This document shows positions 1-64,000 of a stretch of 64,000 bases of DNA, in pieces (positions within the stretch are counted from its first letter, which is position 1; each line of letters begins with the position of its first letter). The notes beneath the pieces were generated by a model that was given only the letters and a program-made list of their open reading frames with translations, was not told the origin of the DNA and did no database searches. Source of the stretch: Arthrobacter globiformis (GTDB lineage: Bacteria; Actinomycetota; Actinomycetes; Actinomycetales; Micrococcaceae); assembly GCF_003261175.1 (NCBI RefSeq), contig NZ_QLNP01000095.1:1-64000 (forward strand). Direction: 5' to 3'. The position numbers were made by a program, and so were the translations under genes.

Positions 1-1458
1 CTGCAGGTGCTCGCCGCGGGCGCGGTGGACCGGGCCCGCACCGCAGCGGTCACCGCCGCAGCATCACCCCTCGTCCCCGTCACGGCCGCTGAAGCGGGCC
101 CGGGTCCGGGCGATGACGGCTCCCGGAACACCGTGGAGTTCCTCCGGGGCAGGCTGCGGATCAGCTCCGCCGAAGCCCGCCGCCGGATCGGGCTGGCCGA
201 CTCTGTCCTGCCCAGGGCAGGGTTCGGCGGGCAACAGCTCCCCCCGAGGTACCAAGGAGTTGCCGCCGCGGTCAGCACCGCCCAGATCAGCTCCCGCGCC
301 GCAACCACCATCACCCTGGCCCTGGACCGGGCGCAGCATTTCACCACCCCGGACCACACCGCCGTGATGGAACACGACCTGACCCAAGCCGCCGTCGAAA
401 ACGACGCCGACTTCCTCACCCGCGTCGCCAAACACTGGGCCGAAGCCATCGACCAGGACGGGACCGAACCCTCCGAAGCGGCCCTCCGGCAAATCCAGGG
501 CGCGTTCATCCGCCGCCCCAAACACGGCCTGCAGCACCTGGAAATTTTCGCCACCACCGAACAGTTCGAAACGCTCACCACCGCCATGAACACCGCCACC
601 AACCCCCGCACCCCGGCCCCTGCAAAAGGCAACGGCAACGACGGGAACGGCGCCGACGGACCAGGCAGTGACGGACCAAGCAGTGGGGCGGGGAACGCTG
701 AATCGGCCAGCCTTGACGGTTGGGACACCGAGGGTGTCCCGGAGGTCTCCCTGGATCACCGCTCACAGGGGCAGATGCGGCTCGACGGGCTCGTCGGCGC
801 CGTCCAGACCGTCCTTACCACCGACATCCTGCCCGCCAACGGCGGACACCGGCCCCAGATCCTGGCCACCATCAACTACCGCGACCTCCTCGCCGACCTT
901 CGGAAGCGACAAGACGCACAATGGGCCCAAGACTCACAGGGGGACCAGGGCACCCAGTGGGACCAGGGCACCGAGGGCCCGCAGCCGGCCTACACCGGCC
1001 GGACCAACGCCGGGAGCACCGGCGGCACCGCACTGTTCGCCTTCTCCGGGCCGGTGAACCCGGCCACGATCCGCAAAATTGCCTGCGACGCCGACATCAT
1101 CCCCGTCGTCCTCGGCAGCCAGGGCCGGATCCTGGACATCGGCCGCGCCTCACGCGTCTTCCCGCCCCACATCCGCAAGGCCATCATGGCCCGGGACCAA
1201 GGCTGTGCGTTCCCCGCCTGCACCATCCCGGCTGCGTGGTGCGAAGCCCACCACATCACCTACTGGTCACGCGGCGGAACCACTGGAACCGGCAACGGCG
1301 TCCTGCTCTGCAGCCACCACCACCACCTCATCCACAAAGAAAACTGGACCATCGAAGTCACCAACGAGGTGCCCTGGTTCAAACCCCCACCAGAACTCGA
1401 CCCCCACCGAAAACCCCGCCGCAACAACTACTTCCACTCACGCCCCCAACGGGAATGA
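1..1458 (+). CDS. DUF222/HNH endonuclease (13E12 repeat family), 5'-truncated
   Basis: The reading frame is open to the first base, so the true start lies upstream. The N-terminal half is the helical DUF222 region. The C-terminus (about residues 395-450) carries a typical HNH zinc-nuclease module with C-x4-C, then CEAHHI, then a CSHHHHLIH segment. Between them is a Gly/Asn/Asp/Ser-rich linker with short DNA duplications (655-684 and 941-976). Proteins of this family occur in many copies in Arthrobacter and mycobacteria; their role (selfish nuclease or repeat-associated) is not settled. Predicted cytoplasmic. The gene converges on the pentapeptide-repeat gene with about 70 bases between them. 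The family assignment is secure and the biological role is unknown. Confidence 0.9.
   Translation: MQVLAAGAVDRARTAAVTAAASPLVPVTAAEAGPGPGDDGSRNTVEFLRGRLRISSAEARRRIGLADSVLPRAGFGGQQLPPRYQGVAAAVSTAQISSRAATTITLALDRAQHFTTPDHTAVMEHDLTQAAVENDADFLTRVAKHWAEAIDQDGTEPSEAALRQIQGAFIRRPKHGLQHLEIFATTEQFETLTTAMNTATNPRTPAPAKGNGNDGNGADGPGSDGPSSGAGNAESASLDGWDTEGVPEVSLDHRSQGQMRLDGLVGAVQTVLTTDILPANGGHRPQILATINYRDLLADLRKRQDAQWAQDSQGDQGTQWDQGTEGPQPAYTGRTNAGSTGGTALFAFSGPVNPATIRKIACDADIIPVVLGSQGRILDIGRASRVFPPHIRKAIMARDQGCAFPACTIPAAWCEAHHITYWSRGGTTGTGNGVLLCSHHHHLIHKENWTIEVTNEVPWFKPPPELDPHRKPRRNNYFHSRPQRE
655..684 (+). repeat. Two 15-bp tandem repeats in the HNH gene linker
   Basis: Two adjacent 15-mers, GACGGACCAGGCAGT and GACGGACCAAGCAGT, differ at one base. 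They encode a DGPxS-type linker. A second in-frame pair of 18-bp repeats lies at 941-976. Both fall outside the conserved DUF222 and HNH parts. Confidence 0.8.
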
Positions 1459-1529
1459 TCGGGCCAAGCGGGTGGTACCGCTGCCCGACGGCGGTGAGGA
1501 CTTCCGGAGCGAGGACTACTCGGACCTCA

Positions 1530-2504
1530 TCACGCTGTCCACGTTTCACCGCGGTCCTGGTCCCCGTGCCAGTTCGCGGGGATTTCGAACCCGCCCGGCA
1601 GCCGTGTCTCAGAGTTGCCCCGCGCGCTGTTGAGCTGCGGCTGCGTCAGGTACAGGGCGCGGGACAGATCGGCGCCCTCCAGTCGCGCATCCCTTAGGTC
1701 TGCGCCCAGCAGGTCCACCGCCGTCAAATCAGTGCCGCGCAGGTCTGCCGCGATGAGGCAGGCGCCCCGAAGGTCGGCGCCGCAGAGCCGAAGCGTCCGG
1801 AGGTTCACGCCCGCCAGGTCCGCCGCCGGCTGCAGCCGTTCATCAAGCTCGTCGCCGGCGGCGAAGTAGGCGGCGCGGACTTCCTCGCTGACCTCTACCA
1901 GTACCTGCCGCACCCGCTGATGAAGTGTCCCGGAGTCGAGGGCGAGCAGTCCAGGCAGCGGTCCCTTCGCGGCGCTCCCGATGGCGAGCCGCAGCTCCTG
2001 CACCGCGGTGCCGGTCTCGGGGTCGAACGCTCGCTCCTCCGCCTCGGCCAAGTACCAGAGCATCTCGTGAAGCTGCCTCATGATCTTGAAGGCAGCGAAC
2101 ATTGCCGACCTGCCGTCCGGCTTATCGCGCCAGCTGACGCCGTCGAACAGCCCCTGCGACACGGCCTGGCCCGCGCCGAAGCAGTCGAAAACGGTGCAGC
2201 CGCGGAAGCCGCGCGGCCGCAGCCGGTCGTGGATGCCGCAGGAGAAGTCAGCGGCCAGGTTCGGGCACGGCGTGCCCGCCGGCTTGTCGAGGGCGAAGTC
2301 GGCCGAACGGGAAAATCCGAAAGCGGTGCAGCACAGCGCAAAACAGTTGCTGTAGTCGGGGTGCAGTTCGTCCCGGCCAGGAACGGCGGCCGGCTGCAGA
2401 AAAGATGTACGTGGAATGGATGTAGTGCCCAAGTGATCTCCCAAGAATGATGCGGATGTGTATGTCGCATGGGGAACTCGTCGTCGAGTTCCCTCGGCGG
2501 ACAC
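1530..2504 (-). CDS. Pentapeptide-repeat protein with Cys-rich (YkgJ-like) N-terminal domain
   Basis: The C-terminal third (about residues 228-300) is a run of A(D/N)LxG-type pentapeptides (ADLRG, TDLTA, ADLRD, ADLSR), which fold as a right-handed beta-helix. The N-terminal region carries a Cys pattern, NCFALCC, then PCPNL, SCGIHDRLRP, GC and DCFGAG, that resembles the CxxCC zinc/iron-chelating YkgJ family. The substrate is unknown; it is predicted to be soluble. The start is uncertain: GTG at 2504 is the longest, and TTG at 2432 has GGGAG five bases upstream and lies closer to the conserved part. A perfect 9-bp inverted repeat sits at the 5' end. Confidence 0.75.
   Translation of the reverse strand: MSAEGTRRRVPHATYTSASFLGDHLGTTSIPRTSFLQPAAVPGRDELHPDYSNCFALCCTAFGFSRSADFALDKPAGTPCPNLAADFSCGIHDRLRPRGFRGCTVFDCFGAGQAVSQGLFDGVSWRDKPDGRSAMFAAFKIMRQLHEMLWYLAEAEERAFDPETGTAVQELRLAIGSAAKGPLPGLLALDSGTLHQRVRQVLVEVSEEVRAAYFAAGDELDERLQPAADLAGVNLRTLRLCGADLRGACLIAADLRGTDLTAVDLLGADLRDARLEGADLSRALYLTQPQLNSARGNSETRLPGGFEIPANWHGDQDRGETWTA
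2472..2493. repeat. Perfect inverted repeat GGGAACTCG-4-CGAGTTCCC
   Basis: Nine-bp arms (2472-2480 and 2485-2493) are separated by TCGT. It lies just inside the longest reading of the pentapeptide-repeat gene and upstream of its TTG alternative. It could therefore be an operator or a leader hairpin if translation starts at 2432. Confidence 0.6.
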
Positions 2505-2740
2505 ACCGGATCACCGCTCCGGAAAGGAAAGCGGGAGCATTGCCGCGAGAGGGCAGCTGCTGTGAGCTAGAGAGAAGAATGAAGAATCACTGGCTTCAGA
2601 ATACCTGCATGGCGCCAGGCTGGATGCAGGGCAATCGGCGCTGATCAGCCTGGTAGTAATCCTTCGCTTCCGTAGCTAAGCTCTCTCCGCTGTGACAGCT
2701 GTATCCGCAAACCCGATCAGCCGCACCCGAGGAGAGCACC

Positions 2741-3319
2741 ATGAGCGCTACCTACACCTTTGACGTCTTTTCCAGCCTCGATGGCTTCGGCTCCGCCAGC
2801 GGCAACTGGGGCGGCTACTGGGGCAAGCAGGGCCCAGAACTGCTCGAGCACCGCTTCGCCTTGTATGGCGGGGAGCAGCGGATGGTTTTGGGGGCCAACA
2901 CGTATCGGGCGTTCGCGCAGATGCTGGCGTCAAGCACTGAGGAGTCCGACGTCCGTGACCCCTGGGTTACGCGGATGCGGAACCTGCCTGCAACGGTGGT
3001 GTCGAGCACGCTGAAAGTACCGCTCGACTGGCCCGACGCTACGCTCGTGAGCGGCGACGCCGTCGACGTTGTCGTGCGGCTCAAGGAGGAGTCTGAAGTG
3101 CCGCTGCGCTCACACGGCAGCCTGTCGATGAACCGGGCGCTGATGGCCGCCGGCCTGGTAGACCGCGTCCAAGTGACGATGTTCCCTGTGATCACCGGTC
3201 AGACCGGAGAGGAGCCGATCTTCCAGGGTGCCGCCGACTTCGATCTCGAGCTGATCGAGAGCCGGACGCTCGACGGCCGCACCCAGGAGCTCATCTACCG
3301 GCCAACCCTTCACGTCTAA
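2741..3319 (+). CDS. Dihydrofolate reductase (RibD C-terminal) family protein
   Basis: The 192-residue protein is the length of single-domain RibD_C/DHFR-like reductases. It opens with a beta strand and a SSLDGF motif and contains the GANTY segment, then SLSMNRALMAAGLVDRV near residues 127-142, the helix that carries the nucleotide-binding region in this family. These enzymes reduce pterin- or pyrimidine-like substrates with NADPH, but the substrate is rarely known. The ATG follows GAGGAG with ideal spacing. It is a single gene with its own leader, ending six bases before the convergent YbaK gene. Confidence 0.8.
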   Translation: MSATYTFDVFSSLDGFGSASGNWGGYWGKQGPELLEHRFALYGGEQRMVLGANTYRAFAQMLASSTEESDVRDPWVTRMRNLPATVVSSTLKVPLDWPDATLVSGDAVDVVVRLKEESEVPLRSHGSLSMNRALMAAGLVDRVQVTMFPVITGQTGEEPIFQGAADFDLELIESRTLDGRTQELIYRPTLHV

Positions 3320-3324
3320 GGCCC

Positions 3325-3792
3325 CTACCGCACCCGCAACGCGTGGGCGTCCGTGATGCGCTGCAGCTCGTTGTAGCTGATGGAGAACATCGAATGGTGG
3401 TCGCCGGCCCCGGCCCAGAGCGTTGAGTGCTCTTCGAGTGAGGCATCCAGCAGCGTGCGGATCTTGGCCGGGTGGCCTAGCGGTGCAACCCCGCCCACTT
3501 CCTGGCCCGTGTGGCGCAGGACGAAGTCAGGCGCGGCACGGCGGATCCGTCCGGTGCCCAGCTGGGAGGCGACAAGGCGCACGTCCACTTTCGCGGCGCC
3601 GCTGGCGAGGATCAGCAGGGGAGTTCCGTCCACTTCGAACACCAGGCTGTTGGTGATCGCCGCAACGTCGCAGCCAAGCGCATCAGCCGCGGCGGCCGCC
3701 GTCGGAACGGCGCCGGCAAGAACCGTCACTGTGTCGCGGGCTCCGGCTGCGGTCAGGGCGCGGCGCACGTTGGCCACCGGATCGGTAAGCAT
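3325..3792 (-). CDS. YbaK/EbsC-family aminoacyl-tRNA deacylase-like protein
   Basis: A 155-residue YbaK/ProX-like protein. The core reads TNSLVFEVDGTPLLILASGAAKVD, with the Lys conserved in the family, followed by a GGVAPLGHP loop. Relatives hydrolyse mis-charged tRNA such as Cys-tRNA(Pro) in the cytoplasm. I chose the ATG at 3792 because AGGAG lies seven bases upstream; a longer reading would run into the SURF1 gene. The start is only 16 bases after the SURF1 stop, so the gene is probably the last in the leftward DUF3099-SURF1 unit. Confidence 0.8.
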   Translation of the reverse strand: MLTDPVANVRRALTAAGARDTVTVLAGAVPTAAAAADALGCDVAAITNSLVFEVDGTPLLILASGAAKVDVRLVASQLGTGRIRRAAPDFVLRHTGQEVGGVAPLGHPAKIRTLLDASLEEHSTLWAGAGDHHSMFSISYNELQRITDAHALRVR

Positions 3793-3808
3793 GTCCGTGC
3801 TCCTGCCG

Positions 3809-4681
3809 TCAGTAGCCCTGGGCATCCAGGATCGCGTCTTCCTCTTCCTCCGCCGTCGGGCGCTTGCGCTTCCGGGGCGCCGGCGGACGACGGCGGGCTC
3901 CCACGGCCACGGCGGCAGGCTCGCCCTCCGACATCCCGGCATCCTCCGCATCCATGGCGGCGTTCCGCGCCTGCTGCCGGGCTGCATAACCGAAGCCCAC
4001 AAACATGAGGACGCCAAAGGCGAACCACTGCAGCGAGTAGGACAGGTGCGTCCCTTCGTCCACAGAGGGCATGGGGAACGGTTGCGGCATGTCCGCCACC
4101 GGCGGCGTTTCCGACGCGAGCTGCCCATAGGCGCCGGTAAGGAGCGGGGAGCCCAGCTCGGCGGAGTAGGCCGGAAGGTCAATGGAGGCGAGCTGGCCCT
4201 CCGGGGCACCGCGCTGCAGCGTGGGTTCGCTGTGCTTGAGCCGCACCACTGCCGTGATCTGCCCGGACGGCGGCGCCGGAATGGAGTCCGGCCGGCCAGG
4301 GGTCTTGTTGCCGATCGGCAACCAGCCGCGGTCAATCACCACGGTCTCGCCCGAAACAAGCTTGAACGGCACCACCACCTCGTAGCCGGGCTGGCCGTTG
4401 AGCGGGCGGTTGCGCACGATCCGCTGCCCGTCGACGTCGTACGTGCCCTGGAGCTTGACCTGGGTCCATTCCCGCGACGGGTCCAGCTGATTGAACTCGT
4501 TGCGCGCCTGATCAAACGTGATGGGAGTTGCCGAGTAGTTGGACGTGACCCGCTGGATTTCGGCCAGGGTCTCGGCCCGGCGGTCCATCTGCCAGCGGCC
4601 AAGGAAGACGCAGCCGGTGGCGAAGATCGCGGCCAGCAGGAGGTAGCCCAGCCACTTGCTGGAAAACAGGAACTTGTACAT
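3809..4681 (-). CDS. SURF1 family cytochrome oxidase biogenesis protein
   Basis: The 290-residue protein has the SURF1 plan: an N-terminal membrane helix (about residues 9-28) followed by GRWQMDRR, a long extracytoplasmic domain with RNRPLNGQPGYEVVVPF and IDRGWLP, and a second helix near residues 217-236. SURF1 proteins help insert heme a into aa3-type cytochrome c oxidase. The C-terminus adds a charged Arg/Lys/Glu-rich cytoplasmic tail of about 45 residues. Its ATG directly abuts the stop codon of the upstream small gene, which points to coupled translation. Confidence 0.9.
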   Translation of the reverse strand: MYKFLFSSKWLGYLLLAAIFATGCVFLGRWQMDRRAETLAEIQRVTSNYSATPITFDQARNEFNQLDPSREWTQVKLQGTYDVDGQRIVRNRPLNGQPGYEVVVPFKLVSGETVVIDRGWLPIGNKTPGRPDSIPAPPSGQITAVVRLKHSEPTLQRGAPEGQLASIDLPAYSAELGSPLLTGAYGQLASETPPVADMPQPFPMPSVDEGTHLSYSLQWFAFGVLMFVGFGYAARQQARNAAMDAEDAGMSEGEPAAVAVGARRRPPAPRKRKRPTAEEEEDAILDAQGY

Positions 4682-4942
4682 TCAGCCGTTCCCGCCGGTC
4701 TCTGCGGCCTCGAGCGGCACGGTTTCCTTCCAGAGTCCGCGCGTCTGCAGGTAGTCCTCCAGCCATGCCTTGTGCTCGCCGCACGCCAGCCACACCTTGC
4801 GGCGCTCCGGCGTGTGGATCTTGGGATTGTTCCAGAGCAGCTGCCAGGACGCGTCGGCCCGGCAGGCTTTACGCGAGCAGGTGGCCGAGGATGCCGGGCC
4901 GGCAAGATCGCCGCTGCCGCAACCCAGGTTGAAAATGTTCAT
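4682..4942 (-). CDS. Small Cys-containing protein of unknown function between DUF3099 and SURF1 genes
   Basis: This 86-residue protein contains C-x3-C early, then WQLLWNNPKIHTPERRK and WLACGEHKAWLEDYLQTRG. Similar short proteins next to SURF1 are common in actinobacteria and, as I recall, sometimes carry an unsupported acetone carboxylase label. The Cys and His residues could bind a metal, which would fit a role near cytochrome oxidase assembly, but this is inference. The start ATGA overlaps the DUF3099 stop by four bases, and the stop abuts the SURF1 ATG. Confidence 0.75.
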   Translation of the reverse strand: MNIFNLGCGSGDLAGPASSATCSRKACRADASWQLLWNNPKIHTPERRKVWLACGEHKAWLEDYLQTRGLWKETVPLEAAETGGNG

Positions 4943-5418
4943 GAAGCTTTCTGTCCCCGGCCGTCGTCGTCTTCTTGTTCGTCTTCTTCGTCATTGGTGA
5001 TGAGTTCGCCTTGGAGCACCGTCGGTTCATCCTCCGTGTCGGAGCTTTCCGCAGGTTCGGATTCCTCGGCCGCCCCCAGCTCCGCGTACGGCGCGTAGTC
5101 GAGCAGTGCGTCGCTGTGGATCTCCGCCTTGTCTGAACCGTTGGCGATCACCACCGCGACCCATGGCAGGAAGACCGCGCCAGCAACGGCAACCAGCTTG
5201 AACCAGCCGTCCACCACGAAGATCAGGATCAGGCACACCATGCGGATGGCCATGGCGAGGGCGTACTTGATCATGCGCTCCCGCATGTCTTCGGAATGCG
5301 CTGCGGCGGCGTCCGTGATGCTGATTACTTCCGGATTACCGGAGGTGGCATCACGCCTCCCGGGCAACTGCTGACCGGGCTGAGGTTCAGATGTCACGAC
5401 TGTTTGATCACGCTCCAA
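4939..5418 (-). CDS. DUF3099 membrane protein
   Basis: The 159-residue protein has two adjacent membrane helices (about residues 50-90, RMVCLILIFVVDGWF and LVAVAGAVFLPWVAVVIA). They are preceded by the ISITDAAAAHSEDMRERM segment typical of DUF3099. The C-terminal 60 residues are strongly acidic and low in complexity. The function is unknown. It is the first gene of a tight four-gene unit with the small protein, SURF1 and YbaK. The start may be TTG at 5418 or GTG at 5397; neither has a strong ribosome site. Confidence 0.8.
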   Translation of the reverse strand: MERDQTVVTSEPQPGQQLPGRRDATSGNPEVISITDAAAAHSEDMRERMIKYALAMAIRMVCLILIFVVDGWFKLVAVAGAVFLPWVAVVIANGSDKAEIHSDALLDYAPYAELGAAEESEPAESSDTEDEPTVLQGELITNDEEDEQEDDDGRGQKAS

Positions 5419-5470
5419 TGGCTACCCCAATTCTCTCACCATCCACAGGAGGCTCCCAATCGGGCGATAA

Positions 5471-6262
<792 letters not shown>

Positions 6263-6333
6263 GCACCAGGCCGGCCCGGGACCTCAGGCCCGGGGCATCA
6301 GGGAAACTTCCGCTCACGGTTGGCCGCCGGCTT

Positions 6334-6354
6334 CTTTGTCGCGTTCCGACAAAG
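6334..6354. repeat. Inverted repeat CTTTGTCG-5-CGACAAAG between the two SDR genes
   Basis: Eight-bp perfect arms (6334-6341 and 6347-6354) with a five-base loop lie in the 183-base gap after fabG. It is not followed by a T tract, so an operator for the downstream SDR is as likely as a terminator. Confidence 0.5.
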
Positions 6355-6445
6355 GAAACCGGTGCGGGCGCTGGCATGATGGACTTCAGGCCATCAGCAA
6401 TTAGACGTTTTGAACAAAGTTATAGCTTTAGACAAGGGAGCCCAC

Positions 6446-7198
6446 ATGGGACAGCTGGACAACAAGACAGCCATCGTCACCGGTTCTTCGCGCGGCATCG
6501 GCGCCGAAGTTGCCAAGATCCTCGCCGGCGAGGGTGCCGCCGTCGTCGTTAACTACCGCCAGAAGGCGCCGCGCGCCAACAAGGTGGTGGCCGGGATTGA
6601 GGCCGACGGCGGCCGTGCCGTCGCCGTGGGCGCCGACCTGACCAGCATCGAAGGTGTGCAGGCGCTGGCCAGCGCTGCCATGGAAAACTTCGGTTCGCTG
6701 GACGTCCTGGTCCTCAATGCCTCGGGCGGCATGGAATCCGGCATGGAAGAGGACTACGCCCTCAAGCTGAACCGTGACGCACAGGTCAACATGCTCAACG
6801 CCGCCGCGCCCCTCATGAAGGAGGGTTCCCGCGTGGTGTTCGTGACCAGCCACCAGGCGCACTTCATCAACTCGGTCCCCACCATGCCCGAGTACGAGCC
6901 CGTGGCCCGCAGCAAGCGCGCCGGCGAGGACGCCCTGCGCGAGCTCCTGCCGAACCTGGCGGACAAGGGCATCTCCCTGGTGGTCGTGTCCGGCGACATG
7001 ATCGAGGGCACCGTGACCGCCACGCTGCTGGACCGCTCCAACCCGGGCGCCATCGAGGCCCGCCGCGCCGAGGCCGGCAAGCTGTACTCCGTGGAGGAAT
7101 TTGCCGCAGTGGTTGCCAGCATGGCCACCGCCGACGTCGAATCCGGCCACACGGAATACGCCGGCGGCGCGGACTACTTCGGCAAGAGCGCCGAATAG
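6446..7198 (+). CDS. SDR oxidoreductase with Tyr-x6-Lys active site (possible FabL-like enoyl-ACP reductase)
   Basis: The 250-residue SDR starts with TGSSRGIG (residues 12-19) and has the NASGG segment at residue 91. The Ser is at about residue 135. The Tyr and Lys are separated by six residues (Tyr150, Lys157) instead of the usual three. Tyr-x6-Lys is the hallmark of enoyl-ACP reductases of the FabI/InhA and FabL types, and FabL keeps the classical TGSSRG loop as seen here. Its place after fabG fits fatty-acid synthesis. The C-terminus lacks the usual DGG motif and reads AGGADYFGK. ATG chosen at 6446 with AAGGGAG upstream. SDR membership is certain; the substrate is inferred. Confidence 0.85.
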   Translation: MGQLDNKTAIVTGSSRGIGAEVAKILAGEGAAVVVNYRQKAPRANKVVAGIEADGGRAVAVGADLTSIEGVQALASAAMENFGSLDVLVLNASGGMESGMEEDYALKLNRDAQVNMLNAAAPLMKEGSRVVFVTSHQAHFINSVPTMPEYEPVARSKRAGEDALRELLPNLADKGISLVVVSGDMIEGTVTATLLDRSNPGAIEARRAEAGKLYSVEEFAAVVASMATADVESGHTEYAGGADYFGKSAE

Positions 7199-7236
7199 TC
7201 GCTGCCCGCGCGGGTTTCCCGACGCGGGTCCCTGCA

Positions 7237-7268
7237 CGAAGGCCCGGCGCACCAGCGCCGGGCCTTCG
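7237..7268 (+). terminator. Strong hairpin terminator
   Basis: A perfect 14-bp GC-rich stem, CGAAGGCCCGGCGC paired with its complement around an ACCA loop, lies 38 bases after the SDR stop. There is no long T tract, which is common in high-GC actinobacteria. Confidence 0.85.
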
Positions 7269-7343
7269 CTGTCTCCTAACCGACGCGGAAATCAGGTCCC
7301 GTAGGCGTTGTCCGGGCGGCCCGGGGCGCCTAGGGTCATAGCC

Positions 7344-8201
7344 ATGGCGGAGGACGCAGCAGTACCGAAGAGGAGTTATCCGGCCGGCGTGCCGTGCTGG
7401 GTGGACTGCCAGCAGCCCGACGTGGAAGCAGCCAAGAAGTTCTACGGGGGACTGCTGGGGTGGGAGTTCGACGCCCGTACGGCGCCGTCCGGGGACACCG
7501 GCAGTTACCTGATTGCCCGGCTCGGCGGCCAGGAGACTGGCGCCATCACGGACTTGGGCCCCGGGCCCCACGGCGTCCCGGCCTGGAGCACGTACATCGC
7601 GGTCGACGACGCGGACGCCGCGGTGCGGCACCTGCTGTCAGCCGGCGCAACCCTGAAATCAGCCCCTGCCGACACGGGAGTTGGAGGCGTGCGGGCCTCG
7701 CTGGCCGATCCTGAGGGCGCGGAGTTCCGCATCTGGCAGGCCGGGGAGCGGCCGGGCGCCCAGGCGGTCAACCTCCCGGGCGGCTGGAACTTCAGCGACC
7801 TCCACACAGCGGACACGGATGGCGCCGCGGACTTCTACGCCCGGGCCTTCGGCTGGGAGTTCGACCGCCTCGACTTCGGCATCATGATCCGCCGCCCCGG
7901 CTACGGCGACCATCTGGAGGCCACCATCGACCCCGATATCCGGGCCCGGCAGTCCGGGGACATGGTTCCCGCCGGCTTCGAAGACGCCGTGGGCTGGGTG
8001 GCACCGGCCGCCGCGGGGGAGCGGCCGCACTGGCACGTCACCTTCACCGTGGCGGACCGGGACCGGGCGGTCCAGGAAGCGGAGCGCCTTGGCGGCCAGG
8101 TCTTGGGACAGGATGACACCGAGTGGACACGGACCGCCCTGATCCGTGACCCCGGCGGGGCTGTGTTCACCGCAAGCCAGTTCACGCCGCCGTCGGGCTA
8201 G
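7344..8201 (+). CDS. VOC/glyoxalase-fold protein with two tandem domains
   Basis: The 285-residue protein is built from two repeats of the glyoxalase/bleomycin-resistance fold. Each opens with a similar phrase: PCWVDCQQPDVEAAKKFYGGLLGW near residue 13, and WNFSDLHTADTDGAADFYARAFGW near residue 140. Each ends with a DPxGAxF strand. It resembles the Cfp30B (27-kDa antigen) type of Actinobacteria. Metal ligands expected of true glyoxalases are not obvious. The ATG at 7344 was chosen because the first domain starts just after it. Confidence 0.85.
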   Translation: MAEDAAVPKRSYPAGVPCWVDCQQPDVEAAKKFYGGLLGWEFDARTAPSGDTGSYLIARLGGQETGAITDLGPGPHGVPAWSTYIAVDDADAAVRHLLSAGATLKSAPADTGVGGVRASLADPEGAEFRIWQAGERPGAQAVNLPGGWNFSDLHTADTDGAADFYARAFGWEFDRLDFGIMIRRPGYGDHLEATIDPDIRARQSGDMVPAGFEDAVGWVAPAAAGERPHWHVTFTVADRDRAVQEAERLGGQVLGQDDTEWTRTALIRDPGGAVFTASQFTPPSG

Positions 8202-8302
8202 TTTTGATTCTCCGGCTGGGTCCGGATCGCGTGGCACAGTGTGGTGCTGTCGGCCGGCCAGGGATCTGGATCGCTCCGTTAATCCGAGAGTACGCTGTGG
8301 CT

Positions 8303-9139
8303 ATGGCTGAACGGGCAGCACTGGCCGGAGAACCGTCGGAGCGGCTTCAGGCTGTGAAGCCGCTCGCCTGGATCATGGCTGGCCTGTGTGCAGTGCTGTT
8401 CTTTGGGCTGGTGGACCTGTCCACGCTCTTCGATTTGGCTGATCCCAGCTATCAGTGGGACGTCCCCTTGGAGGCCAGCTGGGGAAGCTTGTTCACATTC
8501 GTACTGGCTGGCGCCTACGTTTGGATTGCCGTGGTGCCCAGCCAGTCATGGCCTGCCGTAGTACAGCTTGGGATCGCCGGGACAGGGCTGGTTGCCAGCA
8601 GCCTGGCGGGCCTTGATGTTCGCCCGCTCGTGCTTGGCCTCCCCATTGTCGGCTCGGCCGCCTTGTTCGCCTGGCTGTGCCGGGAGCTTTCCGGACCCTT
8701 GCCACGCCGCATCTCGGTGCATTGGCCGCTGCTTGTCCTCGGGGCTGGTGGCGCACCCCTGTGGCTGATGTATGCGCTTTACGCCCTCGAGAAATCCCGG
8801 ACCCCGCACGAAGGTCCCGATTGGGAAGGCCAGACCATGGGCATTGACCACTGGCCCGTGCAGGGCGCGGCTGGCCTCACACTGGCCGCCTGCTCGTTGG
8901 TGATGGCTGTGTGGCCGCCCGCTCGGCCATTGATGCGGCTCAGTGTCAGCCTCTCAGCCACTTTCATAGGCGTGGCCATGCTGGCGTACCCATCGAGGGA
9001 TGGAGCGATGCCCGGCACCGGCTGGGGAATCGCTTTCGCCATTTGGGGAACGCTTCTCGCATTGCCCGCTGCAGGCCTGGCAGCACAAGCCGCAAGCGCA
9101 AGCCGCAAGCGCACGTACCGCCGTACCGGAGCGCGGTGA
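8303..9139 (+). CDS. Polytopic membrane protein of unknown function
   Basis: The 278-residue protein has about seven hydrophobic segments, beginning near residue 18 (LAWIMAGLCAVLFFGLVDL) and ending with AIWGTLLALPAAGLAAQAA before a basic tail. I recognise no family. A GTG six bases upstream in frame (8297) is an equally possible start. It has no close same-strand partner; its stop is four bases from that of the convergent serB gene. Confidence 0.7.
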   Translation: MAERAALAGEPSERLQAVKPLAWIMAGLCAVLFFGLVDLSTLFDLADPSYQWDVPLEASWGSLFTFVLAGAYVWIAVVPSQSWPAVVQLGIAGTGLVASSLAGLDVRPLVLGLPIVGSAALFAWLCRELSGPLPRRISVHWPLLVLGAGGAPLWLMYALYALEKSRTPHEGPDWEGQTMGIDHWPVQGAAGLTLAACSLVMAVWPPARPLMRLSVSLSATFIGVAMLAYPSRDGAMPGTGWGIAFAIWGTLLALPAAGLAAQAASASRKRTYRRTGAR

Positions 9140-9143
9140 ACGC

Positions 9144-10049
9144 CTAGACGCCGGCGATATGCCGCACCGCGTCGAGGTAGGGCATGTTGATGGCGGCGTC
9201 GGCCACGGCGCGGACGGCTGGCTTGGCGTTGAAGGCCACCCCGATGCCCGCGGCGCCGAGCATGTCCAGGTCGTTGGCCCCGTCACCCACCGCGATGGTG
9301 TGCTCCAGCGCGATGCCCTCGGCGGCTGCCCATTCGCGGAGGTATTTTTCCTTGGCGGCGCGATCGATGACGGCCCCGAGGACCTTGCCGGTCAGGGCGC
9401 CGTCCACGATCTCCAGCTCGTTGGCAATCCAGTAGTCCATGCCGAGGTCCTCCGCGATGGGGCGCAGGATCTGGTTGAAACCACCGGACACCACCGCCAC
9501 GGCATGGCCTGCGGCCTTGAACGCGGCCACCAGCTCCGCGGCTCCCTCGCTCAGCTTCACTTCCGCTCGGACGGAGTCGACGACGGCGGCGGGCAGCCCT
9601 GCGAGGACGGCCACCCGGGCGTGCAGGCTTTGCGCGAAGTCGAGTTCTCCGCGCATGGCGGCTTCGGTGACGGCGGCGACTTCGTCGCGCTTTCCGGCGT
9701 AGGCGGCAAGGAGTTCGATGACCTCCTGCTGGATGAGGGTGGAGTCGACGTCCATGATGAGGAGCTTGCGCTCCGCCTTCCGCAGTTCAGCGGGGACGAT
9801 GGCGGTGTCCACTCCGGTTCGCTCCGCGTTCTCCTTCGCGGCCGCAATCACGTGCCGCAGGCCGGCGATGTCGGCGGCGGAGCTCGACGGCACGGAAAAG
9901 TCCAGGGTGCAGACCTCGAAGCGTCCGTCCCCTGCGCTGGAGGCATCCTCGAAGGTGGCGCCGGAGTCCGCCAGCAGGGACCGCAGGTTTTCCGGTTCCG
10001 AGGGGGACAGTTTCAGGCCGTAGCTGACCGCAGTCACGTTCGAAGTCAT
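9144..10049 (-). CDS. serB: Phosphoserine phosphatase SerB
   Basis: The 301-residue HAD-superfamily enzyme dephosphorylates O-phosphoserine, the last step of serine synthesis. Motif I is MDVDSTLIQ (nucleophile Asp100, acid/base Asp102). Motif II is VVSGGFNQI, and motif III/IV is VGDGANDLDMLGAAG. About 85 residues precede the HAD core and correspond to the ACT-like N-terminal domain of bacterial SerB. The frame is open much further upstream, but the ATG at 10049 gives the expected family length. It converges with the membrane-protein gene and is divergent from the PAP2 gene. Confidence 0.93.
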   Translation of the reverse strand: MTSNVTAVSYGLKLSPSEPENLRSLLADSGATFEDASSAGDGRFEVCTLDFSVPSSSAADIAGLRHVIAAAKENAERTGVDTAIVPAELRKAERKLLIMDVDSTLIQQEVIELLAAYAGKRDEVAAVTEAAMRGELDFAQSLHARVAVLAGLPAAVVDSVRAEVKLSEGAAELVAAFKAAGHAVAVVSGGFNQILRPIAEDLGMDYWIANELEIVDGALTGKVLGAVIDRAAKEKYLREWAAAEGIALEHTIAVGDGANDLDMLGAAGIGVAFNAKPAVRAVADAAINMPYLDAVRHIAGV

Positions 10050-10191
10050 GGCTGCAATCTTATCCAGCGCGGCGCCGCCGCCCGAATCCGTTGCGCGGCA
10101 GCTGTGCACGCATCCGTGGACCGCAACCGCATCCAGCGGGCTCCCAGCCAACGTCCGGCCAGCCCGGAGGCACGTCCGGCAGAATGGCCCG

Positions 10192-10965
10192 ATGATCCTT
10201 GCCTTGACTGCCCGCCTGCGCCCGGCGCCTCCGCTGAGGGCGTCGCAGCAGGTACTTTTCTGCTGGGCCGGGGCTCTCCTGGTGGCCGGTGACGCTGTTT
10301 TTTGGCTCATGTTCGCTGCGATCCAGTCGGATTCGGGGCTGGCAGTCATGGACGGTCCGGTGCACAGCATGTTGGTGGACTCCCGGAATCCCGCCGCCAC
10401 CGCGTTTTTGGCCGGCCTGACGATCGTGACAGCGCCGGAAGTCCTGACCGTGATCGGCGCCGTGTTCGCCCTGGCGTGGGCTGTCCGGAAGCGCGAACTG
10501 TGGCGCCCGGCGGTGCTTATGGGCGCCATGGTGCTGGCCGTGGTGGTGACCACCCTCATCAAGCAACTTGTCAGCCGGTCCCGCCCGCCGTCGTCGGACT
10601 TCCTGCTCGGCCCTGACGACGCGCTCTCGTTCCCCTCGGGTCACACAGTGGGAATCGGGGTGTTCACGGTGGTGCTCGCCTACCTCGTCTTGTCACGGTC
10701 GGGAACGCGTACGACGGCGATGCTTGGGTTCGCTGCGACCTTTGCCGTTACAGCGCTGGTTGGCTTGAGCAGGCTGTATCTGGGCTATCACTGGCTCACC
10801 GACGTCGTGGCGTCGCTAGGGGTAGCGCTGGCTGTTGCAGCGGTGGCCATGTTCACAGACGCCGCCCGGCACGGTTCCGCGAAAGGCCGCTCCGGAGCGC
10901 TCAACAGCCGCGCCCCCAACAGCTTGCCGGCTGCTGATCCCTCAGCTCCGGACGCGCAGCCGTAA
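10192..10965 (+). CDS. PAP2-family phosphatase (membrane)
   Basis: The 257-residue integral membrane protein contains the three acid-phosphatase signatures. These are K-x6-RP (Lys124 to Pro132), PSGH (148-151) and SR-x5-H (Ser193 to His200) followed by D204. They are set between hydrophobic helices. Such enzymes hydrolyse lipid phosphates such as undecaprenyl or phosphatidate phosphates on the outer face. The frame extends upstream over the serB start, so I took the ATG at 10192. Its last 24 bases overlap the end of the convergent MFS gene. Confidence 0.88.
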   Translation: MILALTARLRPAPPLRASQQVLFCWAGALLVAGDAVFWLMFAAIQSDSGLAVMDGPVHSMLVDSRNPAATAFLAGLTIVTAPEVLTVIGAVFALAWAVRKRELWRPAVLMGAMVLAVVVTTLIKQLVSRSRPPSSDFLLGPDDALSFPSGHTVGIGVFTVVLAYLVLSRSGTRTTAMLGFAATFAVTALVGLSRLYLGYHWLTDVVASLGVALAVAAVAMFTDAARHGSAKGRSGALNSRAPNSLPAADPSAPDAQP

Positions 10966-12249
10966 CAGTGCCGCGGCCGCGGCCGCGACAACCGCCGCCG
11001 CCAAGGCGCTGACCCCGGAGTAGCCGGTCAGGCCCATGATGGGTCCCGCCGCCGCGCTTCCCACCGCGCCGGCCAGGGACATGGTGGCGTCCGAGAACCC
11101 TTGGACGGGAATGCGCTCCGCAGGGGTCAGGGAGGCAACAAGCAGGGTAGAGCCGGCAACGGTGGTAGCCGACCAGCCCAAGCCGAGCAGGATCAGCCCG
11201 ACGGTGACCGAGCCCATGCTCTGGGACGCCAGTCCGGTCAATGCCGCAGCCGCGAGCAAAGTAAGCAGGCCGGCCAGTGCGGTGGTGCGCGGTCCGAGCC
11301 GGTCGGTGAGGGCACCCATCAGCGGTGACAGGGCGTACATGCCCGCGATGTGCAGTGAGATGGTGAGACCGATCAGCGCGATGGTGTCGGGGTTCCCGGC
11401 GGCTTGTCCTGCGTGATGCTGCATGTGCAGCGGCGTCATGGACATGACGGCGACCATCACCGCGTGGGCCGCAATGACCGCTGTGACCGCTCCGCGGGCG
11501 GCGGGGTGTTCCCCGATGATCCGCCAGCCTTCCCGCCAGGCACCCGAGCGCTGTGCGACGGGAAGGAGGTCTTCCCCGTCGAGGCCGCGCCGGGTCAGAA
11601 GCGGGTCCGGATGCAGGGTCAGCGTCACGATGGCAGCGCCCACCACCATCCCCAGCGCCGAGATCAGGAACGGGCCGGCAGCAGGCGGGATGTCCAGCCA
11701 GCCTGCCAGGACGGCCCCGGGAGCCACCATGTTGGGACCTGCGACGGCCCCGATGGTGATGGCCCACACCACCAGGGACAGGTCCCGTCCCCGGTGGGCC
11801 GGTTCGGCCAGGTCGGTGGCAGCGAAGCGGGCCTGCAGGTTCACCGCGGAAGCCAGCCCCACAAGGAAGGCCCCGCCAAGCAGGAGCACAAACAGTTCCG
11901 TGGTGACGGCGGCGACCATCAGGAACGTACCGGCGATCGCAGCGGCCAGGCCGGTGGTGAGGGCCAGCCGGCGTCCCCGCTGCAGGGCCAGGCGGGAGAG
12001 CGGAATCGCCGTGACCGCGGTGCCCAGAGTGAGCGCGGTGTTGACCGACCCGGCCCACGCTTCGGAGCCTGACAGGTCAACGGCAAGGATGGAGCCCAGG
12101 GCCAGGGTTGAGCCGTTGCCAAGGCCGGAGAAGATCTGTGCGACCGACAAGGTCCGCACGATGCGGCGCTGGGTTGAACGGGTTGTTTCGGCGGTGCTGG
12201 TCAAGTCGGATGGTCCCCTCGGACAGATGCTTGTCGTGGAAAACTCCAC
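10942..12249 (-). CDS. MFS transporter (drug-efflux-like)
   Basis: The roughly 435-residue protein has twelve predicted membrane helices in two halves, with a charged loop near residues 220-240. There is a GxLxDRLGPR motif between helices 8 and 9 (MGALTDRLGPR). The substrate is not evident. The start is GTG at 12249 or TTG at 12204, where GAGGGG lies ten bases upstream. The gene is divergent from a CGNR zinc-finger gene, with a small palindrome between them, so the CGNR protein may control it. Confidence 0.85.
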   Translation of the reverse strand: MEFSTTSICPRGPSDLTSTAETTRSTQRRIVRTLSVAQIFSGLGNGSTLALGSILAVDLSGSEAWAGSVNTALTLGTAVTAIPLSRLALQRGRRLALTTGLAAAIAGTFLMVAAVTTELFVLLLGGAFLVGLASAVNLQARFAATDLAEPAHRGRDLSLVVWAITIGAVAGPNMVAPGAVLAGWLDIPPAAGPFLISALGMVVGAAIVTLTLHPDPLLTRRGLDGEDLLPVAQRSGAWREGWRIIGEHPAARGAVTAVIAAHAVMVAVMSMTPLHMQHHAGQAAGNPDTIALIGLTISLHIAGMYALSPLMGALTDRLGPRTTALAGLLTLLAAAALTGLASQSMGSVTVGLILLGLGWSATTVAGSTLLVASLTPAERIPVQGFSDATMSLAGAVGSAAAGPIMGLTGYSGVSALAAAVVAAAAAALLRLRVRS

Positions 12250-12262
12250 AGGATAACTGTGG
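12246..12262. promoter_or_regulatory. Palindrome CCACAG-5-CTGTGG between divergent MFS and CGNR genes
   Basis: Six-bp perfect arms around GATAA lie in the short gap between the two divergent starts, overlapping the GTG start of the MFS gene. This is the usual place for a shared operator. No binding protein can be assigned from sequence alone. Confidence 0.4.
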
Positions 12263-12274
12263 TGTCATGGGTTT

Positions 12275-12829
12275 ATGCAGTTCAACCATGACAATATGCA
12301 CGGGGTGCGGCTGGCTGAGTCCCTCGTCAACATGCTCGCCGACGGCCCGTGGGACAGCAACGCTCTGCAGGATCTCCTGACCGGCCACCTGTTCCGCTCG
12401 CCCCGGATCACCCCCAAGTACCAGGACGAACTTCGGGAGTGGGCCGTCCGGCTGCAGACGGTTTTCGCCGCCGAGGACCAGGAGGCCCGCTGCTCGGCAG
12501 TCAACGCCCTGCTGGCCGGGGGCGTGCGGCGCGTGTTTCTGACCACGCACGACGGCATGCTCCCGCACCTGCATTTTGCGGACGCCAGCGAAACCCTGGT
12601 CGAAAGAGTGCGAGCGGTGACCGCCGGCGGACTGGCCATCTTCATGACCGAGGCGGCCGGTGAACGGCTTGGCGTCTGCGCCCTGCGGGACTGCGGCCGC
12701 GTCTTTGCCGACACCAGCCGTGGCGGCAACCGTGCGTACTGCTCAGCCCGGTGCGGCAACGCCGATGCCGTGCAGCGCTATCGCGGCCGATTGCGGGCCG
12801 GTTATCAGTCGCAAGGTGTTTTGTCCTAG
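12275..12829 (+). CDS. CGNR zinc-finger (ABATE-domain) protein, likely regulator
   Basis: The 184-residue protein has an ABATE-type N-terminal domain and a C-terminal zinc finger with Cys135, Cys140, Cys156 and Cys160 (VCALRDCGRVF and YCSARCGN). The family-naming tetrapeptide is CGNA here rather than CGNR. Members are predicted stress-linked transcription regulators. It is divergent from an MFS transporter and ends 11 bases before the ATG of the ABC ATPase gene; that gene's alternative GTG start overlaps its stop. Confidence 0.85.
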   Translation: MQFNHDNMHGVRLAESLVNMLADGPWDSNALQDLLTGHLFRSPRITPKYQDELREWAVRLQTVFAAEDQEARCSAVNALLAGGVRRVFLTTHDGMLPHLHFADASETLVERVRAVTAGGLAIFMTEAAGERLGVCALRDCGRVFADTSRGGNRAYCSARCGNADAVQRYRGRLRAGYQSQGVLS

Positions 12830-12840
12830 TGTCTACTTCT

Positions 12841-13626
<786 letters not shown>

Positions 13627-13644
13627 CGGCGCGGGCGGCACAGC

Positions 13645-14430
13645 GTGGAGTTTTTCAGCGGCATCCTTGTGTTCTTCGCCGGCCTCTGGGCCGGCACCAT
13701 CAACAGCGTTGTCGGGTCCGGAACCCTTGTCACCTTCCCGGTCCTGATCGCCCTGGGCATAGCACCGGTGACGGCCTCCATGAGCAACGCCATGGGCCTC
13801 GTCGCCGGAGGGGCGGCGGGCGCGTGGGGTTACCGCCGCGAGCTCAAGGGCCGCGGCCGTCAGCTCCTGCGGCTGCTCCCGGCTTCCCTGCTGGGCGGCA
13901 TCACCGGAGCCTGGCTCCTGCTTCATTTACCGGAGAAAGTCTTCCACTACGCGGCGCCGGTTCTCATTGTCCTGGCCCTGCTGATGGTGGTGTTCCAGCC
14001 CAGGCTTCAACGGTGGGTGCGGAACCGTGAGGAAAACCCCGAGCACGCCCTCCGCGACAAACACCACGGCATTTTGCTGGTGGTTCTTGTATTCCTCGCC
14101 GGAGTGTACGGCGGCTACTTCGTCGCGGCACAGGGAATCCTACTGGTGGGCATCCTCGGCGTGTTCATGACAGGCACCATCCAGAACGCCAACGCCATGA
14201 AAAACGTCCTGGTGCTGGGCGTGAACCTGATCGCGGCCGCCTCCTATCTGCTGTTTGCCTTCGACCGGATCAACTGGGCAGTGGTGGCCATCATCGCCGT
14301 CAGCTCCCTGATCGGCGGCCTCCTTGGCGCCAAGGTGGGCCGCCGGCTGTCGCCGCCTGTACTGCGCGGCGTCATCTTTGCCCTCGGCCTGGTGGCGCTC
14401 GGCTTCCTCGTTGCGAACCTGCTCAAATAA
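13645..14430 (+). CDS. TauE/SafE family sulfite/organosulfonate exporter-like membrane protein
   Basis: The 261-residue protein has eight hydrophobic segments in two halves. The first half carries the conserved TINSVVGSGTLVTFPVL and the second the related VYGGYFVAAQGILLV, the duplicated pattern typical of TauE/SafE (DUF81). The ligand is unknown; relatives export sulfite, sulfoacetate or other small anions. The GTG start lies 18 bases after the ABC ATPase gene, so the two are likely co-transcribed. Confidence 0.88.
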   Translation: MEFFSGILVFFAGLWAGTINSVVGSGTLVTFPVLIALGIAPVTASMSNAMGLVAGGAAGAWGYRRELKGRGRQLLRLLPASLLGGITGAWLLLHLPEKVFHYAAPVLIVLALLMVVFQPRLQRWVRNREENPEHALRDKHHGILLVVLVFLAGVYGGYFVAAQGILLVGILGVFMTGTIQNANAMKNVLVLGVNLIAAASYLLFAFDRINWAVVAIIAVSSLIGGLLGAKVGRRLSPPVLRGVIFALGLVALGFLVANLLK

Positions 14431-14467
14431 TTAATGGAATGCAAGTGATTCTCGAAATGACCGCCCG

Positions 14468-15277
14468 GTGACTTTCCACTATCTCGAGTCGGCCGCGGAT
14501 CCCCGCGTTGCCGACTACACCCAGCTGACGGATGTCCACCTGCGGAAACTCCGCGAACCCGCCGAGGGCATGTACATCGCCGAATCCTCCCGTGTCCTGC
14601 GGCGCGCCCTCTCCGCGGGGCACCGGCCGCGGTCCTTCTTCCTCGCGGAGAAATGGCTTCCGGACCTCGCGGACATCTTCGAGCAGTACCCCGATGTTCC
14701 GGCCTATATCGGCAGCGCCGCCCTTCTGGAGGAAATTACCGGGTTCCACCTGCACCGCGGAGCCATGGCGGCCATGCACCGTCCGGCGCCGGTCCCGCTG
14801 GCGGAACTGTTGGCCGGCGCCCGGCGCGTGGCGGTGCTTGAGGACATCGTGGACCACACCAACGTGGGGGCCATCTTCCGGTCGGCGGCGGCGCTGGACG
14901 TCGACGCCGTCCTGGTCTCGCCCCGCTGCGGCGACCCGCTGTACCGCCGCAGCGTCCGCGTCAGCATGGGCACCGTCTTCCAGGTGCCCTGGGCCAGGCT
15001 GGACAGCTGGCCGCAGGACCTGACGCTCCTCAAGGAACAGGGCTTCACGGTGGCGGCGATGGAGCTCACCGACGACGCCGTCGACCTGGACGAGCTGGCT
15101 GCCAGAAACCCGGACCGGCTCGCCCTGGTGCTGGGTACGGAAGGTGCCGGCATGAGCGCGGACACGCTCGCCGCCGTCGACCTCGCCGTCAAGATCCCGA
15201 TGCGCGCTGGCGTTGACTCACTCAACGTTGCGGCGGCGTCCGCCGTCGCATTCTGGGAGCTGCGGCCGCGGGCCTAA
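14468..15277 (+). CDS. SpoU/TrmH-family RNA 2'-O-methyltransferase
   Basis: The 269-residue protein has an N-terminal L30e-like substrate-binding domain and a C-terminal SPOUT knot. The three knot motifs are visible: DHTNVGAIFRSAAALDVDAVL, LALVLGTEGAGMS and IPMRAGVDSLNVAAASAVAFWE. It should methylate a ribose in rRNA or tRNA with S-adenosylmethionine; the target base cannot be told. The GTG start lies 37 bases after the TauE/SafE gene. Confidence 0.9.
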   Translation: MTFHYLESAADPRVADYTQLTDVHLRKLREPAEGMYIAESSRVLRRALSAGHRPRSFFLAEKWLPDLADIFEQYPDVPAYIGSAALLEEITGFHLHRGAMAAMHRPAPVPLAELLAGARRVAVLEDIVDHTNVGAIFRSAAALDVDAVLVSPRCGDPLYRRSVRVSMGTVFQVPWARLDSWPQDLTLLKEQGFTVAAMELTDDAVDLDELAARNPDRLALVLGTEGAGMSADTLAAVDLAVKIPMRAGVDSLNVAAASAVAFWELRPRA

Positions 15278-15442
15278 ACTCGCCGGAACGGCGGTTCGTG
15301 AGCACCTTCGGCATCGGCTATGATTGATAGCTGGTTCCCCTGTGTTTTTCGTTGGCCTTGTGGCTGACCGGATCGCGGCGGAAGCCATCCCATTCATACC
15401 TGGCAGCTGGCAAAATCCAGTTGCGTGAACAAAGGCCCCATT

Positions 15443-15700
15443 ATGAAGTCGAACACTCACCCGAAGTACGAAGCTGTTGTTTTCAACGACCTGGCCTCCG
15501 GCACGAAGTTCCTGACCCGCTCCACCGTGTCTTCCTCGAAGACCATCGAGTGGGAAGACGGCAACACCTACCCGGTCATCGACGTCGAAATCTCCTCCGA
15601 GTCCCACCCGTTCTACACGGGCAAGCAGCGCATCATGGACTCCGCTGGCCGCGTCGAGCGCTTCAACGCTCGCTTCAAGGGCTTCGGCGGCAAGAAGTAA
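15443..15700 (+). CDS. rpmE2: 50S ribosomal protein L31, type B
   Basis: The 85-residue protein matches type B L31: it begins [10 protein letters not shown], contains [10 protein letters not shown] and ends in a basic FKGFGGKK tail. It lacks the CxxC zinc ligands of the type A form. Such C-minus paralogs often replace the zinc form when zinc is scarce under Zur control, though I see no clear Zur box upstream. The ATG at 15443 was chosen over an in-frame GTG at 15425 because of the conserved N-terminus. A strong terminator follows. Confidence 0.95.
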
Positions 15701-15725
15701 TTCACTTCTCCCCAAGGTTCTTTGG

Positions 15726-15756
15726 AAAGCCCGCACCGGCAACGGTGCGGGCTTTT
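15726..15756 (+). terminator. Rho-independent terminator of rpmE2
   Basis: A perfect 13-bp stem (AAAGCCCGCACCG with its complement) closes a GCAA tetraloop and runs into a T run, 25 bases after the rpmE2 stop. Confidence 0.93.
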
Positions 15757-15782
15757 CGCGTTTGTGGGGCAGGATGGAAGGC

Positions 15783-16877
15783 ATGAGTGCCATGCCAAGA
15801 CCTGCAGCGGGAGAGTCGGCCCCCGGGCTGCACGGTGAGTACAAGGTCCCAGGCGGCAAGCTCGTAGTAGTGGACCTCGACGTCGTGGACGGCGCCTTGG
15901 CGGATGTCTCCTTGAGCGGCGACTTCTTCCTCGAACCGGATGAGGCCCTGCTGGCTATCAACGCCGCCGTGGGGGGACTGCCGGAAAGTTCGACGGCGGC
16001 TGACATCGCTTCCGCCGTGGAGGCCTCCCTCCCGGAGGACGCCGTGCTGTTCGGGTTCTCCGCCGACGCTGTCGCCATCGCCGTTCGCAGGGCGTTGGCC
16101 AAGGCTACCGCGTGGACGGACCACCACTGGAACATCATCGCGCCCAGCGTGCTGCCCACGCACCTGAACGTGGCGCTGGACGAGGTGCTGACCGAGGAGG
16201 TTGGCGCCGGGCGCCGCAACCCCACCATACGTTTCTGGGACTGGGAGGAACCGTCGGTGGTGATCGGCAGCTTCCAGTCCTACCGCAATGAGGTGCATCC
16301 CGACGGCGTGGCCCGGCACGGCATCACGGTGGTCCGCCGCATCAGCGGCGGGGGAGCGATGTTCATGGAGGCGGGCAACTGCATCACCTACTCGCTCTAC
16401 CTGCCGCAGACGCTCGTGGACGGTATCAGCTTCGCCGACTCCTACGCGTTCCTCGACGGCTGGGTCATGGCCGCGCTGAAAAAGCTCGGCATTGACGCCT
16501 TCTACGTTCCGCTCAACGACATAGCCACCGGCCAGGGCAAGATCGGCGGGGCGGCGCAGAAGCGGCTCGCCAACGGCGGCATGCTCCACCACGTGACCAT
16601 GAGTTACGACATTGACGCCGACAAGATGGTGGACGTGCTCCGGATCGGCAAGGAAAAGCTCTCGGACAAGGGAACCACCAGCGCCAAGAAACGCGTGGAC
16701 CCGCTGCGCCGCCAGACCGGCCTGGCCCGGGCGGAGATCGTGGCGGCCATGATGGAGGTGTTCGCCGAGCGCTACGGGGCCACGCCGTCGGAGATCACGG
16801 AGCAGGAGCTGGAAACCGCCCGTGGGCGTGTCGCGTCAAAGTTTGGCACGGACGCCTGGCTGCACCGGGTCCCCTGA
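15783..16877 (+). CDS. Lipoate-protein ligase family protein with N-terminal accessory domain
   Basis: The 364-residue protein carries at its N-terminus (about residues 17-105) a domain resembling the LplA C-terminal/LplB accessory domain, with KVPGGKLVVVDL and SGDFFLEP. The biotin/lipoate ligase core follows from about residue 115. It has RRISGGGA (185-192) for lipoyl-AMP binding and the catalytic Lys253 in GKIGGAAQKR. In E. coli LplA the order is the reverse. It should attach lipoate or octanoate to E2/GcvH proteins. The ATG at 15783 has GGAAGG upstream. Confidence 0.85.
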   Translation: MSAMPRPAAGESAPGLHGEYKVPGGKLVVVDLDVVDGALADVSLSGDFFLEPDEALLAINAAVGGLPESSTAADIASAVEASLPEDAVLFGFSADAVAIAVRRALAKATAWTDHHWNIIAPSVLPTHLNVALDEVLTEEVGAGRRNPTIRFWDWEEPSVVIGSFQSYRNEVHPDGVARHGITVVRRISGGGAMFMEAGNCITYSLYLPQTLVDGISFADSYAFLDGWVMAALKKLGIDAFYVPLNDIATGQGKIGGAAQKRLANGGMLHHVTMSYDIDADKMVDVLRIGKEKLSDKGTTSAKKRVDPLRRQTGLARAEIVAAMMEVFAERYGATPSEITEQELETARGRVASKFGTDAWLHRVP

Positions 16878-16937
16878 CAAGCCTAGACACGCCCACCCGC
16901 TGCTCCGTAAGTGCCCTTTCAGGGGTTATTAGGGCAT

Positions 16938-19586
16938 CTAGGGAGCACTCGATGGGGTTTTCACCGACAGTGCCTGCGCGGATAGCGCACGGTGCAGGTG
17001 GCTCCGCTGCTCGATGATGATCCGGCGCAGGGCACGCGGGGCGTCCTGGTGCTCTGAAAGCCAGCGGTCGGTGCGTGCCACCACCGGATGGTCCTCCGGT
17101 GCCCCGGCCGAATCCAGGTCCTGGACGGCCGGGTAGAGACCGCGGACGATCCGGCTTGCGATTTCGATGCTCCGCTCCGCCCACACCGTTTCCAGGCACT
17201 CGAAGTAGGGCTCCACAAACGGGTCCAGGAGTTCCTCGGAGGCGGTGTTGAACCCGGCAATGGTAGCGCTCAGCAGCTGGTTGGAGAGCGCCGTCCCGCG
17301 GACCGCTGCCTCCCAGGCCGCGGCCTTGACCGCCGCCTCAGGCCGGGCTGCCAGCGCCGTAGCGTGCCCTGCCCGCCCGGACGCCGTCGTGTCCCTGGCC
17401 AGCTCGGCGCCGAGCTCCTGCTCCGTGGCCAGGCCACGGGCCGCCAGGGCGTGCCACAGGCTCCAGCGGAGCTCCGCGTCCACGGACAGTCCAGGCACCC
17501 GCTCACTGCCGTCCAGCAGCCCGAGCAGGAGTCCGGCCTGGCTGCCGTCTGTGCGGCTGACCGTGGCAAGTGTCCTGGCCCAGGCAAGCTGCCGGTCGGA
17601 ACCCGGCTCCGCCGCGCGCAGCTCCCGTGCCGCGCCCTCGGCAAAGGACTTGCGCAGTGCGTCACGGTCAGTGGCCGGAACGTACTGTTCAAGGGCCATT
17701 GTGGCGTTGCCCAGGATGTTCAGCAGGACGCCGATCCCGGACTCGGCGGCAGCGAAGCGGAGGACGGCGTCCACGTACTGCGAGGCAGGTGTAATGGCGT
17801 CCCGGGCCGAATTCCACAGCGCGGACCAGCACAGGGCACGGGCCATGGGGTCGCTGATCCGGTCCAGGGAGGAACGGACGGCGGCCTCCGAGACCGGATC
17901 CAGCCGCACCTTGGCATAGCTCAGGTCCTCGTCATTGATCAGGAGCAGGGCCGGGCGGCGCTTCCCGGACAGGGCGCTGACTTGCTCGGCCGCGCCAGCC
18001 AGGTCGGTCTCCACGGAGTCAGTCCGGACCAGCCTGCCGGCGGCATCGAAGTTGTAGAGCCCGATGCGAAGCCGGTGAGGGCGCGGCTCCTGCCGGCCGG
18101 TGACGGGATCGGGCGCGTCCTGCAGCAGCGTGATCCGCTCCAGGGTCTCAGTTCCGTCCGGCGCTACACTCGTCTCCAGCTCGGCGCTCAGCGTGGAAAT
18201 GCCCGAGGTCTGAAGCCACTGCCGGGCCCACGTGGTGAGGTCCCGGCCGGAGGAAACGGCCAGGGCACCGAGCAGGTCGGCCAGCGTGGTGTTCCCGTAC
18301 TCGTGGTCCCTGAAGTACTTCCGGGACCCCTCAACGAAGGCGTCGAAGCCGACGTAGGCCACCAGCTGCTTCAGGACGGAGGCGCCCTTCGCGTACGTGA
18401 TGCCGTCGAAGTTCTGCTTGGCCGCCTCGAGGTCCGGGATGTCGGCCACGATCGGGTGCGTGGTGGGCAGCTGGTCCTGGACGTAGGCCCAGGCCTTGCG
18501 GTTGTTCGCGAAGTTGACCCAGGCGGTGTCCCAGTCCGTGGCGCGGTCCACGCCGAGGGTGCCCATGTAGTCCGCGAATGATTCCTTGAGCCAGAGGTCG
18601 TCCCACCACTGCATGGTCACGAGGTCGCCGAACCACATGTGGGCCATCTCGTGCAGCAGGGTGTTGGCGCGGCCCTGGTACTGGGAATCGGCGGCCCGTG
18701 AGGTGAACACGTAGTTTTCCGTGAAGGTGACCAGCCCGGGATTTTCCATGGCGCCGAGGTTGTATTCGGGGACGAAGGCCTGGTCGTACTTGCCCCACGG
18801 GTAGGGGTAGTCAAACAGCTGGTTGAAGAAGTCCAAGCCGTTCTTGGTGAGCCTGAACAGCTCGGCGGCGTCGAACGAGGGCGCCAAGGAGGCCCGGCAG
18901 TACAGTGCCAGCGGCACGTCAAGGCGGGCCCCGCCGTCGTCCGTCCTGCTCCAGTGGTCCTCGGCTTTGAAGTAAGGGCCGGCCACCACCGAGGTGATGT
19001 AGGTGGACATGGGCAGGGTGGGCACGAAGTCCCAGCGGGCCGCGGCGGCATCGTCCGCCAGGGGCAGGCGCGCCGCCTCGGCGCCGTTGGAGGCCACCTC
19101 CCAGCCCACCGGGGCGGTGACGGAGAAGGTGAACCGGGCCTTGAGGTCGGGCTGTTCGAAGTTCGCGAAGACCCGGCGGGCATCGGCCGGTTCGTACTGG
19201 GTGTAGAGGTAGCACTGGCCGTCGGCGGGGTCAAAGAACCGGTGCATGCCCTCGCCCGAGCTGCTGTACAGCGCGGTTCCGGTGACAGTCACCCTGTTCT
19301 CGGCCTGCAGGTTGTCCAGCCGGATCCGTGCCCCGTCCACCACGTCGGGGACCGGCAGCTCGACGCCGTTGAGGACCACGCTGTGCACGTCGCCGGCGAT
19401 GAAGTCCAGGAAGGTGGATGCTCCCGGCTTCTCTGCCGAGAAGGCGATGGTGCTGCGGCTGGTGTAGCCGGCCGTGTCCGGATCCGGTGCTCTGCGGACG
19501 TCGAGCGCGACGTCGTAGCTGTGGGTGGTGATCAGGGCGGACCGCTCTGCCGCTTCGTTGCGCTGGAGGTTCTGGTTCGACACCAA
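16938..19586 (-). CDS. pepN: Aminopeptidase N (M1 family)
   Basis: The 882-residue zinc aminopeptidase has the substrate-binding GAMEN motif (278-282) and the zinc site HEMAH (312-316) with the third ligand Glu335, exactly 18 residues after the second His. The length and the ERAP1-like C-terminal helical domain match actinobacterial PepN. It is cytoplasmic and trims N-terminal residues from peptides. The start is TTG at 19586 or GTG at 19583; no strong ribosome site is visible. A YeiH-like gene lies directly upstream on the same strand. Confidence 0.93.
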   Translation of the reverse strand: MVSNQNLQRNEAAERSALITTHSYDVALDVRRAPDPDTAGYTSRSTIAFSAEKPGASTFLDFIAGDVHSVVLNGVELPVPDVVDGARIRLDNLQAENRVTVTGTALYSSSGEGMHRFFDPADGQCYLYTQYEPADARRVFANFEQPDLKARFTFSVTAPVGWEVASNGAEAARLPLADDAAAARWDFVPTLPMSTYITSVVAGPYFKAEDHWSRTDDGGARLDVPLALYCRASLAPSFDAAELFRLTKNGLDFFNQLFDYPYPWGKYDQAFVPEYNLGAMENPGLVTFTENYVFTSRAADSQYQGRANTLLHEMAHMWFGDLVTMQWWDDLWLKESFADYMGTLGVDRATDWDTAWVNFANNRKAWAYVQDQLPTTHPIVADIPDLEAAKQNFDGITYAKGASVLKQLVAYVGFDAFVEGSRKYFRDHEYGNTTLADLLGALAVSSGRDLTTWARQWLQTSGISTLSAELETSVAPDGTETLERITLLQDAPDPVTGRQEPRPHRLRIGLYNFDAAGRLVRTDSVETDLAGAAEQVSALSGKRRPALLLINDEDLSYAKVRLDPVSEAAVRSSLDRISDPMARALCWSALWNSARDAITPASQYVDAVLRFAAAESGIGVLLNILGNATMALEQYVPATDRDALRKSFAEGAARELRAAEPGSDRQLAWARTLATVSRTDGSQAGLLLGLLDGSERVPGLSVDAELRWSLWHALAARGLATEQELGAELARDTTASGRAGHATALAARPEAAVKAAAWEAAVRGTALSNQLLSATIAGFNTASEELLDPFVEPYFECLETVWAERSIEIASRIVRGLYPAVQDLDSAGAPEDHPVVARTDRWLSEHQDAPRALRRIIIEQRSHLHRALSAQALSVKTPSSAP

Positions 19587-19609
19587 GCTATTGAATCATG
19601 GGGGCTAAT

Positions 19610-19645
19610 GCACCAAGATCAGGTACTGCACCAAGACCAGCTACT
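19610..19645. repeat. Two 18-bp tandem repeats spanning the stop codon of the YeiH-like gene
   Basis: On the minus strand, GTGCAGTAGCTGGTCTTG and GTGCAGTACCTGATCTTG are adjacent and differ at two bases. The first holds the TAG stop of the upstream gene, while the second has TAC at the same place, followed by GTGCATTAG. It looks like a recent local duplication at the gene end. Confidence 0.75.
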
Positions 19646-20666
19646 GCACCATGAGCAGCGCGGCGGCCAGGCCCAGGACCGCGATCAGCAGCCATGCGGC
19701 GAAGGCGGCCAGCACGGCGCGGGCCCCGGTGTGCATCAGGGTGCGGATCCGCACCGCCGAGCCGAGGCCAAACAGGGCAGCGCCGAGCAGCACGTCCTGG
19801 AGGCCGGCCGCTGCTTCCAGCCAGCCGCTGGAGAGCCAGCCGCTGGAGCGGAGCGCCACCATCACGATGAACCCGACGACGAACAGCGGGACAAGCGGAG
19901 GCTTGCCCGCGGCGGTGCCGCCGGCCCGGCCGCCTGCCTCCCGGCGGTGCCGGATCCGCTGCTCTGCACCGGCCATGGCCACCACCGGCGCCAGGAGGAT
20001 CACCCGGGTGAGTTTGACGACGACGGCGAGGGCCAGTGCCGCCGGACCCGCGGTTTGCGCCGTGGCCACCACCTGCCCGACGTCGTGGACCGAGGCTCCG
20101 GTCCACGCCCCGAAGGCGTCGGCGCTCAGCTGCAGCGGATGGACCAGCAGCGGGAGCACGCCGATGGCCAGCGTCCCGCACAGCGTCACCAGCGCCACGG
20201 GCAGGACCGTGTCCCGGTGGCTAATGCGCCGTACGGCGGCCATCGCACCGATCGCCGATGCGCCGCAGATGGAAAACCCGGTAGCGATCAGCAGCGCAGT
20301 GTCGGCCGGAAGCCGAAACAGGCGGGAAATCCCATAGGTTCCCGCGAAGCTGGCCACCACCACCGCAGTGATGAGCAGGAGGGCCAGCCAGCCGAGGCCT
20401 AACACGTCCGAAAGGCTCACCTTCAGTCCCAGAAGCACGATGCCGCCGCGCATCAGGTGCTTGCCGGCGAAGTCCAGCCCCGGGCGGGCCCGGCCGGCCG
20501 TCCACACGGCCGTGCCGGGAAGGTTGGCTGCCAACAGGCCAAGCACCACGGCAAGGGTCATGGCCGGTAGCGCAGGCACGGCGGCGTGTATTGCGAATGC
20601 GAAGGCCAAGGCAACGACGGCGGTCAGCAGGCCGGGCAGAATCCGGGTAAAGTTTTGATGCGTCAT
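19641..20666 (-). CDS. YeiH/UPF0324 family putative sulfate exporter (membrane)
   Basis: The 341-residue protein has about ten membrane helices and the family phrases GLDFAGKHLMRGGIVLLGLKVSL, GFSICGASAIGAMAAV and SVHDVGQVVATAQ. UPF0324 proteins are proposed anion exporters, but their substrate has not been firmly shown. I chose the ATG at 20666 since the first helix follows it; the frame extends to 20801 but would then cover a proline-rich stretch. It precedes pepN with about 55 bases between. Confidence 0.85.
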   Translation of the reverse strand: MTHQNFTRILPGLLTAVVALAFAFAIHAAVPALPAMTLAVVLGLLAANLPGTAVWTAGRARPGLDFAGKHLMRGGIVLLGLKVSLSDVLGLGWLALLLITAVVVASFAGTYGISRLFRLPADTALLIATGFSICGASAIGAMAAVRRISHRDTVLPVALVTLCGTLAIGVLPLLVHPLQLSADAFGAWTGASVHDVGQVVATAQTAGPAALALAVVVKLTRVILLAPVVAMAGAEQRIRHRREAGGRAGGTAAGKPPLVPLFVVGFIVMVALRSSGWLSSGWLEAAAGLQDVLLGAALFGLGSAVRIRTLMHTGARAVLAAFAAWLLIAVLGLAAALLMVQ

Positions 20667-20816
20667 CCCGCGCAACTGCGACAGCAGCGGCGGCGGAAGT
20701 CGGAAGTCTGGCACCTCCCAACCTTGCCGGACGCCGCCGCCAAAGACCAACCGGAAGCCCGCCAACACGCCAGGGCGGGACGGGAAATGAATTCGCAACA
20801 AAAAGGTGGTTGGCTA

Positions 20817-22418
20817 ATGACCATGTCTGACCTATTCCAGGATTACTCCGAGGCTGCCGGCCGCACCGGCGCCTACGACGAGATGTTTGCCCCCGGGCAG
20901 AAGGCACGCCAGTCGTATGGCCAGGTTGCGGGTGCCCTGCGGGAGCTGTCCCTGGCAGACGTCAGCGCGCGGGCGGACTCGATGGCGAGGACGTTCCTGG
21001 ACCGCGGTGTGACCTTTGACTTCGCGGGGGAGGAGCGCCCGTTTCCGCTGGACATCGTGCCGCGAGTCATCCCCGCCGACGAATGGGACGTGCTGGAGCG
21101 CGGCGTCGCCCAGCGCGTGCGCGCCCTCGAGGCGTTCCTGAACGACGTCTACGACAAGATGACAGTGGTGTCCGACGGCGTGATCCCGCGGCAGCTGGTC
21201 ACCACCAGCGCGCACTTCCACCGCGCCGTGCACGGCTTCGAACCGGCCGGCGGCGTGCGGGTGCACATCTCCGGCATCGACGTGGTGCGCGACGCCGCCG
21301 GAACCTTCCGGGTCCTGGAGGACAACGTCCGCGTGCCCTCGGGCGTGAGCTACGTGCTGGAGAACCGGCGGGCCATGGCAAAGGGCCTGCCGGAGGCCTT
21401 CGGCCAGCAGCTCATCCGCCCGGTGGAGGAATACCCGCGCCGGCTGCTTTCGGCGCTCCGCAAGACGGCGCCGTCGGGCGTGGACGACCCCACGGTTGTT
21501 GTGCTGACCCCCGGCGTCTTCAACAGCGCGTACTTCGAGCACACCCTCCTGGCAGGACTGATGGGCGTGGAGCTCGTGGAAGGGCGCGACCTCATCTGCC
21601 GCGGCAACCGGGTGTACATGCGCACCACCGCCGGCGAACAGCGCGTGGACGTCATCTACAAGCGCATCGACGACGACTTCCTCGACCCCCTGCAGTTCCG
21701 CTCCGACTCCATGCTCGGCTGCCCTGGCCTCGTCAACGCAGCCCGCGCCGGCGGCGTCACCATCGCCAACGCGGTGGGCAACGGCGTGGCGGACGACAAG
21801 CTCGTCTACAGCTACGTGCCGGACCTGATCCGCTACTACCTCGGCGAGGAACCGGTGATCGCCAACGTGGACACCTTCCGGCTGGAGGAGAAGGAAGCCC
21901 GCGAGCACGTCCTGGACCGCCTCCACGAACTCGTGGTCAAGCCGGTTGACGGCTCCGGCGGCAAGGGCCTGGTCATCGGGCCGGACGCGTCCAAAGAAGA
22001 GCTCGATGCGCTGCGCAAGCGCGTCATCGCCGACCCGCGCGGCTGGATCGCGCAGCCGGTGCTGCAGCTGTCCACCGTGCCCACACTCAGCGGCGACAAG
22101 TTCGGCCCCCGGCACGTGGACCTCCGGCCGTTCGCGGTCAACGACGGCGACGACGTCTGGGTGCTGCCCGGCGGGCTCACCCGCGTGGCCCTGAAGGAGG
22201 GGTCGCTGATCGTGAATTCCAGCCAGGGCGGCGGGTCGAAGGACACCTGGGTGCTGGCCGGTTCGCCGCAGGTGCCGGTGGAACGGCTGCCGCAGCAGTC
22301 GATCACCGTGCGCGAGCGGGTTTCCGTGTGGCCCGTCGAGAGCAACTGGCGAGACAGGCAGTCGGAACAGCAGCAGCAGCAGATTTCTGACGCGCAGGAG
22401 GTAACCGCGAATGCTTAG
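20817..22418 (+). CDS. Circularly permuted ATP-grasp protein (type 2)
   Basis: The 533-residue protein belongs to the circularly permuted ATP-grasp family (former DUF404/DUF407). Recognisable parts are PLDIVPRVIPADEWD near residue 77, VVVLTPGVFNSAYFEHTLLA in the middle, VVKPVDGSGGKGL (the ATP-binding Lys/Gly loop) and DLRPFAV. Members are predicted peptide or amide ligases that couple ATP hydrolysis to joining an amino group; the product is unknown. ATG at 20817 has AAGGTGG upstream. Its last eight bases overlap the alpha-E gene and it forms one operon with that and a transglutaminase. Confidence 0.9.
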   Translation: MTMSDLFQDYSEAAGRTGAYDEMFAPGQKARQSYGQVAGALRELSLADVSARADSMARTFLDRGVTFDFAGEERPFPLDIVPRVIPADEWDVLERGVAQRVRALEAFLNDVYDKMTVVSDGVIPRQLVTTSAHFHRAVHGFEPAGGVRVHISGIDVVRDAAGTFRVLEDNVRVPSGVSYVLENRRAMAKGLPEAFGQQLIRPVEEYPRRLLSALRKTAPSGVDDPTVVVLTPGVFNSAYFEHTLLAGLMGVELVEGRDLICRGNRVYMRTTAGEQRVDVIYKRIDDDFLDPLQFRSDSMLGCPGLVNAARAGGVTIANAVGNGVADDKLVYSYVPDLIRYYLGEEPVIANVDTFRLEEKEAREHVLDRLHELVVKPVDGSGGKGLVIGPDASKEELDALRKRVIADPRGWIAQPVLQLSTVPTLSGDKFGPRHVDLRPFAVNDGDDVWVLPGGLTRVALKEGSLIVNSSQGGGSKDTWVLAGSPQVPVERLPQQSITVRERVSVWPVESNWRDRQSEQQQQQISDAQEVTANA

Positions 22419-23337
22419 CCGAATTGCCGAGTCCCTGTTCTGGATCGGCCGCTACGTTGAACGGGCCGATGGCACGGCCCGCATCCTCGACGTCCACCTC
22501 GAGCGCCTGAACCACCTGCCCACCGAGGAGCGGCGCAGCGTTGCCCGTGAGCTGCTCGGGGTCATGGGGGCGCGCCCGCAAAGTGAGGACTTCGGGCTGG
22601 AGGAACTGCTCCACGCCCTCGCCTACGACAAGCACAGCGCCACCTCGATTGCCGGGTCCCTCGGTGCCGCCCGCGAGAACGCCAGGCGCGCCCGCGAGAC
22701 GGTCTCCTCCGGCCTCTGGGAGAGCCTGAACACCACCTACTACGGGCTGAACCAGCACCGCAAGGACGTGGTGGGCACCTACCGCTTCTGCCACTGGGTG
22801 CTCGAGCGCACCGCCATGGTCAGCGGCCTGGCCGACACCACCGTCAGCCACGACGACAGCTGGCTCTTCCTGGCGCTCGGCCGTTCGCTGGAGCGGGCCG
22901 ACATGACCGCCCGGATGCTCTCCACCCGTGACGTCCTCTCCGCAGGCATGTCCTGGGTGAACATGCTCCGCTGCGCCGGCGCCTACGAATCGTTCCTGCG
23001 GACCCGCCGCGCGGCCTTCGGCGACCAGCATGCGGCCGAGTTCCTCCTGCTGGACCGGCTGTTTCCGCGGTCCATCGTTTACGCCCTCAGTGACGCCGAC
23101 GAATGCCTGGCCAAGCTGGACCCCTCGGCCCAGCGCGTCGGCTTCATCAACGACGCCCGCCGGATCGTGGGCCAGGCCCGCACGTTCCTGGAGTTCCACC
23201 GCACGGATGACCTCATGTCCGAGCTTCCGGAGCACATGGAGCGCGTCCAGAAGGCAGTCGCGCAGGCGTCGGACGCCATTTCCCGTAAGTACTTCAATCA
23301 GGCAGATGAACTGGCCTGGGTGGGAGAAGTTTCATGA
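22411..23337 (+). CDS. Alpha-E domain protein
   Basis: The 308-residue, all-helical protein begins MLSRIAESLFWIGRYVERAD, the diagnostic start of the alpha-E family (DUF403). Later it repeats a SLERADMTARML helix. The family has no known enzyme activity and is almost always encoded beside the permuted ATP-grasp protein. It overlaps the upstream gene by eight bases and the downstream transglutaminase by four (ATGA), so the three proteins are probably made together and may form a complex. Confidence 0.92.
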   Translation: MLSRIAESLFWIGRYVERADGTARILDVHLERLNHLPTEERRSVARELLGVMGARPQSEDFGLEELLHALAYDKHSATSIAGSLGAARENARRARETVSSGLWESLNTTYYGLNQHRKDVVGTYRFCHWVLERTAMVSGLADTTVSHDDSWLFLALGRSLERADMTARMLSTRDVLSAGMSWVNMLRCAGAYESFLRTRRAAFGDQHAAEFLLLDRLFPRSIVYALSDADECLAKLDPSAQRVGFINDARRIVGQARTFLEFHRTDDLMSELPEHMERVQKAVAQASDAISRKYFNQADELAWVGEVS

Positions 23338-24185
23338 CCCGGCTGAGCATCGTCCACAGGACAGGCTACAAGTACAAGCGGCGCGTCACCCTGTCCTACA
23401 ACGAGGCCCGGATGACCCCGCTGACCGACCCCCAGCAGGTGGTGCTGGAGTCCTCCATGAAGGTCACGCCGTCGCAGGCAGCGATCAGCAGCTACCGCGA
23501 CTACTGGGGTACCCGGGTCACCGCGTTCGACATGCAGATGCCGCACGAGCACCTGGAAGTCCTGGCCACCACCACCGTTGAGGTCCACCGGGCGGTGCGT
23601 GTACCGTCCGAGGCAGACATCGTGGGCTGGGACGACCTCGCCTCCCCGGAGACACTCAACCAGTTCAGCGACTGGGCGCCGCAGTCCCAGCTGACTGGAC
23701 CGGGGGAGGAAGTCCTGGCCATCATTCCGGGTGTGGTCGAGGGCAAGAACCCGCATGAGGCAGCCCTTGCCATCTTCGCCTGGATGCGCGGCGAGATGAC
23801 CTATATGAAAGGCACCACCGGCGTCACCACCAACGCCGAGGAGGCCTGGACGCAGCGCCAGGGCGTGTGCCAGGACCTGGCCCACCTCGCCATCGGTGCC
23901 CTGCGCAGCTGCGGCATCCCGGCCCGGTACGTCTCCGGGTACCTGCACCCGCGGTCGACGGCGGACATCGGCGAGACGGTGGCCGGCCAGTCCCATGCGT
24001 GGCTGGAATGGTGGGACGGCGAATGGCGCAGCTGGGACCCCACGAACCACAAGCCAGCCGGCGACTTCCACGTGACGGTGGCCCGCGGCCGCGACTACCG
24101 GGACGTGCCTCCGCTGAAGGGCATCCTGTCCGGCGGCGGCGGCTCAAACCTGAGCGTCAGCGTGGAGATCACCCGCCTGGCCTAG
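23334..24185 (+). CDS. Transglutaminase-like cysteine protease family protein
   Basis: The 283-residue protein has the bacterial transglutaminase-like N-terminal domain and a papain-like core. The catalytic triad is visible: Cys179 (QGVCQDLAH), His221 (QSHAWLEW) and Asp235 (WDPTNH). No signal peptide is seen, so it is likely cytoplasmic. In this conserved operon it may process or cleave the product of the ATP-grasp ligase; that role is predicted, not shown. The ATGA overlap marks it as the last gene of the unit. Confidence 0.92.
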   Translation: MTRLSIVHRTGYKYKRRVTLSYNEARMTPLTDPQQVVLESSMKVTPSQAAISSYRDYWGTRVTAFDMQMPHEHLEVLATTTVEVHRAVRVPSEADIVGWDDLASPETLNQFSDWAPQSQLTGPGEEVLAIIPGVVEGKNPHEAALAIFAWMRGEMTYMKGTTGVTTNAEEAWTQRQGVCQDLAHLAIGALRSCGIPARYVSGYLHPRSTADIGETVAGQSHAWLEWWDGEWRSWDPTNHKPAGDFHVTVARGRDYRDVPPLKGILSGGGGSNLSVSVEITRLA

Positions 24186-24223
24186 GCGCACTGTCTGGGC
24201 CTGCGCGGCGCTCTACTCGAGAG

Positions 24224-24706
24224 TCACTCGGCCGAGGACTTCACCGCGCCGCTCAGCTGGGTCCACCAGGTGAGCGGCGGTGTGACCTTGAAACGACGGC
24301 CGGTGACCGAGTCGGGCGTGATGCGGATGAAGTGGTCCTTCTGTCCCGCCTGCCACGGGAAGAGGTAGAGCGAGGCGGAATCGAGCACTTCCTCGATCCC
24401 CGTGACCGGTGCCGCCTTGCCTTTGACCACCACACTCCACGCCATCCCGGAAACCGCATCCACGCCGTCGGCCTCCAGCGCCACCGGCGCTTCGCCCAGC
24501 GCGCCGCCCAGCTTGGTTCCCGTGCCTGTCCGGAACACCAGCGTTCCGTGGTCAACCGTGTAGTTGAGCGGGAAAATATCCGGATGGTCGTCCACCCACA
24601 CGGCGAGGCGGCCCACCGAAACCTGCCTCAGCAGGTCCCAGCACTGCCGGGATTCGAGATGTTCCACCGACTCCGGGGAGGGGCCGGGTGACGGGTCAGC
24701 TGCCAT
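24224..24706 (-). CDS. PNPOx-like (split-barrel, flavin/F420-type) protein 1
   Basis: The 160-residue protein has the split-barrel pattern of the pyridoxamine 5'-phosphate oxidase-like family: CWDLLRQVSVGRLAVWVDDHPDIFP, then NYTVDHGTLVFRTGTGTKL, and a WSVVVKG strand. Proteins of this type bind FMN, F420 or heme, and the cofactor cannot be told here. It is clearly paralogous to the gene just upstream (24789-25265), with the same motif order. The ATG at 24706 is the only sensible start. Confidence 0.85.
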   Translation of the reverse strand: MAADPSPGPSPESVEHLESRQCWDLLRQVSVGRLAVWVDDHPDIFPLNYTVDHGTLVFRTGTGTKLGGALGEAPVALEADGVDAVSGMAWSVVVKGKAAPVTGIEEVLDSASLYLFPWQAGQKDHFIRITPDSVTGRRFKVTPPLTWWTQLSGAVKSSAE

Positions 24707-24788
24707 GCACCAGAGCCTACGCCGGAGCCGCCTGTCCTGCCAGAGTCGGGGCAGCCTGCCACTGCGTGGCGCCTTCGGGAGGCGCTAC

Positions 24789-25265
24789 CTACTCGAAGGA
24801 CGCCCTGCGCTGGTCCTCAAGCCGGGTTGACCAGATGTGCGGAGCAGCAACCCTGAAGCGCCGGCCGGTCAGCACTTGCAGTGACAGGCGGACGTAATGG
24901 AATTTGTCGCCGGGCTCCCATGGCTCCAGGCCCAATGCGTCCGCCGCGGCCTGCTCCGTAGTGCTATCCACCAGGGTGGTGGTGCCGTGTGCCACGACGC
25001 TCCAGGCCTCCTGGCTGTCCGCATCGTAGCCGTCGATCTCAAACGCCGCATGCGTTTCCTTGCTGGATTGCCAGAGCTTGGTGCCGCCGGCGGTGCGGAA
25101 GACTATGCTGCGGTGCTCGATGACAAAATTGACCGGAAATATTTCCGGGCGGCCGTCCACGATGAGGGCGAGCCTGCCCACCACCGAAGCGGCAAGCAGG
25201 TCCCAGCACTGGTCGAAGGTGAGCTTTCCGTCCTGCGGTGCGCCGTCCTGTGATGCCGTGTTCAT
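24789..25265 (-). CDS. PNPOx-like (split-barrel) protein 2
   Basis: The 158-residue protein is a paralog of its downstream neighbour, sharing CWDLLAASVVGRLA, PEIFPVNFVIEHRS, FRTAGGTKLW, AWSVVAHG and a W-x-T-x-L end. It differs mainly at the N- and C-termini. The cofactor and substrate are unknown. It lies 38 bases after the zinc-ribbon SDR and 82 bases before the other copy, all on the minus strand, so the three may be transcribed together. Confidence 0.85.
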   Translation of the reverse strand: MNTASQDGAPQDGKLTFDQCWDLLAASVVGRLALIVDGRPEIFPVNFVIEHRSIVFRTAGGTKLWQSSKETHAAFEIDGYDADSQEAWSVVAHGTTTLVDSTTEQAAADALGLEPWEPGDKFHYVRLSLQVLTGRRFRVAAPHIWSTRLEDQRRASFE

Positions 25266-25303
25266 GGAGCCATGCTACAAAACGGCGGCAGCAGCCGCGA
25301 GGA

Positions 25304-26755
25304 TTACCAGGGGCTGGACTTGTAGTCCTTCAGGAACACCCCGTACTGGTCTTCGCCCTTTTCGCCCATGACGATCGGATCGTAGACACGGGCTGCACCG
25401 TCCACCAGGTCCAACGGCGCGTGGAAGCCTTCCTCCATCAGCCGGACCTTGGTGAAGTGCGGGCGTTCGTCGGTGATCCAGCCGGTATCGACGGCGGTCA
25501 TGAGGATCCCGTCGGAGTCCAGCATCTCCTGGGCGCTGGTCCGGGTCATCATGTTCAGGGCCGCTTTGGCCATGTTGGTGTGCGGGTGCCCCGGTCCCTT
25601 GTAGGCCCGGGAGAACTGGCCCTCCATGGCGGAGACGTTGACGATGTACTTGCGGTGCGCAGTGGACCGCTTCATGGCATCCCGCAGCCGGCTGACCAGC
25701 AGGAAGGGCGCGGTGACGTTGCACAGCTGCACCTCGAGCATCTCCAGCGGATCCACCTCGTCCACCACCTGCGTCCAGCTGTTGATGGTGGCAAGGTCCG
25801 GAACCAGGCCGCCGGCGTCGATGGCCGTTCCGGCGGCGATCCGCTCCAGCGACGCCGAACCGGTGGACAGGGCAAGGGACGTGACGGCGTCGCCCGCCAG
25901 GACCGGGTGTTCAGTGACGCTGCTGGCAATCGCGAGCGGGTGCTTGTCATGCGCATGGCCGAAGGTGACCAGTTCCGGACCACCGTTGGCTGCTTCCAGG
26001 GCTGCGGGAAGAGGCTCGTCCTCGGCGTCCACCAGCGGCTTGTACGCATTGCCGGAGCGGCGCACCGTCTGGGCGGCGTTGTTGATGATGATGTCCAGCG
26101 GCCCGGCGGCATTGAGGTTGTCGGTGAGGGCCATGACCTGCGAGGGGTCGCGCAGGTCGATGCCCACGATCTTCAGCCGGTGCAGCCATTCCGCGCTGTC
26201 CTCCATGGCCGCAAAGCGCCGCGCGGCATCTTTGGGGAAACGCGTGGTGATGGTGGTGTGCGCGCCGTCGCGGAGCAGCCGCAGGGCGATGTACATGCCG
26301 ATCTTGGCGCGGCCGCCGGTCAGCAGGGCACGCCGGCCTGTGAGGTCCGTACGGGCATCGCGTTTGGAATGGCTGAAAGCCGCGCACTCAGGGCACAGCT
26401 GGTGGTAAAAGGCGTCCACCTGGGTGTAGTGCTGCTTGCAGATGTAGCAGGGCCGGGACCTGATGAGGTGGCCGGCGACCTTCCCCGTGGCGGACGTGGC
26501 GAGTTTGTTGCCACGCGTCTCGTCGTCGATCCGGTCCGGAGCAGCGGTGGCGGTCTGGGCCAGCACGGCGCGGTCCGCTTCGGCGATCAGGTCCCGCTTG
26601 GTGACGCGGCGGTGCCGCTTGACGGCCTTGAACATTTTGCCTGTGGCGCGGCGCACCGAGACGTAGTCAGGGTGCTCCTCGTCGTAGACGTGGATGGTGT
26701 TCAAAACCTTGAGGCAGGCCTGAATCTCTTCAGGCGTCAGATCGGCGGAGCTCAT
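25304..26755 (-). CDS. Long SDR with zinc-ribbon insertion and no catalytic Tyr
   Basis: The 483-residue protein has three parts. An N-terminal helical region (1-95) precedes a four-Cys ribbon (Cys103, Cys106, Cys121, Cys124). From about residue 141 there is an SDR fold with TGGRAKIG (146-153), NNAA (225-228), Ser375 and Lys397. The position that should hold the catalytic Tyr, four before Lys397, is Thr393. About 85 extra residues are inserted after NNAA. It may be a reductase with altered chemistry or a nucleotide-binding protein. Gene neighbours are two PNPOx-like proteins. SDR membership is firm; function unknown. Confidence 0.85.
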   Translation of the reverse strand: MSSADLTPEEIQACLKVLNTIHVYDEEHPDYVSVRRATGKMFKAVKRHRRVTKRDLIAEADRAVLAQTATAAPDRIDDETRGNKLATSATGKVAGHLIRSRPCYICKQHYTQVDAFYHQLCPECAAFSHSKRDARTDLTGRRALLTGGRAKIGMYIALRLLRDGAHTTITTRFPKDAARRFAAMEDSAEWLHRLKIVGIDLRDPSQVMALTDNLNAAGPLDIIINNAAQTVRRSGNAYKPLVDAEDEPLPAALEAANGGPELVTFGHAHDKHPLAIASSVTEHPVLAGDAVTSLALSTGSASLERIAAGTAIDAGGLVPDLATINSWTQVVDEVDPLEMLEVQLCNVTAPFLLVSRLRDAMKRSTAHRKYIVNVSAMEGQFSRAYKGPGHPHTNMAKAALNMMTRTSAQEMLDSDGILMTAVDTGWITDERPHFTKVRLMEEGFHAPLDLVDGAARVYDPIVMGEKGEDQYGVFLKDYKSSPW

Positions 26756-26817
26756 TGATCTGATTTTACAGCCTGTGGAGGGTCAGACCTGCCTCAAGGG
26801 AGTTGCTTGAACAGGGA

Positions 26818-28230
26818 TCAGGAACGGACGGCCTGCTGCGGGGAGTTCACACCAGCGGCGGCGGCCTGCACTTTGCCCACGTGCTCGGCTGAGCTGCGGA
26901 TCTCGGGCCAGTTCTCGGTGGCGGCCTTCACAGCGTTCGGGACCAGGTGCAGGTTCGCCGCGGACAGCGCACGCTCGGCGTCGTCCGGTTCCGGCACGAC
27001 CTGGTGTTTGGAGAGCACCGTGATGCCCGAGTCCGTCACCTTGAAGCCGCGGGCGCGGTCGAGGTCCGGGTCCAGGCCGATGGCCGCTCCTGCGGGGACC
27101 TTGACGTTCTTGTCGATGATGGCCCGGCGCACGACGGCGCCCTTGCCGATCGTGACCTTGTCCATGAGCACCGAGTCAATGACGCGGCTGGCAGAGCCGA
27201 CATAGACGTCGTTGGACAGCACAGAACCTTCCACGATGCCGCCGGAGATGACAACGCCGCTGGCCACGATTGAATCAAGGGCCGTTCCCACGGTGTTGTT
27301 GTCGCCGCGGACGAACTTGGCGGGTGGGGAAATGCTCTGGCGGGTGTAGATGGGCCACTCGGAGTTGTACAGGTTGAACACCGGCAGCGGCGAGATCAGG
27401 TCCATGTGGGCGTCATAGAAGGAGTCGATGGTACCGACGTCACGCCAATAGGTCCGGTCCCGTTCGGTGGAGCCGGGAATATCGTTGAGGGTGAAGTCGT
27501 AAACGCCGGCCTGACCCTGGTTGACGAAGTAGGGAATGATGTCCCCGCCCATGTCGTGCTTGGTGTCCAGCCGCTCGGCGTCAACGTGGAGCGCATCCAC
27601 CAGGGCGTCGGCGTCGAAGACGTAGTTGCCCATGGAAGCCAGGAACTGGGTGGGGTCTGCGGCCAGCCCGGGGGTGGAGGCGGGCTTCTCCACGAATGCG
27701 GCGATCTTCTGGGGGTCCTCGGGATCCACCTCGATCACACCGAACTGGTCGGCCATGTTGAGGGGCTGGCGGACCGCCGCCACGGTGGCCTTGGCGCCGC
27801 TCTTGACATGCTGTTCGACCATCTGGGAGAAGTCCATCCGGTAAACGTGGTCCGCGCCCACTACTACGACGATGTCGGGGTTGGCGTCGTGGATCAGGTT
27901 CAGCGACTGGTAGATCGCGTTGGCGCTGCCGAGGAACCAGCTCTTGCCCACGCGCTGCTGGGCCGGAACGGACGCGACGTAATTGCCGAGCTGCGTGGAC
28001 ATTCGCCACGTCTCGGAAATGTGGCGGTCGAGGCTGTGCGACTTGTACTGCGTCAGGACCACGATCTGGAGGTACCGGGAGTTGACGAGATTCGACAGCG
28101 CGAAATCGATGAGCCGATAACTGCCGGCAAATGGCACAGCAGGTTTGGCCCTATCTGCCGTCAGCGGCATGAGTCGGTTTCCCTCGCCCCCCGCGAGGAC
28201 AATGGCCAGGACTTTCTTCGTTGACGGCAT
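26818..28230 (-). CDS. glgC: Glucose-1-phosphate adenylyltransferase
   Basis: The 470-residue enzyme makes ADP-glucose from glucose-1-phosphate and ATP for alpha-glucan synthesis. The N-terminal nucleotidyltransferase has [23 protein letters not shown] and GADHVYRMD. The C-terminal left-handed beta-helix has hexapeptide repeats near residues 330-410. It is slightly longer than the usual 400-430 because of the C-terminal tail. AGGAG precedes the ATG by six bases. It is divergent from the glgM-type glycosyltransferase across 99 bases. Confidence 0.95.
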
Positions 28231-28329
28231 GGTCGCTCCTGTACGCCTTCGTATCTCCCCAAAAAATCCGGTTTGTCCGGACTTTCTTCACACTAGAACA
28301 GTTCAACCGTAACGACTACCTTGGGTAAC

Positions 28330-29526
28330 GTGCGAATAGACATTGTGACTAAAGAGTTTCCGCCCGAAATCTATGGGGGCGCGGGAGTCCACGTGGCCGA
28401 GCTGAGCCGGGTCCTGGCCCAGCATGTCGACCTTCAGGTGCGCGCTTTTGGCGCGCCCCGGGATGCCGACTACCATGGCGCCGCCGTGACCTCCTACTCG
28501 GTGCCCGAGGATCTGGGTGCGGCGAACGCCGCCGTTCAGACCCTCGGCGTGGACCTGCGCATCGTTCCCGACGTTGCCGGAGCGGACCTGGTGCATTCGC
28601 ACACGTGGTACGCCAACATGGCCGGCCACCTGGCATCGCTGCTGCACGGCATCCCGCATGTGCTCAGCGCCCACAGCCTGGAACCGCTGCGGCCCTGGAA
28701 GGCTGAGCAGCTGGGGGGCGGCTACGCCCTGTCCTCGTGGGTCGAGAAGACCGCCTATGAAGCGGCCGCCGCGATCATCGCGGTGTCCGAGGGCATGCGC
28801 CAGGACATCCTGCGCAGCTACCCCGAGGTTGACCCGGCGAAGGTCAAGGTGGTGCACAACGGCATTGACGTCAGCCTGTGGAACCGCGACGAAAACGACG
28901 ACGTCATCCGCACCCTGGGCATCGACCCCGCCCGCCCCAGCGTAGTTTTCGTTGGGCGCAACACCCGGCAGAAGGGTGTCCCGTACCTGCTGCGGGCCGC
29001 CGCCAAGCTCCCCGCGGACGTCCAGCTGGTCCTCTGCCTCGGCGCCGCGGATACGCCGGAACTCGCAGCGGAGACCGCCCGCCTGATCGAGGAGCTGCAG
29101 AGCCAGCGCAGCGGCGTGGTCCTGATCGAGCGCATGCTTCCCCGCAATGAGCTGATCCAGGTGCTGAGCCACGCCACAGCGTTCGCCTGCCCCTCCATCT
29201 ACGAACCGCTGGGCATCGTGAACCTTGAAGCGATGGCCTGTGGCGCTGCCGTAGTGGCCAGTGCAACCGGCGGCATCCCCGAGGTGGTCAACCACGGCGA
29301 GACCGGCCTGCTGGTGGAGCTCGAGCAGGTGACCGACGGCACGGGCACGCCGCTGGATCCGGAGAAGTTCGTCACCGAATTCGCCGCGGCCCTGACCGAG
29401 GTTGTGTCCGACCCGGCCCGTGCACGCGAAATGGGCCAGGCCGGCCGCAAGCGCGCCGAGGAGCACTTCTCCTGGGAATCGATCACCCAGACCACGCTGG
29501 ACGTCTACCGTTCAGTCCTCAAGTAG
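28330..29526 (+). CDS. glgM: Actinobacterial glycogen synthase / maltose-1-phosphate synthase (GT4)
   Basis: The 398-residue GT-B glycosyltransferase begins RIDIVTKEFPPEIYGGAGVHV, as in actinobacterial GlgA/GlgM. It carries the GT4 signature in the ACPSIYEPLGIVNLEAMACG region. It uses ADP-glucose; the mycobacterial ortholog, also divergent from glgC, makes alpha-maltose-1-phosphate for the GlgE pathway. No glgE or treS gene lies in the window, so classical glycogen synthase activity cannot be excluded. The GTG at 28330 was preferred to TTG at 28321 because it fits the family N-terminus. Confidence 0.9.
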   Translation: MRIDIVTKEFPPEIYGGAGVHVAELSRVLAQHVDLQVRAFGAPRDADYHGAAVTSYSVPEDLGAANAAVQTLGVDLRIVPDVAGADLVHSHTWYANMAGHLASLLHGIPHVLSAHSLEPLRPWKAEQLGGGYALSSWVEKTAYEAAAAIIAVSEGMRQDILRSYPEVDPAKVKVVHNGIDVSLWNRDENDDVIRTLGIDPARPSVVFVGRNTRQKGVPYLLRAAAKLPADVQLVLCLGAADTPELAAETARLIEELQSQRSGVVLIERMLPRNELIQVLSHATAFACPSIYEPLGIVNLEAMACGAAVVASATGGIPEVVNHGETGLLVELEQVTDGTGTPLDPEKFVTEFAAALTEVVSDPARAREMGQAGRKRAEEHFSWESITQTTLDVYRSVLK

Positions 29527-29538
29527 CACAACGCCATG

Positions 29539-29588
29539 AACGCCCGACGGCGGAGACCTCCTTTGGTGGGTCCCCGCCGTCGGGCGTT
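29539..29588. terminator. Bidirectional terminator between glgM and the acyl-CoA oxidase gene
   Basis: Fifteen-bp arms (29539-29553 and 29574-29588, AACGCCCGACGGCGG and its complement) lie between two convergent stops. A second, competing pairing of AGCACAACGCC with GGCGTTGTGCT encloses it. Confidence 0.9.
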
Positions 29589-29596
29589 GTGCTTAA

Positions 29597-31693
29597 TTAG
29601 CGGTGCGGTGTAAGTAACTTTTCCGGCACGGGGGCTGTTCCGCTGGCGCGCTGGACGCGGTAGTAGTCCCGAGCCTCGTCCTGGCGGACCTTTTCGGCGC
29701 CGGTGGCGATGGCGGCGCGGAGGTGCGCCGGGCCGTAGCCGAAGGCGTCCACAAGGTCCAGCGCATGCGGGCGCAGCTTGACCAGGAGCCGGTTGATATA
29801 GCCGCCTACCGTCCGTGCGCGCTGCATCGAAAGCCTGCCGTTCATCAGGTACCACGACAGGTTGTCCTCGATGAGGGACAGCCCAAATAGATCCCGGAGC
29901 CAGGTCAGCACGGTCCTGGTTCCCGGATCGGTGACTTTGCCCAGCGCCTCGGTGAAGGCTTCCCACTGCAGGAGTTCAGCGTGCGCCCGGGCGGCATCGA
30001 TGAGCTCGTCCTGGTGCTGGTTGAACATCGCGGATGCCTCGCGCTGCGGAAGCCGGTTGGCGCCCCTAAGGGCAGCGGCTGCTTCGGCAACCATCGTCTG
30101 GACGCGGTCCGTGAGCAATGCGCGCTGGCTTTCCTCATCGCGGAGGGCAATGGCCGCCTTCTGGACGGAGCCGTTGTCAGCCACGAACTGGGCCACCTGG
30201 CGCAGGCCCGTCCGGTGGACGGCGGTGCCGGCGGCCTGGTTGACCACATACCGTGCCAGCACACCGAACGTGGCGCTGCGGAATTCCTTGGCGTAGTCGG
30301 CCAGCAGCCGCTTGGCCACGAGCTGCAGCAGGACGGTGTTGTCGCCCTCGAACGTGACATAGACGTCCAGGTCGGCGCGGAGCGAGGCGAAGCGGTTCTC
30401 GATCAGGAACCCGGCTCCGCCGCAGGCTTCCCGGCATTCCTGCAGGGTGTCCAGAGCATGCCACGTACTCAGCGGCTTCAGCGCGGCGGCCAAGGTTTCC
30501 AGGTCCTGGCGGTCCTCGTCGGAATCGTGGGCGCCGGAAAAGACGTCGTCCAGCTTTTCGAGCAGCTGATCATGCGCGAAGCCCGCGGCGTAAGTGGTGG
30601 CCAGCCGGGTGAAGAGCCGGCGCTGGTGCCGCTGGTAGTCCAGCAGCACCTCTTCCTCGACGGGGGACGAGGCGTTGAACTGCCGCCGTTCGGTTGCGTA
30701 GGTGATGGCGGTCTTCAGGGCGAGCTTGGACGCGGCGACGGCGGCACCGTCCAGGCTCACGCGGCCCTGCACCAGCGTGCCGAGCATGGTGAAGAACCGC
30801 CGTCCGGGGCTCGCAATGGGCGAGGTGTAGTTGCCTTCCGCGTCCACGTCGCCGTAGCGGTTGAGCAGGTTGGTGCGGGGGATGCGGACATGGTCGAAGT
30901 GCAGCCGGCCGTTGTCGATGCCGTTGAGACCGCCCTTCACGCCGTCATCCTCGCCGCCGATCCCCGGCAGGAACGCCTTGCTGGCGGGGTCGCGCAAATC
31001 CACATAGAACGCGTGTACGCCGTGGGTGACACCGCGCGTCACCAGCTGGGCGAACACCACGGCGCCGAGCCCGTCGATGGCCGCGTTGCCGATGTAGTCC
31101 TTCCAGGCGGCACGGAACGGCGTGTGGATCACGAACTCCTGCGCGTCCGGATCATAGGTTGCCGTGGTGGCGATGCTGGCGACGTCTGATCCGTGCCCGG
31201 TTTCGGTCATGGCGAAGCAGCCCGGGATGTCCAGGTTCATGATGCCCGGCAGCCACTTCCGGTGGTGCTCCGCGGTGCCGAGGTGCATTACGGCCGAACC
31301 GAACAGGCCCCACTGCACACCGGCCTTGATCTGCAGCGACGGGTCGGCGGTGACCAGTTCCTCAAAGCCGGCAATGTTGCCGCCGTGGTCGTCGGACCCG
31401 CCGAAGCTGGCAGGGAAGGCGCGGTGGACGGCGCCGCTGTCCACCAAGTGCTTCAGCTGCCCGAAGGTGCGAAGACGGTGCTCCGTGTGCGTGAGTCCTT
31501 CCACCTTGTGCAGCTCCTCGCGTGCCGCCAGGTCGCGCGCCTGCCGGCGGACGTCGGCCCACCTGCCCAGCAGCAGCTCATCCAGGGCGGCGACATCGAC
31601 GGCGGGCAACGGCCCTGCCGTCGCTGGGACCTCCGGCCGGCCGGACGCTGCATGGGTGGTTGTGCCCGCCGGGCGGTCCGCTATTTCAGTCAT
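29597..31693 (-). CDS. Acyl-CoA oxidase/dehydrogenase (ACOX-like)
   Basis: The 698-residue flavoprotein is longer than ordinary acyl-CoA dehydrogenases (about 380) and matches the two-domain acyl-CoA oxidase type. It contains CFAMTETGHGSDV for FAD/substrate contact, EACGGAGFL, and VTFEGDNTVLLQ, which holds the Glu base used by oxidases. It should make trans-2-enoyl-CoA. GAAGGGA precedes the ATG. A TetR gene lies 52 bases upstream on the same strand, and the other beta-oxidation genes are divergent from it. Confidence 0.9.
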   Translation of the reverse strand: MTEIADRPAGTTTHAASGRPEVPATAGPLPAVDVAALDELLLGRWADVRRQARDLAAREELHKVEGLTHTEHRLRTFGQLKHLVDSGAVHRAFPASFGGSDDHGGNIAGFEELVTADPSLQIKAGVQWGLFGSAVMHLGTAEHHRKWLPGIMNLDIPGCFAMTETGHGSDVASIATTATYDPDAQEFVIHTPFRAAWKDYIGNAAIDGLGAVVFAQLVTRGVTHGVHAFYVDLRDPASKAFLPGIGGEDDGVKGGLNGIDNGRLHFDHVRIPRTNLLNRYGDVDAEGNYTSPIASPGRRFFTMLGTLVQGRVSLDGAAVAASKLALKTAITYATERRQFNASSPVEEEVLLDYQRHQRRLFTRLATTYAAGFAHDQLLEKLDDVFSGAHDSDEDRQDLETLAAALKPLSTWHALDTLQECREACGGAGFLIENRFASLRADLDVYVTFEGDNTVLLQLVAKRLLADYAKEFRSATFGVLARYVVNQAAGTAVHRTGLRQVAQFVADNGSVQKAAIALRDEESQRALLTDRVQTMVAEAAAALRGANRLPQREASAMFNQHQDELIDAARAHAELLQWEAFTEALGKVTDPGTRTVLTWLRDLFGLSLIEDNLSWYLMNGRLSMQRARTVGGYINRLLVKLRPHALDLVDAFGYGPAHLRAAIATGAEKVRQDEARDYYRVQRASGTAPVPEKLLTPHR

Positions 31694-31745
31694 GTCGATC
31701 CCTTCGTTGGTACGGGTCCTTCGTTGGTCCTGGCCGCTTCCGGTG

Positions 31746-32432
31746 CTATTGAACGTCCGTGAGTTCCGGCGCGATGCCGACGCACAGCCAGTCGGTGATC
31801 TGCCGCGCCATGGTTTCCTGGTCAGGTTTGGCGGGGGAGTCCGGAGTGGCCAGCCACTGCTCGCCGGCGTTGCGCACCAGGCCGATGGCTGCGTTGGGCC
31901 AGTAGCCGATCACAGATTCCTTGCCTTCGCCGAGGTGGGTGCGCATGGGCGTGGCGATCATGTCCGCAATGGCCTCAAAGAAGTGGCCCAGGGCGCCCGC
32001 CGTGGTGATGGTGGTGGGACCGCCGTCGGACTCCGCAGCGGAGTATCGCGTGACAAAGATGTAGACGTTGGGGCTGGTTTCAGCCATCTGGAGGTAGGCC
32101 GAGACCATGGCGAACAAGCCCTGCCGGGGCGTCTGCGCGCTTTGCGCCGCCTCCTTGATGCGCTGCTGCATCTGCCCCAGCACTACTTCCCCCACCGCCT
32201 GCTGCAGGCCGGCCTTGTCACCGAAGTAGCGGTAGAACACCGACTTCGATGTGCCGGCCGCCGCGGCAATGTCCTCCATGGAGGCATCGCTGCCGAGCGC
32301 GTGGACCGCCCGCCGGGCGGCCTTGATGAGTTCCCGCCTCCGTTCTTCGCGGTGCCCCTGCCAGCGCGAGGCGCGGCCGTCCACGGGTTCAGCGGGGGAG
32401 TCCGAAGACACGGGCGGAGGAATCAAGTTCAC
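31746..32432 (-). CDS. TetR-family regulator of the fatty-acid degradation locus
   Basis: The roughly 228-residue protein has a TetR HTH at about residues 50-72 (MEDIAAAAGTSKSVFYRYFGDKAGL) and a variable helical ligand domain. It lies between the acyl-CoA oxidase gene, probably co-transcribed, and the divergent thiolase operon. The GTG start at 32432 is at the edge of a perfect long palindrome, so autoregulation and control of both transcripts is likely. A GTG at 32411 is an alternative start. By analogy with such neighbours, the ligand may be an acyl-CoA. Confidence 0.9.
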   Translation of the reverse strand: MNLIPPPVSSDSPAEPVDGRASRWQGHREERRRELIKAARRAVHALGSDASMEDIAAAAGTSKSVFYRYFGDKAGLQQAVGEVVLGQMQQRIKEAAQSAQTPRQGLFAMVSAYLQMAETSPNVYIFVTRYSAAESDGGPTTITTAGALGHFFEAIADMIATPMRTHLGEGKESVIGYWPNAAIGLVRNAGEQWLATPDSPAKPDQETMARQITDWLCVGIAPELTDVQ

Positions 32433-32464
32433 GATACCCAGCGTATCAGGTACGCTGGGTATCG
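32432..32464. promoter_or_regulatory. Perfect 33-bp palindromic operator for the TetR regulator
   Basis: Two 14-bp arms, CGATACCCAGCGTA and its exact complement, are separated by TCAGG. The site lies in the 61-base gap between the divergent TetR and thiolase starts, 29 bases before the thiolase ATG. Such size and symmetry are typical of TetR-family operators. Confidence 0.85.
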
Positions 32465-32493
32465 ATAACCAGCCGGATCAAAGGAGATAGCAC

Positions 32494-33846
32494 ATGCCCG
32501 TGGATGGACAGCCTCAAAGCGTGCGGAAGGCCGTGGTGGTCGGCGGCAACAGGATCCCGTTCGCCCGGACGGGCGGCGCGTACACCAAATCGTCCAACCA
32601 GGACATGCTCACCGCCGCCCTGGACGGCCTGATCGCCCGCTTCGGCCTGCAGGAGGAGCGCATCGGCGAGGTGGCGGCGGGCGCCGTCCTCAAGCACTCC
32701 CGGGACTTTAACCTGACGCGTGAAGCAGTCCTCGGCTCGGCGCTGTCACCGGAAACTCCCGCCTATGATCTCCAGCAGGCCTGCGCCACCGGCCTGGAAA
32801 CAGTGCTGGGCCTGGCCAACAAGATCAGGCTCGGCCAGTTGGACTCGGCCATCGCGGGCGGTGTGGACTCCGCGTCCGATGCCCCCATTGCCGTCAGCGA
32901 AGGCCTCCGCGAGGTGCTGCTGGACCTCAGCCGCGCCAAGACGCTCCCGCAGCGGCTCCAGATCCTGGCCCGGCTGCGCCCCAAGGATCTCGCCCCGGAC
33001 GCGCCGAACACCGGAGAGCCCCGCACCGGACTGTCGATGGGTGAGCACCAGGCCCTGACCACGGCCCAGTGGAACATCTCCCGCGAGGCGCAGGACGAAC
33101 TTGCCCTCAACAGCCACCGGAACCTCGCCGCCGCCTACGAGGCCGGGTTCTTCGACGATCTCCTCACGCCCTACCGCGGGCTCACCCGGGACTCCAACCT
33201 CAGGCCGGACACGAGCCCCGAAAAGCTGGCAACGCTGAAGCCCGTGTTCGGCCGGAACCTGGGCTCGGAAGCCACCATGACTGCCGGCAACTCCACGCCG
33301 CTCACGGACGGCGCCTCCACCGTGCTGCTCGCTTCGGAGGACTGGGCGGACGGGCACGACCTGCCCAAGCTCGCCACCGTCCTGGACGGCGAGGCTGCCG
33401 CCGTGGATTTCGTCCACGGCAAGGACGGGCTGCTCATGGCGCCGGTGTTCGCCGTCCCGCGCCTGCTGGCACGCAACGGCCTCACCCTGGACGACATCGA
33501 CTTCTTCGAGATCCACGAAGCCTTTGCCGGGACGGTACTGAGCACGCTGGCCGCGTGGGAGGACGAAAAGTTCGGCCGCGAGCGCCTCGGCCTGGATGGC
33601 GCCTTCGGCAAGGTCGACCGGTCCAGGCTGAACGTCAACGGATCGTCGCTGGCCGCCGGGCACCCGTTTGCTGCCACGGGCGGCCGCATCGTGGCCACCC
33701 TGGCTAAAATGCTGCATGAGAAGGGAACTTCCGGCGGGCGCCCCGCGCTGGGGCTCGTGTCGGTTTGTGCCGCCGGCGGCCAGGGCGTCGTCGCACTGCT
33801 TGAGGCGTACTCGGCAGGAACTACCCCGGGGGACATCCATGACTGA
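32494..33846 (+). CDS. Thiolase (acetyl-CoA C-acyltransferase)
   Basis: The 450-residue enzyme has the thiolase active site: nucleophile Cys97 in QQACATGLE, His341 in EIHEAFAG, His390 in NGSSLAAGHPFAATGGR and Cys425 in VCAAGGQG. It should cleave 3-oxoacyl-CoA to acetyl-CoA and the shortened acyl-CoA. AAGGAG precedes the ATG. Its last eight bases overlap the FabG4-like gene, so the three rightward genes form one operon under the palindrome. The nearest known parallel is mycobacterial fadA2 beside fabG4. Confidence 0.93.
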   Translation: MPVDGQPQSVRKAVVVGGNRIPFARTGGAYTKSSNQDMLTAALDGLIARFGLQEERIGEVAAGAVLKHSRDFNLTREAVLGSALSPETPAYDLQQACATGLETVLGLANKIRLGQLDSAIAGGVDSASDAPIAVSEGLREVLLDLSRAKTLPQRLQILARLRPKDLAPDAPNTGEPRTGLSMGEHQALTTAQWNISREAQDELALNSHRNLAAAYEAGFFDDLLTPYRGLTRDSNLRPDTSPEKLATLKPVFGRNLGSEATMTAGNSTPLTDGASTVLLASEDWADGHDLPKLATVLDGEAAAVDFVHGKDGLLMAPVFAVPRLLARNGLTLDDIDFFEIHEAFAGTVLSTLAAWEDEKFGRERLGLDGAFGKVDRSRLNVNGSSLAAGHPFAATGGRIVATLAKMLHEKGTSGGRPALGLVSVCAAGGQGVVALLEAYSAGTTPGDIHD

Positions 33847-35173
33847 CACCTACGCGAGGCTGGTTAACCACGGCCTTGGACGGGACCTGGCCCGGAAGCT
33901 CGGCCTGCCGCAGCCGGCCGAGCTTCGGCGCTACCACCCGGGCCAGCCACTGATCGACGGGCCGGTCCTGGTCGGCGGCTCCGGACCAGGCGCAGACGGG
34001 ATCGCGGCGGCGCTGCTTTCCTGGGGCCTCGACGTCCGCCGCCACGCCGTTCCCAAGGAAAAGCTTGGCGGAATCGTGCTAGTCCTTGATGCCGTCGAAG
34101 CGCCCGTCGACCTGCAGCAGCCGGTCCTTGCGGCAGCGCCCTCACTCCGCGACCTTACCCCCGGCGGCCGCGTGGTAACGGTCTCGCGCGTGCCCGGCGG
34201 AACGCCGTCCACGGCCGCCGCCAGGCAAGGCGTGGACGGGCTGCTGCGGTCCCTGGCCAAGGAACTGCGCGGGGGCGCCACCGGCAACGGCATCCTCCTG
34301 GCAGAAGACATCAGTCCCACCGCCCCGTCAGCCCTGGGCGCGCTGCGCTTCTTCCTCTCCGGCCGGTCAGCGTTCGTGGACGGCCAGTTCGTCCGCGTCA
34401 GTTCCGCGGACGGCAGGATGCCCGACGACGCCGACGCACCGCTCGCGGGGAAGGTCGCCGTGGTGACCGGGGCGGCCCGCGGGATCGGCGCGGCCATCGC
34501 CCGGACACTGCACCGCGACGGCGCCACCGTTGTGGCGGTGGACGTTCCCGCGGCCGGGGACCACCTGGCGGAGGTCGCAAACGGGATCAGCGGGACCGCG
34601 CTGCAACTGGACATCACCCGCGACGATGCCGGGCAACGAATCATTGAGCATGCCGTGCAGCGCCACGGCCGGCTCGACGTCGTGGTCCATAATGCCGGCA
34701 TCACCCGCGACAAACTGCTGGCCAACATGGACCAGGCCCGCTGGGGTTCGGTCATAGATGTGAACATCGGCGCCCAACTGCGCATCAATGAGGCGCTCCT
34801 GGCCTCCGAGCACTTCCGTTCCGCGCCGCGCATCGTTGCGGTTGCCTCCACAAGCGGCATTGCCGGCAATCGCGGACAAACCAACTATGCTGCATCCAAG
34901 GGCGGGGTGATGGGCATGGTCCGGGCCACCGCGCCCCTGCTGGCCGAATACGGCGGTTCGATCAATGCCGTGGCGCCTGGATTCATCGAGACAGAGATGA
35001 CCGCGCGGATTCCCTTCGCCACCCGGGAGATTGCCCGGCGTCTGAATTCGCTGCAGCAGGGCGGGCGGCCGGAGGACGTCGCCGAGGCGATTTCCTTCCT
35101 CGCGGGCGATTCCGGAGGGGGCATTTCCGGAGAGGTGCTGAGGGTGTGCGGACAAAACCTGGTGGGGGCATGA
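33839..35173 (+). CDS. FabG4-like high-molecular-weight 3-oxoacyl-(ACP/CoA) reductase
   Basis: The 444-residue protein has two Rossmann-type halves. The N-terminal 200 residues (GPVLVGGSGPGADG) are a degenerate domain without SDR catalytic residues. The C-terminal half is a working SDR with TGAARGIG (210-217), HNAG (284-287) and the Ser/Tyr350/Lys354 set in STSGIAGNRGQTNYAASKGG. HMwFabG enzymes such as M. tuberculosis FabG4 prefer NADH and CoA thioesters. Between a thiolase and a MaoC gene it likely oxidises (3R)-hydroxyacyl-CoA. ATG at 33839, overlapping the thiolase gene. Confidence 0.92.
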   Translation: MTDTYARLVNHGLGRDLARKLGLPQPAELRRYHPGQPLIDGPVLVGGSGPGADGIAAALLSWGLDVRRHAVPKEKLGGIVLVLDAVEAPVDLQQPVLAAAPSLRDLTPGGRVVTVSRVPGGTPSTAAARQGVDGLLRSLAKELRGGATGNGILLAEDISPTAPSALGALRFFLSGRSAFVDGQFVRVSSADGRMPDDADAPLAGKVAVVTGAARGIGAAIARTLHRDGATVVAVDVPAAGDHLAEVANGISGTALQLDITRDDAGQRIIEHAVQRHGRLDVVVHNAGITRDKLLANMDQARWGSVIDVNIGAQLRINEALLASEHFRSAPRIVAVASTSGIAGNRGQTNYAASKGGVMGMVRATAPLLAEYGGSINAVAPGFIETEMTARIPFATREIARRLNSLQQGGRPEDVAEAISFLAGDSGGGISGEVLRVCGQNLVGA

Positions 35174-36081
35174 CCGCCAGCCAGCCCCTCATCCTGGGGG
35201 AAATGCCGTCCCTCTCCAAGCTGTACGTGAACGCGGCGGCCACGGCGGCGCGCCGCCGGATCCTGGGCTCGCATGCCGACGGCGTGCTGCCCGCCGTGAG
35301 CCACGAAGTCCGCGACGTCCGTCCCGACGTCGAAAACCTCACGGCCTACCAGCACCTGCTGGGAGAGACTGCCAGTGACGTGCTCCCGGCAGGGTTCATC
35401 CATGCCCTGGCGTTTCCTGTGGCCATGAGCGTCATGAACCGCGACGACTTCCCGCTGCCCCTGCTGGGGATGATCCATCTGCGGAACGTGATTGAGTACC
35501 GCAGGCCGGTCAGGTTCACTGAACCGCTGGACATTGTGGCGAGGGCGGCGACGCTCCGGGCCCACCGCGCCGGAACGCAGCTGGACATCGTGGCGGAGGT
35601 TCGCGCTTCCGGTGGCGGCGACATCTGCTGGAGCGGCGTGTCCACCTACCTGGCCAAGGGGGTGTTCCTGCCGGGCATCGACAAGGCCTCGGCCGCCGTC
35701 GCGCCGCAGGGTTTTTCGGCTCCGGACCCCACGGCCCTCTGGCAACTTGGCGTGGACACCGGCCGTGCCTACGCTGCCGTGTCCGGGGACTTCAACCCGA
35801 TCCACCTGAGTGTACTTTCCGCCAAGGCACTGGGGTTTCGCCGGTCCATCGCCCACGGCATGTACCTGGCGTCGAGGGCGCTGGCGGATGTGGGCGCTGC
35901 CAAAGGCGACGCGTTCCGCTGGGAGGTGGCGTTCGAGGCCCCGGTTTTCCTTCCCGCACGGGTGGCGCTGGACATTTCGACGGCGGAGACCGGGGACGGC
36001 GGCTGGCTGCGGTCCGGCTACGTGGCCTGGAGTCCGCGGTCCGGCCGCAAGCACTTCAGCGGATCGGTGGCGGCGCTGTAG
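35170..36081 (+). CDS. MaoC-like (R)-specific enoyl-CoA hydratase (HtdX-type)
   Basis: The 303-residue protein is a double hot-dog MaoC-type hydratase. The catalytic motif SGDFNPIHLS and the following GFRRSIAHGMYL helix lie in the second hot dog. It should hydrate trans-2-enoyl-CoA to the (3R)-hydroxyacyl-CoA, the substrate of the FabG4-like neighbour. Its ATGA overlaps the upstream stop by four bases. It ends 52 bases before the convergent FUSC gene. Confidence 0.9.
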   Translation: MTASQPLILGEMPSLSKLYVNAAATAARRRILGSHADGVLPAVSHEVRDVRPDVENLTAYQHLLGETASDVLPAGFIHALAFPVAMSVMNRDDFPLPLLGMIHLRNVIEYRRPVRFTEPLDIVARAATLRAHRAGTQLDIVAEVRASGGGDICWSGVSTYLAKGVFLPGIDKASAAVAPQGFSAPDPTALWQLGVDTGRAYAAVSGDFNPIHLSVLSAKALGFRRSIAHGMYLASRALADVGAAKGDAFRWEVAFEAPVFLPARVALDISTAETGDGGWLRSGYVAWSPRSGRKHFSGSVAAL

Positions 36082-36133
36082 CAAGGCGTGGTGCGGTGCG
36101 GTGCGGTACTGCAGCCTGGGTGGTGCAGTCGGG

Positions 36134-37243
36134 CTACTTGGCGTTCGGGTTGGCGACCCGGAGGATGCGGTGCAGGCTAAGCAGGATTGATCCTGCCGCG
36201 CTCGGCGTGCCGGCCCCGTTGCCTTCGGCGGCGGTGCGGTCTTCGAGGGAGGCGACCGCCGCATGGGCTGCCTGGAACAGCTCTGCCTGCCGGTCGGCGT
36301 CGTCCTCCTCCGCCGAACGAAGCACCTCGCCCACGGCGAAAAGGGCCTCGGCAAGCGGTTCGCTGTAGGGCAGGGGGATGGTGAAGGGCATGTCCTCGCT
36401 CCAGATGACGTCGGCCAGCACCTCTGTCATGTCCTGGATGTGGAAGGTGATCTGCTCGAGGTCGCGGACGCTCTGGTAGTCCTTGTCCACGTCGCGCGGA
36501 TGGAACCGGCGGCGCGGATTGGCCTCCCGGCTGGCGTCAGCCTTCTGCACGGCTGCCCGCACGGAGCGGGCTGACTGCGCCAGGTCCTCGGACCGGCGCG
36601 ACCAGTCCTCGTGTTCGGGCGGCCATTTTTCGTGCATGGCCGCCCCCATATCCTGCAGCTGCCGGGCCAGGGACAGCCGCAGCTCCGCCAGGCTCAGGGC
36701 CGCGGCGTTAAAGTGCAGTGGAGGAAACACGAGCAGGTTGACGGCGACGCCGACCACCACGCCCACGCCCATCTGCAGCAAGTAGCCGTAAGAGAAATCG
36801 TCCGGGTTCTGCCTGCCCACCAGCAGCACCAGCAGGGCCGCCGTCGGAATCCAGTCCCGACCCGCGCCCAGGCGCGGGAGCCCTGCGAGCAGGACGCCCA
36901 GTGCCATGACCAATGCCACAGTGAGAGGCGTGGCCCCGAAGCTGATGAGGAGGAAAGCCAGTCCGACGCCCGCGCCCAGGCCCACCAGGGTCTGGAAACC
37001 CTGGCGCATGGAACCCGACACGTTTTCGTACATTGCCACCAGCGCACCGAGCGGGGCGTAGTACGCATAGTGTGCGGCAGACCCGGGCATGAAAGGCGCA
37101 ACCCAAAACGCGATGCCTGCGGCCAGTCCCGCTTTGGCGGCAAGCTGCAGGCGCGGTGCTGCCAGGGCGCGGGCTACCCTTGTGGACACTGACCGCCAGA
37201 TCCTGTGCGGCAGCGGATCACGGTGCTGTTTTGGGGTGCTCAT
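36134..37243 (-). CDS. FUSC-family membrane protein
   Basis: The 369-residue protein has an N-terminal block of about six membrane helices (35-175), with YYAPLGALVAMYENVSGSMRQGFQTL typical of the FUSC/aromatic acid exporter family. A long cytoplasmic helical domain with RR/KADASREANPRRR follows, and an acidic end. Relatives export aromatic acids or other small organics, but the substrate is unknown. The start lies 15 bases after the Ecm4-type GST gene, suggesting a shared transcript with it and the M50 protease gene. Confidence 0.82.
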   Translation of the reverse strand: MSTPKQHRDPLPHRIWRSVSTRVARALAAPRLQLAAKAGLAAGIAFWVAPFMPGSAAHYAYYAPLGALVAMYENVSGSMRQGFQTLVGLGAGVGLAFLLISFGATPLTVALVMALGVLLAGLPRLGAGRDWIPTAALLVLLVGRQNPDDFSYGYLLQMGVGVVVGVAVNLLVFPPLHFNAAALSLAELRLSLARQLQDMGAAMHEKWPPEHEDWSRRSEDLAQSARSVRAAVQKADASREANPRRRFHPRDVDKDYQSVRDLEQITFHIQDMTEVLADVIWSEDMPFTIPLPYSEPLAEALFAVGEVLRSAEEDDADRQAELFQAAHAAVASLEDRTAAEGNGAGTPSAAGSILLSLHRILRVANPNAK

Positions 37244-37258
37244 CCGGCCCCTGCGGCG

Positions 37259-38440
37259 CTAACCGGCTCCGTGGCCGGCGGCCACTTCCTCGCCCGCCTT
37301 CACCGGGCCTGGCGGAGTGCCGTCGCCGAAGGGGCTTCCTCCCAGGGACTCCCTGCCATGGTCGCTCAGCCAGCCGGACAGCTCCGGGCCCGCGGGGACG
37401 ATCTGCGTGGGGTTAATGTCCTCGTGCACTATGTAGTAGTGCTGTTTGATCTGCACGAAGTCGATGGTGTCACCGAAGCCGGGCGTCTGAAACAGGTCCC
37501 GGGCATAACCCCACAGTGCGGGCATTTCGCTGAGCTTGTTCCGGTTGCACTTGAAGTGGCCGTGGTACACGGCATCGAAGCGCGCGAGGGTGGTGAAGAG
37601 CCGGACGTCCGCCTCGGTCATGGAGTCACCCACCAGATATCTCTGGCCGGTGAGCCGTTCCTCCAGCCAGTCCATCGCGTTCCACAGCCGGGTGTAGGCA
37701 GCATCGTAGGCCTCCTGGGACCCGGCGAAGCCACACCTGTAAACACCGTTGTTGACCTCCGTGAAAACGCGTTTGTTAACACTGTCGATTTCCCCGCGCA
37801 GGTGTTCCGGGTACAGCTGCGGCGCACCCGGGCGGTGGAAATCCGTCCATTCCGTGGAGAAATCCAGAGTGATCTGAGGGTAGTTGTTGGTGACCACCGC
37901 TCCGCTGGCGATGTCCACCACAGCAGGAACTGTGATGCCGCGGGGGTAGTCCGGGAAACGCCGGAAGTAGGCCTGCTGCAGCCGCTCGATGCCCAGCACC
38001 GGGTCCTTGCCGCCCGTGTCCAGGTCAAAGGTCCAGGACCGGGCATCGTGGGTGGGGCCGGGCTGGCCGAGGCTGATGACGTCCTCGAGCCCCAGGAGCC
38101 TGCGGACGATGACGGTGCGGTTGGCCCACGGGCATGCCCGCGCGGCAATCAGCCGGTAGCGCCCCGGTTCCACGGGCCAGCCTGGTTCGCCGTTCGGGCC
38201 GGGCGTGCCGTCCCGGGTGATCCGGTCCTCGATGTAGCTGGTGTCCCGGTTGAACTCGCCGCCGGTGACGTACGCGCCCTTGGTGCTGTGTGATTCTTTG
38301 CTGTGTGATTCTTTGCTGTGTGGTTCTTTGCTGTCTGGTTCTCTGATGCGGGGCTCGGCGATGTGAAATTCGGTGCCTTGCGGTTCCCCTGCGTGGCGTC
38401 CCCTGCCGTGTGCTTCGACTGTGCTGGTCTTCTCACTCAT
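37259..38440 (-). CDS. Ecm4/YqjG-type glutathione S-transferase family protein
   Basis: The roughly 393-residue protein has the glutathionyl-hydroquinone reductase plan: catalytic Cys103 in ACPWANRTVI, DPVLGIERLQQAY, TVPAVVDIASG and the conserved C-terminal helical half. Actinobacteria mostly use mycothiol rather than glutathione, so the thiol partner is in question. The first 55 residues are low complexity, with tandem SKESH/SKEPH repeats (15-bp DNA units) before the conserved part. The true start may lie after the repeats. It begins about ten bases after the M50 gene stop. Confidence 0.87.
   Translation of the reverse strand: MSEKTSTVEAHGRGRHAGEPQGTEFHIAEPRIREPDSKEPHSKESHSKESHSTKGAYVTGGEFNRDTSYIEDRITRDGTPGPNGEPGWPVEPGRYRLIAARACPWANRTVIVRRLLGLEDVISLGQPGPTHDARSWTFDLDTGGKDPVLGIERLQQAYFRRFPDYPRGITVPAVVDIASGAVVTNNYPQITLDFSTEWTDFHRPGAPQLYPEHLRGEIDSVNKRVFTEVNNGVYRCGFAGSQEAYDAAYTRLWNAMDWLEERLTGQRYLVGDSMTEADVRLFTTLARFDAVYHGHFKCNRNKLSEMPALWGYARDLFQTPGFGDTIDFVQIKQHYYIVHEDINPTQIVPAGPELSGWLSDHGRESLGGSPFGDGTPPGPVKAGEEVAAGHGAG
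38286..38345. repeat. Four 15-bp tandem repeats in the GST gene
   Basis: Units at 38286, 38301, 38316 and 38331 read CTGTGTGATTCTTTG twice, then CTGTGTGGTTCTTTG and CTGTCTGGTTCTCTG. In frame on the minus strand they encode SKESH-like pentapeptides. Degenerate further units continue to about 38390. Confidence 0.93.
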
Positions 38441-38449
38441 GGCTCCAGA

Positions 38450-39214
38450 CTATGTTGCCGCTCCAAAGACCCGCGACATCGGCTGCCATGCAACCAGCCA
38501 GCAGGCCGCCACCACCAGGGAGAACAGGGCGATCCAGACGCCGGAGGGCACTGCAGTGGCGCGGTAGAGGATGTAGGCGTCGGAGGACCGCAGCTGGTCG
38601 CGGCGGCGGAGGTGGACATTCGTCAGCTTGAGCAGGTCCCGGACGGCAGCAACGAGAAGGGCGACGCCAAGAATGATGGACACGTGGCCCGTGAACGCGG
38701 CGGGCACATTGATGATCATGGCAGCCACCGCCACCACCGACCCAAGGAGGATCAGCACGCCGGCGGCGTTGCGGATGAAGAGCAGTGACGCCAGCAGGAT
38801 CAGCAGTCCGGCAGACATGGCGGCCGGGCCCCAGCCGCTGAAGCCCGCCCACACCAGGGCAGCGCCGGTCACTCCGGGAACCGGATAGCCCCAAAATCCT
38901 GACCACACAGCGGCGGCGCGCCCCCGGGTATAGGACGTGGTGGTGCCGCCGTGATTCAGCTGGAGCCGGATGCCGCCCAGCCGCTGGCCGCTGGTCAGGG
39001 CAGCAAAGGCGTGCCCCAGTTCATGGGTCACGGTGGCGAGCAGGCCGAAATATCGCCATGTGGCCTTGGGAACGGACAGTGCAGCCGCGAGGAGCACCAC
39101 CGCGAGGAGCTCAGTGACGGAGACCGCGGGAACAGCAGTCTGGGTGAATCCGGCCGTCACACGGTCCCACCATTGTTCGGGGAGGGACGGGCCGGGGACT
39201 TGCAGGTAAACCAT
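38450..39214 (-). CDS. M50-family zinc metallopeptidase (membrane)
   Basis: The roughly 254-residue protein has the zinc site HELGH within a hydrophobic stretch (TVTHELGHAFAALTSG) and several further membrane helices. It resembles the M50B type found in actinobacteria. A clear second Asp ligand motif (NxxPxxxxDG) was not found; an N-VPAAF segment lies where it might be. The substrate is unknown. ATG at 39214 or TTG at 39223. It is followed closely by the GST and FUSC genes. Confidence 0.82.
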   Translation of the reverse strand: MVYLQVPGPSLPEQWWDRVTAGFTQTAVPAVSVTELLAVVLLAAALSVPKATWRYFGLLATVTHELGHAFAALTSGQRLGGIRLQLNHGGTTTSYTRGRAAAVWSGFWGYPVPGVTGAALVWAGFSGWGPAAMSAGLLILLASLLFIRNAAGVLILLGSVVAVAAMIINVPAAFTGHVSIILGVALLVAAVRDLLKLTNVHLRRRDQLRSSDAYILYRATAVPSGVWIALFSLVVAACWLVAWQPMSRVFGAAT

Positions 39215-39254
39215 AGGAATCAAGGCTACAGGGGCAGTGCCCTTCGGGCCCTGC

Positions 39255-39413
39255 TCACAGCCCGGGCAGGGTTGGCGGATCCTCCATCAGCGATGAGGCG
39301 TCGTCAGGGACCACCAGATGCAGCATGCTTTCCACGGGGGCTTCGCCCATCGCGATAAGGAGCTCATTGATAGACATCTGCCCGGCAAGTTCACCGGGAT
39401 GTTCCTCTTCCAT
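39255..39413 (-). CDS. Small acidic hypothetical protein
   Basis: This 52-residue reading begins MEEEHPGELAG, has SINELLIAMGEAPVES and ends DPPTLPGL. It is acidic, has no membrane helix, and looks like a real conserved small protein rather than a chance frame. No ribosome site is clear. It lies 40 bases upstream of the M50 gene on the same strand. Confidence 0.45.
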   Translation of the reverse strand: MEEEHPGELAGQMSINELLIAMGEAPVESMLHLVVPDDASSLMEDPPTLPGL

Positions 39414-39604
39414 ACCTAGAACATATGTGCGAAGACCGCCGGCAGCGGAGAAGGACACGCGGCAACACCTGATCCTGGACGGCACCGGCGCCTCGCAGCG
39501 CAGGTTTCTGCGCGGTGCGGGGTACTCGGCATTGCTGTGTCCTAGGCGCTACGGGCCTGCGGGTCCACGATTGAGGTACACACCATCGTCGGGAGAAGGA
39601 AGCC

Positions 39605-40069
39605 ATGGCCACGCTGAAGGAACGCCTGCACGGGGATGTCGTTGCACATCTGAAGGAGCACAACAAGGTGGCCCTGGGCACCGTGCGCAGCGTCCTGGGC
39701 GAGATCGAGACCCGGGAGAAGTCCGGCAAGACGCCGGTGGAGCTCGACGACACGCAGGTGACGGCATTGCTGCAGAAGGAGGCGGCGAAACGGCGCGACA
39801 CCGCCCGCATTTACACCGAAGCGGGGGAATCGGAGCGGGCCGCTGCGGAAGTCGCCGAAGCAGAGGTTATTGAGGCGTACCTGCCGAAGGCTCTCACCGC
39901 CGCCGAGGTGGAGGGCATCGTGGACGAGGTCATCGACGGTTTGCGGGCGGACGGCACGGAGCTGTCCGTGCGGCACATGGGCGCCGTGATGAAGCCGGTG
40001 ACAGCCCGGGTGGCAGGCCGTTTCGACGGCAAGGCCGTGAGCGATATCGTCCGCCAGCGGCTGACCTGA
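39605..40069 (+). CDS. GatB/YqeY domain protein
   Basis: The 154-residue protein is a stand-alone GatB/YqeY tail domain. It starts MATLKERLHGDVVAHLKEHNKV with LGTVRSVLGEIETREKSGK and ends in a MGAVMKPVTARVAGRFDGKAVSDIV helix pair. This domain binds tRNA in amidotransferase GatB; the free-standing form has no proven role. AGAAGGA precedes the ATG. It is a single gene with about 120 bases before the next. Confidence 0.9.
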   Translation: MATLKERLHGDVVAHLKEHNKVALGTVRSVLGEIETREKSGKTPVELDDTQVTALLQKEAAKRRDTARIYTEAGESERAAAEVAEAEVIEAYLPKALTAAEVEGIVDEVIDGLRADGTELSVRHMGAVMKPVTARVAGRFDGKAVSDIVRQRLT

Positions 40070-40192
40070 GCAGGGTGGGGCGGGGCGACCTTCAAACCAC
40101 CGACGCTGCCTGCCAATCGACACAGAACGGCAATCGACACTGCCCGGCAATGGGAGGACGATGAATGTACACCAACTGTTAGGAGGTCGGTG

Positions 40193-40390
40193 ATGTGCTA
40201 TTCATCGTGTGAGGGATGGCGGAATTACAGGAAGGAAGCGGCCAAGGAGGCCGAGGGACGCCCGGAAGCAAGGCCTGCCGAGACCCCCGAACCCCAGGTG
40301 CAGGCAGAGGAAAGCAGGATGTGGGCCTACCTCGCCCGGCTGGAGGAAACCGCTGACCGTGACCGTGACCGCATCCGCGAGAACGCGTAG
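40193..40390 (+). CDS. Small charged protein with N-terminal Cys pair
   Basis: The 65-residue protein begins MCYSSCEGWRNYRKEA, followed by a Glu/Arg-rich helical segment and WAYLARLEETADRDRDRIREN. No family is recognised. A canonical AGGAGG lies six bases before the ATG, and a terminator follows, so it is probably translated. Two minute open frames (MNVHQLLGGR from 40161, ending TGA in a TGATG overlap; and MYTNC from 40165) lie just upstream after GGGAGG and may be a leader. Confidence 0.65.
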   Translation: MCYSSCEGWRNYRKEAAKEAEGRPEARPAETPEPQVQAEESRMWAYLARLEETADRDRDRIRENA

Positions 40391-40397
40391 GCACAGC

Positions 40398-40431
40398 AAA
40401 GAAAGGCCCCGCCGCTGCGGGACCTTTCTTT
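40398..40431. terminator. Bidirectional hairpin terminator
   Basis: Fifteen-base arms pair at 14 of 15 positions around a CGCT loop. The stem ends in AAAGAAA on one side and TTTCTTT on the other, so it has a T tract in both directions. It separates the small charged gene from the convergent glycerate kinase gene. Confidence 0.88.
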
Positions 40432-40470
40432 CTGCTTGCGGCCATACTTCAGGAGGCCGGATGGCAAGTG

Positions 40471-41637
40471 CTACTGGTGCCGAAGTCCCGCTGCTATCTC
40501 CTGTCCGATCCGGTGCAGCAGTGCGGCGGTAAGTCCGGGGTCTTTGGAGGAGTCCCGGTCCGTGTAGTCCGCCAGCGTGTACACCCGGTTCAACGACATC
40601 TCGGACCAGCGCTCCTGCGGGAGCAGCGAGCGCCCGGCCACCGCGATGAGCGGGCGGGCGCCCGAGCGGCGGGCGACAGCGGCGGGAAGCTTGCCGGCCA
40701 GGGTCTGTTCGTCGATGCTTCCTTCGCCGGTGATGACGACGTCGCAGCTGTCCTTGCGCGTGTCGAAGTCCAGCAGGTCCAGGAAGTAGTCGGCGCCGGA
40801 AACCTGTTTCGCTCCCAGCAGCAGACAGGCGTAGCCGAGTCCGCCTGCGCTTCCCGCGCCTTCGTGCTCCGCCAGGGCAGCGGCGTAGGGCAAACCGGCC
40901 TCTGACAGCTTGGCCACGAGGTGCGCCAGGCCGTCATCGAGGGCCGCGATCTCCGTGGACCCGGCGCCCTTCTGCGGTCCGAAGACGGCAGGGGCACCGG
41001 TGGGACCGAGCAGCGGATTGTGCACATCGCTGGCCACGATGAACTCTGTATCAGCGAGTTCCGGGAAGTCTCTCCGCTGGATGGAGTGGATCTGGACCAG
41101 CGTCCTGCCGTTGCCCTCCAGCTGCCGCCCTTGGACGTCGAGGAAGCTGTAGCCCAGGGCGGTGAGCATTCCCATGCCGCCGTCGGTGCTGGCACTTCCG
41201 CCCAGTGCCAGCACGATCCTGGCGGGCTTGAGGCTGAGGGCGAACAGGACGGCTTCGCCGAAACCACGGCTGGAGGCGTTCAGCGGTTCCAGCTTCCCGT
41301 CGGGCAGGAGTGCCAGTCCGCAGGTGTTGGCGACCTCAACCACTGCGGTGGAGCCGTCGAAAGCGATGCCGGCCTGGACCGGCTGGCCGGTGGGGCCGGC
41401 GACCGTGTAGCTGCGGCGGGTGAAGCCGGAGGCGACGGCGGCGTCGACGCTGCCGTCGCCGCCGTCGGCCAGTGGAAGCAGTTCGCACTGGACCGCTCCG
41501 GCCGTGCCGGACACATCAGCTGCGGAGCGGATCCCCGCGGCCAGCGCCTGGGCAACCTCGGCCGCGGTGAGGCTGCCTTTGAACTTGTCAGGGGCAATGA
41601 GGGTCCGCACGAATTTCGGGGCGGTGGTGATGGTCAT
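40471..41637 (-). CDS. Glycerate kinase
   Basis: The 388-residue protein is a type I (GlxK) glycerate kinase. It starts with TLIAPDKFKGSLTAAEVAQAL and has VALGGSASTDGGMGMLTALGY-like and VITGEGSIDEQTLAGK segments of the family. It phosphorylates D-glycerate with ATP to phosphoglycerate. The ATG at 41637 begins one base after the stop of the symporter gene, so the two are translationally linked. With the tartrate-type dehydrogenase it completes conversion of a dicarboxylate to glycolysis. Confidence 0.92.
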   Translation of the reverse strand: MTITTAPKFVRTLIAPDKFKGSLTAAEVAQALAAGIRSAADVSGTAGAVQCELLPLADGGDGSVDAAVASGFTRRSYTVAGPTGQPVQAGIAFDGSTAVVEVANTCGLALLPDGKLEPLNASSRGFGEAVLFALSLKPARIVLALGGSASTDGGMGMLTALGYSFLDVQGRQLEGNGRTLVQIHSIQRRDFPELADTEFIVASDVHNPLLGPTGAPAVFGPQKGAGSTEIAALDDGLAHLVAKLSEAGLPYAAALAEHEGAGSAGGLGYACLLLGAKQVSGADYFLDLLDFDTRKDSCDVVITGEGSIDEQTLAGKLPAAVARRSGARPLIAVAGRSLLPQERWSEMSLNRVYTLADYTDRDSSKDPGLTAALLHRIGQEIAAGLRHQ

Positions 41638-41638
41638 G

Positions 41639-43123
41639 TCAGACGTTTTCCGAGTAGGCGGGGCGGCGGTCAGCAGACGGTGCGGGTACGACGTCGGCAG
41701 CATGCCTGGGAGCCGGATCCCCGGATCCGTGGTGCTTCGGGTTGTGGTGGCCGTATTCGGTCAGGTCGTCGTCGATGTCGGTGACGTCGTCGACGTGCAC
41801 GGGGTCCTCTGCGGGCATCGGCTCGACGGTTTCTCCGGCGAAGACGCGGCGTGCGCGGTCGGCGTCGAGGGTCCGGTCCCACCAGGCGATGAAAAGGGTG
41901 GCAACGGCATTGCCGGTGAAGTTCACGATGGCGCGGCATTCGGACATGAACTTGTCGATGCCGAAGATGAGCATGATGCCGGCGGCCGGGATGGTGCCGA
42001 TGGTGGTCAGGGTGGCGGTCAGGGCGATGAAGCCGCCGCCGGCGACGCCTGCTGCACCCTTGGAGGTCAGCAGCATGACGGCGAGCAGGCCCAGCTGCTG
42101 GCCGATGGTCAGGTCGGTGTTGGTGGCCTGGGCGATGTAGAGGGCTGCCAGGGATAGGTAGATGGCGGCGCCGTCGAGGTTGAAGCTGTAGCCGGTGGGC
42201 ACGACGAGGCCGACGGTTTCCTTCTTCACGCCGGCGTGCTCGAGCTTGCGCATCAGGCCGGGGAGGGCCGGTTCGGCGGTGGAGGTGCCCAGAATGAGCA
42301 TGTATTCCTCTTTGAGGTGCCGGATCATCGCGAAGATGTTCAGCTTCAGGAACGCCATCACGGAACCGAGGACCACCACGATGAACAGGATGGACGTGAC
42401 GTAGAAGAGGGCGATCAATCCGCCCATGCTGGTCAGCGAGGACACCCCGTACTTGCCGACGGCGAACGCCATCGCGCCGAAGGCACCCAGCGGGGCGGCC
42501 TTCATGATGAAGCTGAGGATCTTGAACATAACCGCGGTCAGGCGCTGCACACCGTCCAGGACAGGAGCGCCGACCTTGCCCATGGCGTTCAGGGCGATGC
42601 CGAAGACGACGGCGATGAAGATGATCTGCAGGATGTCGCCCTCAACGAACGGGCCCACGATGCTGCTGGGGATGATGTGGGTGAGGAACTGCCACCATTC
42701 CTGGTGTGCGCCGGCGTCGATGAGCTTCGCGGCGGACTCGGATGTCTTGATGGTGGACGCGTCCGCGTTGACGCCGTCGCCGAGGCGGAAGACATTAATG
42801 GCGACCAGGCCAAAGACCATGGCGCAGATGGTGCCGATCTGGAAGTAAGTCAGGGCCTTCAGGCCCGTCATGCCGACCTTCTTCAGGTCCGCGACGCTGG
42901 CGATGCCGCCCACGATGGTCAGGAACACGATCGGGCCGATGAGCATCTTCATGGAATTCACGAAGGTAGTGCCGATGGGTTCCATGGCGATGCCCGTGGA
43001 CGGCGCGAGCCAGCCGACCAGGATGCCGATGAGAATGGCGGTCAGAACCCAGAAGTACAGCTGCTTGTACCAGCGGGTCTTGCGGGCAGGTGCTGCCTGA
43101 CCGGCGGTGGTGATGTGGTCCAT
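41639..43123 (-). CDS. C4-dicarboxylate:cation symporter (DctA/DAACS family)
   Basis: The 494-residue protein has the DAACS plan with the GTSTAEPALPGLMRKLE serine-rich hairpin, GYSFNLDGAAIYLSLAALYIAQ and SKGAAGVAGGGFIAL, and IDKFMSECRAIVNFTGNAVAT. These residues form the substrate and cation site. Relatives import succinate, malate, fumarate or related acids; tartrate or malate is likely given the neighbours. A His/Asp-rich cytoplasmic tail of about 70 residues follows. Preceded by AGGTAGGAATC. Confidence 0.92.
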   Translation of the reverse strand: MDHITTAGQAAPARKTRWYKQLYFWVLTAILIGILVGWLAPSTGIAMEPIGTTFVNSMKMLIGPIVFLTIVGGIASVADLKKVGMTGLKALTYFQIGTICAMVFGLVAINVFRLGDGVNADASTIKTSESAAKLIDAGAHQEWWQFLTHIIPSSIVGPFVEGDILQIIFIAVVFGIALNAMGKVGAPVLDGVQRLTAVMFKILSFIMKAAPLGAFGAMAFAVGKYGVSSLTSMGGLIALFYVTSILFIVVVLGSVMAFLKLNIFAMIRHLKEEYMLILGTSTAEPALPGLMRKLEHAGVKKETVGLVVPTGYSFNLDGAAIYLSLAALYIAQATNTDLTIGQQLGLLAVMLLTSKGAAGVAGGGFIALTATLTTIGTIPAAGIMLIFGIDKFMSECRAIVNFTGNAVATLFIAWWDRTLDADRARRVFAGETVEPMPAEDPVHVDDVTDIDDDLTEYGHHNPKHHGSGDPAPRHAADVVPAPSADRRPAYSENV

Positions 43124-43176
43124 GATTCCTACCTCATTGTGGAACGTCGCTGGAGATGTCTTGAAGAATGAATGTG

Positions 43177-43216
43177 CGGGACGGGCGGGAGTTCTGCTAC
43201 CTCGCCGCCCGTCCCG
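43177..43216 (-). terminator. Hairpin between dehydrogenase and symporter genes
   Basis: Twelve-bp perfect arms (CGGGACGGGCGG and its complement) with a 16-base loop lie in the 138-base gap inside the operon. There is no T tract. It may attenuate transcription or protect an mRNA end. Confidence 0.55.
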
Positions 43217-43261
43217 GGGCTGGTTGTGCGCTCGGCGGGCCGGGCGCGGGAGGTGCTGTGG

Positions 43262-44359
43262 TTAGACGGTTGCCAGGGTGCTGGTCAGGGCCTTGATGAT
43301 CGCCTCGGTGACGTCCTCGGTGTTGGCTTCGCCGCCGATGTCGCGGGTCAGGTACCCGGCGCCGGTGGTCTGCTCGATGGCGGCCTCCACCTTCCGGGCT
43401 TCCTCGTGCAGGCCGAAGTGGTCCAGCATCAGGGCGGCGCTGGCGATCGCGCCGATCGGGTTGCTGATGCCCTTGCCGGCGATGTCGGGGGCGGATCCGT
43501 GGACCGGTTCGAACATGGACGGGAAGCGGCGCTCGGGGTTCAGGTTGGCGCTCGCGGCCAGGCCCAGGCTCCCAGCTAGTGCCGAGCCCAGGTCCGACAG
43601 GATGTCGGCGTTCAGGTTCGAGGCCACGACGACGGAGAGGTCCTCGGGCTTGAGGATGAACTTCGCGCTCATGGCGTCCACCAGGACGCTTTCGGTCTGT
43701 ACGTCCGGGTAGTCCAGGGCCACGCGGTTGAAGACTTCGTCCCAGAGGACCATGCCGTACTGCTGGGCGTTGGACTTGGTGACCGAGGAAACCTTCTTCA
43801 CCGTGCGGGTCCGGGCCAGGTCGAAGGCGAAGCGCATGATGCGTTCGCAGCCCTTCTCGGTGAACAGTGCGGTTTGCAGAGCCACTTCGTTGCCGGGGCC
43901 GCGGCCGCTGAGGTTCCGGCCGCCGAGGCCCGCGTACTCGCCTTCGCTGTTCTCGCGGACAACGATCCAGTCGAGTTCGGTGTTGTCGGCCTTGCGGAGC
44001 GGGGACTCGACGCCGGGGAGGAACTTGACCGGGCGAATGTTGGCCCACTGGTCGAAGTTCTGGGTGATGTTCAGGCGCAGGCCCCACAGGCTGATGTGGT
44101 CCGGGACGTTTTCCCAGCCGACGGCGCCGAAGTAGATGGCGTCGAAGTCCTTCAGGGCCTCCAGGCCGTTGGGGTCCATCATCTGGCCGGTCTTTTCGTA
44201 GTAGCCGCAGCCCCAGGGGAACTCGGTCCAGTCGAAGGCGAACTTGCCGCCGGAGTTCTCTGCCAGGGCGTCCAGGACGCGGCGGCCGGCGGAGACAACT
44301 TCCTTGCCGACGCCGTCTGCGGGGATTGAAGCGATGCTGAATTTCTGGGTGGCGCTCAT
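43262..44359 (-). CDS. Tartrate dehydrogenase / D-malate dehydrogenase (decarboxylating)
   Basis: The 365-residue enzyme belongs to the isocitrate/isopropylmalate dehydrogenase fold, TtuC/DmlA subfamily. Signs are IPADGVGKEV at the start, WIVVRENSEGEYAG, TKSNAQQYGMVLWDEV, and FEPVHGSAPDIAGKG near the end. TtuC-type enzymes oxidise tartrate or D-malate with NAD and can convert meso-tartrate to D-glycerate, which the glycerate kinase would use. GAGGAGG lies eight bases before the ATG at 44359. A LysR-type site lies 125-141 bases upstream. Confidence 0.9.
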   Translation of the reverse strand: MSATQKFSIASIPADGVGKEVVSAGRRVLDALAENSGGKFAFDWTEFPWGCGYYEKTGQMMDPNGLEALKDFDAIYFGAVGWENVPDHISLWGLRLNITQNFDQWANIRPVKFLPGVESPLRKADNTELDWIVVRENSEGEYAGLGGRNLSGRGPGNEVALQTALFTEKGCERIMRFAFDLARTRTVKKVSSVTKSNAQQYGMVLWDEVFNRVALDYPDVQTESVLVDAMSAKFILKPEDLSVVVASNLNADILSDLGSALAGSLGLAASANLNPERRFPSMFEPVHGSAPDIAGKGISNPIGAIASAALMLDHFGLHEEARKVEAAIEQTTGAGYLTRDIGGEANTEDVTEAIIKALTSTLATV

Positions 44360-44483
44360 GTGCCGACCTCCTCGTTGAGTTTTTTGGCAGCGTGGTCCTG
44401 TTAGCGGGGTCACACTGTTTTCTTCCTCTTCAAGTAGACGGCCCGGCGGTTATTCGCGTCCAAGACTTAGTTTGGATACGGCA

Positions 44484-44500
44484 GATAGGTTCTGCCTATC
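44484..44500. promoter_or_regulatory. LysR-type site GATAG-N7-CTATC upstream of the dehydrogenase gene
   Basis: The ATAG-N7-CTAT pattern fits the T-N11-A rule of LysR operators. It overlaps the LysR stop codon and lies 125 to 141 bases upstream of the dehydrogenase start. A closely related site occurs upstream of the LysR gene. Confidence 0.65.
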
Positions 44501-45413
44501 GCTCCAGCGACCGGTCGGCGTCCGGTTCCTTAACCACGTGCAGCTCAGCAACCTTCAAGAATGCACGGGCAGCGGGTGTCAGGCCGTCCTTCCGGCTCAG
44601 GATAGCCACGTCCAGGTGGGAAACGGGCTCGATCTGAAGGGTGCGCAGTCCGGCCTTGTGTGCCGTCGGCGCCCAGGAAGATGGCATGACGGCGTGCCCG
44701 ACGCCCGCCAGCACCAGGGGCAGGATCGAGGTCCGGTGCGCGACTTCGACGACGATTTCGGCTTTGACGCCATGGGCCAGGGCGTCGTCCACGAGCCACC
44801 TCATCAGTGACCCGCGCTGGCTGGCGATCAGCCGGTGCCCGTCCAGGTTCTCCCGCTGCATGGTGCTCCCGGCGGTGAACGTGTCTGCGTGGGGGTTGAC
44901 GATGAGGATGAGCGGCTGGCGTTCCAGGTCCAGGACGTTGACGCCGGGGACCCGGATGGGACTGGAGGAGCCGGCCAAGCCAATTTCGGTGCTGCCGCTG
45001 CGGACCGACTCGATGACCTCCTCTGGAGTGAAGGCGGCGCTGACGTTGAGGCGAACTTCCGGGTGCAGCCTGGTGAACTCGGCGGTCATGGATGTCAGCG
45101 GCTCGATGCCGGGGGAGGGCATAGTGATGATGTCCAGGCGGCCGCTCCGCAGGCCGCGGAGCGCCTGCACGGCAGACTGGGCTGCGTCCAGATCCCGCAT
45201 CACCAGCCGGGCGGGGCCCACCAGTTCCTTTCCGGCCTCGCTGAGGACAGCCCGGCGCCCGATGCGGTGGAACAGCGGCACGCCCAGGTCCTTCTCCAGG
45301 CTGGCGATGGTCTGGGACAGGGACGGCTGCGCGATGAGCAGGTGTTCTGCCGCCCGGTTGAATCCCTCGTGGTCAACCACCGCCAGGAAATACTTCAGCT
45401 TCCGGGTGTCCAC
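44496..45413 (-). CDS. LysR-family transcriptional regulator
   Basis: The 305-residue protein begins DTRKLKYFLAVVDHEGFNRAAEHLLIAQPSLSQTIASLEKDLG, a standard LysR winged HTH, followed by the periplasmic-binding-fold effector domain. The start is the GTG at 45413 because AAGGAG lies five bases before it; the frame runs further upstream through non-conserved sequence. It sits directly before, and in the direction of, the tartrate-type dehydrogenase operon, with matching sites in front of both. It likely activates the operon when the dicarboxylate is present. Confidence 0.93.
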   Translation of the reverse strand: MDTRKLKYFLAVVDHEGFNRAAEHLLIAQPSLSQTIASLEKDLGVPLFHRIGRRAVLSEAGKELVGPARLVMRDLDAAQSAVQALRGLRSGRLDIITMPSPGIEPLTSMTAEFTRLHPEVRLNVSAAFTPEEVIESVRSGSTEIGLAGSSSPIRVPGVNVLDLERQPLILIVNPHADTFTAGSTMQRENLDGHRLIASQRGSLMRWLVDDALAHGVKAEIVVEVAHRTSILPLVLAGVGHAVMPSSWAPTAHKAGLRTLQIEPVSHLDVAILSRKDGLTPAARAFLKVAELHVVKEPDADRSLER

Positions 45414-45493
45414 GCCAACTCCTTTTCCCGGCCCGTTCTGCTGTTTGGCCCGGACCTGGGCCTGCCCCTTCGTGGCGGAGGCCGGCCGAGGCT

Positions 45494-45514
45494 CTGATAG
45501 CTTACGCCTATCAG
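45494..45514. promoter_or_regulatory. LysR-type site CTGATAG-N7-CTATCAG upstream of the LysR gene
   Basis: Perfect 7-bp arms with the same ATAG-N7-CTAT core as the site at 44484. It lies about 80-100 bases before the LysR start and about 65 before the divergent SRPBCC gene, a typical place for autoregulation and divergent control. Confidence 0.75.
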
Positions 45515-45577
45515 CGGCCGCGGGACGTGATTCGAAAGCCGGCAACGCGCTGGTGAAACTGCTGGAATACTCTGAGC

Positions 45578-46033
45578 ATGGCCGTCACCCTCCAATGCAC
45601 CTCGCAGACAACCATCGGGATGACCGAACTGTTCGACCTCTCCCGGAGCATAGACGCCCATAAGGACTCGATGGCCCGTTCCCAGGAGGAAGCCGTTGGA
45701 GGCGTCACGTCGGGCCTTATCTCATTGGGGCAGGAGGTCACCTGGCGCGCCTGGCACTTCGGGCTGCCTATACGGATGACGAGCCGGATCACGGAGATGC
45801 AGGCACCGCACTACTTTGTCGATGAACAGGTCCGGGGGCCGTTCCTTCGCTTTCGCCACGTCCACGAATTCAGTGAAGTTCCGGCCGGAACTGTCATGGT
45901 GGACCGGATCGACTTCGCGGCGCCGTTCGGGCTCCTGGGACGGGTGGCGGAGAAACTCTTCCTGGCGCGCTACCTCCGAAAGCTCATTGAGACGCGCAAC
46001 CAGCACCTGACCGCCGGAGCACGGGCTGAATGA
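45578..46033 (+). CDS. SRPBCC (START-like) family protein
   Basis: The 151-residue protein matches the SRPBCC helix-grip fold: an opening beta strand with FDLSRSIDAH, the mid segment WRAWHFGLPIRMTSRITEM, PHYFVDEQVRGPFLRFRHVHEFSEV and a long C-terminal helix (ARYLRKLIETRN). Such proteins bind hydrophobic ligands and have many roles. It is divergent from the LysR gene across 164 bases that contain the LysR site, so it may belong to the same regulon. Confidence 0.85.
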   Translation: MAVTLQCTSQTTIGMTELFDLSRSIDAHKDSMARSQEEAVGGVTSGLISLGQEVTWRAWHFGLPIRMTSRITEMQAPHYFVDEQVRGPFLRFRHVHEFSEVPAGTVMVDRIDFAAPFGLLGRVAEKLFLARYLRKLIETRNQHLTAGARAE

Positions 46034-46063
46034 TGCTTCGGCGGTCAAGCGCAAGGACCCTGC

Positions 46064-49000
46064 TTATTGAACTGCGAGTTTCTGCAGGGCAAGCTCCTGT
46101 TCTGCCGCCTTCCGGGATTTCCTCGACTGGGCGAAACGAAGGTAGAGCGACGGCACGATAAACAGGTTGAGCAGCGTGGAGGTCAGGAGTCCGCCGAGGA
46201 TGACCACGGCCATCGGGTATTCAATCTCGTGACCGGGCACATCCCCCATGACGACCAGTGGCACCAGGGCAAGTCCGGTGGCAAGGGTGGTCATGAGGAT
46301 CGGGGAGAGCCGTTCACCGGCGCCCCGCAGCACGAGCGAGCCGCCGAACGGAACCCCCTCGATCCTTTCCAGGTGTTGGCAGTGGCTGATGAGCAGGATG
46401 CCGTTCCGGGCCGCGATTCCCATGACCGTCAGGAACCCCACGAGCGAACCCAGCGACAGTACCCCGCCGGTGAAGTACGCGGCCAGGACCGCTCCTACGA
46501 GCGCGATGGGCAGCGTCAGGAGGGCCAGAACGGCCAGCCGCCAGCTGCGGAAGGACGCCTGCAGGAGCACGAGGATCAGAATCAGCGCCGCAACAGCGAA
46601 AATCGTGAGTCGCTCAGTGGCTGCCTGCCGCTCAGTGTATTCGCCCAATAGCTGGACGCTGTAGCCGGCGGGCAGGTTGAGGGACTCCAGGCGTTCCTGC
46701 AGCTGTGTGACCACGCGGCCGAGGTCCGCTCCGGCGTCGATGAAGGATCCCACCTCAACCCTGCGGGAACCGTTCGTGCGGTCGATGAGGTTCGGGGTGG
46801 GCTGCACGCTGACGTCGGCGACGTCGGCGAGGCGCACACGCTTCCCGCTTGGCGTATCGATGGGCAGGTCCTGGATGGTGGTGACGCTTGCCCGGGTTTC
46901 CGGTGTACTCCAGACCTGGACGTCGTAGGCCCTTCCGTCCCGGAAGACGTCGCCCACCTCTTCCCCGGCCACGAGTGTCGCAGCAGCGCGCCGCACGTCC
47001 CCGGGCTTGAGGCCGTACTTCTCCGCCTCGGCCAGGTTCACTTTAACAGCGATCTGCGGGACGTCGACCTCAAGGGAGATGTGGGGATCGTCGGTCCCGT
47101 TTATCTCGCTGAGGATTTGTTTGACCCTCTGGGCCTGCTCGCGCAGCACGTTAAGGTCGTCGCCGTAAACCCGGACGAGGATGGGTTCGCTGGCACCCGT
47201 TAGGACTTCTTCGATCCGTTCCTTCAGATACGTCTGCACATCGCGGTGCAGGCCCGGGTATCCGTCCACGACTTCCTGGACGGCTGCGACTGTCTGCTCG
47301 TAGTTGGCGTGGCGGTCGATGCTGATCCAGTGTTCACCGGCATTGACGCCAACTATCTCGTCCGCCTGGAAGGCCTGGCCAATATGCGTTCCACAGTTAA
47401 GCACGCCGGGCACCTTGAGGAACGCCGCGCAGCCCCGCTGGGCGATGCGGTATTCCTCCGCCGCCGACGTGCCGGGTTCCGACACCCAGTGCATCAGGAA
47501 GTCGCGTTCCTTGAACGTGGGAAACAAGGACTGCCCAAGCAGCGGGGCGATCGCCAGACCAACCAGCGCCAGAGCCCCGAACCCGGCATAGCCGTATCGC
47601 GGCCGGTTCATGATGCGGGAAAGGACGGTATGGTACCCGCGCTTGAGCACCCGGACCAGCGGCGGGTCGCGTTGCTCCAGCTTTGCCCTGGCCAACAGGA
47701 TCAGGGCAAGTGCCGGCGTCACGGTCAGGGCCACGAGCATCGATGCCAGGACGGCCAGCGTGTAGGACACGGCAAGGGGCCTGAAAAACACTCCCGTCAG
47801 CCCGTCCAGGAAGAAAATGGGAAGGGCAGCCACCACAATGATCAAGGTGGCGTAGACGATGGGGCTCCGCATTTCCAGGGAAGCCTTCAGCACCACAGAG
47901 GCCGTCGATTCGCTCCCGCCGCGGCTGCGGTGCTGCCGCAAGCGGCGCATGATGTTTTCGACGTCGATGATTGCGTCGTCGACGACGACCCCCACCGCAA
48001 TGACCAGCCCGGCCAGGATCATGGTGTTGACCGATCCACCGGTTAAGTACAGCACCATGACGGCGGTGAGGAGGGAGAGCGGAATGGCGATCAGGCTGAT
48101 GAGTGCTGTCCGCCACTGGAACAGGAACGCGCTGAGGATCATGACCACCAGCAGGCAGCCCAAGAGGAGGGCAAGGCTAAGGTTGGAAACGGCCTCCTCG
48201 ATGAAGCTCGCCGGACGGAAGATGGTGGTGTCGAAGGTGATGCCGCTCATGCCCGGCTGAAGTTCGTGAAGGGCTTCCTCAACGCCCTTGGTCACGTCCA
48301 GCGTGTTGCCCCAGGGGAGCTTCTCAACAATAAGCATCAGTCCATGGCCGTTGTTGATGACTGCATCGCCGATCAGCGGCTGATGGTCCTCGACCACCCG
48401 CGCCACGTCGCCCAGATGCAGTGCGGTGCCGTGGTCTTCGCGGATGGTCACACGGGCCAGGTCCGCAGGGCTGGTGATGGGCTGGACGTGGCGGATGCTC
48501 ATCTGCTGGTTCGGGCTGCCGACGAAGCCGCCGGTGCCGATAAATTTTCCAGGCGAGTACTGGAGCAGGCCTGCGTCCACAGCCCCGGCCGTTACTTCCA
48601 TGACCTGGTTGAGTGAGACATTCTTGGCTTTGAGCTGCTCCGGCTTGACCTGGACCTGCAGCATCTGGAGCCTCTCGCCCCAGATGGCCACGTTGGCCAC
48701 GCCGGGGACCCGCAGAAGTCGGGCCCGGATGGTCCAATACGAAAGCATGGACATCTCGATCATGGACCGGCTGGACGATGTCATGCCGATTTTCATGACC
48801 CGGCTGGTCGAGGACAGCGGCTGCAGCATCACCGGGGGAGCGGCCCACGTGGGCAGGGCCGCCGTCACGGCGGCCATCCGCTCGGATACCTGCTGCCGCG
48901 CGTTGAGCAGGTCTGTGCCCTGCTTGAAGATCAGGATGATCGAGGACAGCTGGGGCACGGATTTTGACCTCAGCTCATCCAGGCCCGGCATTCCGGAGAG

Positions 49001-49213
49001 GGACGCCTCGATCGGCACAGAGACAAGTTCCTCCACCTCCTGGGCCGTGAGACCAAGGCACGCAGTCTGCACCTCGACCCGCGGTGGCGCGAACTCCGGA
49101 AAAACATCCAACGATGCCCTACTGAGCTGGACGGATCCCAGCAGCATCACCACGCAGGCGAGGGCAACTACGATCGTCCTGAACCTGAGGCTGATTCCTA
49201 CTATCCACCGCAT
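46064..49213 (-). CDS. RND permease, heavy-metal-efflux (CusA/CzcA) type, with intact proton-relay motif
   Basis: The 1049-residue protein has the RND layout: helix 1, a large extracytoplasmic loop, helices 2-6, a second loop and helices 7-12. The opening [20 protein letters not shown] and the helix-4 motif [19 protein letters not shown] (paired Asp at 412-413, Glu419) match the HME/CzcA group. Export of a metal ion or another cation is the family role; the substrate is not known. The ATG begins one base after the stub-adaptor stop. It is the last gene of the unit. Confidence 0.9.
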
Positions 49214-49214
49214 G

Positions 49215-49670
49215 TCAGCTCGCCACATCCAGTTCAGCGCCGAACAGCTCTGCGGCTCCCAGGGTCACCACAGTCGTGCCCGGGGCCGGACCGTCGCTCA
49301 GCGTGGCCTGTTCGCCGTCGATCCGCTCCACCGTGATGGACTGGCGGACGTAGACCCGCGGGCCGGCAATTGTGTAGACCCAGGTTTTTCCTTCGCTGTC
49401 GTAGAGGACCGCCAGGTAGGGGACGGTGAGTTTCCCGCTCTTGGCGTCCAGTTTCGTGGCCGACGTCTGGAGGCCGAGGTTCCCGGCGGCGTGTTCGTTC
49501 AGTGTGATGCGCTTCAGGTCGGTCCCGGGCACCTCCTCAAGGCTCGCGGCAGCGTCGCCGGCGGCCGCAGTCTCCGGCGAGTGCTGGCTGCAGGCCGGCA
49601 ATGCCGGTGTGAGGAGACCCAGAACGATAAGAACCATCAGGCCGCGCATCCGCGGCGAGGTCGTTGTCAT
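49215..49670 (-). CDS. Lipoprotein with only the membrane-proximal part of an RND adaptor
   Basis: The 151-residue protein has a signal peptide ending in the lipobox LPAC (Cys27). What follows resembles the C-terminal membrane-proximal domain of CzcB/CusB adaptors: VPYLAVLYDSEGKTWVYT, VYVRQSITVERIDG and PGTTVVTLGAAELFGAE. The lipoyl, hairpin and barrel domains of a full adaptor (usually 350-400 residues) are missing. In a one-membrane cell, with no outer-membrane channel to reach, a short adaptor is plausible. It sits between two RND permease genes, with one and about 15 bases on either side. Confidence 0.82.
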   Translation of the reverse strand: MTTTSPRMRGLMVLIVLGLLTPALPACSQHSPETAAAGDAAASLEEVPGTDLKRITLNEHAAGNLGLQTSATKLDAKSGKLTVPYLAVLYDSEGKTWVYTIAGPRVYVRQSITVERIDGEQATLSDGPAPGTTVVTLGAAELFGAELDVAS

Positions 49671-49685
49671 GATGCATCCCGGCTT

Positions 49686-52600
49686 TCAGGCGCCCGTCCG
49701 GGCTTCGGTGACTTCGGCGTGTGTCGTTGCTGTTCGTGTCCCTGCCTGGCTGCGTTCGAAGCGGAGCAGGATTGCGGGAAGCACGAACAGGACGAAAAGG
49801 GTGGTCGTCAGCAGGCCGCCCCAGATGATGATCGCGATGGGCTGGAGGACCTCAGTGCCTGTGACACCGCCCAGAAGCACGAGCGGAATCAGGGCGACGG
49901 CCGTGGTCACCACGGAGGCGAGGGTCGGCTTGAGCCTGTCGCGTGCGGCGCGGATAACCACCGATGGCCCCGTTGCTTGGCTATGCCTGGCGCGGAGGTT
50001 CCGGACCTCGCCGGCGAGCAGCAGGCAGCCGCGGACTGCGATGCCCAGGACGGCTGAGAACGCGACAAACGCCGTCAGGTAGTTGGCCCCGCCGTCCGCC
50101 AGGGCTGCAAAAACTCCACCCGACAGGCACGCGATCAGGCCAAGGAAAACGGCCGCTGCAAGCCGCCACCCGCCCAGCGCTGTCTGCAGCAGCACCAGGA
50201 TGCCGAAGGCAGCTACCGCTGCCAGCAGCCACAGCCACTGGAAGGAGGCTTGCTGCTGCGCGTACTGGGTCAGGATCTCCGCGTGGTAGGCCACCGGGAA
50301 CTGGATCTGCTGCAGGCCTCTTTCGATGTCCTGCTGCACATCAGTCAGCCCGCGCCCTTGGATGTCCGCCCTTACATCCACGCGCCGGGAAGTGTCGTCA
50401 TGCAGGATGACCGCATCGTTTGGAACGACACTGACCTCAGCGACGTCGCCAAGGCGCACATGCCCGCCTTTGGGGGTGTCGATCAGCAGCTCACTGACGC
50501 TGGTGAGGCTGTTCCGGGTTGCAGGTGTTCCCTTGACCACCACGGAGAAGACCTTCTGCTGCTCGTAGACGTTGCCCACCTCGATGCCCTGCAGCAGCGC
50601 GGCCGCTGCACGCCGGACTTCGCCGGGTACGACGCCCGCCTTCTGTGCCTTCGCCAAGTCCACCTTGACCTGGATGGTCGGCTGTTCGACGGGGGCTTCA
50701 ACGCGGGGATTCACCACACCGGCCGTGTGCGCGAGAACCTGCCGGACTTCCTCCGCCTTTGCCCGGAGGGTGGCCATGTCGACGCCGTAGACCCGAACGC
50801 CAAATCCGGAATCGGCAGCTTCCCGGATTTGGTCGATTTTCTGTTGCGGGTAGGTGGAGACCGTTGCGCTCAAACCCGGGTACCCTGCCACGACCCTTTG
50901 TACGTCCTCAAGGGTGCTGGAGTACGAGGCATCCTTCGCCACTCCCACCCACAGCTCCCCGGAACTGATGTCTCCCACGTGGTCGGACGTAATGGCGCGC
51001 CCAACCTCGGTGGCCACGTTGGAGACGCCCTGCACCGCCCGCAGTTCGCGGGCCGCGGTATCGGTGATCCGGACCATCTCCTGGTCGGAGGTGCCAGGCG
51101 CGGCACGCCACTGGACCACCAGCGTGTTGTCCGCCAGCACCGGCACCACAGGGTGGTTGGGGACCAGCTGCGGCGCCAACGCCAGGGCGGCGAGCGCCAT
51201 GACCGCCGCGGCGGCAAAGACCAGCGCGGGCCTGCCCGGCCGGCGGGACAGCGTCCGCCCATACCGGATCCGCAGGCGCTGCATGGCTTGGCGCTCGCGG
51301 CCCGGAGCCGTTGGGGCCGGCGGCAGCAAGAACGCCAGGGCCGCTGTCACTGTGAGCGCCACGATCATGGCGACCGCCAGCGCCAGCAGATATGCAATGA
51401 CCAGGGGCCCGAACATGGCGCCGTTTTCGCCGGGGACAAAGAGCATGGGGAGCACGCTCAGTGCCATGATCAGCAGCGCGTAGAACAGGGAGGTGCGGAC
51501 AGGCCGTAACGCACCCGCGAGCAGGGCGATCCTCGAATCCCCGGGGCCGCTTGCCTTGGATGCCCGGTAGGCCCTTGCGGCGCAGTTCAGGTCTTCCGCT
51601 ACATCCCCGATGATGACGCTCAGGGCGAGGATCATGCCGGCGAAGACCATGGTGTTCAGCCCGGCCCCGCGCAGGGTCAGCAGCAGGGCCGCAGCAATGA
51701 GGGAGAGCGGAACGGTGACCAGGGTGATCAGTGCGCTGCGCCAGGACCGGAAGACCACTCCGAACGCCGCCGCGACCAGCAGCAGCGTGACAAGCAGCGC
51801 GACACCAAGGGTGCCCATTTCCTGCTCGACGAACGACTCCTGCCGGTACACGGTGGTGTCGACGGTTACGCCGGGCAGCCCGGCCTGGAGCTCGCGCATA
51901 GTCTCGTCGAGCCCCTTCGTGACGTCCGCGGTGTTTGTCTCCGGGAATTTTTCAATCACCAGCAACAGCTCAGCGTCCTGGCCGGGCTGCGCATCACCGA
52001 TCAACGGCTGATGATCAGTCTGGACCTGCGCGACATCCCCCAGGAGCAATTTGTCACTGCTGCCCTGGACGCTGACTTTTCCGAGGTCCTCGGGAGTGGT
52101 GATGGGAAGGACATGCTGGACGCCCAGCCGCTGATGTCCCGTCTCCAGGAAGCCGCCCGTGCCCGGCGTTGAGGCCTCAAGGTAGCTCAGCGGGGACACC
52201 CAGACGGAGTTGCCCGTGGTCCTGATGACCTGGTCCAGTGTCACGCCCTTGGCTTCGAGCTGCTTGGGGTCCACGAGTACCTGCAACTGCTGGTCGCGCT
52301 GGCCCCAGATGGAAATGTTCGCTACTCCGGGAACGGCCAAAAGCGCGGGCTTCATGGTCCACCGTGCCAGCACGGACATGTCGATGGGGGACATGTCCGT
52401 GGACGTGAGCCTGACCATCATCACCCGGCTGGTGGAGGACAGTGGTTGCATGAGCACGGGTGCTGCCGACACGTTGGGCAGCGCCCTGGCCTGGGTCAGG
52501 CGCTCAGCGACGAGCTGGCGTGCCCGGAACATGTCCGTACCCGGCTGGAAGACCAGCTGGATTGAGGACAGGCCGGGAAGTGACTTGGAACGGATAGCCT

Positions 52601-52841
52601 CCACCCATGCCACGCCGTTGAGCAGGTCGGCCTCCATGGGGGACGTGATGAGCTGCTCGACTTCCGCGGCAGAGAGCCCCAGGGCCTCGGTCTGTATTTC
52701 GACCTGCGGCGGGGCGAACTCGGGGAAAGCGTCAACCGGCATGGTGGGCAGAGCGGTGAAGCCATACCCGAGGACGCCGGCCGCCACGACCAGGACAAGG
52801 ATCCGGAACTGCAGAACCCAGCCGAGAATGGCGCCCATCAT
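49686..52841 (-). CDS. RND permease, second HME-like subunit with degenerate proton-relay motif
   Basis: The 1051-residue protein shares the RND plan and many segments with its neighbour: [41 protein letters not shown] and VDTTVYRQESF. In helix 4, however, the neighbour's [12 protein letters not shown] is replaced by VIIGDVAEDLNC. One Asp (413) is kept, but the first Asp, the Glu and the Asn are lost. It may therefore be a partner that does not itself relay protons in a heteromeric pump. It is the first gene of the unit. ATG at 52841, with a second ATG next to it. Confidence 0.9.
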   Translation of the reverse strand: MMGAILGWVLQFRILVLVVAAGVLGYGFTALPTMPVDAFPEFAPPQVEIQTEALGLSAAEVEQLITSPMEADLLNGVAWVEAIRSKSLPGLSSIQLVFQPGTDMFRARQLVAERLTQARALPNVSAAPVLMQPLSSTSRVMMVRLTSTDMSPIDMSVLARWTMKPALLAVPGVANISIWGQRDQQLQVLVDPKQLEAKGVTLDQVIRTTGNSVWVSPLSYLEASTPGTGGFLETGHQRLGVQHVLPITTPEDLGKVSVQGSSDKLLLGDVAQVQTDHQPLIGDAQPGQDAELLLVIEKFPETNTADVTKGLDETMRELQAGLPGVTVDTTVYRQESFVEQEMGTLGVALLVTLLLVAAAFGVVFRSWRSALITLVTVPLSLIAAALLLTLRGAGLNTMVFAGMILALSVIIGDVAEDLNCAARAYRASKASGPGDSRIALLAGALRPVRTSLFYALLIMALSVLPMLFVPGENGAMFGPLVIAYLLALAVAMIVALTVTAALAFLLPPAPTAPGRERQAMQRLRIRYGRTLSRRPGRPALVFAAAAVMALAALALAPQLVPNHPVVPVLADNTLVVQWRAAPGTSDQEMVRITDTAARELRAVQGVSNVATEVGRAITSDHVGDISSGELWVGVAKDASYSSTLEDVQRVVAGYPGLSATVSTYPQQKIDQIREAADSGFGVRVYGVDMATLRAKAEEVRQVLAHTAGVVNPRVEAPVEQPTIQVKVDLAKAQKAGVVPGEVRRAAAALLQGIEVGNVYEQQKVFSVVVKGTPATRNSLTSVSELLIDTPKGGHVRLGDVAEVSVVPNDAVILHDDTSRRVDVRADIQGRGLTDVQQDIERGLQQIQFPVAYHAEILTQYAQQQASFQWLWLLAAVAAFGILVLLQTALGGWRLAAAVFLGLIACLSGGVFAALADGGANYLTAFVAFSAVLGIAVRGCLLLAGEVRNLRARHSQATGPSVVIRAARDRLKPTLASVVTTAVALIPLVLLGGVTGTEVLQPIAIIIWGGLLTTTLFVLFVLPAILLRFERSQAGTRTATTHAEVTEARTGA

Positions 52842-53201
52842 GGCCTGTTCGCCGCCAATGTCATCCCCGTTGACTTCACGGGCGACGCAAGGTGGCTGAT
52901 GCGGCGGCCGGGCCGCTGGCGATATCGGTGTTTACCGGGCAGTCCACCGATTGTTTGCGTTTCAGTAAGCCCTGCATGCGGGTTCACGTTCAGATCTTCT
53001 CTGAGGTGACCGGGGAAAAAAGTCTCAAATGCCAAATAGATGTTCACGGCGCGGCTCCATTGCTACTGCCTTCGCGCCCCCCAAACGTCTAGCAGTATGC
53101 TGGCCCTCGCGGAGGGCCAAGTCAATGCCTCAGGCAACCTATTTTCGGCAGGTCACACTTAGCCGCCCGCAGCCCGCCGACATACGGACGCCTTGGTAGG
53201 C
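52842..53201 (-). other. 360-base leader/intergenic region of the RND operon
   Basis: No convincing gene is present. It holds a MerR-like promoter at 53094-53125, so the leader would be about 245 bases. A minus-strand frame of 69 codons (GTG at 53047) ends in an ATGA overlap with the first permease but has no ribosome site or protein-like composition. No known riboswitch structure was recognised. Confidence 0.5.
53094..53125 (-). promoter_or_regulatory. MerR-type promoter with dyad in a 20-bp spacer
   Basis: On the minus strand the -35 TTGACT (53125-53120) and a -10 CATACT (53099-53094) are separated by 20 bases. That spacer holds a perfect dyad TGGCCCTC-CGC-GAGGGCCA (53119-53101). An over-long spacer filled by a dyad is the hallmark of promoters under MerR-family metal sensors. 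The hairpin could instead terminate the upstream aminotransferase gene. Confidence 0.5.
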
Positions 53202-54320
53202 TCACCGGCCTGCAATGAGCTCCGCGACCCGGACCAGCTCTTCCTCGAGATTGTAGAAATGGGTCGCCAGCCGGATCCGGCCGGCCCGGAGTGACACAAC
53301 GACGTTCGCCCGGCGCAGCCGGGCCATGACCGCGTCCGGGTCGCCTACCGGAACGGAGATGATGGTGGAACGGTGTTCTGCGGGGAAGGACCGGAAGCTG
53401 ACACCAGCCGCTTCCAGCGCGTTATGCAGGTGAAGCGCAAGCCGTGCGTTCCGCTCCAGGATCGCGCCCATACCGAACCGGCGAAGGACACCAAGTCCCG
53501 CCTGGTCGGCGAGCGCCGGAAACCACGCCAACGAAGAGTCCAGCTTCGACGCCGTCGGCGACAGGTCCATGTCCGGGCCAAGGAAGCTTTCGAACGGCAG
53601 TCGGGCCGCTTTCCAGCCCGGCACGACGGGTCGAAGGCCGTCAAGCAGCCCGGGGCGGACGTAGAGGTAGCCCATGCCCCGCGACCCGAGAAGAAATTTG
53701 TGGCTGGCGGTGGCCAGGAAATCCACGCCGTCGCGCACCACGTCGAGGGGAACGGCACCGGCCGCCTGGCAGGCGTCGACGAAAAGCCAGGCTCCTGAGC
53801 CAGCCGCGACGCGGCTGATCGACCCCAGGTTTGCCCGAAACCCGGTGACGGGATGAACGGCGCTGACAGCGATCAGGCGGGTTCCGCCGTCGGCCGCCCG
53901 GCCGAGGGCGTCGGCCGACACTACGTCCCTTTCCGCCGCGACTGCCCGCACGTCGTAGCCACGCTCCCTCAGCAAGAGCCAGGGGTAGTAGTTTGAGGCG
54001 AATTCGTTTTCTGCCACCACGATGTTCTCCCCGCGCCTGGCGGGTCGCAGATTCGCGGCCACAATCCCCGCCGCAGTGCTGACGGCGGGGACGATGGCAA
54101 TGTCGGCCGCCGTGGCTCCAACGATCTCGGCGAACATCAAGCGGGCGTGCTCGCCCGCTTGCTCGGCCTCCATCCAGTCGAACCGCCCGCCGGACCAGCG
54201 CTCGGCGGCCAGTTCGTATGCTTCCCTGGCAGGGGCGCAGCCGACGCACATGGTGGCAGTGTTCAGGTAGATGGTGTCTTCGAGCCCGGGGAAAAGCCCT
54301 CGGATGTCGCTGACGTTCAT
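53202..54320 (-). CDS. Aminotransferase class V-fold PLP enzyme
   Basis: The 372-residue protein has the class V aminotransferase / cysteine desulfurase-like fold. It starts with YLNTATMCVGCAPAREAYE, has VDACQAAGAVPLDV (cofactor-binding Asp) and ATASHKFLLGSRGMGYLYV with the PLP-binding Lys, and ends in the small domain. The Cys loop needed by true cysteine desulfurases is not seen, so it is probably another lyase or epimerase of the group. The ATG at 54320 has AAGGA about ten bases before it; an ATG at 54338 lacks one. Confidence 0.87.
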   Translation of the reverse strand: MNVSDIRGLFPGLEDTIYLNTATMCVGCAPAREAYELAAERWSGGRFDWMEAEQAGEHARLMFAEIVGATAADIAIVPAVSTAAGIVAANLRPARRGENIVVAENEFASNYYPWLLLRERGYDVRAVAAERDVVSADALGRAADGGTRLIAVSAVHPVTGFRANLGSISRVAAGSGAWLFVDACQAAGAVPLDVVRDGVDFLATASHKFLLGSRGMGYLYVRPGLLDGLRPVVPGWKAARLPFESFLGPDMDLSPTASKLDSSLAWFPALADQAGLGVLRRFGMGAILERNARLALHLHNALEAAGVSFRSFPAEHRSTIISVPVGDPDAVMARLRRANVVVSLRAGRIRLATHFYNLEEELVRVAELIAGR

Positions 54321-54599
54321 GGCATGGCCGTCCTTCATCTAGGCCACGGGTGACGGCCCTCCCCGGCTCCACGAAAGCCCGGGGCCGCGGGTTGCTGTGT
54401 TGCGGGTTGGCTGTCCGCTGACGTTGCCCTCCAGTTCCTTTGTACGCCCGTCCGACCCACTCGTGAAGAGAGGGGTTCTGGCCGAGGCAGGGGATGCACG
54501 AGCCGGCATGGCTGGCGTTCCCGACGCCGACGTTGGCTCGGGATCTGCCGGTATGTCCGCGTATATTAGCTTGGGGCTATTCACGAGACTGGGGGACGG

Positions 54600-57500
54600 A
54601 TGCCGCTTCGTTTATTGACGCGTGCAAAACAACGCGCGCTGGCGTCGGCAACGACGTTTTCGGCAATTGGACTGCTGGTGGTGGTGGCCGTCATCCATCC
54701 GGGATTCCGGACCACGCAGATCGACCTGAATGACGGCGGCGTGTGGGTGACCAATTCCGACATGAACCTCGTGGGCCACCTGAACTTCCAGTCGAAAACC
54801 CTGGACGGCGGCCTCATGGCAGCCAGCGCCGACTTCGACGTCCTCCAACACAGCAGCAGCGTGCTCGTTTCCGACCGCGGCAACGCCTCCCTGGGCAGGG
54901 TCAAGGTCTCCGAGGTCACCCTTGAACCGCCCCAGCAGCTTCCGGGATCGGCGGTCCCGGCTTTCGGGGAAAAAGCGGTGGCGCTGGCTGATCCCAACTC
55001 GGGCCGTCTCTGGGTGACGCAGAGCAGCATGCTCGGCTCTGTCGACTTCGATTCACAGGAACCCGTCCTGAGCGACGCCAAAGGCGTCGTCGCGACGGTA
55101 GGAGCCGACGACGTCGTTTACGCTGCGGACCCTGCGCGCGGGGAGGTGACTTCCCTTCGTGTGAATGCGACCGGCGGAGTGGATTCCCGCAACACCGTCC
55201 AGTACCAGTCGATCCGCAATAAGGAAAACGTCCAGGTCGCCGCGGTCGGGGATCAGCCCGTCATATTCGACGCCGACGCCGGGACCCTTCACCTTCCATC
55301 CGGCCGACTGGCGCATTTGCCGGATGCGGCGGACGCCAAGCTGCAGCAAAGCGGTGCCGCCTCGGACTATGTCGCCGTCTCCACAAAGAAGGGCCTGGTC
55401 AAGCAACCCCTGGACGGTTCGGCGGCGACGGTTGTGGAGCTCGGAACATCGGGGACACCTGCCACTCCGGTCCATGTCAACGGCTGCGTCTACGCGGCGT
55501 GGTCCGGGGCAGGCAAATACCTGCGGGATTGTGCGAACGCCGCTGATAGCCGGAGGTCTGACATTCCCGGGGCAGGCGCCCGCTCCAACCTGGTCTTTCG
55601 CGTCAACCGGGACGTCGTGGTCCTCAACGACGTCACGTCCGGCAACGTCTGGCTGGTCACCGAGAACATGAGGCTCGTTGCCAACTGGGACGAGATCATT
55701 CCTCCGCCGAGCAAGACCGAGGCCCAGGACGAACCCGCCGCGGAAGACAACCTGGTGGACACTCTCCCGGACCGCACCAAAGAGAACCGGCCGCCCTCCG
55801 CCACAGACGACCAGTTCGGAGTGCGGCCCGGCCGGACAACGCTCCTGCCAGTCCTGGACAACGACTCGGACCCGGACGGAGACGTCCTCACCGTCCAGCT
55901 CCAGGGCGACAACCCCGGCGCCGGCAGCGTGCAGGCCGTCTACAACGGAACCGGCCTGCAAGTGAAGGTGCCGGCCAATGCGACTGGAACGTCCCAGTTC
56001 CGGTACCTGGCCAGTGACGGCCGCGGCGGCACCGCCGGAGCCACGGTCACCCTGACCGTAAAGGACCCAGCCAGCAACGGGGCGCCGGCACAGAAACGCG
56101 TGCCCACGATCATCCTGGAGCAGGGCAAAAGCATCTCCCAGAACATCCTCACCGACTGGACCGATCCCGACGGCGACGACCTGCTGCTCCTGGGAGCACG
56201 CACTGCCAGTGAAGGCGACCAGGTGCGCACCCGGGCGGACGGTCTCCTGACCTTCAAGGATGTGGGATCAACGCTGGGCAAAAAGGACGTCGTGATCACT
56301 GTCTCCGACGGCCGGGACCAGGTCGAGGGCACGGTGGTGGTGGATGTCCGCGCCAAAGGCGACCTTCCGCCGAAGGCCAACGCGGACCACGTTTCGGGTA
56401 CCGCCGGGCAGGACATTCTGGTTTTTCCGCTGAAGAACGACAGCGACCCCACCGGCGAAGGACTGCGGCTGACGCGCGTGGCCGGCGCCAAGGAGCAGGC
56501 CATCACCCCCGACTACCAGGCGGGGACCTTCACCTTCCGTGCAGCCAACGCCGGAACGTATTACGTGACGTATCTGGTAACCAATGGACCTGACAGCTCT
56601 GAGGGACTCGTGCGGATCGATGTCAGTGCCGCCGGGGCGGGGCGGGGTGAACCGGTCGCCGTCGCCGATACAGCGCTGCTGCCGGTAGGCGGCGAAGTGC
56701 TGCTGGACGCGCTCGCCAACGACTCGGACCCGGCCGGGGGCGTTCTTGTCATCCAGTCCGTCGGGCTTCCACGGAATACGGCAGTAGCCGTCGCCGTCGT
56801 CAATCACCAGATCCTGCGCATTACCGACGTCCGTGGCCTGACTGCACCCACCAGCCTGACGTACACAGTGTCCAACGGCGTGGCCAGCTCAACGGGGCAG
56901 GTCACCATCCTGCCCATTCCGGCGCCCGCCAAACTGCTCCCGCCTGTCGCGGCCCCGGATGAAATCACAGTGCGGGCCAACGACGTCGCCACCATCACAG
57001 TGCTTGCCAATGACACCCACCCCAACGGCGCCAAGCTGAAGCTCAAGCCGGTCCTCGTGCAGGGAATCAGCTCCGCCCAAGGCCTCCTCGCAGTGTCGGG
57101 GGACGTGCTTCGCTTCAAGGCAGGCAGGGCAGGAGGAACGGTGCACGCGATCTACGCCGTTGCCGGACCGGACGGGCAGGAAGACTCGGCGCAGGTGACC
57201 ATTCACATTCGCGGCGAGGGCACGAACTCAAGGCCGCTTCCTCACAATGTCACCGGTCGGGTCGTGGCCGGCAACACGACGAGGATCGCCATTCCCCTGG
57301 ACGGCATTGATCCCGACGGCGACTCTGTCACCTTGGTGGGGCTGGAGCAGGCACCGCGCAAGGGAACAGCTGTGGTGGGTGCCCACTACGTCGAATACAC
57401 GGCGCCGGCGAACGCTGCCGGACAGGACACCTTCACCTATGTGGTCGAGGACCGGTTCGGGGCACGGTCCACCGCCCGCGTGGCCGTGGGCATCGCACCC

Positions 57501-60500
57501 GCGCCCGGATCCAACCAGCGTCCGAGGGCCGTTGAGGACAGCATCACCGTTCTCCCAGGGCGGCACGTGGCAGTGGACGTGCTGGCCAATGATTCCGACC
57601 CCGACGGCGACAATGTCACGCTTACAGCCAACCGGCTGGAAGCTGCCCCGGAGTTGAAGGCCGAAGTCATCGACGGACGGGTGCAGCTCACCGCCCCGTC
57701 GCCTTCCGAAGCCTCCGCCACAGCGATCGTCCGGTACGAGATCAGCGACGGCCGCGGCGGCACCGCCGTCGGAACCCTCAAAGTCCAGGCCCGCAAGGAC
57801 GCCGCCACGTTGGCGCCCGTTGCCCGGGACGACCGGGTGGCGTTCGCGGAGACACTGGGCAAGGCCGTCGTCGAAGTCCCCGTCCTGAAGAACGACGAAG
57901 ACCCGGACGGTGTGGCCGCGGAACTGAAGATAACCTTCCCGGAAGCGGCACCCACTGCCAGCATCTCGGCGCCCGGCAAGGTTTCGGTGCGGCTTGAGAG
58001 CCAGCCGCAGATCATCGCGTACACCGTCACCGACGTGGACAAGCTCAGCTCAACGGCGTTCATCGTGGTACCCGGCCTGCAGGGCCAGGCGCCCGCTCTA
58101 CGGAGCACCGCACCGTTGGACGTGGTCAGCGGCCAACAGCTGACCATGAACCTGCGGGACCTGGTGGTGGTCCGTGCCGGCAAGAGTCCCCGCATCACCC
58201 AGGACACCAAGGTCCAGGCGGTCGCCTCTAATGGAGCGCCGCTCGTGAAGGACGCGACCACCATCGTGTTCACTTCCGCCGACGACTACGCAGGCCCGGC
58301 AGCAGTTTCCCTCGAGGTCACCGACGGCGTGAGCGTTGACGACCCTGACGGGCGGACGGCGGTCCTGAGCATTGGCATCAGGGTCCTGCCCGACCCGGGG
58401 CGCAACCATCCTCCGACTTTCCCGTCCAGCACCGTGGACGCTGCGCCGGGCGAGGAAGCCACGCTTGACCTGCGCCAGGTGGCCACCGACGTCGACAAGG
58501 CAGACAAGGACAAGCTCACCTTTGCGCTGCAAGGGACACCGCCCGCCGGCATCAAGGCCTCCCTGGACGGCAGCCTTTTCAAAGCCACCGTGGGCAGCGC
58601 CGCCAAGGGGAGCACGCTGACCGTGCGCGTCACCGTCTCGGACGGGCGCAGCGCAGCGGTTGCCGGTGCCGTGGACGTCCGCGTGGTCGCGTCTAAGCGT
58701 CCGCTTACCGCAGCGAACGACGACGTCATCGCCAGCGCCCGGGCCGGGCAATCACAGCCGGTACCGGTGCTGGACAACGACATCAACCCGTTCCCGGAAT
58801 CACCGCTGAAAATCCTCAGCGCCGCCGTCGAAACCGGAAGGGGCACAGCCGCAGTGGAGGGCGGCGTCGTCGTCGTGACGCCCGCCGAGGAGTTCGTGGG
58901 CACAATGGTGGTCCGCTACCGGGTCCAGGACAAAACGCAGGACGCGGAACGCGAAGTTGACGGCCGCGTCCGGCTCACCGTCAAGGACAAGCCGGATGCT
59001 CCATCCACGCCGACTGTCGGGGAGGTGCGTGACCGTACCGTCGTCCTCAACTGGTCGCCTCCAGCCAACAACGGAGCGGCGATCACCGGCTACAAGGTCA
59101 GCGGCAGCGGAGGGTTCTCGCAGCAGTGCCCTGCCACCACGTGCACGCTTACGGGCCTGACCAACAACGTGGAGTACACCTTCACTGTGGTGGCCACGAA
59201 CGAGCTGGGGGACTCGGCGCCGTCTCCCGCTTCGGCACCTGCCCGTCCCGACGCGAAGCCGGATACCCCGGCAGCGCCGGCGCTGGTCTTTGGCGACAGA
59301 TCCCTCACCGTAAACTGGGTACCTCCCAAGAGCAACGGCTCACCGGTGGAGAGCTACAACCTGGAGATCTCACCCGCACCTCCGGGAGGAAACGTCCGGG
59401 TGAGCAAGGTCACGGGAACGTCCTACCGGTGGACGGGCCTCCAGAACGGGACGCCGTACCAGGTCAGAGTCCAGGCTTCCAACAAGGCGCCGGATCCATC
59501 AGAATGGAGCGCCTATTCAGCCAGCGTCATCCCGGCCGGCGCGCCGGGTGCCCCCGGTAAGCCAAGCACCACCCGGAGCACCTCCGGCGGGACGGAATCG
59601 ATCATGGTGGTGTCGTGGACGCCCGCAGCGGACAACGGCGCCTCCATCGACACCTACACCGTCAACGCCATGCAGGGTGGGTCCACGGTAGCGAGCAGCA
59701 CCGTGTCCGGCAGTCAGCTGAGCGTGCCTGTCACCGTCGGCAACTCCGCCACCGATTACACCTTCACGGTTGTCGCCAAAAATAAGGCCGGTACGTCGGC
59801 CGCCAGTGCGCCGTCGGACCCCCGCCGCGCTTTCGGCGCGCCAGGTGCCGTCCCCGGCGTCCGGGCCGACCCATTGGACAACGCGGTGCAGCTTTCCTTT
59901 GGTGCAGCCGCTGGCAACGGTGCGACACCGGGCTACCAGTACCAGGTCAACGGAGGCAGCTTCATGGCAGTGCCGTCCGACAAGGTCATCCGGTCCGGTG
60001 TGCCCAACAACGGCAACTACACCATCGGGGTGCGCGCCGTGAACAGCGCGGACGGCGCCACATACGAAGGGCCGGTCACCAACTCCAACCCGGTGGCGCC
60101 GTACGGCAAACCGCACGCGGCGAGCATCAACCCCGTTACTGTGACCACGACGGTGAGGTTCGACGTCGGTGCCGTGGTCAACAACGGACGCCGGGTCGTG
60201 GCACTGGAGTACCAGTCATCGGACGGGAAGTCAGGCACGCTGGGTGCCGGGGGAGGATCCGTCACCACCGGTAACGGATACGACCAATCCATCTCCATCA
60301 CCGTGACAGTCGTGGATGACCTCGGCCAGCGCACGGCGGTCTCGGCGACCGGAAGGACGGCGCCGGCGAAGTACCTCACGGTGGACAACGGCACCGCGAG
60401 TCCCGGTACCTGCGAGTGGCCCACCAACGGCACCTCTTCTCCGGACACAGCAGCCAACTGTGCCGCCGGCGGCGGAACCTTCGTGGCGCAGGGCACGCGG

Positions 60501-60662
60501 GTGCAGGTCCAGTGCGTGACCACCGGTGCCGCGTACACCATCTACGACGGCGCCACGGGCCGACCCACCGGGTCCACGAGCAACGTTTGGTACAAGGTGA
60601 TCAACAACCTCTGGATCCGTCCCACCGACGGGCCCGTGGATTCGGGGGTCCCGGCCTGCTGA
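54600..60662 (+). CDS. Giant membrane-anchored repeat protein (cadherin/Tandem-95-like and FN3 domains)
   Basis: The 2020-residue protein has one N-terminal membrane helix (about residues 16-34). A beta-propeller-like region with VWVTN/LWVTQ repeats (about 40-385) follows. Then come about ten cadherin/Tandem-95-type repeats (about 395-1460), each marked by LxNDxDPDGD or a variant. Next are about five fibronectin type III-like domains (1460-1920) and a C-terminal domain with four Cys. It is likely extracytoplasmic and used for adhesion or cell-wall contact. The ND-x-DPDGD motifs suggest calcium binding. GGGGGAC precedes the ATG. In other actinobacteria such genes often precede moxR-DUF58-transglutaminase genes, absent here. 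Confidence 0.9.
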   Translation: MPLRLLTRAKQRALASATTFSAIGLLVVVAVIHPGFRTTQIDLNDGGVWVTNSDMNLVGHLNFQSKTLDGGLMAASADFDVLQHSSSVLVSDRGNASLGRVKVSEVTLEPPQQLPGSAVPAFGEKAVALADPNSGRLWVTQSSMLGSVDFDSQEPVLSDAKGVVATVGADDVVYAADPARGEVTSLRVNATGGVDSRNTVQYQSIRNKENVQVAAVGDQPVIFDADAGTLHLPSGRLAHLPDAADAKLQQSGAASDYVAVSTKKGLVKQPLDGSAATVVELGTSGTPATPVHVNGCVYAAWSGAGKYLRDCANAADSRRSDIPGAGARSNLVFRVNRDVVVLNDVTSGNVWLVTENMRLVANWDEIIPPPSKTEAQDEPAAEDNLVDTLPDRTKENRPPSATDDQFGVRPGRTTLLPVLDNDSDPDGDVLTVQLQGDNPGAGSVQAVYNGTGLQVKVPANATGTSQFRYLASDGRGGTAGATVTLTVKDPASNGAPAQKRVPTIILEQGKSISQNILTDWTDPDGDDLLLLGARTASEGDQVRTRADGLLTFKDVGSTLGKKDVVITVSDGRDQVEGTVVVDVRAKGDLPPKANADHVSGTAGQDILVFPLKNDSDPTGEGLRLTRVAGAKEQAITPDYQAGTFTFRAANAGTYYVTYLVTNGPDSSEGLVRIDVSAAGAGRGEPVAVADTALLPVGGEVLLDALANDSDPAGGVLVIQSVGLPRNTAVAVAVVNHQILRITDVRGLTAPTSLTYTVSNGVASSTGQVTILPIPAPAKLLPPVAAPDEITVRANDVATITVLANDTHPNGAKLKLKPVLVQGISSAQGLLAVSGDVLRFKAGRAGGTVHAIYAVAGPDGQEDSAQVTIHIRGEGTNSRPLPHNVTGRVVAGNTTRIAIPLDGIDPDGDSVTLVGLEQAPRKGTAVVGAHYVEYTAPANAAGQDTFTYVVEDRFGARSTARVAVGIAPAPGSNQRPRAVEDSITVLPGRHVAVDVLANDSDPDGDNVTLTANRLEAAPELKAEVIDGRVQLTAPSPSEASATAIVRYEISDGRGGTAVGTLKVQARKDAATLAPVARDDRVAFAETLGKAVVEVPVLKNDEDPDGVAAELKITFPEAAPTASISAPGKVSVRLESQPQIIAYTVTDVDKLSSTAFIVVPGLQGQAPALRSTAPLDVVSGQQLTMNLRDLVVVRAGKSPRITQDTKVQAVASNGAPLVKDATTIVFTSADDYAGPAAVSLEVTDGVSVDDPDGRTAVLSIGIRVLPDPGRNHPPTFPSSTVDAAPGEEATLDLRQVATDVDKADKDKLTFALQGTPPAGIKASLDGSLFKATVGSAAKGSTLTVRVTVSDGRSAAVAGAVDVRVVASKRPLTAANDDVIASARAGQSQPVPVLDNDINPFPESPLKILSAAVETGRGTAAVEGGVVVVTPAEEFVGTMVVRYRVQDKTQDAEREVDGRVRLTVKDKPDAPSTPTVGEVRDRTVVLNWSPPANNGAAITGYKVSGSGGFSQQCPATTCTLTGLTNNVEYTFTVVATNELGDSAPSPASAPARPDAKPDTPAAPALVFGDRSLTVNWVPPKSNGSPVESYNLEISPAPPGGNVRVSKVTGTSYRWTGLQNGTPYQVRVQASNKAPDPSEWSAYSASVIPAGAPGAPGKPSTTRSTSGGTESIMVVSWTPAADNGASIDTYTVNAMQGGSTVASSTVSGSQLSVPVTVGNSATDYTFTVVAKNKAGTSAASAPSDPRRAFGAPGAVPGVRADPLDNAVQLSFGAAAGNGATPGYQYQVNGGSFMAVPSDKVIRSGVPNNGNYTIGVRAVNSADGATYEGPVTNSNPVAPYGKPHAASINPVTVTTTVRFDVGAVVNNGRRVVALEYQSSDGKSGTLGAGGGSVTTGNGYDQSISITVTVVDDLGQRTAVSATGRTAPAKYLTVDNGTASPGTCEWPTNGTSSPDTAANCAAGGGTFVAQGTRVQVQCVTTGAAYTIYDGATGRPTGSTSNVWYKVINNLWIRPTDGPVDSGVPAC

Positions 60663-60690
60663 CGCGGCCTTCAGACCACCGGACTGTCCA

Positions 60691-60730
60691 GCTGAACGCC
60701 CCGGCCGCTTCCGCGGCCGGGGCGTTCAGC
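60691..60730 (+). terminator. Strong hairpin terminator of the giant gene
   Basis: A perfect 18-bp stem (GCTGAACGCCCCGGCCGC and its complement) closes a TTCC loop 29 bases after the stop. T-poor but very stable. Confidence 0.92.
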
Positions 60731-60890
60731 GTTTCATGGGCAGCACTAACATCATTGGGCTGTGCAGGGGGCTGGCGTTAGCCCACTGGCACGGAAATGC
60801 AGGTCAAATAACTGCCCCTTCACCGGAGGCGGCATCAGGGACATCATTGGATTGCCGGGCCGCGGCGGTGCACTCAGATTGGAGAAGGTC

Positions 60891-61058
60891 ATGATTAAGG
60901 CCCTGCTGTGCAAGCTGAATATTCGGCACGAATGGCACGTCGAGCATACCGAAGACGGAAGTTTGTATAAGCGCTGTTTGAGGTGCGGCAAGGATGACGA
61001 CCGCGGCGGCGGTGGAACCGGCACCTTCAGCGCGTGGGCTGGACCGGCAGGAGGGTGA
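60891..61058 (+). CDS. Small CxxC protein
   Basis: The 55-residue protein reads MIKALLCKLNIRHEWHVEHTEDGSLYKRCLRCGKDDD, with three His and a CLRCGK pair that could form a small zinc site, and a Gly-rich tail. GGAGAAGG lies directly before the ATG. I know of no assigned function. The frame is open upstream to 60762, but that part is not protein-like. Confidence 0.7.
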   Translation: MIKALLCKLNIRHEWHVEHTEDGSLYKRCLRCGKDDDRGGGGTGTFSAWAGPAGG

Positions 61059-61385
61059 GGTCACCATCCGGATCGACCAGGAGGAAATACGTAACGGAGC
61101 CACATTTGATTTTTCCGACTTCGGATTCCCGGGGTTTTCCCTTCGTGCGCGGAGGGGGACCCGAACCCCGTGCCTGGAACGGCTAGCCTTCCCGGAGGTT
61201 TTCAACGAGGCAACAGGCCGTTGAAGCGGCGCCGGAGGACAGGGCCCTGCCGTTGCCGGTCCGCCTCGGTGCCGGATGATTTCGAGGACCGGACGGCATC
61301 AGTGGAACGGGGGCGAGTGGCTGTCCTTGCCCAAGTTGTGGACCTCAGGGCAATAGCTTCCCCGCGTGTGTCACGGCGGGCACAG
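61059..61385. other. Noncoding stretch with tRNA-Leu remnant
   Basis: I see no credible gene. The first part holds a degraded direct copy of the tRNA-Leu 3' end and its downstream flank (61091-61170). The rest, to the end of the Hpt gene, shows nothing recognisable. Confidence 0.6.
61091..61170 (-). repeat. Degenerate copy of the tRNA-Leu 3' end and terminator flank
   Basis: Positions 61123-61170 match 62320-62366 with one gap and about three mismatches. They cover the last 24 bases of the tRNA (T arm GGGGTTCGGGTCCCC) and one arm of its terminator. A second block, 61091-61122, matches 62173-62202, starting GTAACGGAGCCAC against GTAACGGAACCAC. The copies are in direct orientation, 1.2 kb apart, with 117 bases missing from this one. 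Confidence 0.85.
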
Positions 61386-61799
61386 TCAAGACGCCATGGC
61401 GTTCTGGACCGTCCCTGCCCGGCGGCTGGGGTGCGTGAGATGCGCGACGTCCGCGAGGGCTTTCTGCAGGTGCGGAAGCTGGCGTTCGATGTCCCTAGCG
61501 ACGTCTGTTGCGACGGCCCAGTCAGCCAAGGCCAACTCGAGTTCGCTGCAGAGCTGGTTCATTCTTAGCGCCCCGACGAGCCACGATTTCGTCTTCAGGC
61601 TCCGTGCGGCATCCAGCACCAGATCCCTATCCAGCGCGGCAACTGTGCCGACGATCCGCTCAACGAAGCGGGGGAGGAGAGTCACGTAATCAGCGCTGAA
61701 GGACTCGGCCGCCTCCGGGGATGCCTCGTCTGCGAGTTTCCGGAGATGCTGTGCATCCAGCGTCCGTGCTCTCTCACCCAGCCGTTTCCCTCTGCGCAT
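61386..61799 (-). CDS. Hpt-like (histidine phosphotransfer) domain protein lacking the His
   Basis: The 137-residue protein resembles the Hpt four-helix bundle: LDAQHLRKLADE, FSADYVTLLPRFVERI, DAARSLKTKSWLVGALRM and LCSELE. At the site of the phospho-accepting His (xHSLK) there is Arg66, so it is unlikely to relay phosphate. GGAGGGAG precedes the ATG at 61799; the frame extends upstream to 62159 through non-conserved sequence. It lies between the two tRNA-Leu-like repeats and may be cargo of a decayed element. Confidence 0.65.
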   Translation of the reverse strand: MRRGKRLGERARTLDAQHLRKLADEASPEAAESFSADYVTLLPRFVERIVGTVAALDRDLVLDAARSLKTKSWLVGALRMNQLCSELELALADWAVATDVARDIERQLPHLQKALADVAHLTHPSRRAGTVQNAMAS

Positions 61800-62293
61800 T
61801 GCCCGACTCCCTCCACGCCCCACTGGGGCCACCGCGGCCCGAAACCGCCGGCCGGCCGTGCTATGTCGGCTGCCGTCGGCTCGATGGCCTGCTTCCTTGC
61901 ACCAGAATGGGTCGTCGCCATCAAGGATGGCGCAGCGAACGCGCGGTATGGGATCAAGAAACTGCGAATCCCGGTGATGGGTACCTATGGAGCCGGGGCC
62001 ACGGCGCTCTGCTGACTTGCTGTAGCGCCACGGGATGATCTTCGCGCCCGGGCGTGGTGCGCCGATGGCATGGTTGTGCCTGCTCGGCAGGTAGCCACTT
62101 ACTTCGTCCCGGTGGATGATCCAGGTTGTGTCGATGGCGAGGCAGGCGCTAAGTTCCACCCGGACGTACTAGGTAACGGAACCACTTTTTTCTTGCTTCG
62201 GCAGTGCCACAAACGGCCACTTTGTGGCGATCGCTTTGCAGATGTCGCATTTCGACACTCGGGCGGATGTGTTTGGATCCGGGAGGTTTGGGG
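61800..62293. other. Unassigned stretch between the Hpt-like gene and tRNA-Leu
   Basis: Several frames of 90-120 codons are open on both strands, but none has both a ribosome site and a family-like sequence. The right end (62173-62202) is the partner of the repeat at 61091. The stretch may be the worn interior of an inserted element. Confidence 0.45.
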
Positions 62294-62334
62294 AAACAAA
62301 AAAACCCCGGGAATCCATTGGATTCCCGGGGTTT
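62294..62334 (-). terminator. Rho-independent terminator of tRNA-Leu
   Basis: A perfect 15-bp stem (AAACCCCGGGAATCC and complement; loop ATT) is followed on the minus strand by a run of seven T. It lies about eight bases after the tRNA 3' end. This is one of the few terminators in the window with a full T tract. Confidence 0.95.
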
Positions 62335-62341
62335 CCCTTTG

Positions 62342-62424
62342 TGCGCGGAGGGGGACTTGAACCCCCACCCCCTTTCGAGGACTAGCACCTCAAGCTAGCG
62401 CGTCTGCCATTCCGCCACCCGCGC
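62342..62424 (-). tRNA. tRNA-Leu (anticodon GAG)
   Basis: An 83-base class II tRNA folds with acceptor arm GCGCGGG against TCCGCGC and discriminator A. The anticodon arm CTAGC-TTGAGGT-GCTAG shows GAG. There is a long variable arm and the T arm GGGGGTTCAAGTCCCCC. The CCA end is not encoded. Confidence 0.96.
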
Positions 62425-62616
62425 AGGTGGTATTTCGGAGGACTCTCCCGCCTTTCAGCGGTTCGCATCTCTCCGAAGCAGCGAGAAAAACTCTAACACG
62501 AACTTTCCGGAAAGATGGAATCGAGTCGACTGGGTAGGCTGAACCTGGGCGTTCGGGCCGCCAAAAGCCGCGCCAACCCGCATAAATCCGCGTTTTCCCG
62601 CTACAAGGAGTGATCA

Positions 62617-63921
62617 ATGACACAGATCCGGCCAGAGGATGAAGTCGTCACCATCTGCCAGGAGCTCATCCGCATCGATTCATCCAACTACGGGGACGGC
62701 TCAGGTCCCGGCGAACGTGCCGCGGCCGAATACACCGCCGGCCTGATCAGTGAAGTGGGGCTCGACGCCGAGATCTTCGAGTCGGAGCCTGGCCGGGCCA
62801 GCGTTGTCACCCGCATGGCAGGGGAGGACCCCTCCGCAAGCGCCCTCGTGGTCCACGGCCACCTGGACGTGGTGCCCGCCCTCCGTGAGCAGTGGTCTGT
62901 GGACCCGTTTGGCGCCGAACTCAAGGACGGTCTGATCTGGGGCCGCGGCGCGGTGGACATGAAGGACATGGACGCCATGATCCTGTCCGTCCTGCGAGAC
63001 TTTGCCCGCACTGGCCGCAAGCCGAAGCGGGACATCATCTTCGCGTTCTTCGCGGATGAGGAAGCCGGCGGCGTTCACGGTTCCCAGTTCGCGGTGAAGC
63101 ACCGGCCCGAACTGTTCGAGGGGGCCACGGAGGCCATCTCCGAAGTGGGCGGATTCTCCGCCACCATCGGCGGCCAGCGCACGTACCTCCTCCAGACGGC
63201 GGAGAAGGGCATCTCGTGGCTGCGCCTCGTGGCCCATGGCCGCGCCGGCCACGGGTCCCAGATCAGCACGGACAACGCCATTACACGGCTCGCCGCCGCC
63301 GTGACCCGCATCGGCGAGCACGATTGGCCCATCGAGCTGACGGCCACCACACGCCAGTTCCTCGACGGCGTGACCGAACTGACCGGCGTCGAGTTTGATC
63401 CCGACAACCCCGACAGGCTGCTGAAGGAACTGGGCACTGTGGCACGCTTCGTGGGCGCCACGCTGCAGAACACCTCCAACCCCACACTCCTGCGGGGCGG
63501 CTACAAGCACAACGTCATTCCCGAATCGGCCGAGGCGCTGGTTGACTGCCGGACACTGCCGGGCCAGCAGGAGCACGTTTTGGAGATCGTCCGGGAACTG
63601 GCGGGCAGCGGCGTGGACGTCAGCTACGTCCACCAGGATGTCTCCCTGGAAGTCCCGTTCTCCGGCAACCTCGTAGACTCGATGATCGACGCCCTTCACT
63701 CGGAGGACCCCGGCGCGAAGGTCCTGCCCTACACGCTGTCCGGCGGCACCGACAACAAGGCGCTCAGCAAGCTCGGCATCACAGGCTATGGGTTCGCGCC
63801 CCTTCAGCTGCCGGACGACCTCGACTTCACCGGCATGTTCCACGGCGTTGACGAGCGCGTCCCGGCCGATTCCTTGAAGTTCGGGGCAAGCGTCCTGAAC
63901 ACGCTGCTCACCAACTACTGA
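62617..63921 (+). CDS. M20-family peptidase/deacylase
   Basis: The 434-residue metallopeptidase has the M20 zinc ligands: His82 and catalytic Asp84 (HGHLDVVP), Asp114 (GAVDMKDMDA), Glu148/Glu149 (FADEEAGG) and a C-terminal His in FHGVDERV. The dimerisation domain with HGRAGHGSQ lies between. It is probably a cytoplasmic dipeptidase or N-acyl amino-acid hydrolase. AAGGAG lies before the ATG. The next gene starts nine bases after its stop. Confidence 0.92.
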   Translation: MTQIRPEDEVVTICQELIRIDSSNYGDGSGPGERAAAEYTAGLISEVGLDAEIFESEPGRASVVTRMAGEDPSASALVVHGHLDVVPALREQWSVDPFGAELKDGLIWGRGAVDMKDMDAMILSVLRDFARTGRKPKRDIIFAFFADEEAGGVHGSQFAVKHRPELFEGATEAISEVGGFSATIGGQRTYLLQTAEKGISWLRLVAHGRAGHGSQISTDNAITRLAAAVTRIGEHDWPIELTATTRQFLDGVTELTGVEFDPDNPDRLLKELGTVARFVGATLQNTSNPTLLRGGYKHNVIPESAEALVDCRTLPGQQEHVLEIVRELAGSGVDVSYVHQDVSLEVPFSGNLVDSMIDALHSEDPGAKVLPYTLSGGTDNKALSKLGITGYGFAPLQLPDDLDFTGMFHGVDERVPADSLKFGASVLNTLLTNY

Positions 63922-63929
63922 GGACGCGA

Positions 63930-64000
63930 GTGGACCCCCAAACACCCCCGAACCCGGACCCGGAACGGCTGCTGCCTGACGACCTGCTCGAGCGGATCCG
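63930..64000 (+). CDS. 5' end of a gene, possibly acyl-CoA dehydrogenase (truncated by window)
   Basis: A GTG at 63930 with GAGGA five bases upstream opens a frame to the window end, reading MDPQTPPNPDPERLLP then DDLLERIR. The phrase LLPDDLLERIR is common at the N-terminus of one group of actinobacterial acyl-CoA dehydrogenases, but 23 residues are too few for a firm call. Likely co-transcribed with the M20 peptidase gene. Confidence 0.55.
   Translation, partial: MDPQTPPNPDPERLLPDDLLERI

Follow-up and report, generated by a model that had tools for sequence, protein, structure and literature searches.

Why should a bacterium that probably has a single membrane encode, in one compact unit, two non-identical RND permeases and no more than a fragment of an adaptor? 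The question is raised by three genes in the window, by which we mean the whole 64,000-nucleotide stretch of DNA analysed, and whose host we infer to be a single-membrane, Arthrobacter-like bacterium. A sequence-only reading of the locus had proposed a pump of two different permeases that share labour as in MdtBC. We examined the parts of this unit, its distribution across genomes, the catalytic residues of its permeases and the origin of the pair, and we argue for a hetero-RND exporter of a different kind.

Two permeases and an isolated adaptor domain

The genes A, L and B follow one another in this order on the minus strand. The first encodes permease A (49686..52841, 1051 aa), followed after 15 bases by lipoprotein L (49215..49670, 151 aa) and then by permease B (46064..49213, 1049 aa); L and B are one base apart if B starts at the ATG at 49213, and overlap by 14 bases if the alternative upstream in-frame ATG at 49228 (1054 aa) is used. 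The sequence-only reading, two non-identical permeases of about 1050 residues with a 151-residue lipoprotein, agrees with these open reading frames, and its gaps of one and about 15 bases hold provided that B starts at 49213. Both permeases match PF00873 (ACR_tran) over their full length (A 481.6 bits, B 707.3 bits; cut-off 28), which places them in the RND superfamily, and they are 41.3% identical to one another. The grouping of A, L and B is not a matter of chance: the genome carries a second A-L-B unit on a different contig, and the arrangement is found again in other phyla. This genome also holds one unrelated single RND gene, plus a sixth PF00873 match within another ORF. A promoter and terminator scan of the A-L-B operon gave signals no more than chance, and the flanking genes in the window (a LysR regulator, an aminotransferase and a weak polyketide-cyclase match) include no metal genes and are uninformative on substrate. 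Elsewhere in the window (54600-60662) there is a 2020-residue ORF with many repeated segments, which by eye look like Ig-like and fibronectin-III repeats.

L carries a signal peptide, a lipobox cysteine (Cys27) and an isolated membrane-proximal adaptor domain at approximately residues 41-146. It has no Pfam match; its main NCBIfam match is to the C-terminal end of the RND adaptor model TIGR01730 (profile positions 245-313 of 322, 23 bits, E 3.3e-5), and a second, to the DcrB lipoprotein, is marginal (E 0.047). The score is below the TIGR01730 cut-off of 94.9, a weak test by itself, since the full adaptor of Methylomonas is also below it (73.9). The predicted structure of L has the fold of a membrane-proximal domain, the structural match being that of the VIA comparison only, and in an alignment to full adaptors its N-terminal strand joins the C-terminal segment directly, leaving no barrel, lipoyl or hairpin domain. 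Profile tail, alignment and predicted fold all bear out the earlier suggestion that only the membrane-proximal domain is kept. The adaptor BesA is missing only its hairpin, whereas in L only the membrane-proximal domain is left. The Gram-positive adaptor YknX similarly works without an outer membrane and has a membrane-proximal domain, according to the accessible part of its description (PMC4446572), but unlike L it has a prominent hairpin and partners an ABC-type transporter (accessible parts of PMC4446572 and PMC4338810).

A profile search of the window's genome found no RND adaptor-model match besides L, and no match to the outer-membrane efflux protein PF02321, for which 7 of 14 known genomes gave matches as a control. 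The outer-membrane channel of a tripartite pump was thus not found here, and the earlier statement that the unit has neither such a channel nor a full adaptor stands for this genome. Among the best 80 of 572 relatives in named genomes, a TolC-profile match was present in 0 of 25 paired loci vs 35 of 54 single-permease loci, counts that come from a profile built from 3 sequences and from a single-permease set with several loci cut by contig ends. In two outer-membrane bacteria without a TolC-profile match, a barrel of the alginate-export type (PF13372) is found after the pair (L070:14888-16534 and L073:15500-17083), and L071 has an ORF related to these barrels.

Distribution and conservation of the unit

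The unit was sought in three genome samples, among which the window's own genome and one other (G008) recur. In a phylum-level sample of 396 genomes searched with A at a threshold of 350 bits, 17 genomes scored above it, of which 14 carry complete A+B pairs and three (G084, G203 and G386) have loci cut by contig ends. A family-level sample of 295 genomes searched with B gave 11 above threshold: ten carry A next to B, and one is a distant match (31%). All six genomes above threshold in a class-level sample of 394 have A beside B. In these groups the A-L-B unit is rare and patchy, and it is paired wherever the locus is intact.

We also scanned named genomes with B and examined the best 80 of 572 relatives, the closest of these being Arthrobacter sp. 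ES3-54 (B 85% identical). Among these 80 loci, 26 have at least two RND permeases of this kind and 25 are A/B pairs; the remaining one (L078) was rejected as a pair, being two ordinary pumps whose permeases both have the D-D-E-N motif. A stub adaptor accompanies 21 of these 25 pairs, in one case fused to A, in Arthrobacter, Sinomonas, Cryobacterium, Nocardioides, Terrabacter, Catellatospora, Catenulispora, Streptomyces and three Bradyrhizobium, as well as in metagenome-assembled genomes (MAGs) of Thermomicrobiales, Chloroflexi, Trueperaceae, Streptosporangiaceae and others. Thirteen further loci are all A-L-B units, one of which (L151), judging by its equal length, appears to be the same contig as another locus (L064). 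Overall, A is retained beside B in Actinomycetota, Nitrospirota, Chloroflexota, Deinococcota, Myxococcota and Pseudomonadota, so that the three-gene order, which the sequence-only reading had proposed to look for in other Actinobacteria, recurs both there and in other phyla.

Gene order is mostly A-L-B, with L-A-B in two loci (L100 and L106) and L-A-L-B in L042, where a second stub-like adaptor (L042:12943-13554) lies upstream of A. A and L are fused in one Streptomyces genome (L072) by a linker without an ATG, GTG or TTG codon; as a single case this favours contact between A and L. The lipobox cysteine is present in 19 of 22 stub rows (absent in L059, L105 and L123), and the stub of L050 likewise lacks it. 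No full-length adaptor was found beside stub loci within the stretches examined. Four pairs in outer-membrane bacteria (Anaeromyxobacter, Variovorax and two Nitrospirota MAGs) do carry a longer adaptor ORF of 294-407 residues, which by alignment has no hairpin and to which a barrel can be putatively assigned; the four loci with a longer adaptor have the order B-X-L-A. In L070, L071, L073 and L097 the adaptor is separated from B by a conserved, probably exported protein of ~220-250 residues; neither of the two members scanned matches Pfam. Full adaptors are found with single-permease relatives that lie outside the A+B clade.

No B-lineage locus that is intact on both sides lacks A among the loci examined, and A never occurs by itself in those that contig ends leave whole. 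In seven of the 80 named loci the contig stops beside B; two of these (L061 and L080) still show the tail of a further permease, and the other five (L069, L074, L099, L113 and L119) give no answer either way. Neither of the patterns that would have spoken against the sequence-only reading was therefore encountered, namely orthologs with a single permease (every B-lineage locus intact on both sides has A) or a full-length adaptor encoded with them (none at stub loci within the stretches examined, the four longer adaptors of outer-membrane pairs being hairpinless by alignment). These observations support a conserved RND unit of two permeases whose adaptor is reduced to the membrane-proximal domain and which lacks an outer-membrane channel.

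Up to 20 of the 45 loci examined have, close to the unit, a member of a conserved family of secreted proteins or lipoproteins of ~300 residues, often directly after B (for example L048:12984-13904, L045:5066-5971 and L058:10173-11084). Three members gave no Pfam or NCBIfam match at E 0.05, and none below E 0.6 in the PDB; three further matches to the family are located elsewhere in the window's genome (L140-L142). Two-component systems adjoin the unit in some loci. In the three Bradyrhizobium loci, in which the unit may have been acquired from another phylum, a conserved 616-residue protein is encoded upstream of A on the opposite strand (L065:771-2621, L066 and L067; no Pfam match in the one scanned). 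A related secreted protein and an ABC-type ATPase, perhaps a MacAB-like exporter, lie beside the unit in Bradyrhizobium (L065:12683-17087, L066 and L067) and in Nocardioides (L104:129-3072), with a peptidoglycan-binding-domain protein in L065.

One permease keeps the proton relay and in the other it is eroded

In the window, B has an intact helix-4 relay (D412 D413 E419 N420, numbered from the short start; the paired Asp are 417-418 from the long start, as in the ORF listing), and that of A is eroded (G412 D413 N419 C420). By alignment this is as first described, with one permease keeping the Asp pair and the other a single Asp at 413 without the Glu and Asn. The asymmetry is general: across 41 loci (the window, 15 other loci and the 25 named pairs from the best 80 of 572), one permease is D-D-E-N in 41 of 41 and its partner is short of one or more of these four residues in 40 of 41, it being understood that the loci are not all independent (the window is a near relative of L054, as L037 is of L055, and the three Bradyrhizobium are another example) and that in L100 and L106 the contig ends within the second permease. 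The exception is L041, whose A has the whole D-D-E-N.

The erosion of A is uneven. In residue column counts, which leave out two outgroup RND rows and count as B two B-clade rows at contig starts (L069 and L074), the first helix-4 Asp is kept in 21 of 32 A proteins and lost in 11, the second is kept in 28 of 32, Glu424 (long-start numbering) is lost in 24 of 32, and the Arg of helix 10 is kept in 31 of 32. Members of the Arthrobacter-Sinomonas-Cryobacterium group have Gly (in L146 Thr) in place of the first Asp, the residue that aligns with CusA D405. We saw no replacement relay in helix 4 or 10 of A, and so no sign of the functional relay elsewhere that would have told against the sequence-only reading, though the helix-10 Arg is kept. 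Given this Arg, the A proteins that retain the first Asp and the D-D-E-N of L041, some A may still move protons.

A similar asymmetry is found in the porter domain, at the positions of the CusA three-methionine metal site, which we take to be M573, M623 and M672. At the first, B has His580 in 33 of 34 proteins and A has the His in 7 of 32; at the third, B has Glu674 in 34 of 34 and A the Glu in 7 of 32; at the second, B has Ala630 as read from the alignment, with a polar Glu632 nearby (all long-start numbering). B therefore keeps the relay along with residues at two CusA metal-site positions, and A is eroded at both. The three-Met site of CusA-type Cu/Ag (HME4) pumps is not present in B; the His and Glu would make a cation plausible and speak against a Met-type Cu/Ag site, the substrate itself being a guess.

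Probable origin of the pair by an old duplication among CusA-side permeases

In a FastTree phylogeny of 87 permeases, 31 A rows and the positional A of L041 form one clade (support 99) beside B, with single-permease pumps outside, except that two rows labelled single, both at contig starts, fall inside the B clade. An IQ-TREE quick search on 41 rows, leaving out the helix-4 and helix-10 columns, supports an A clade (100), a B clade (92) and an A+B clade (100). A smaller tree that includes E. coli references again gives A as one clade and leaves the B clade without resolution; MdtB groups with MdtC, and these with AcrB, at 99 support each, while the A/B family is on the CusA side with Synechocystis CopA (99), CusA itself being a long branch that was flagged as unsure. 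A and B accordingly do not descend from the MdtB/MdtC duplication, and a sister relationship to MdtBC was rejected. They belong to the CusA/CzcA group in the broad sense of this side of the tree, their scores being below the TIGR00914 (CusA/CzcA heavy metal efflux) cut-off of 701.45 (B 568.6, A 389.4 bits). The simplest reading would be one duplication, independent of that of MdtBC, inherited by both the longer-adaptor and the stub lineages.

Among better known relatives are the HME5-type pumps, which include Synechocystis CopA and NrsA and Cupriavidus NieA, and for which nickel and copper are given as substrates in the accessible part of one report (PMC7060636). Synechocystis CopA shares the intact helix-4 motif with B (VVDDSIVDMEN; 34.1% identical), but adjoins one full-length adaptor gene and no second permease. 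The closest single relatives of B in a plasmid collection, from Methylomonas, Hymenobacter and Sphingobium (49-55% identical, D-D-E-N), likewise differ from the A-L-B unit in being annotated as tripartite, with one permease, a full-length adaptor and a TolC-family gene. As far as their accessible text goes, a survey of 920 Gram-negative genomes, which excluded Gram-positives, lists 203 tandem permease pairs, all HAE-1 clade B (PMC10872679), and studies of Streptomyces coelicolor and Frankia genomes report no HME pump (PMC3924187, PMC4531530). The sequence-only reading knew of no such layout; similarly, we found no earlier description of paired RND permeases on the HME side together with an adaptor of the membrane-proximal domain only, judging by titles and the start of abstracts in a literature search whose coverage has most subscription journals outside it.

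A is more diverged than B (mean p-distance 0.535 vs 0.400), and yet constrained. Against the G008 orthologue, dN/dS is 0.10 for A, 0.18 for L and 0.07 for B; in three other pairs it is 0.12, 0.115 and 0.166 for A against 0.087, 0.083 and 0.164 for the matching B. By these ratios A is under purifying selection. The trees of A and B are correlated (r 0.78, with 0 of 2000 permutations as high), which is no proof of contact because co-inheritance alone would be expected to produce it.

A proposed hetero-RND exporter with a silent protomer

The recurrence of the trio suggests a stable two-part pump, one part working and the other without the working residues. We hypothesize, with a probability of roughly 0.55, that A, L and B form one hetero-RND exporter adapted to a single-membrane cell, with B as the working permease, A as a silent protomer in mixed trimers and L as a clamp. 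B would supply the proton relay of helices 4 and 10 together with the polar His580, Glu674 and nearby Glu632 (long-start numbering). A, a full-length and mostly relay-eroded sister permease that appears to derive from the old duplication, would most likely assemble with B into mixed trimers and have a structural or gating part there, passing on conformational changes and pumping no protons. L would be a lipid-anchored, free-standing membrane-proximal domain, the part of an adaptor that touches the permease, and would likely clamp the porter domains, thereby stimulating the pump or holding it together. The substrate, probably a cation, would be taken from the outer face of the membrane and released directly outside. 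Several observations count against this explanation: the mixed status of the B clade, with 92 support in IQ-TREE vs two single-labelled rows inside it in FastTree and no resolution in the smaller tree, as well as the partly kept relay residues of A, a fusion seen in a single genome, stubs without a lipobox and the absent CusA three-Met site.

Alternatively, A and B could form two homotrimeric pumps, A3 and B3, encoded by one operon and sharing the lipoprotein, with A shifted in substrate or in the way it is energised. A full-length A under purifying selection, its greater divergence (0.535 vs 0.400) and its retained helix-10 Arg (31 of 32) and second Asp (28 of 32) are all compatible with this, but loss of the first Asp in 11 of 32 and of Glu424 in 24 of 32 is hard to square with an independent proton pump, and neither B without A nor an isolated A was seen among loci uncut by contig ends; we regard it as rather unlikely. 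A might also be a decaying duplicate kept by chance beside B. An eroded motif and divergence above that of B are what decay would give, but four A pairs have dN/dS of 0.10 to 0.17 (the matching B pairs 0.07 to 0.16), and these ratios, full-length open frames and deep conservation beside B in six phyla leave this a very poor candidate.

MdtABC and MuxABC (HAE-1 clade B) also have two adjacent permeases from one old duplication (MdtB and MdtC 50.3% identical, A and B 41.3%), as does the present pair by its A and A+B clades, though the duplication is another one. MdtB and MdtC work with TolC, and their operon, unlike A-L-B, encodes a full-length adaptor, MdtA. An active MdtB2C heterotrimer has been described (accessible parts of PMC12802153 and PMC4338810), in which proton coupling and the binding of substrate are reportedly split between MdtB and MdtC: a relay mutation is more damaging in MdtB, and the binding is assigned to MdtC (PMC4338810, in its accessible part). 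By analogy, B might drive protons and A bind substrate, and the tandem permeases of a single duplication and the division reported for MdtB2C would fit. However, MdtB and MdtC, a pair of their own on the AcrB side, both have D-D and E-N intact, whereas here one permease is eroded in 40 of 41 loci; and A mostly lacks the residues at the CusA M573 and M672 positions (7 of 32 at each) that B keeps (33 of 34 and 34 of 34). With relay and metal-site residues both kept by B and eroded in A, shared labour after the manner of MdtBC, as the sequence-only reading had it, is disfavoured by the porter-site residues, and we consider it improbable.

The broader picture that follows from a silent protomer is more tentative: an obligate hetero-RND pump may have evolved independently and spread into single-membrane bacteria, its adaptor pared domain by domain to the membrane-proximal module. 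If so, this module, and not the bridge to the outer membrane, would be the part that a pump cannot do without, and here it appears to be isolated by nature, without any other docking partner. The usual view of RND pumps is that three equal protomers take turns, and a pump in which one protomer has a permanently eroded relay would make it possible to test directly the number of active sites that a trimer requires. A second, independent case of a hetero-RND pump would change the picture of how such pumps arise.
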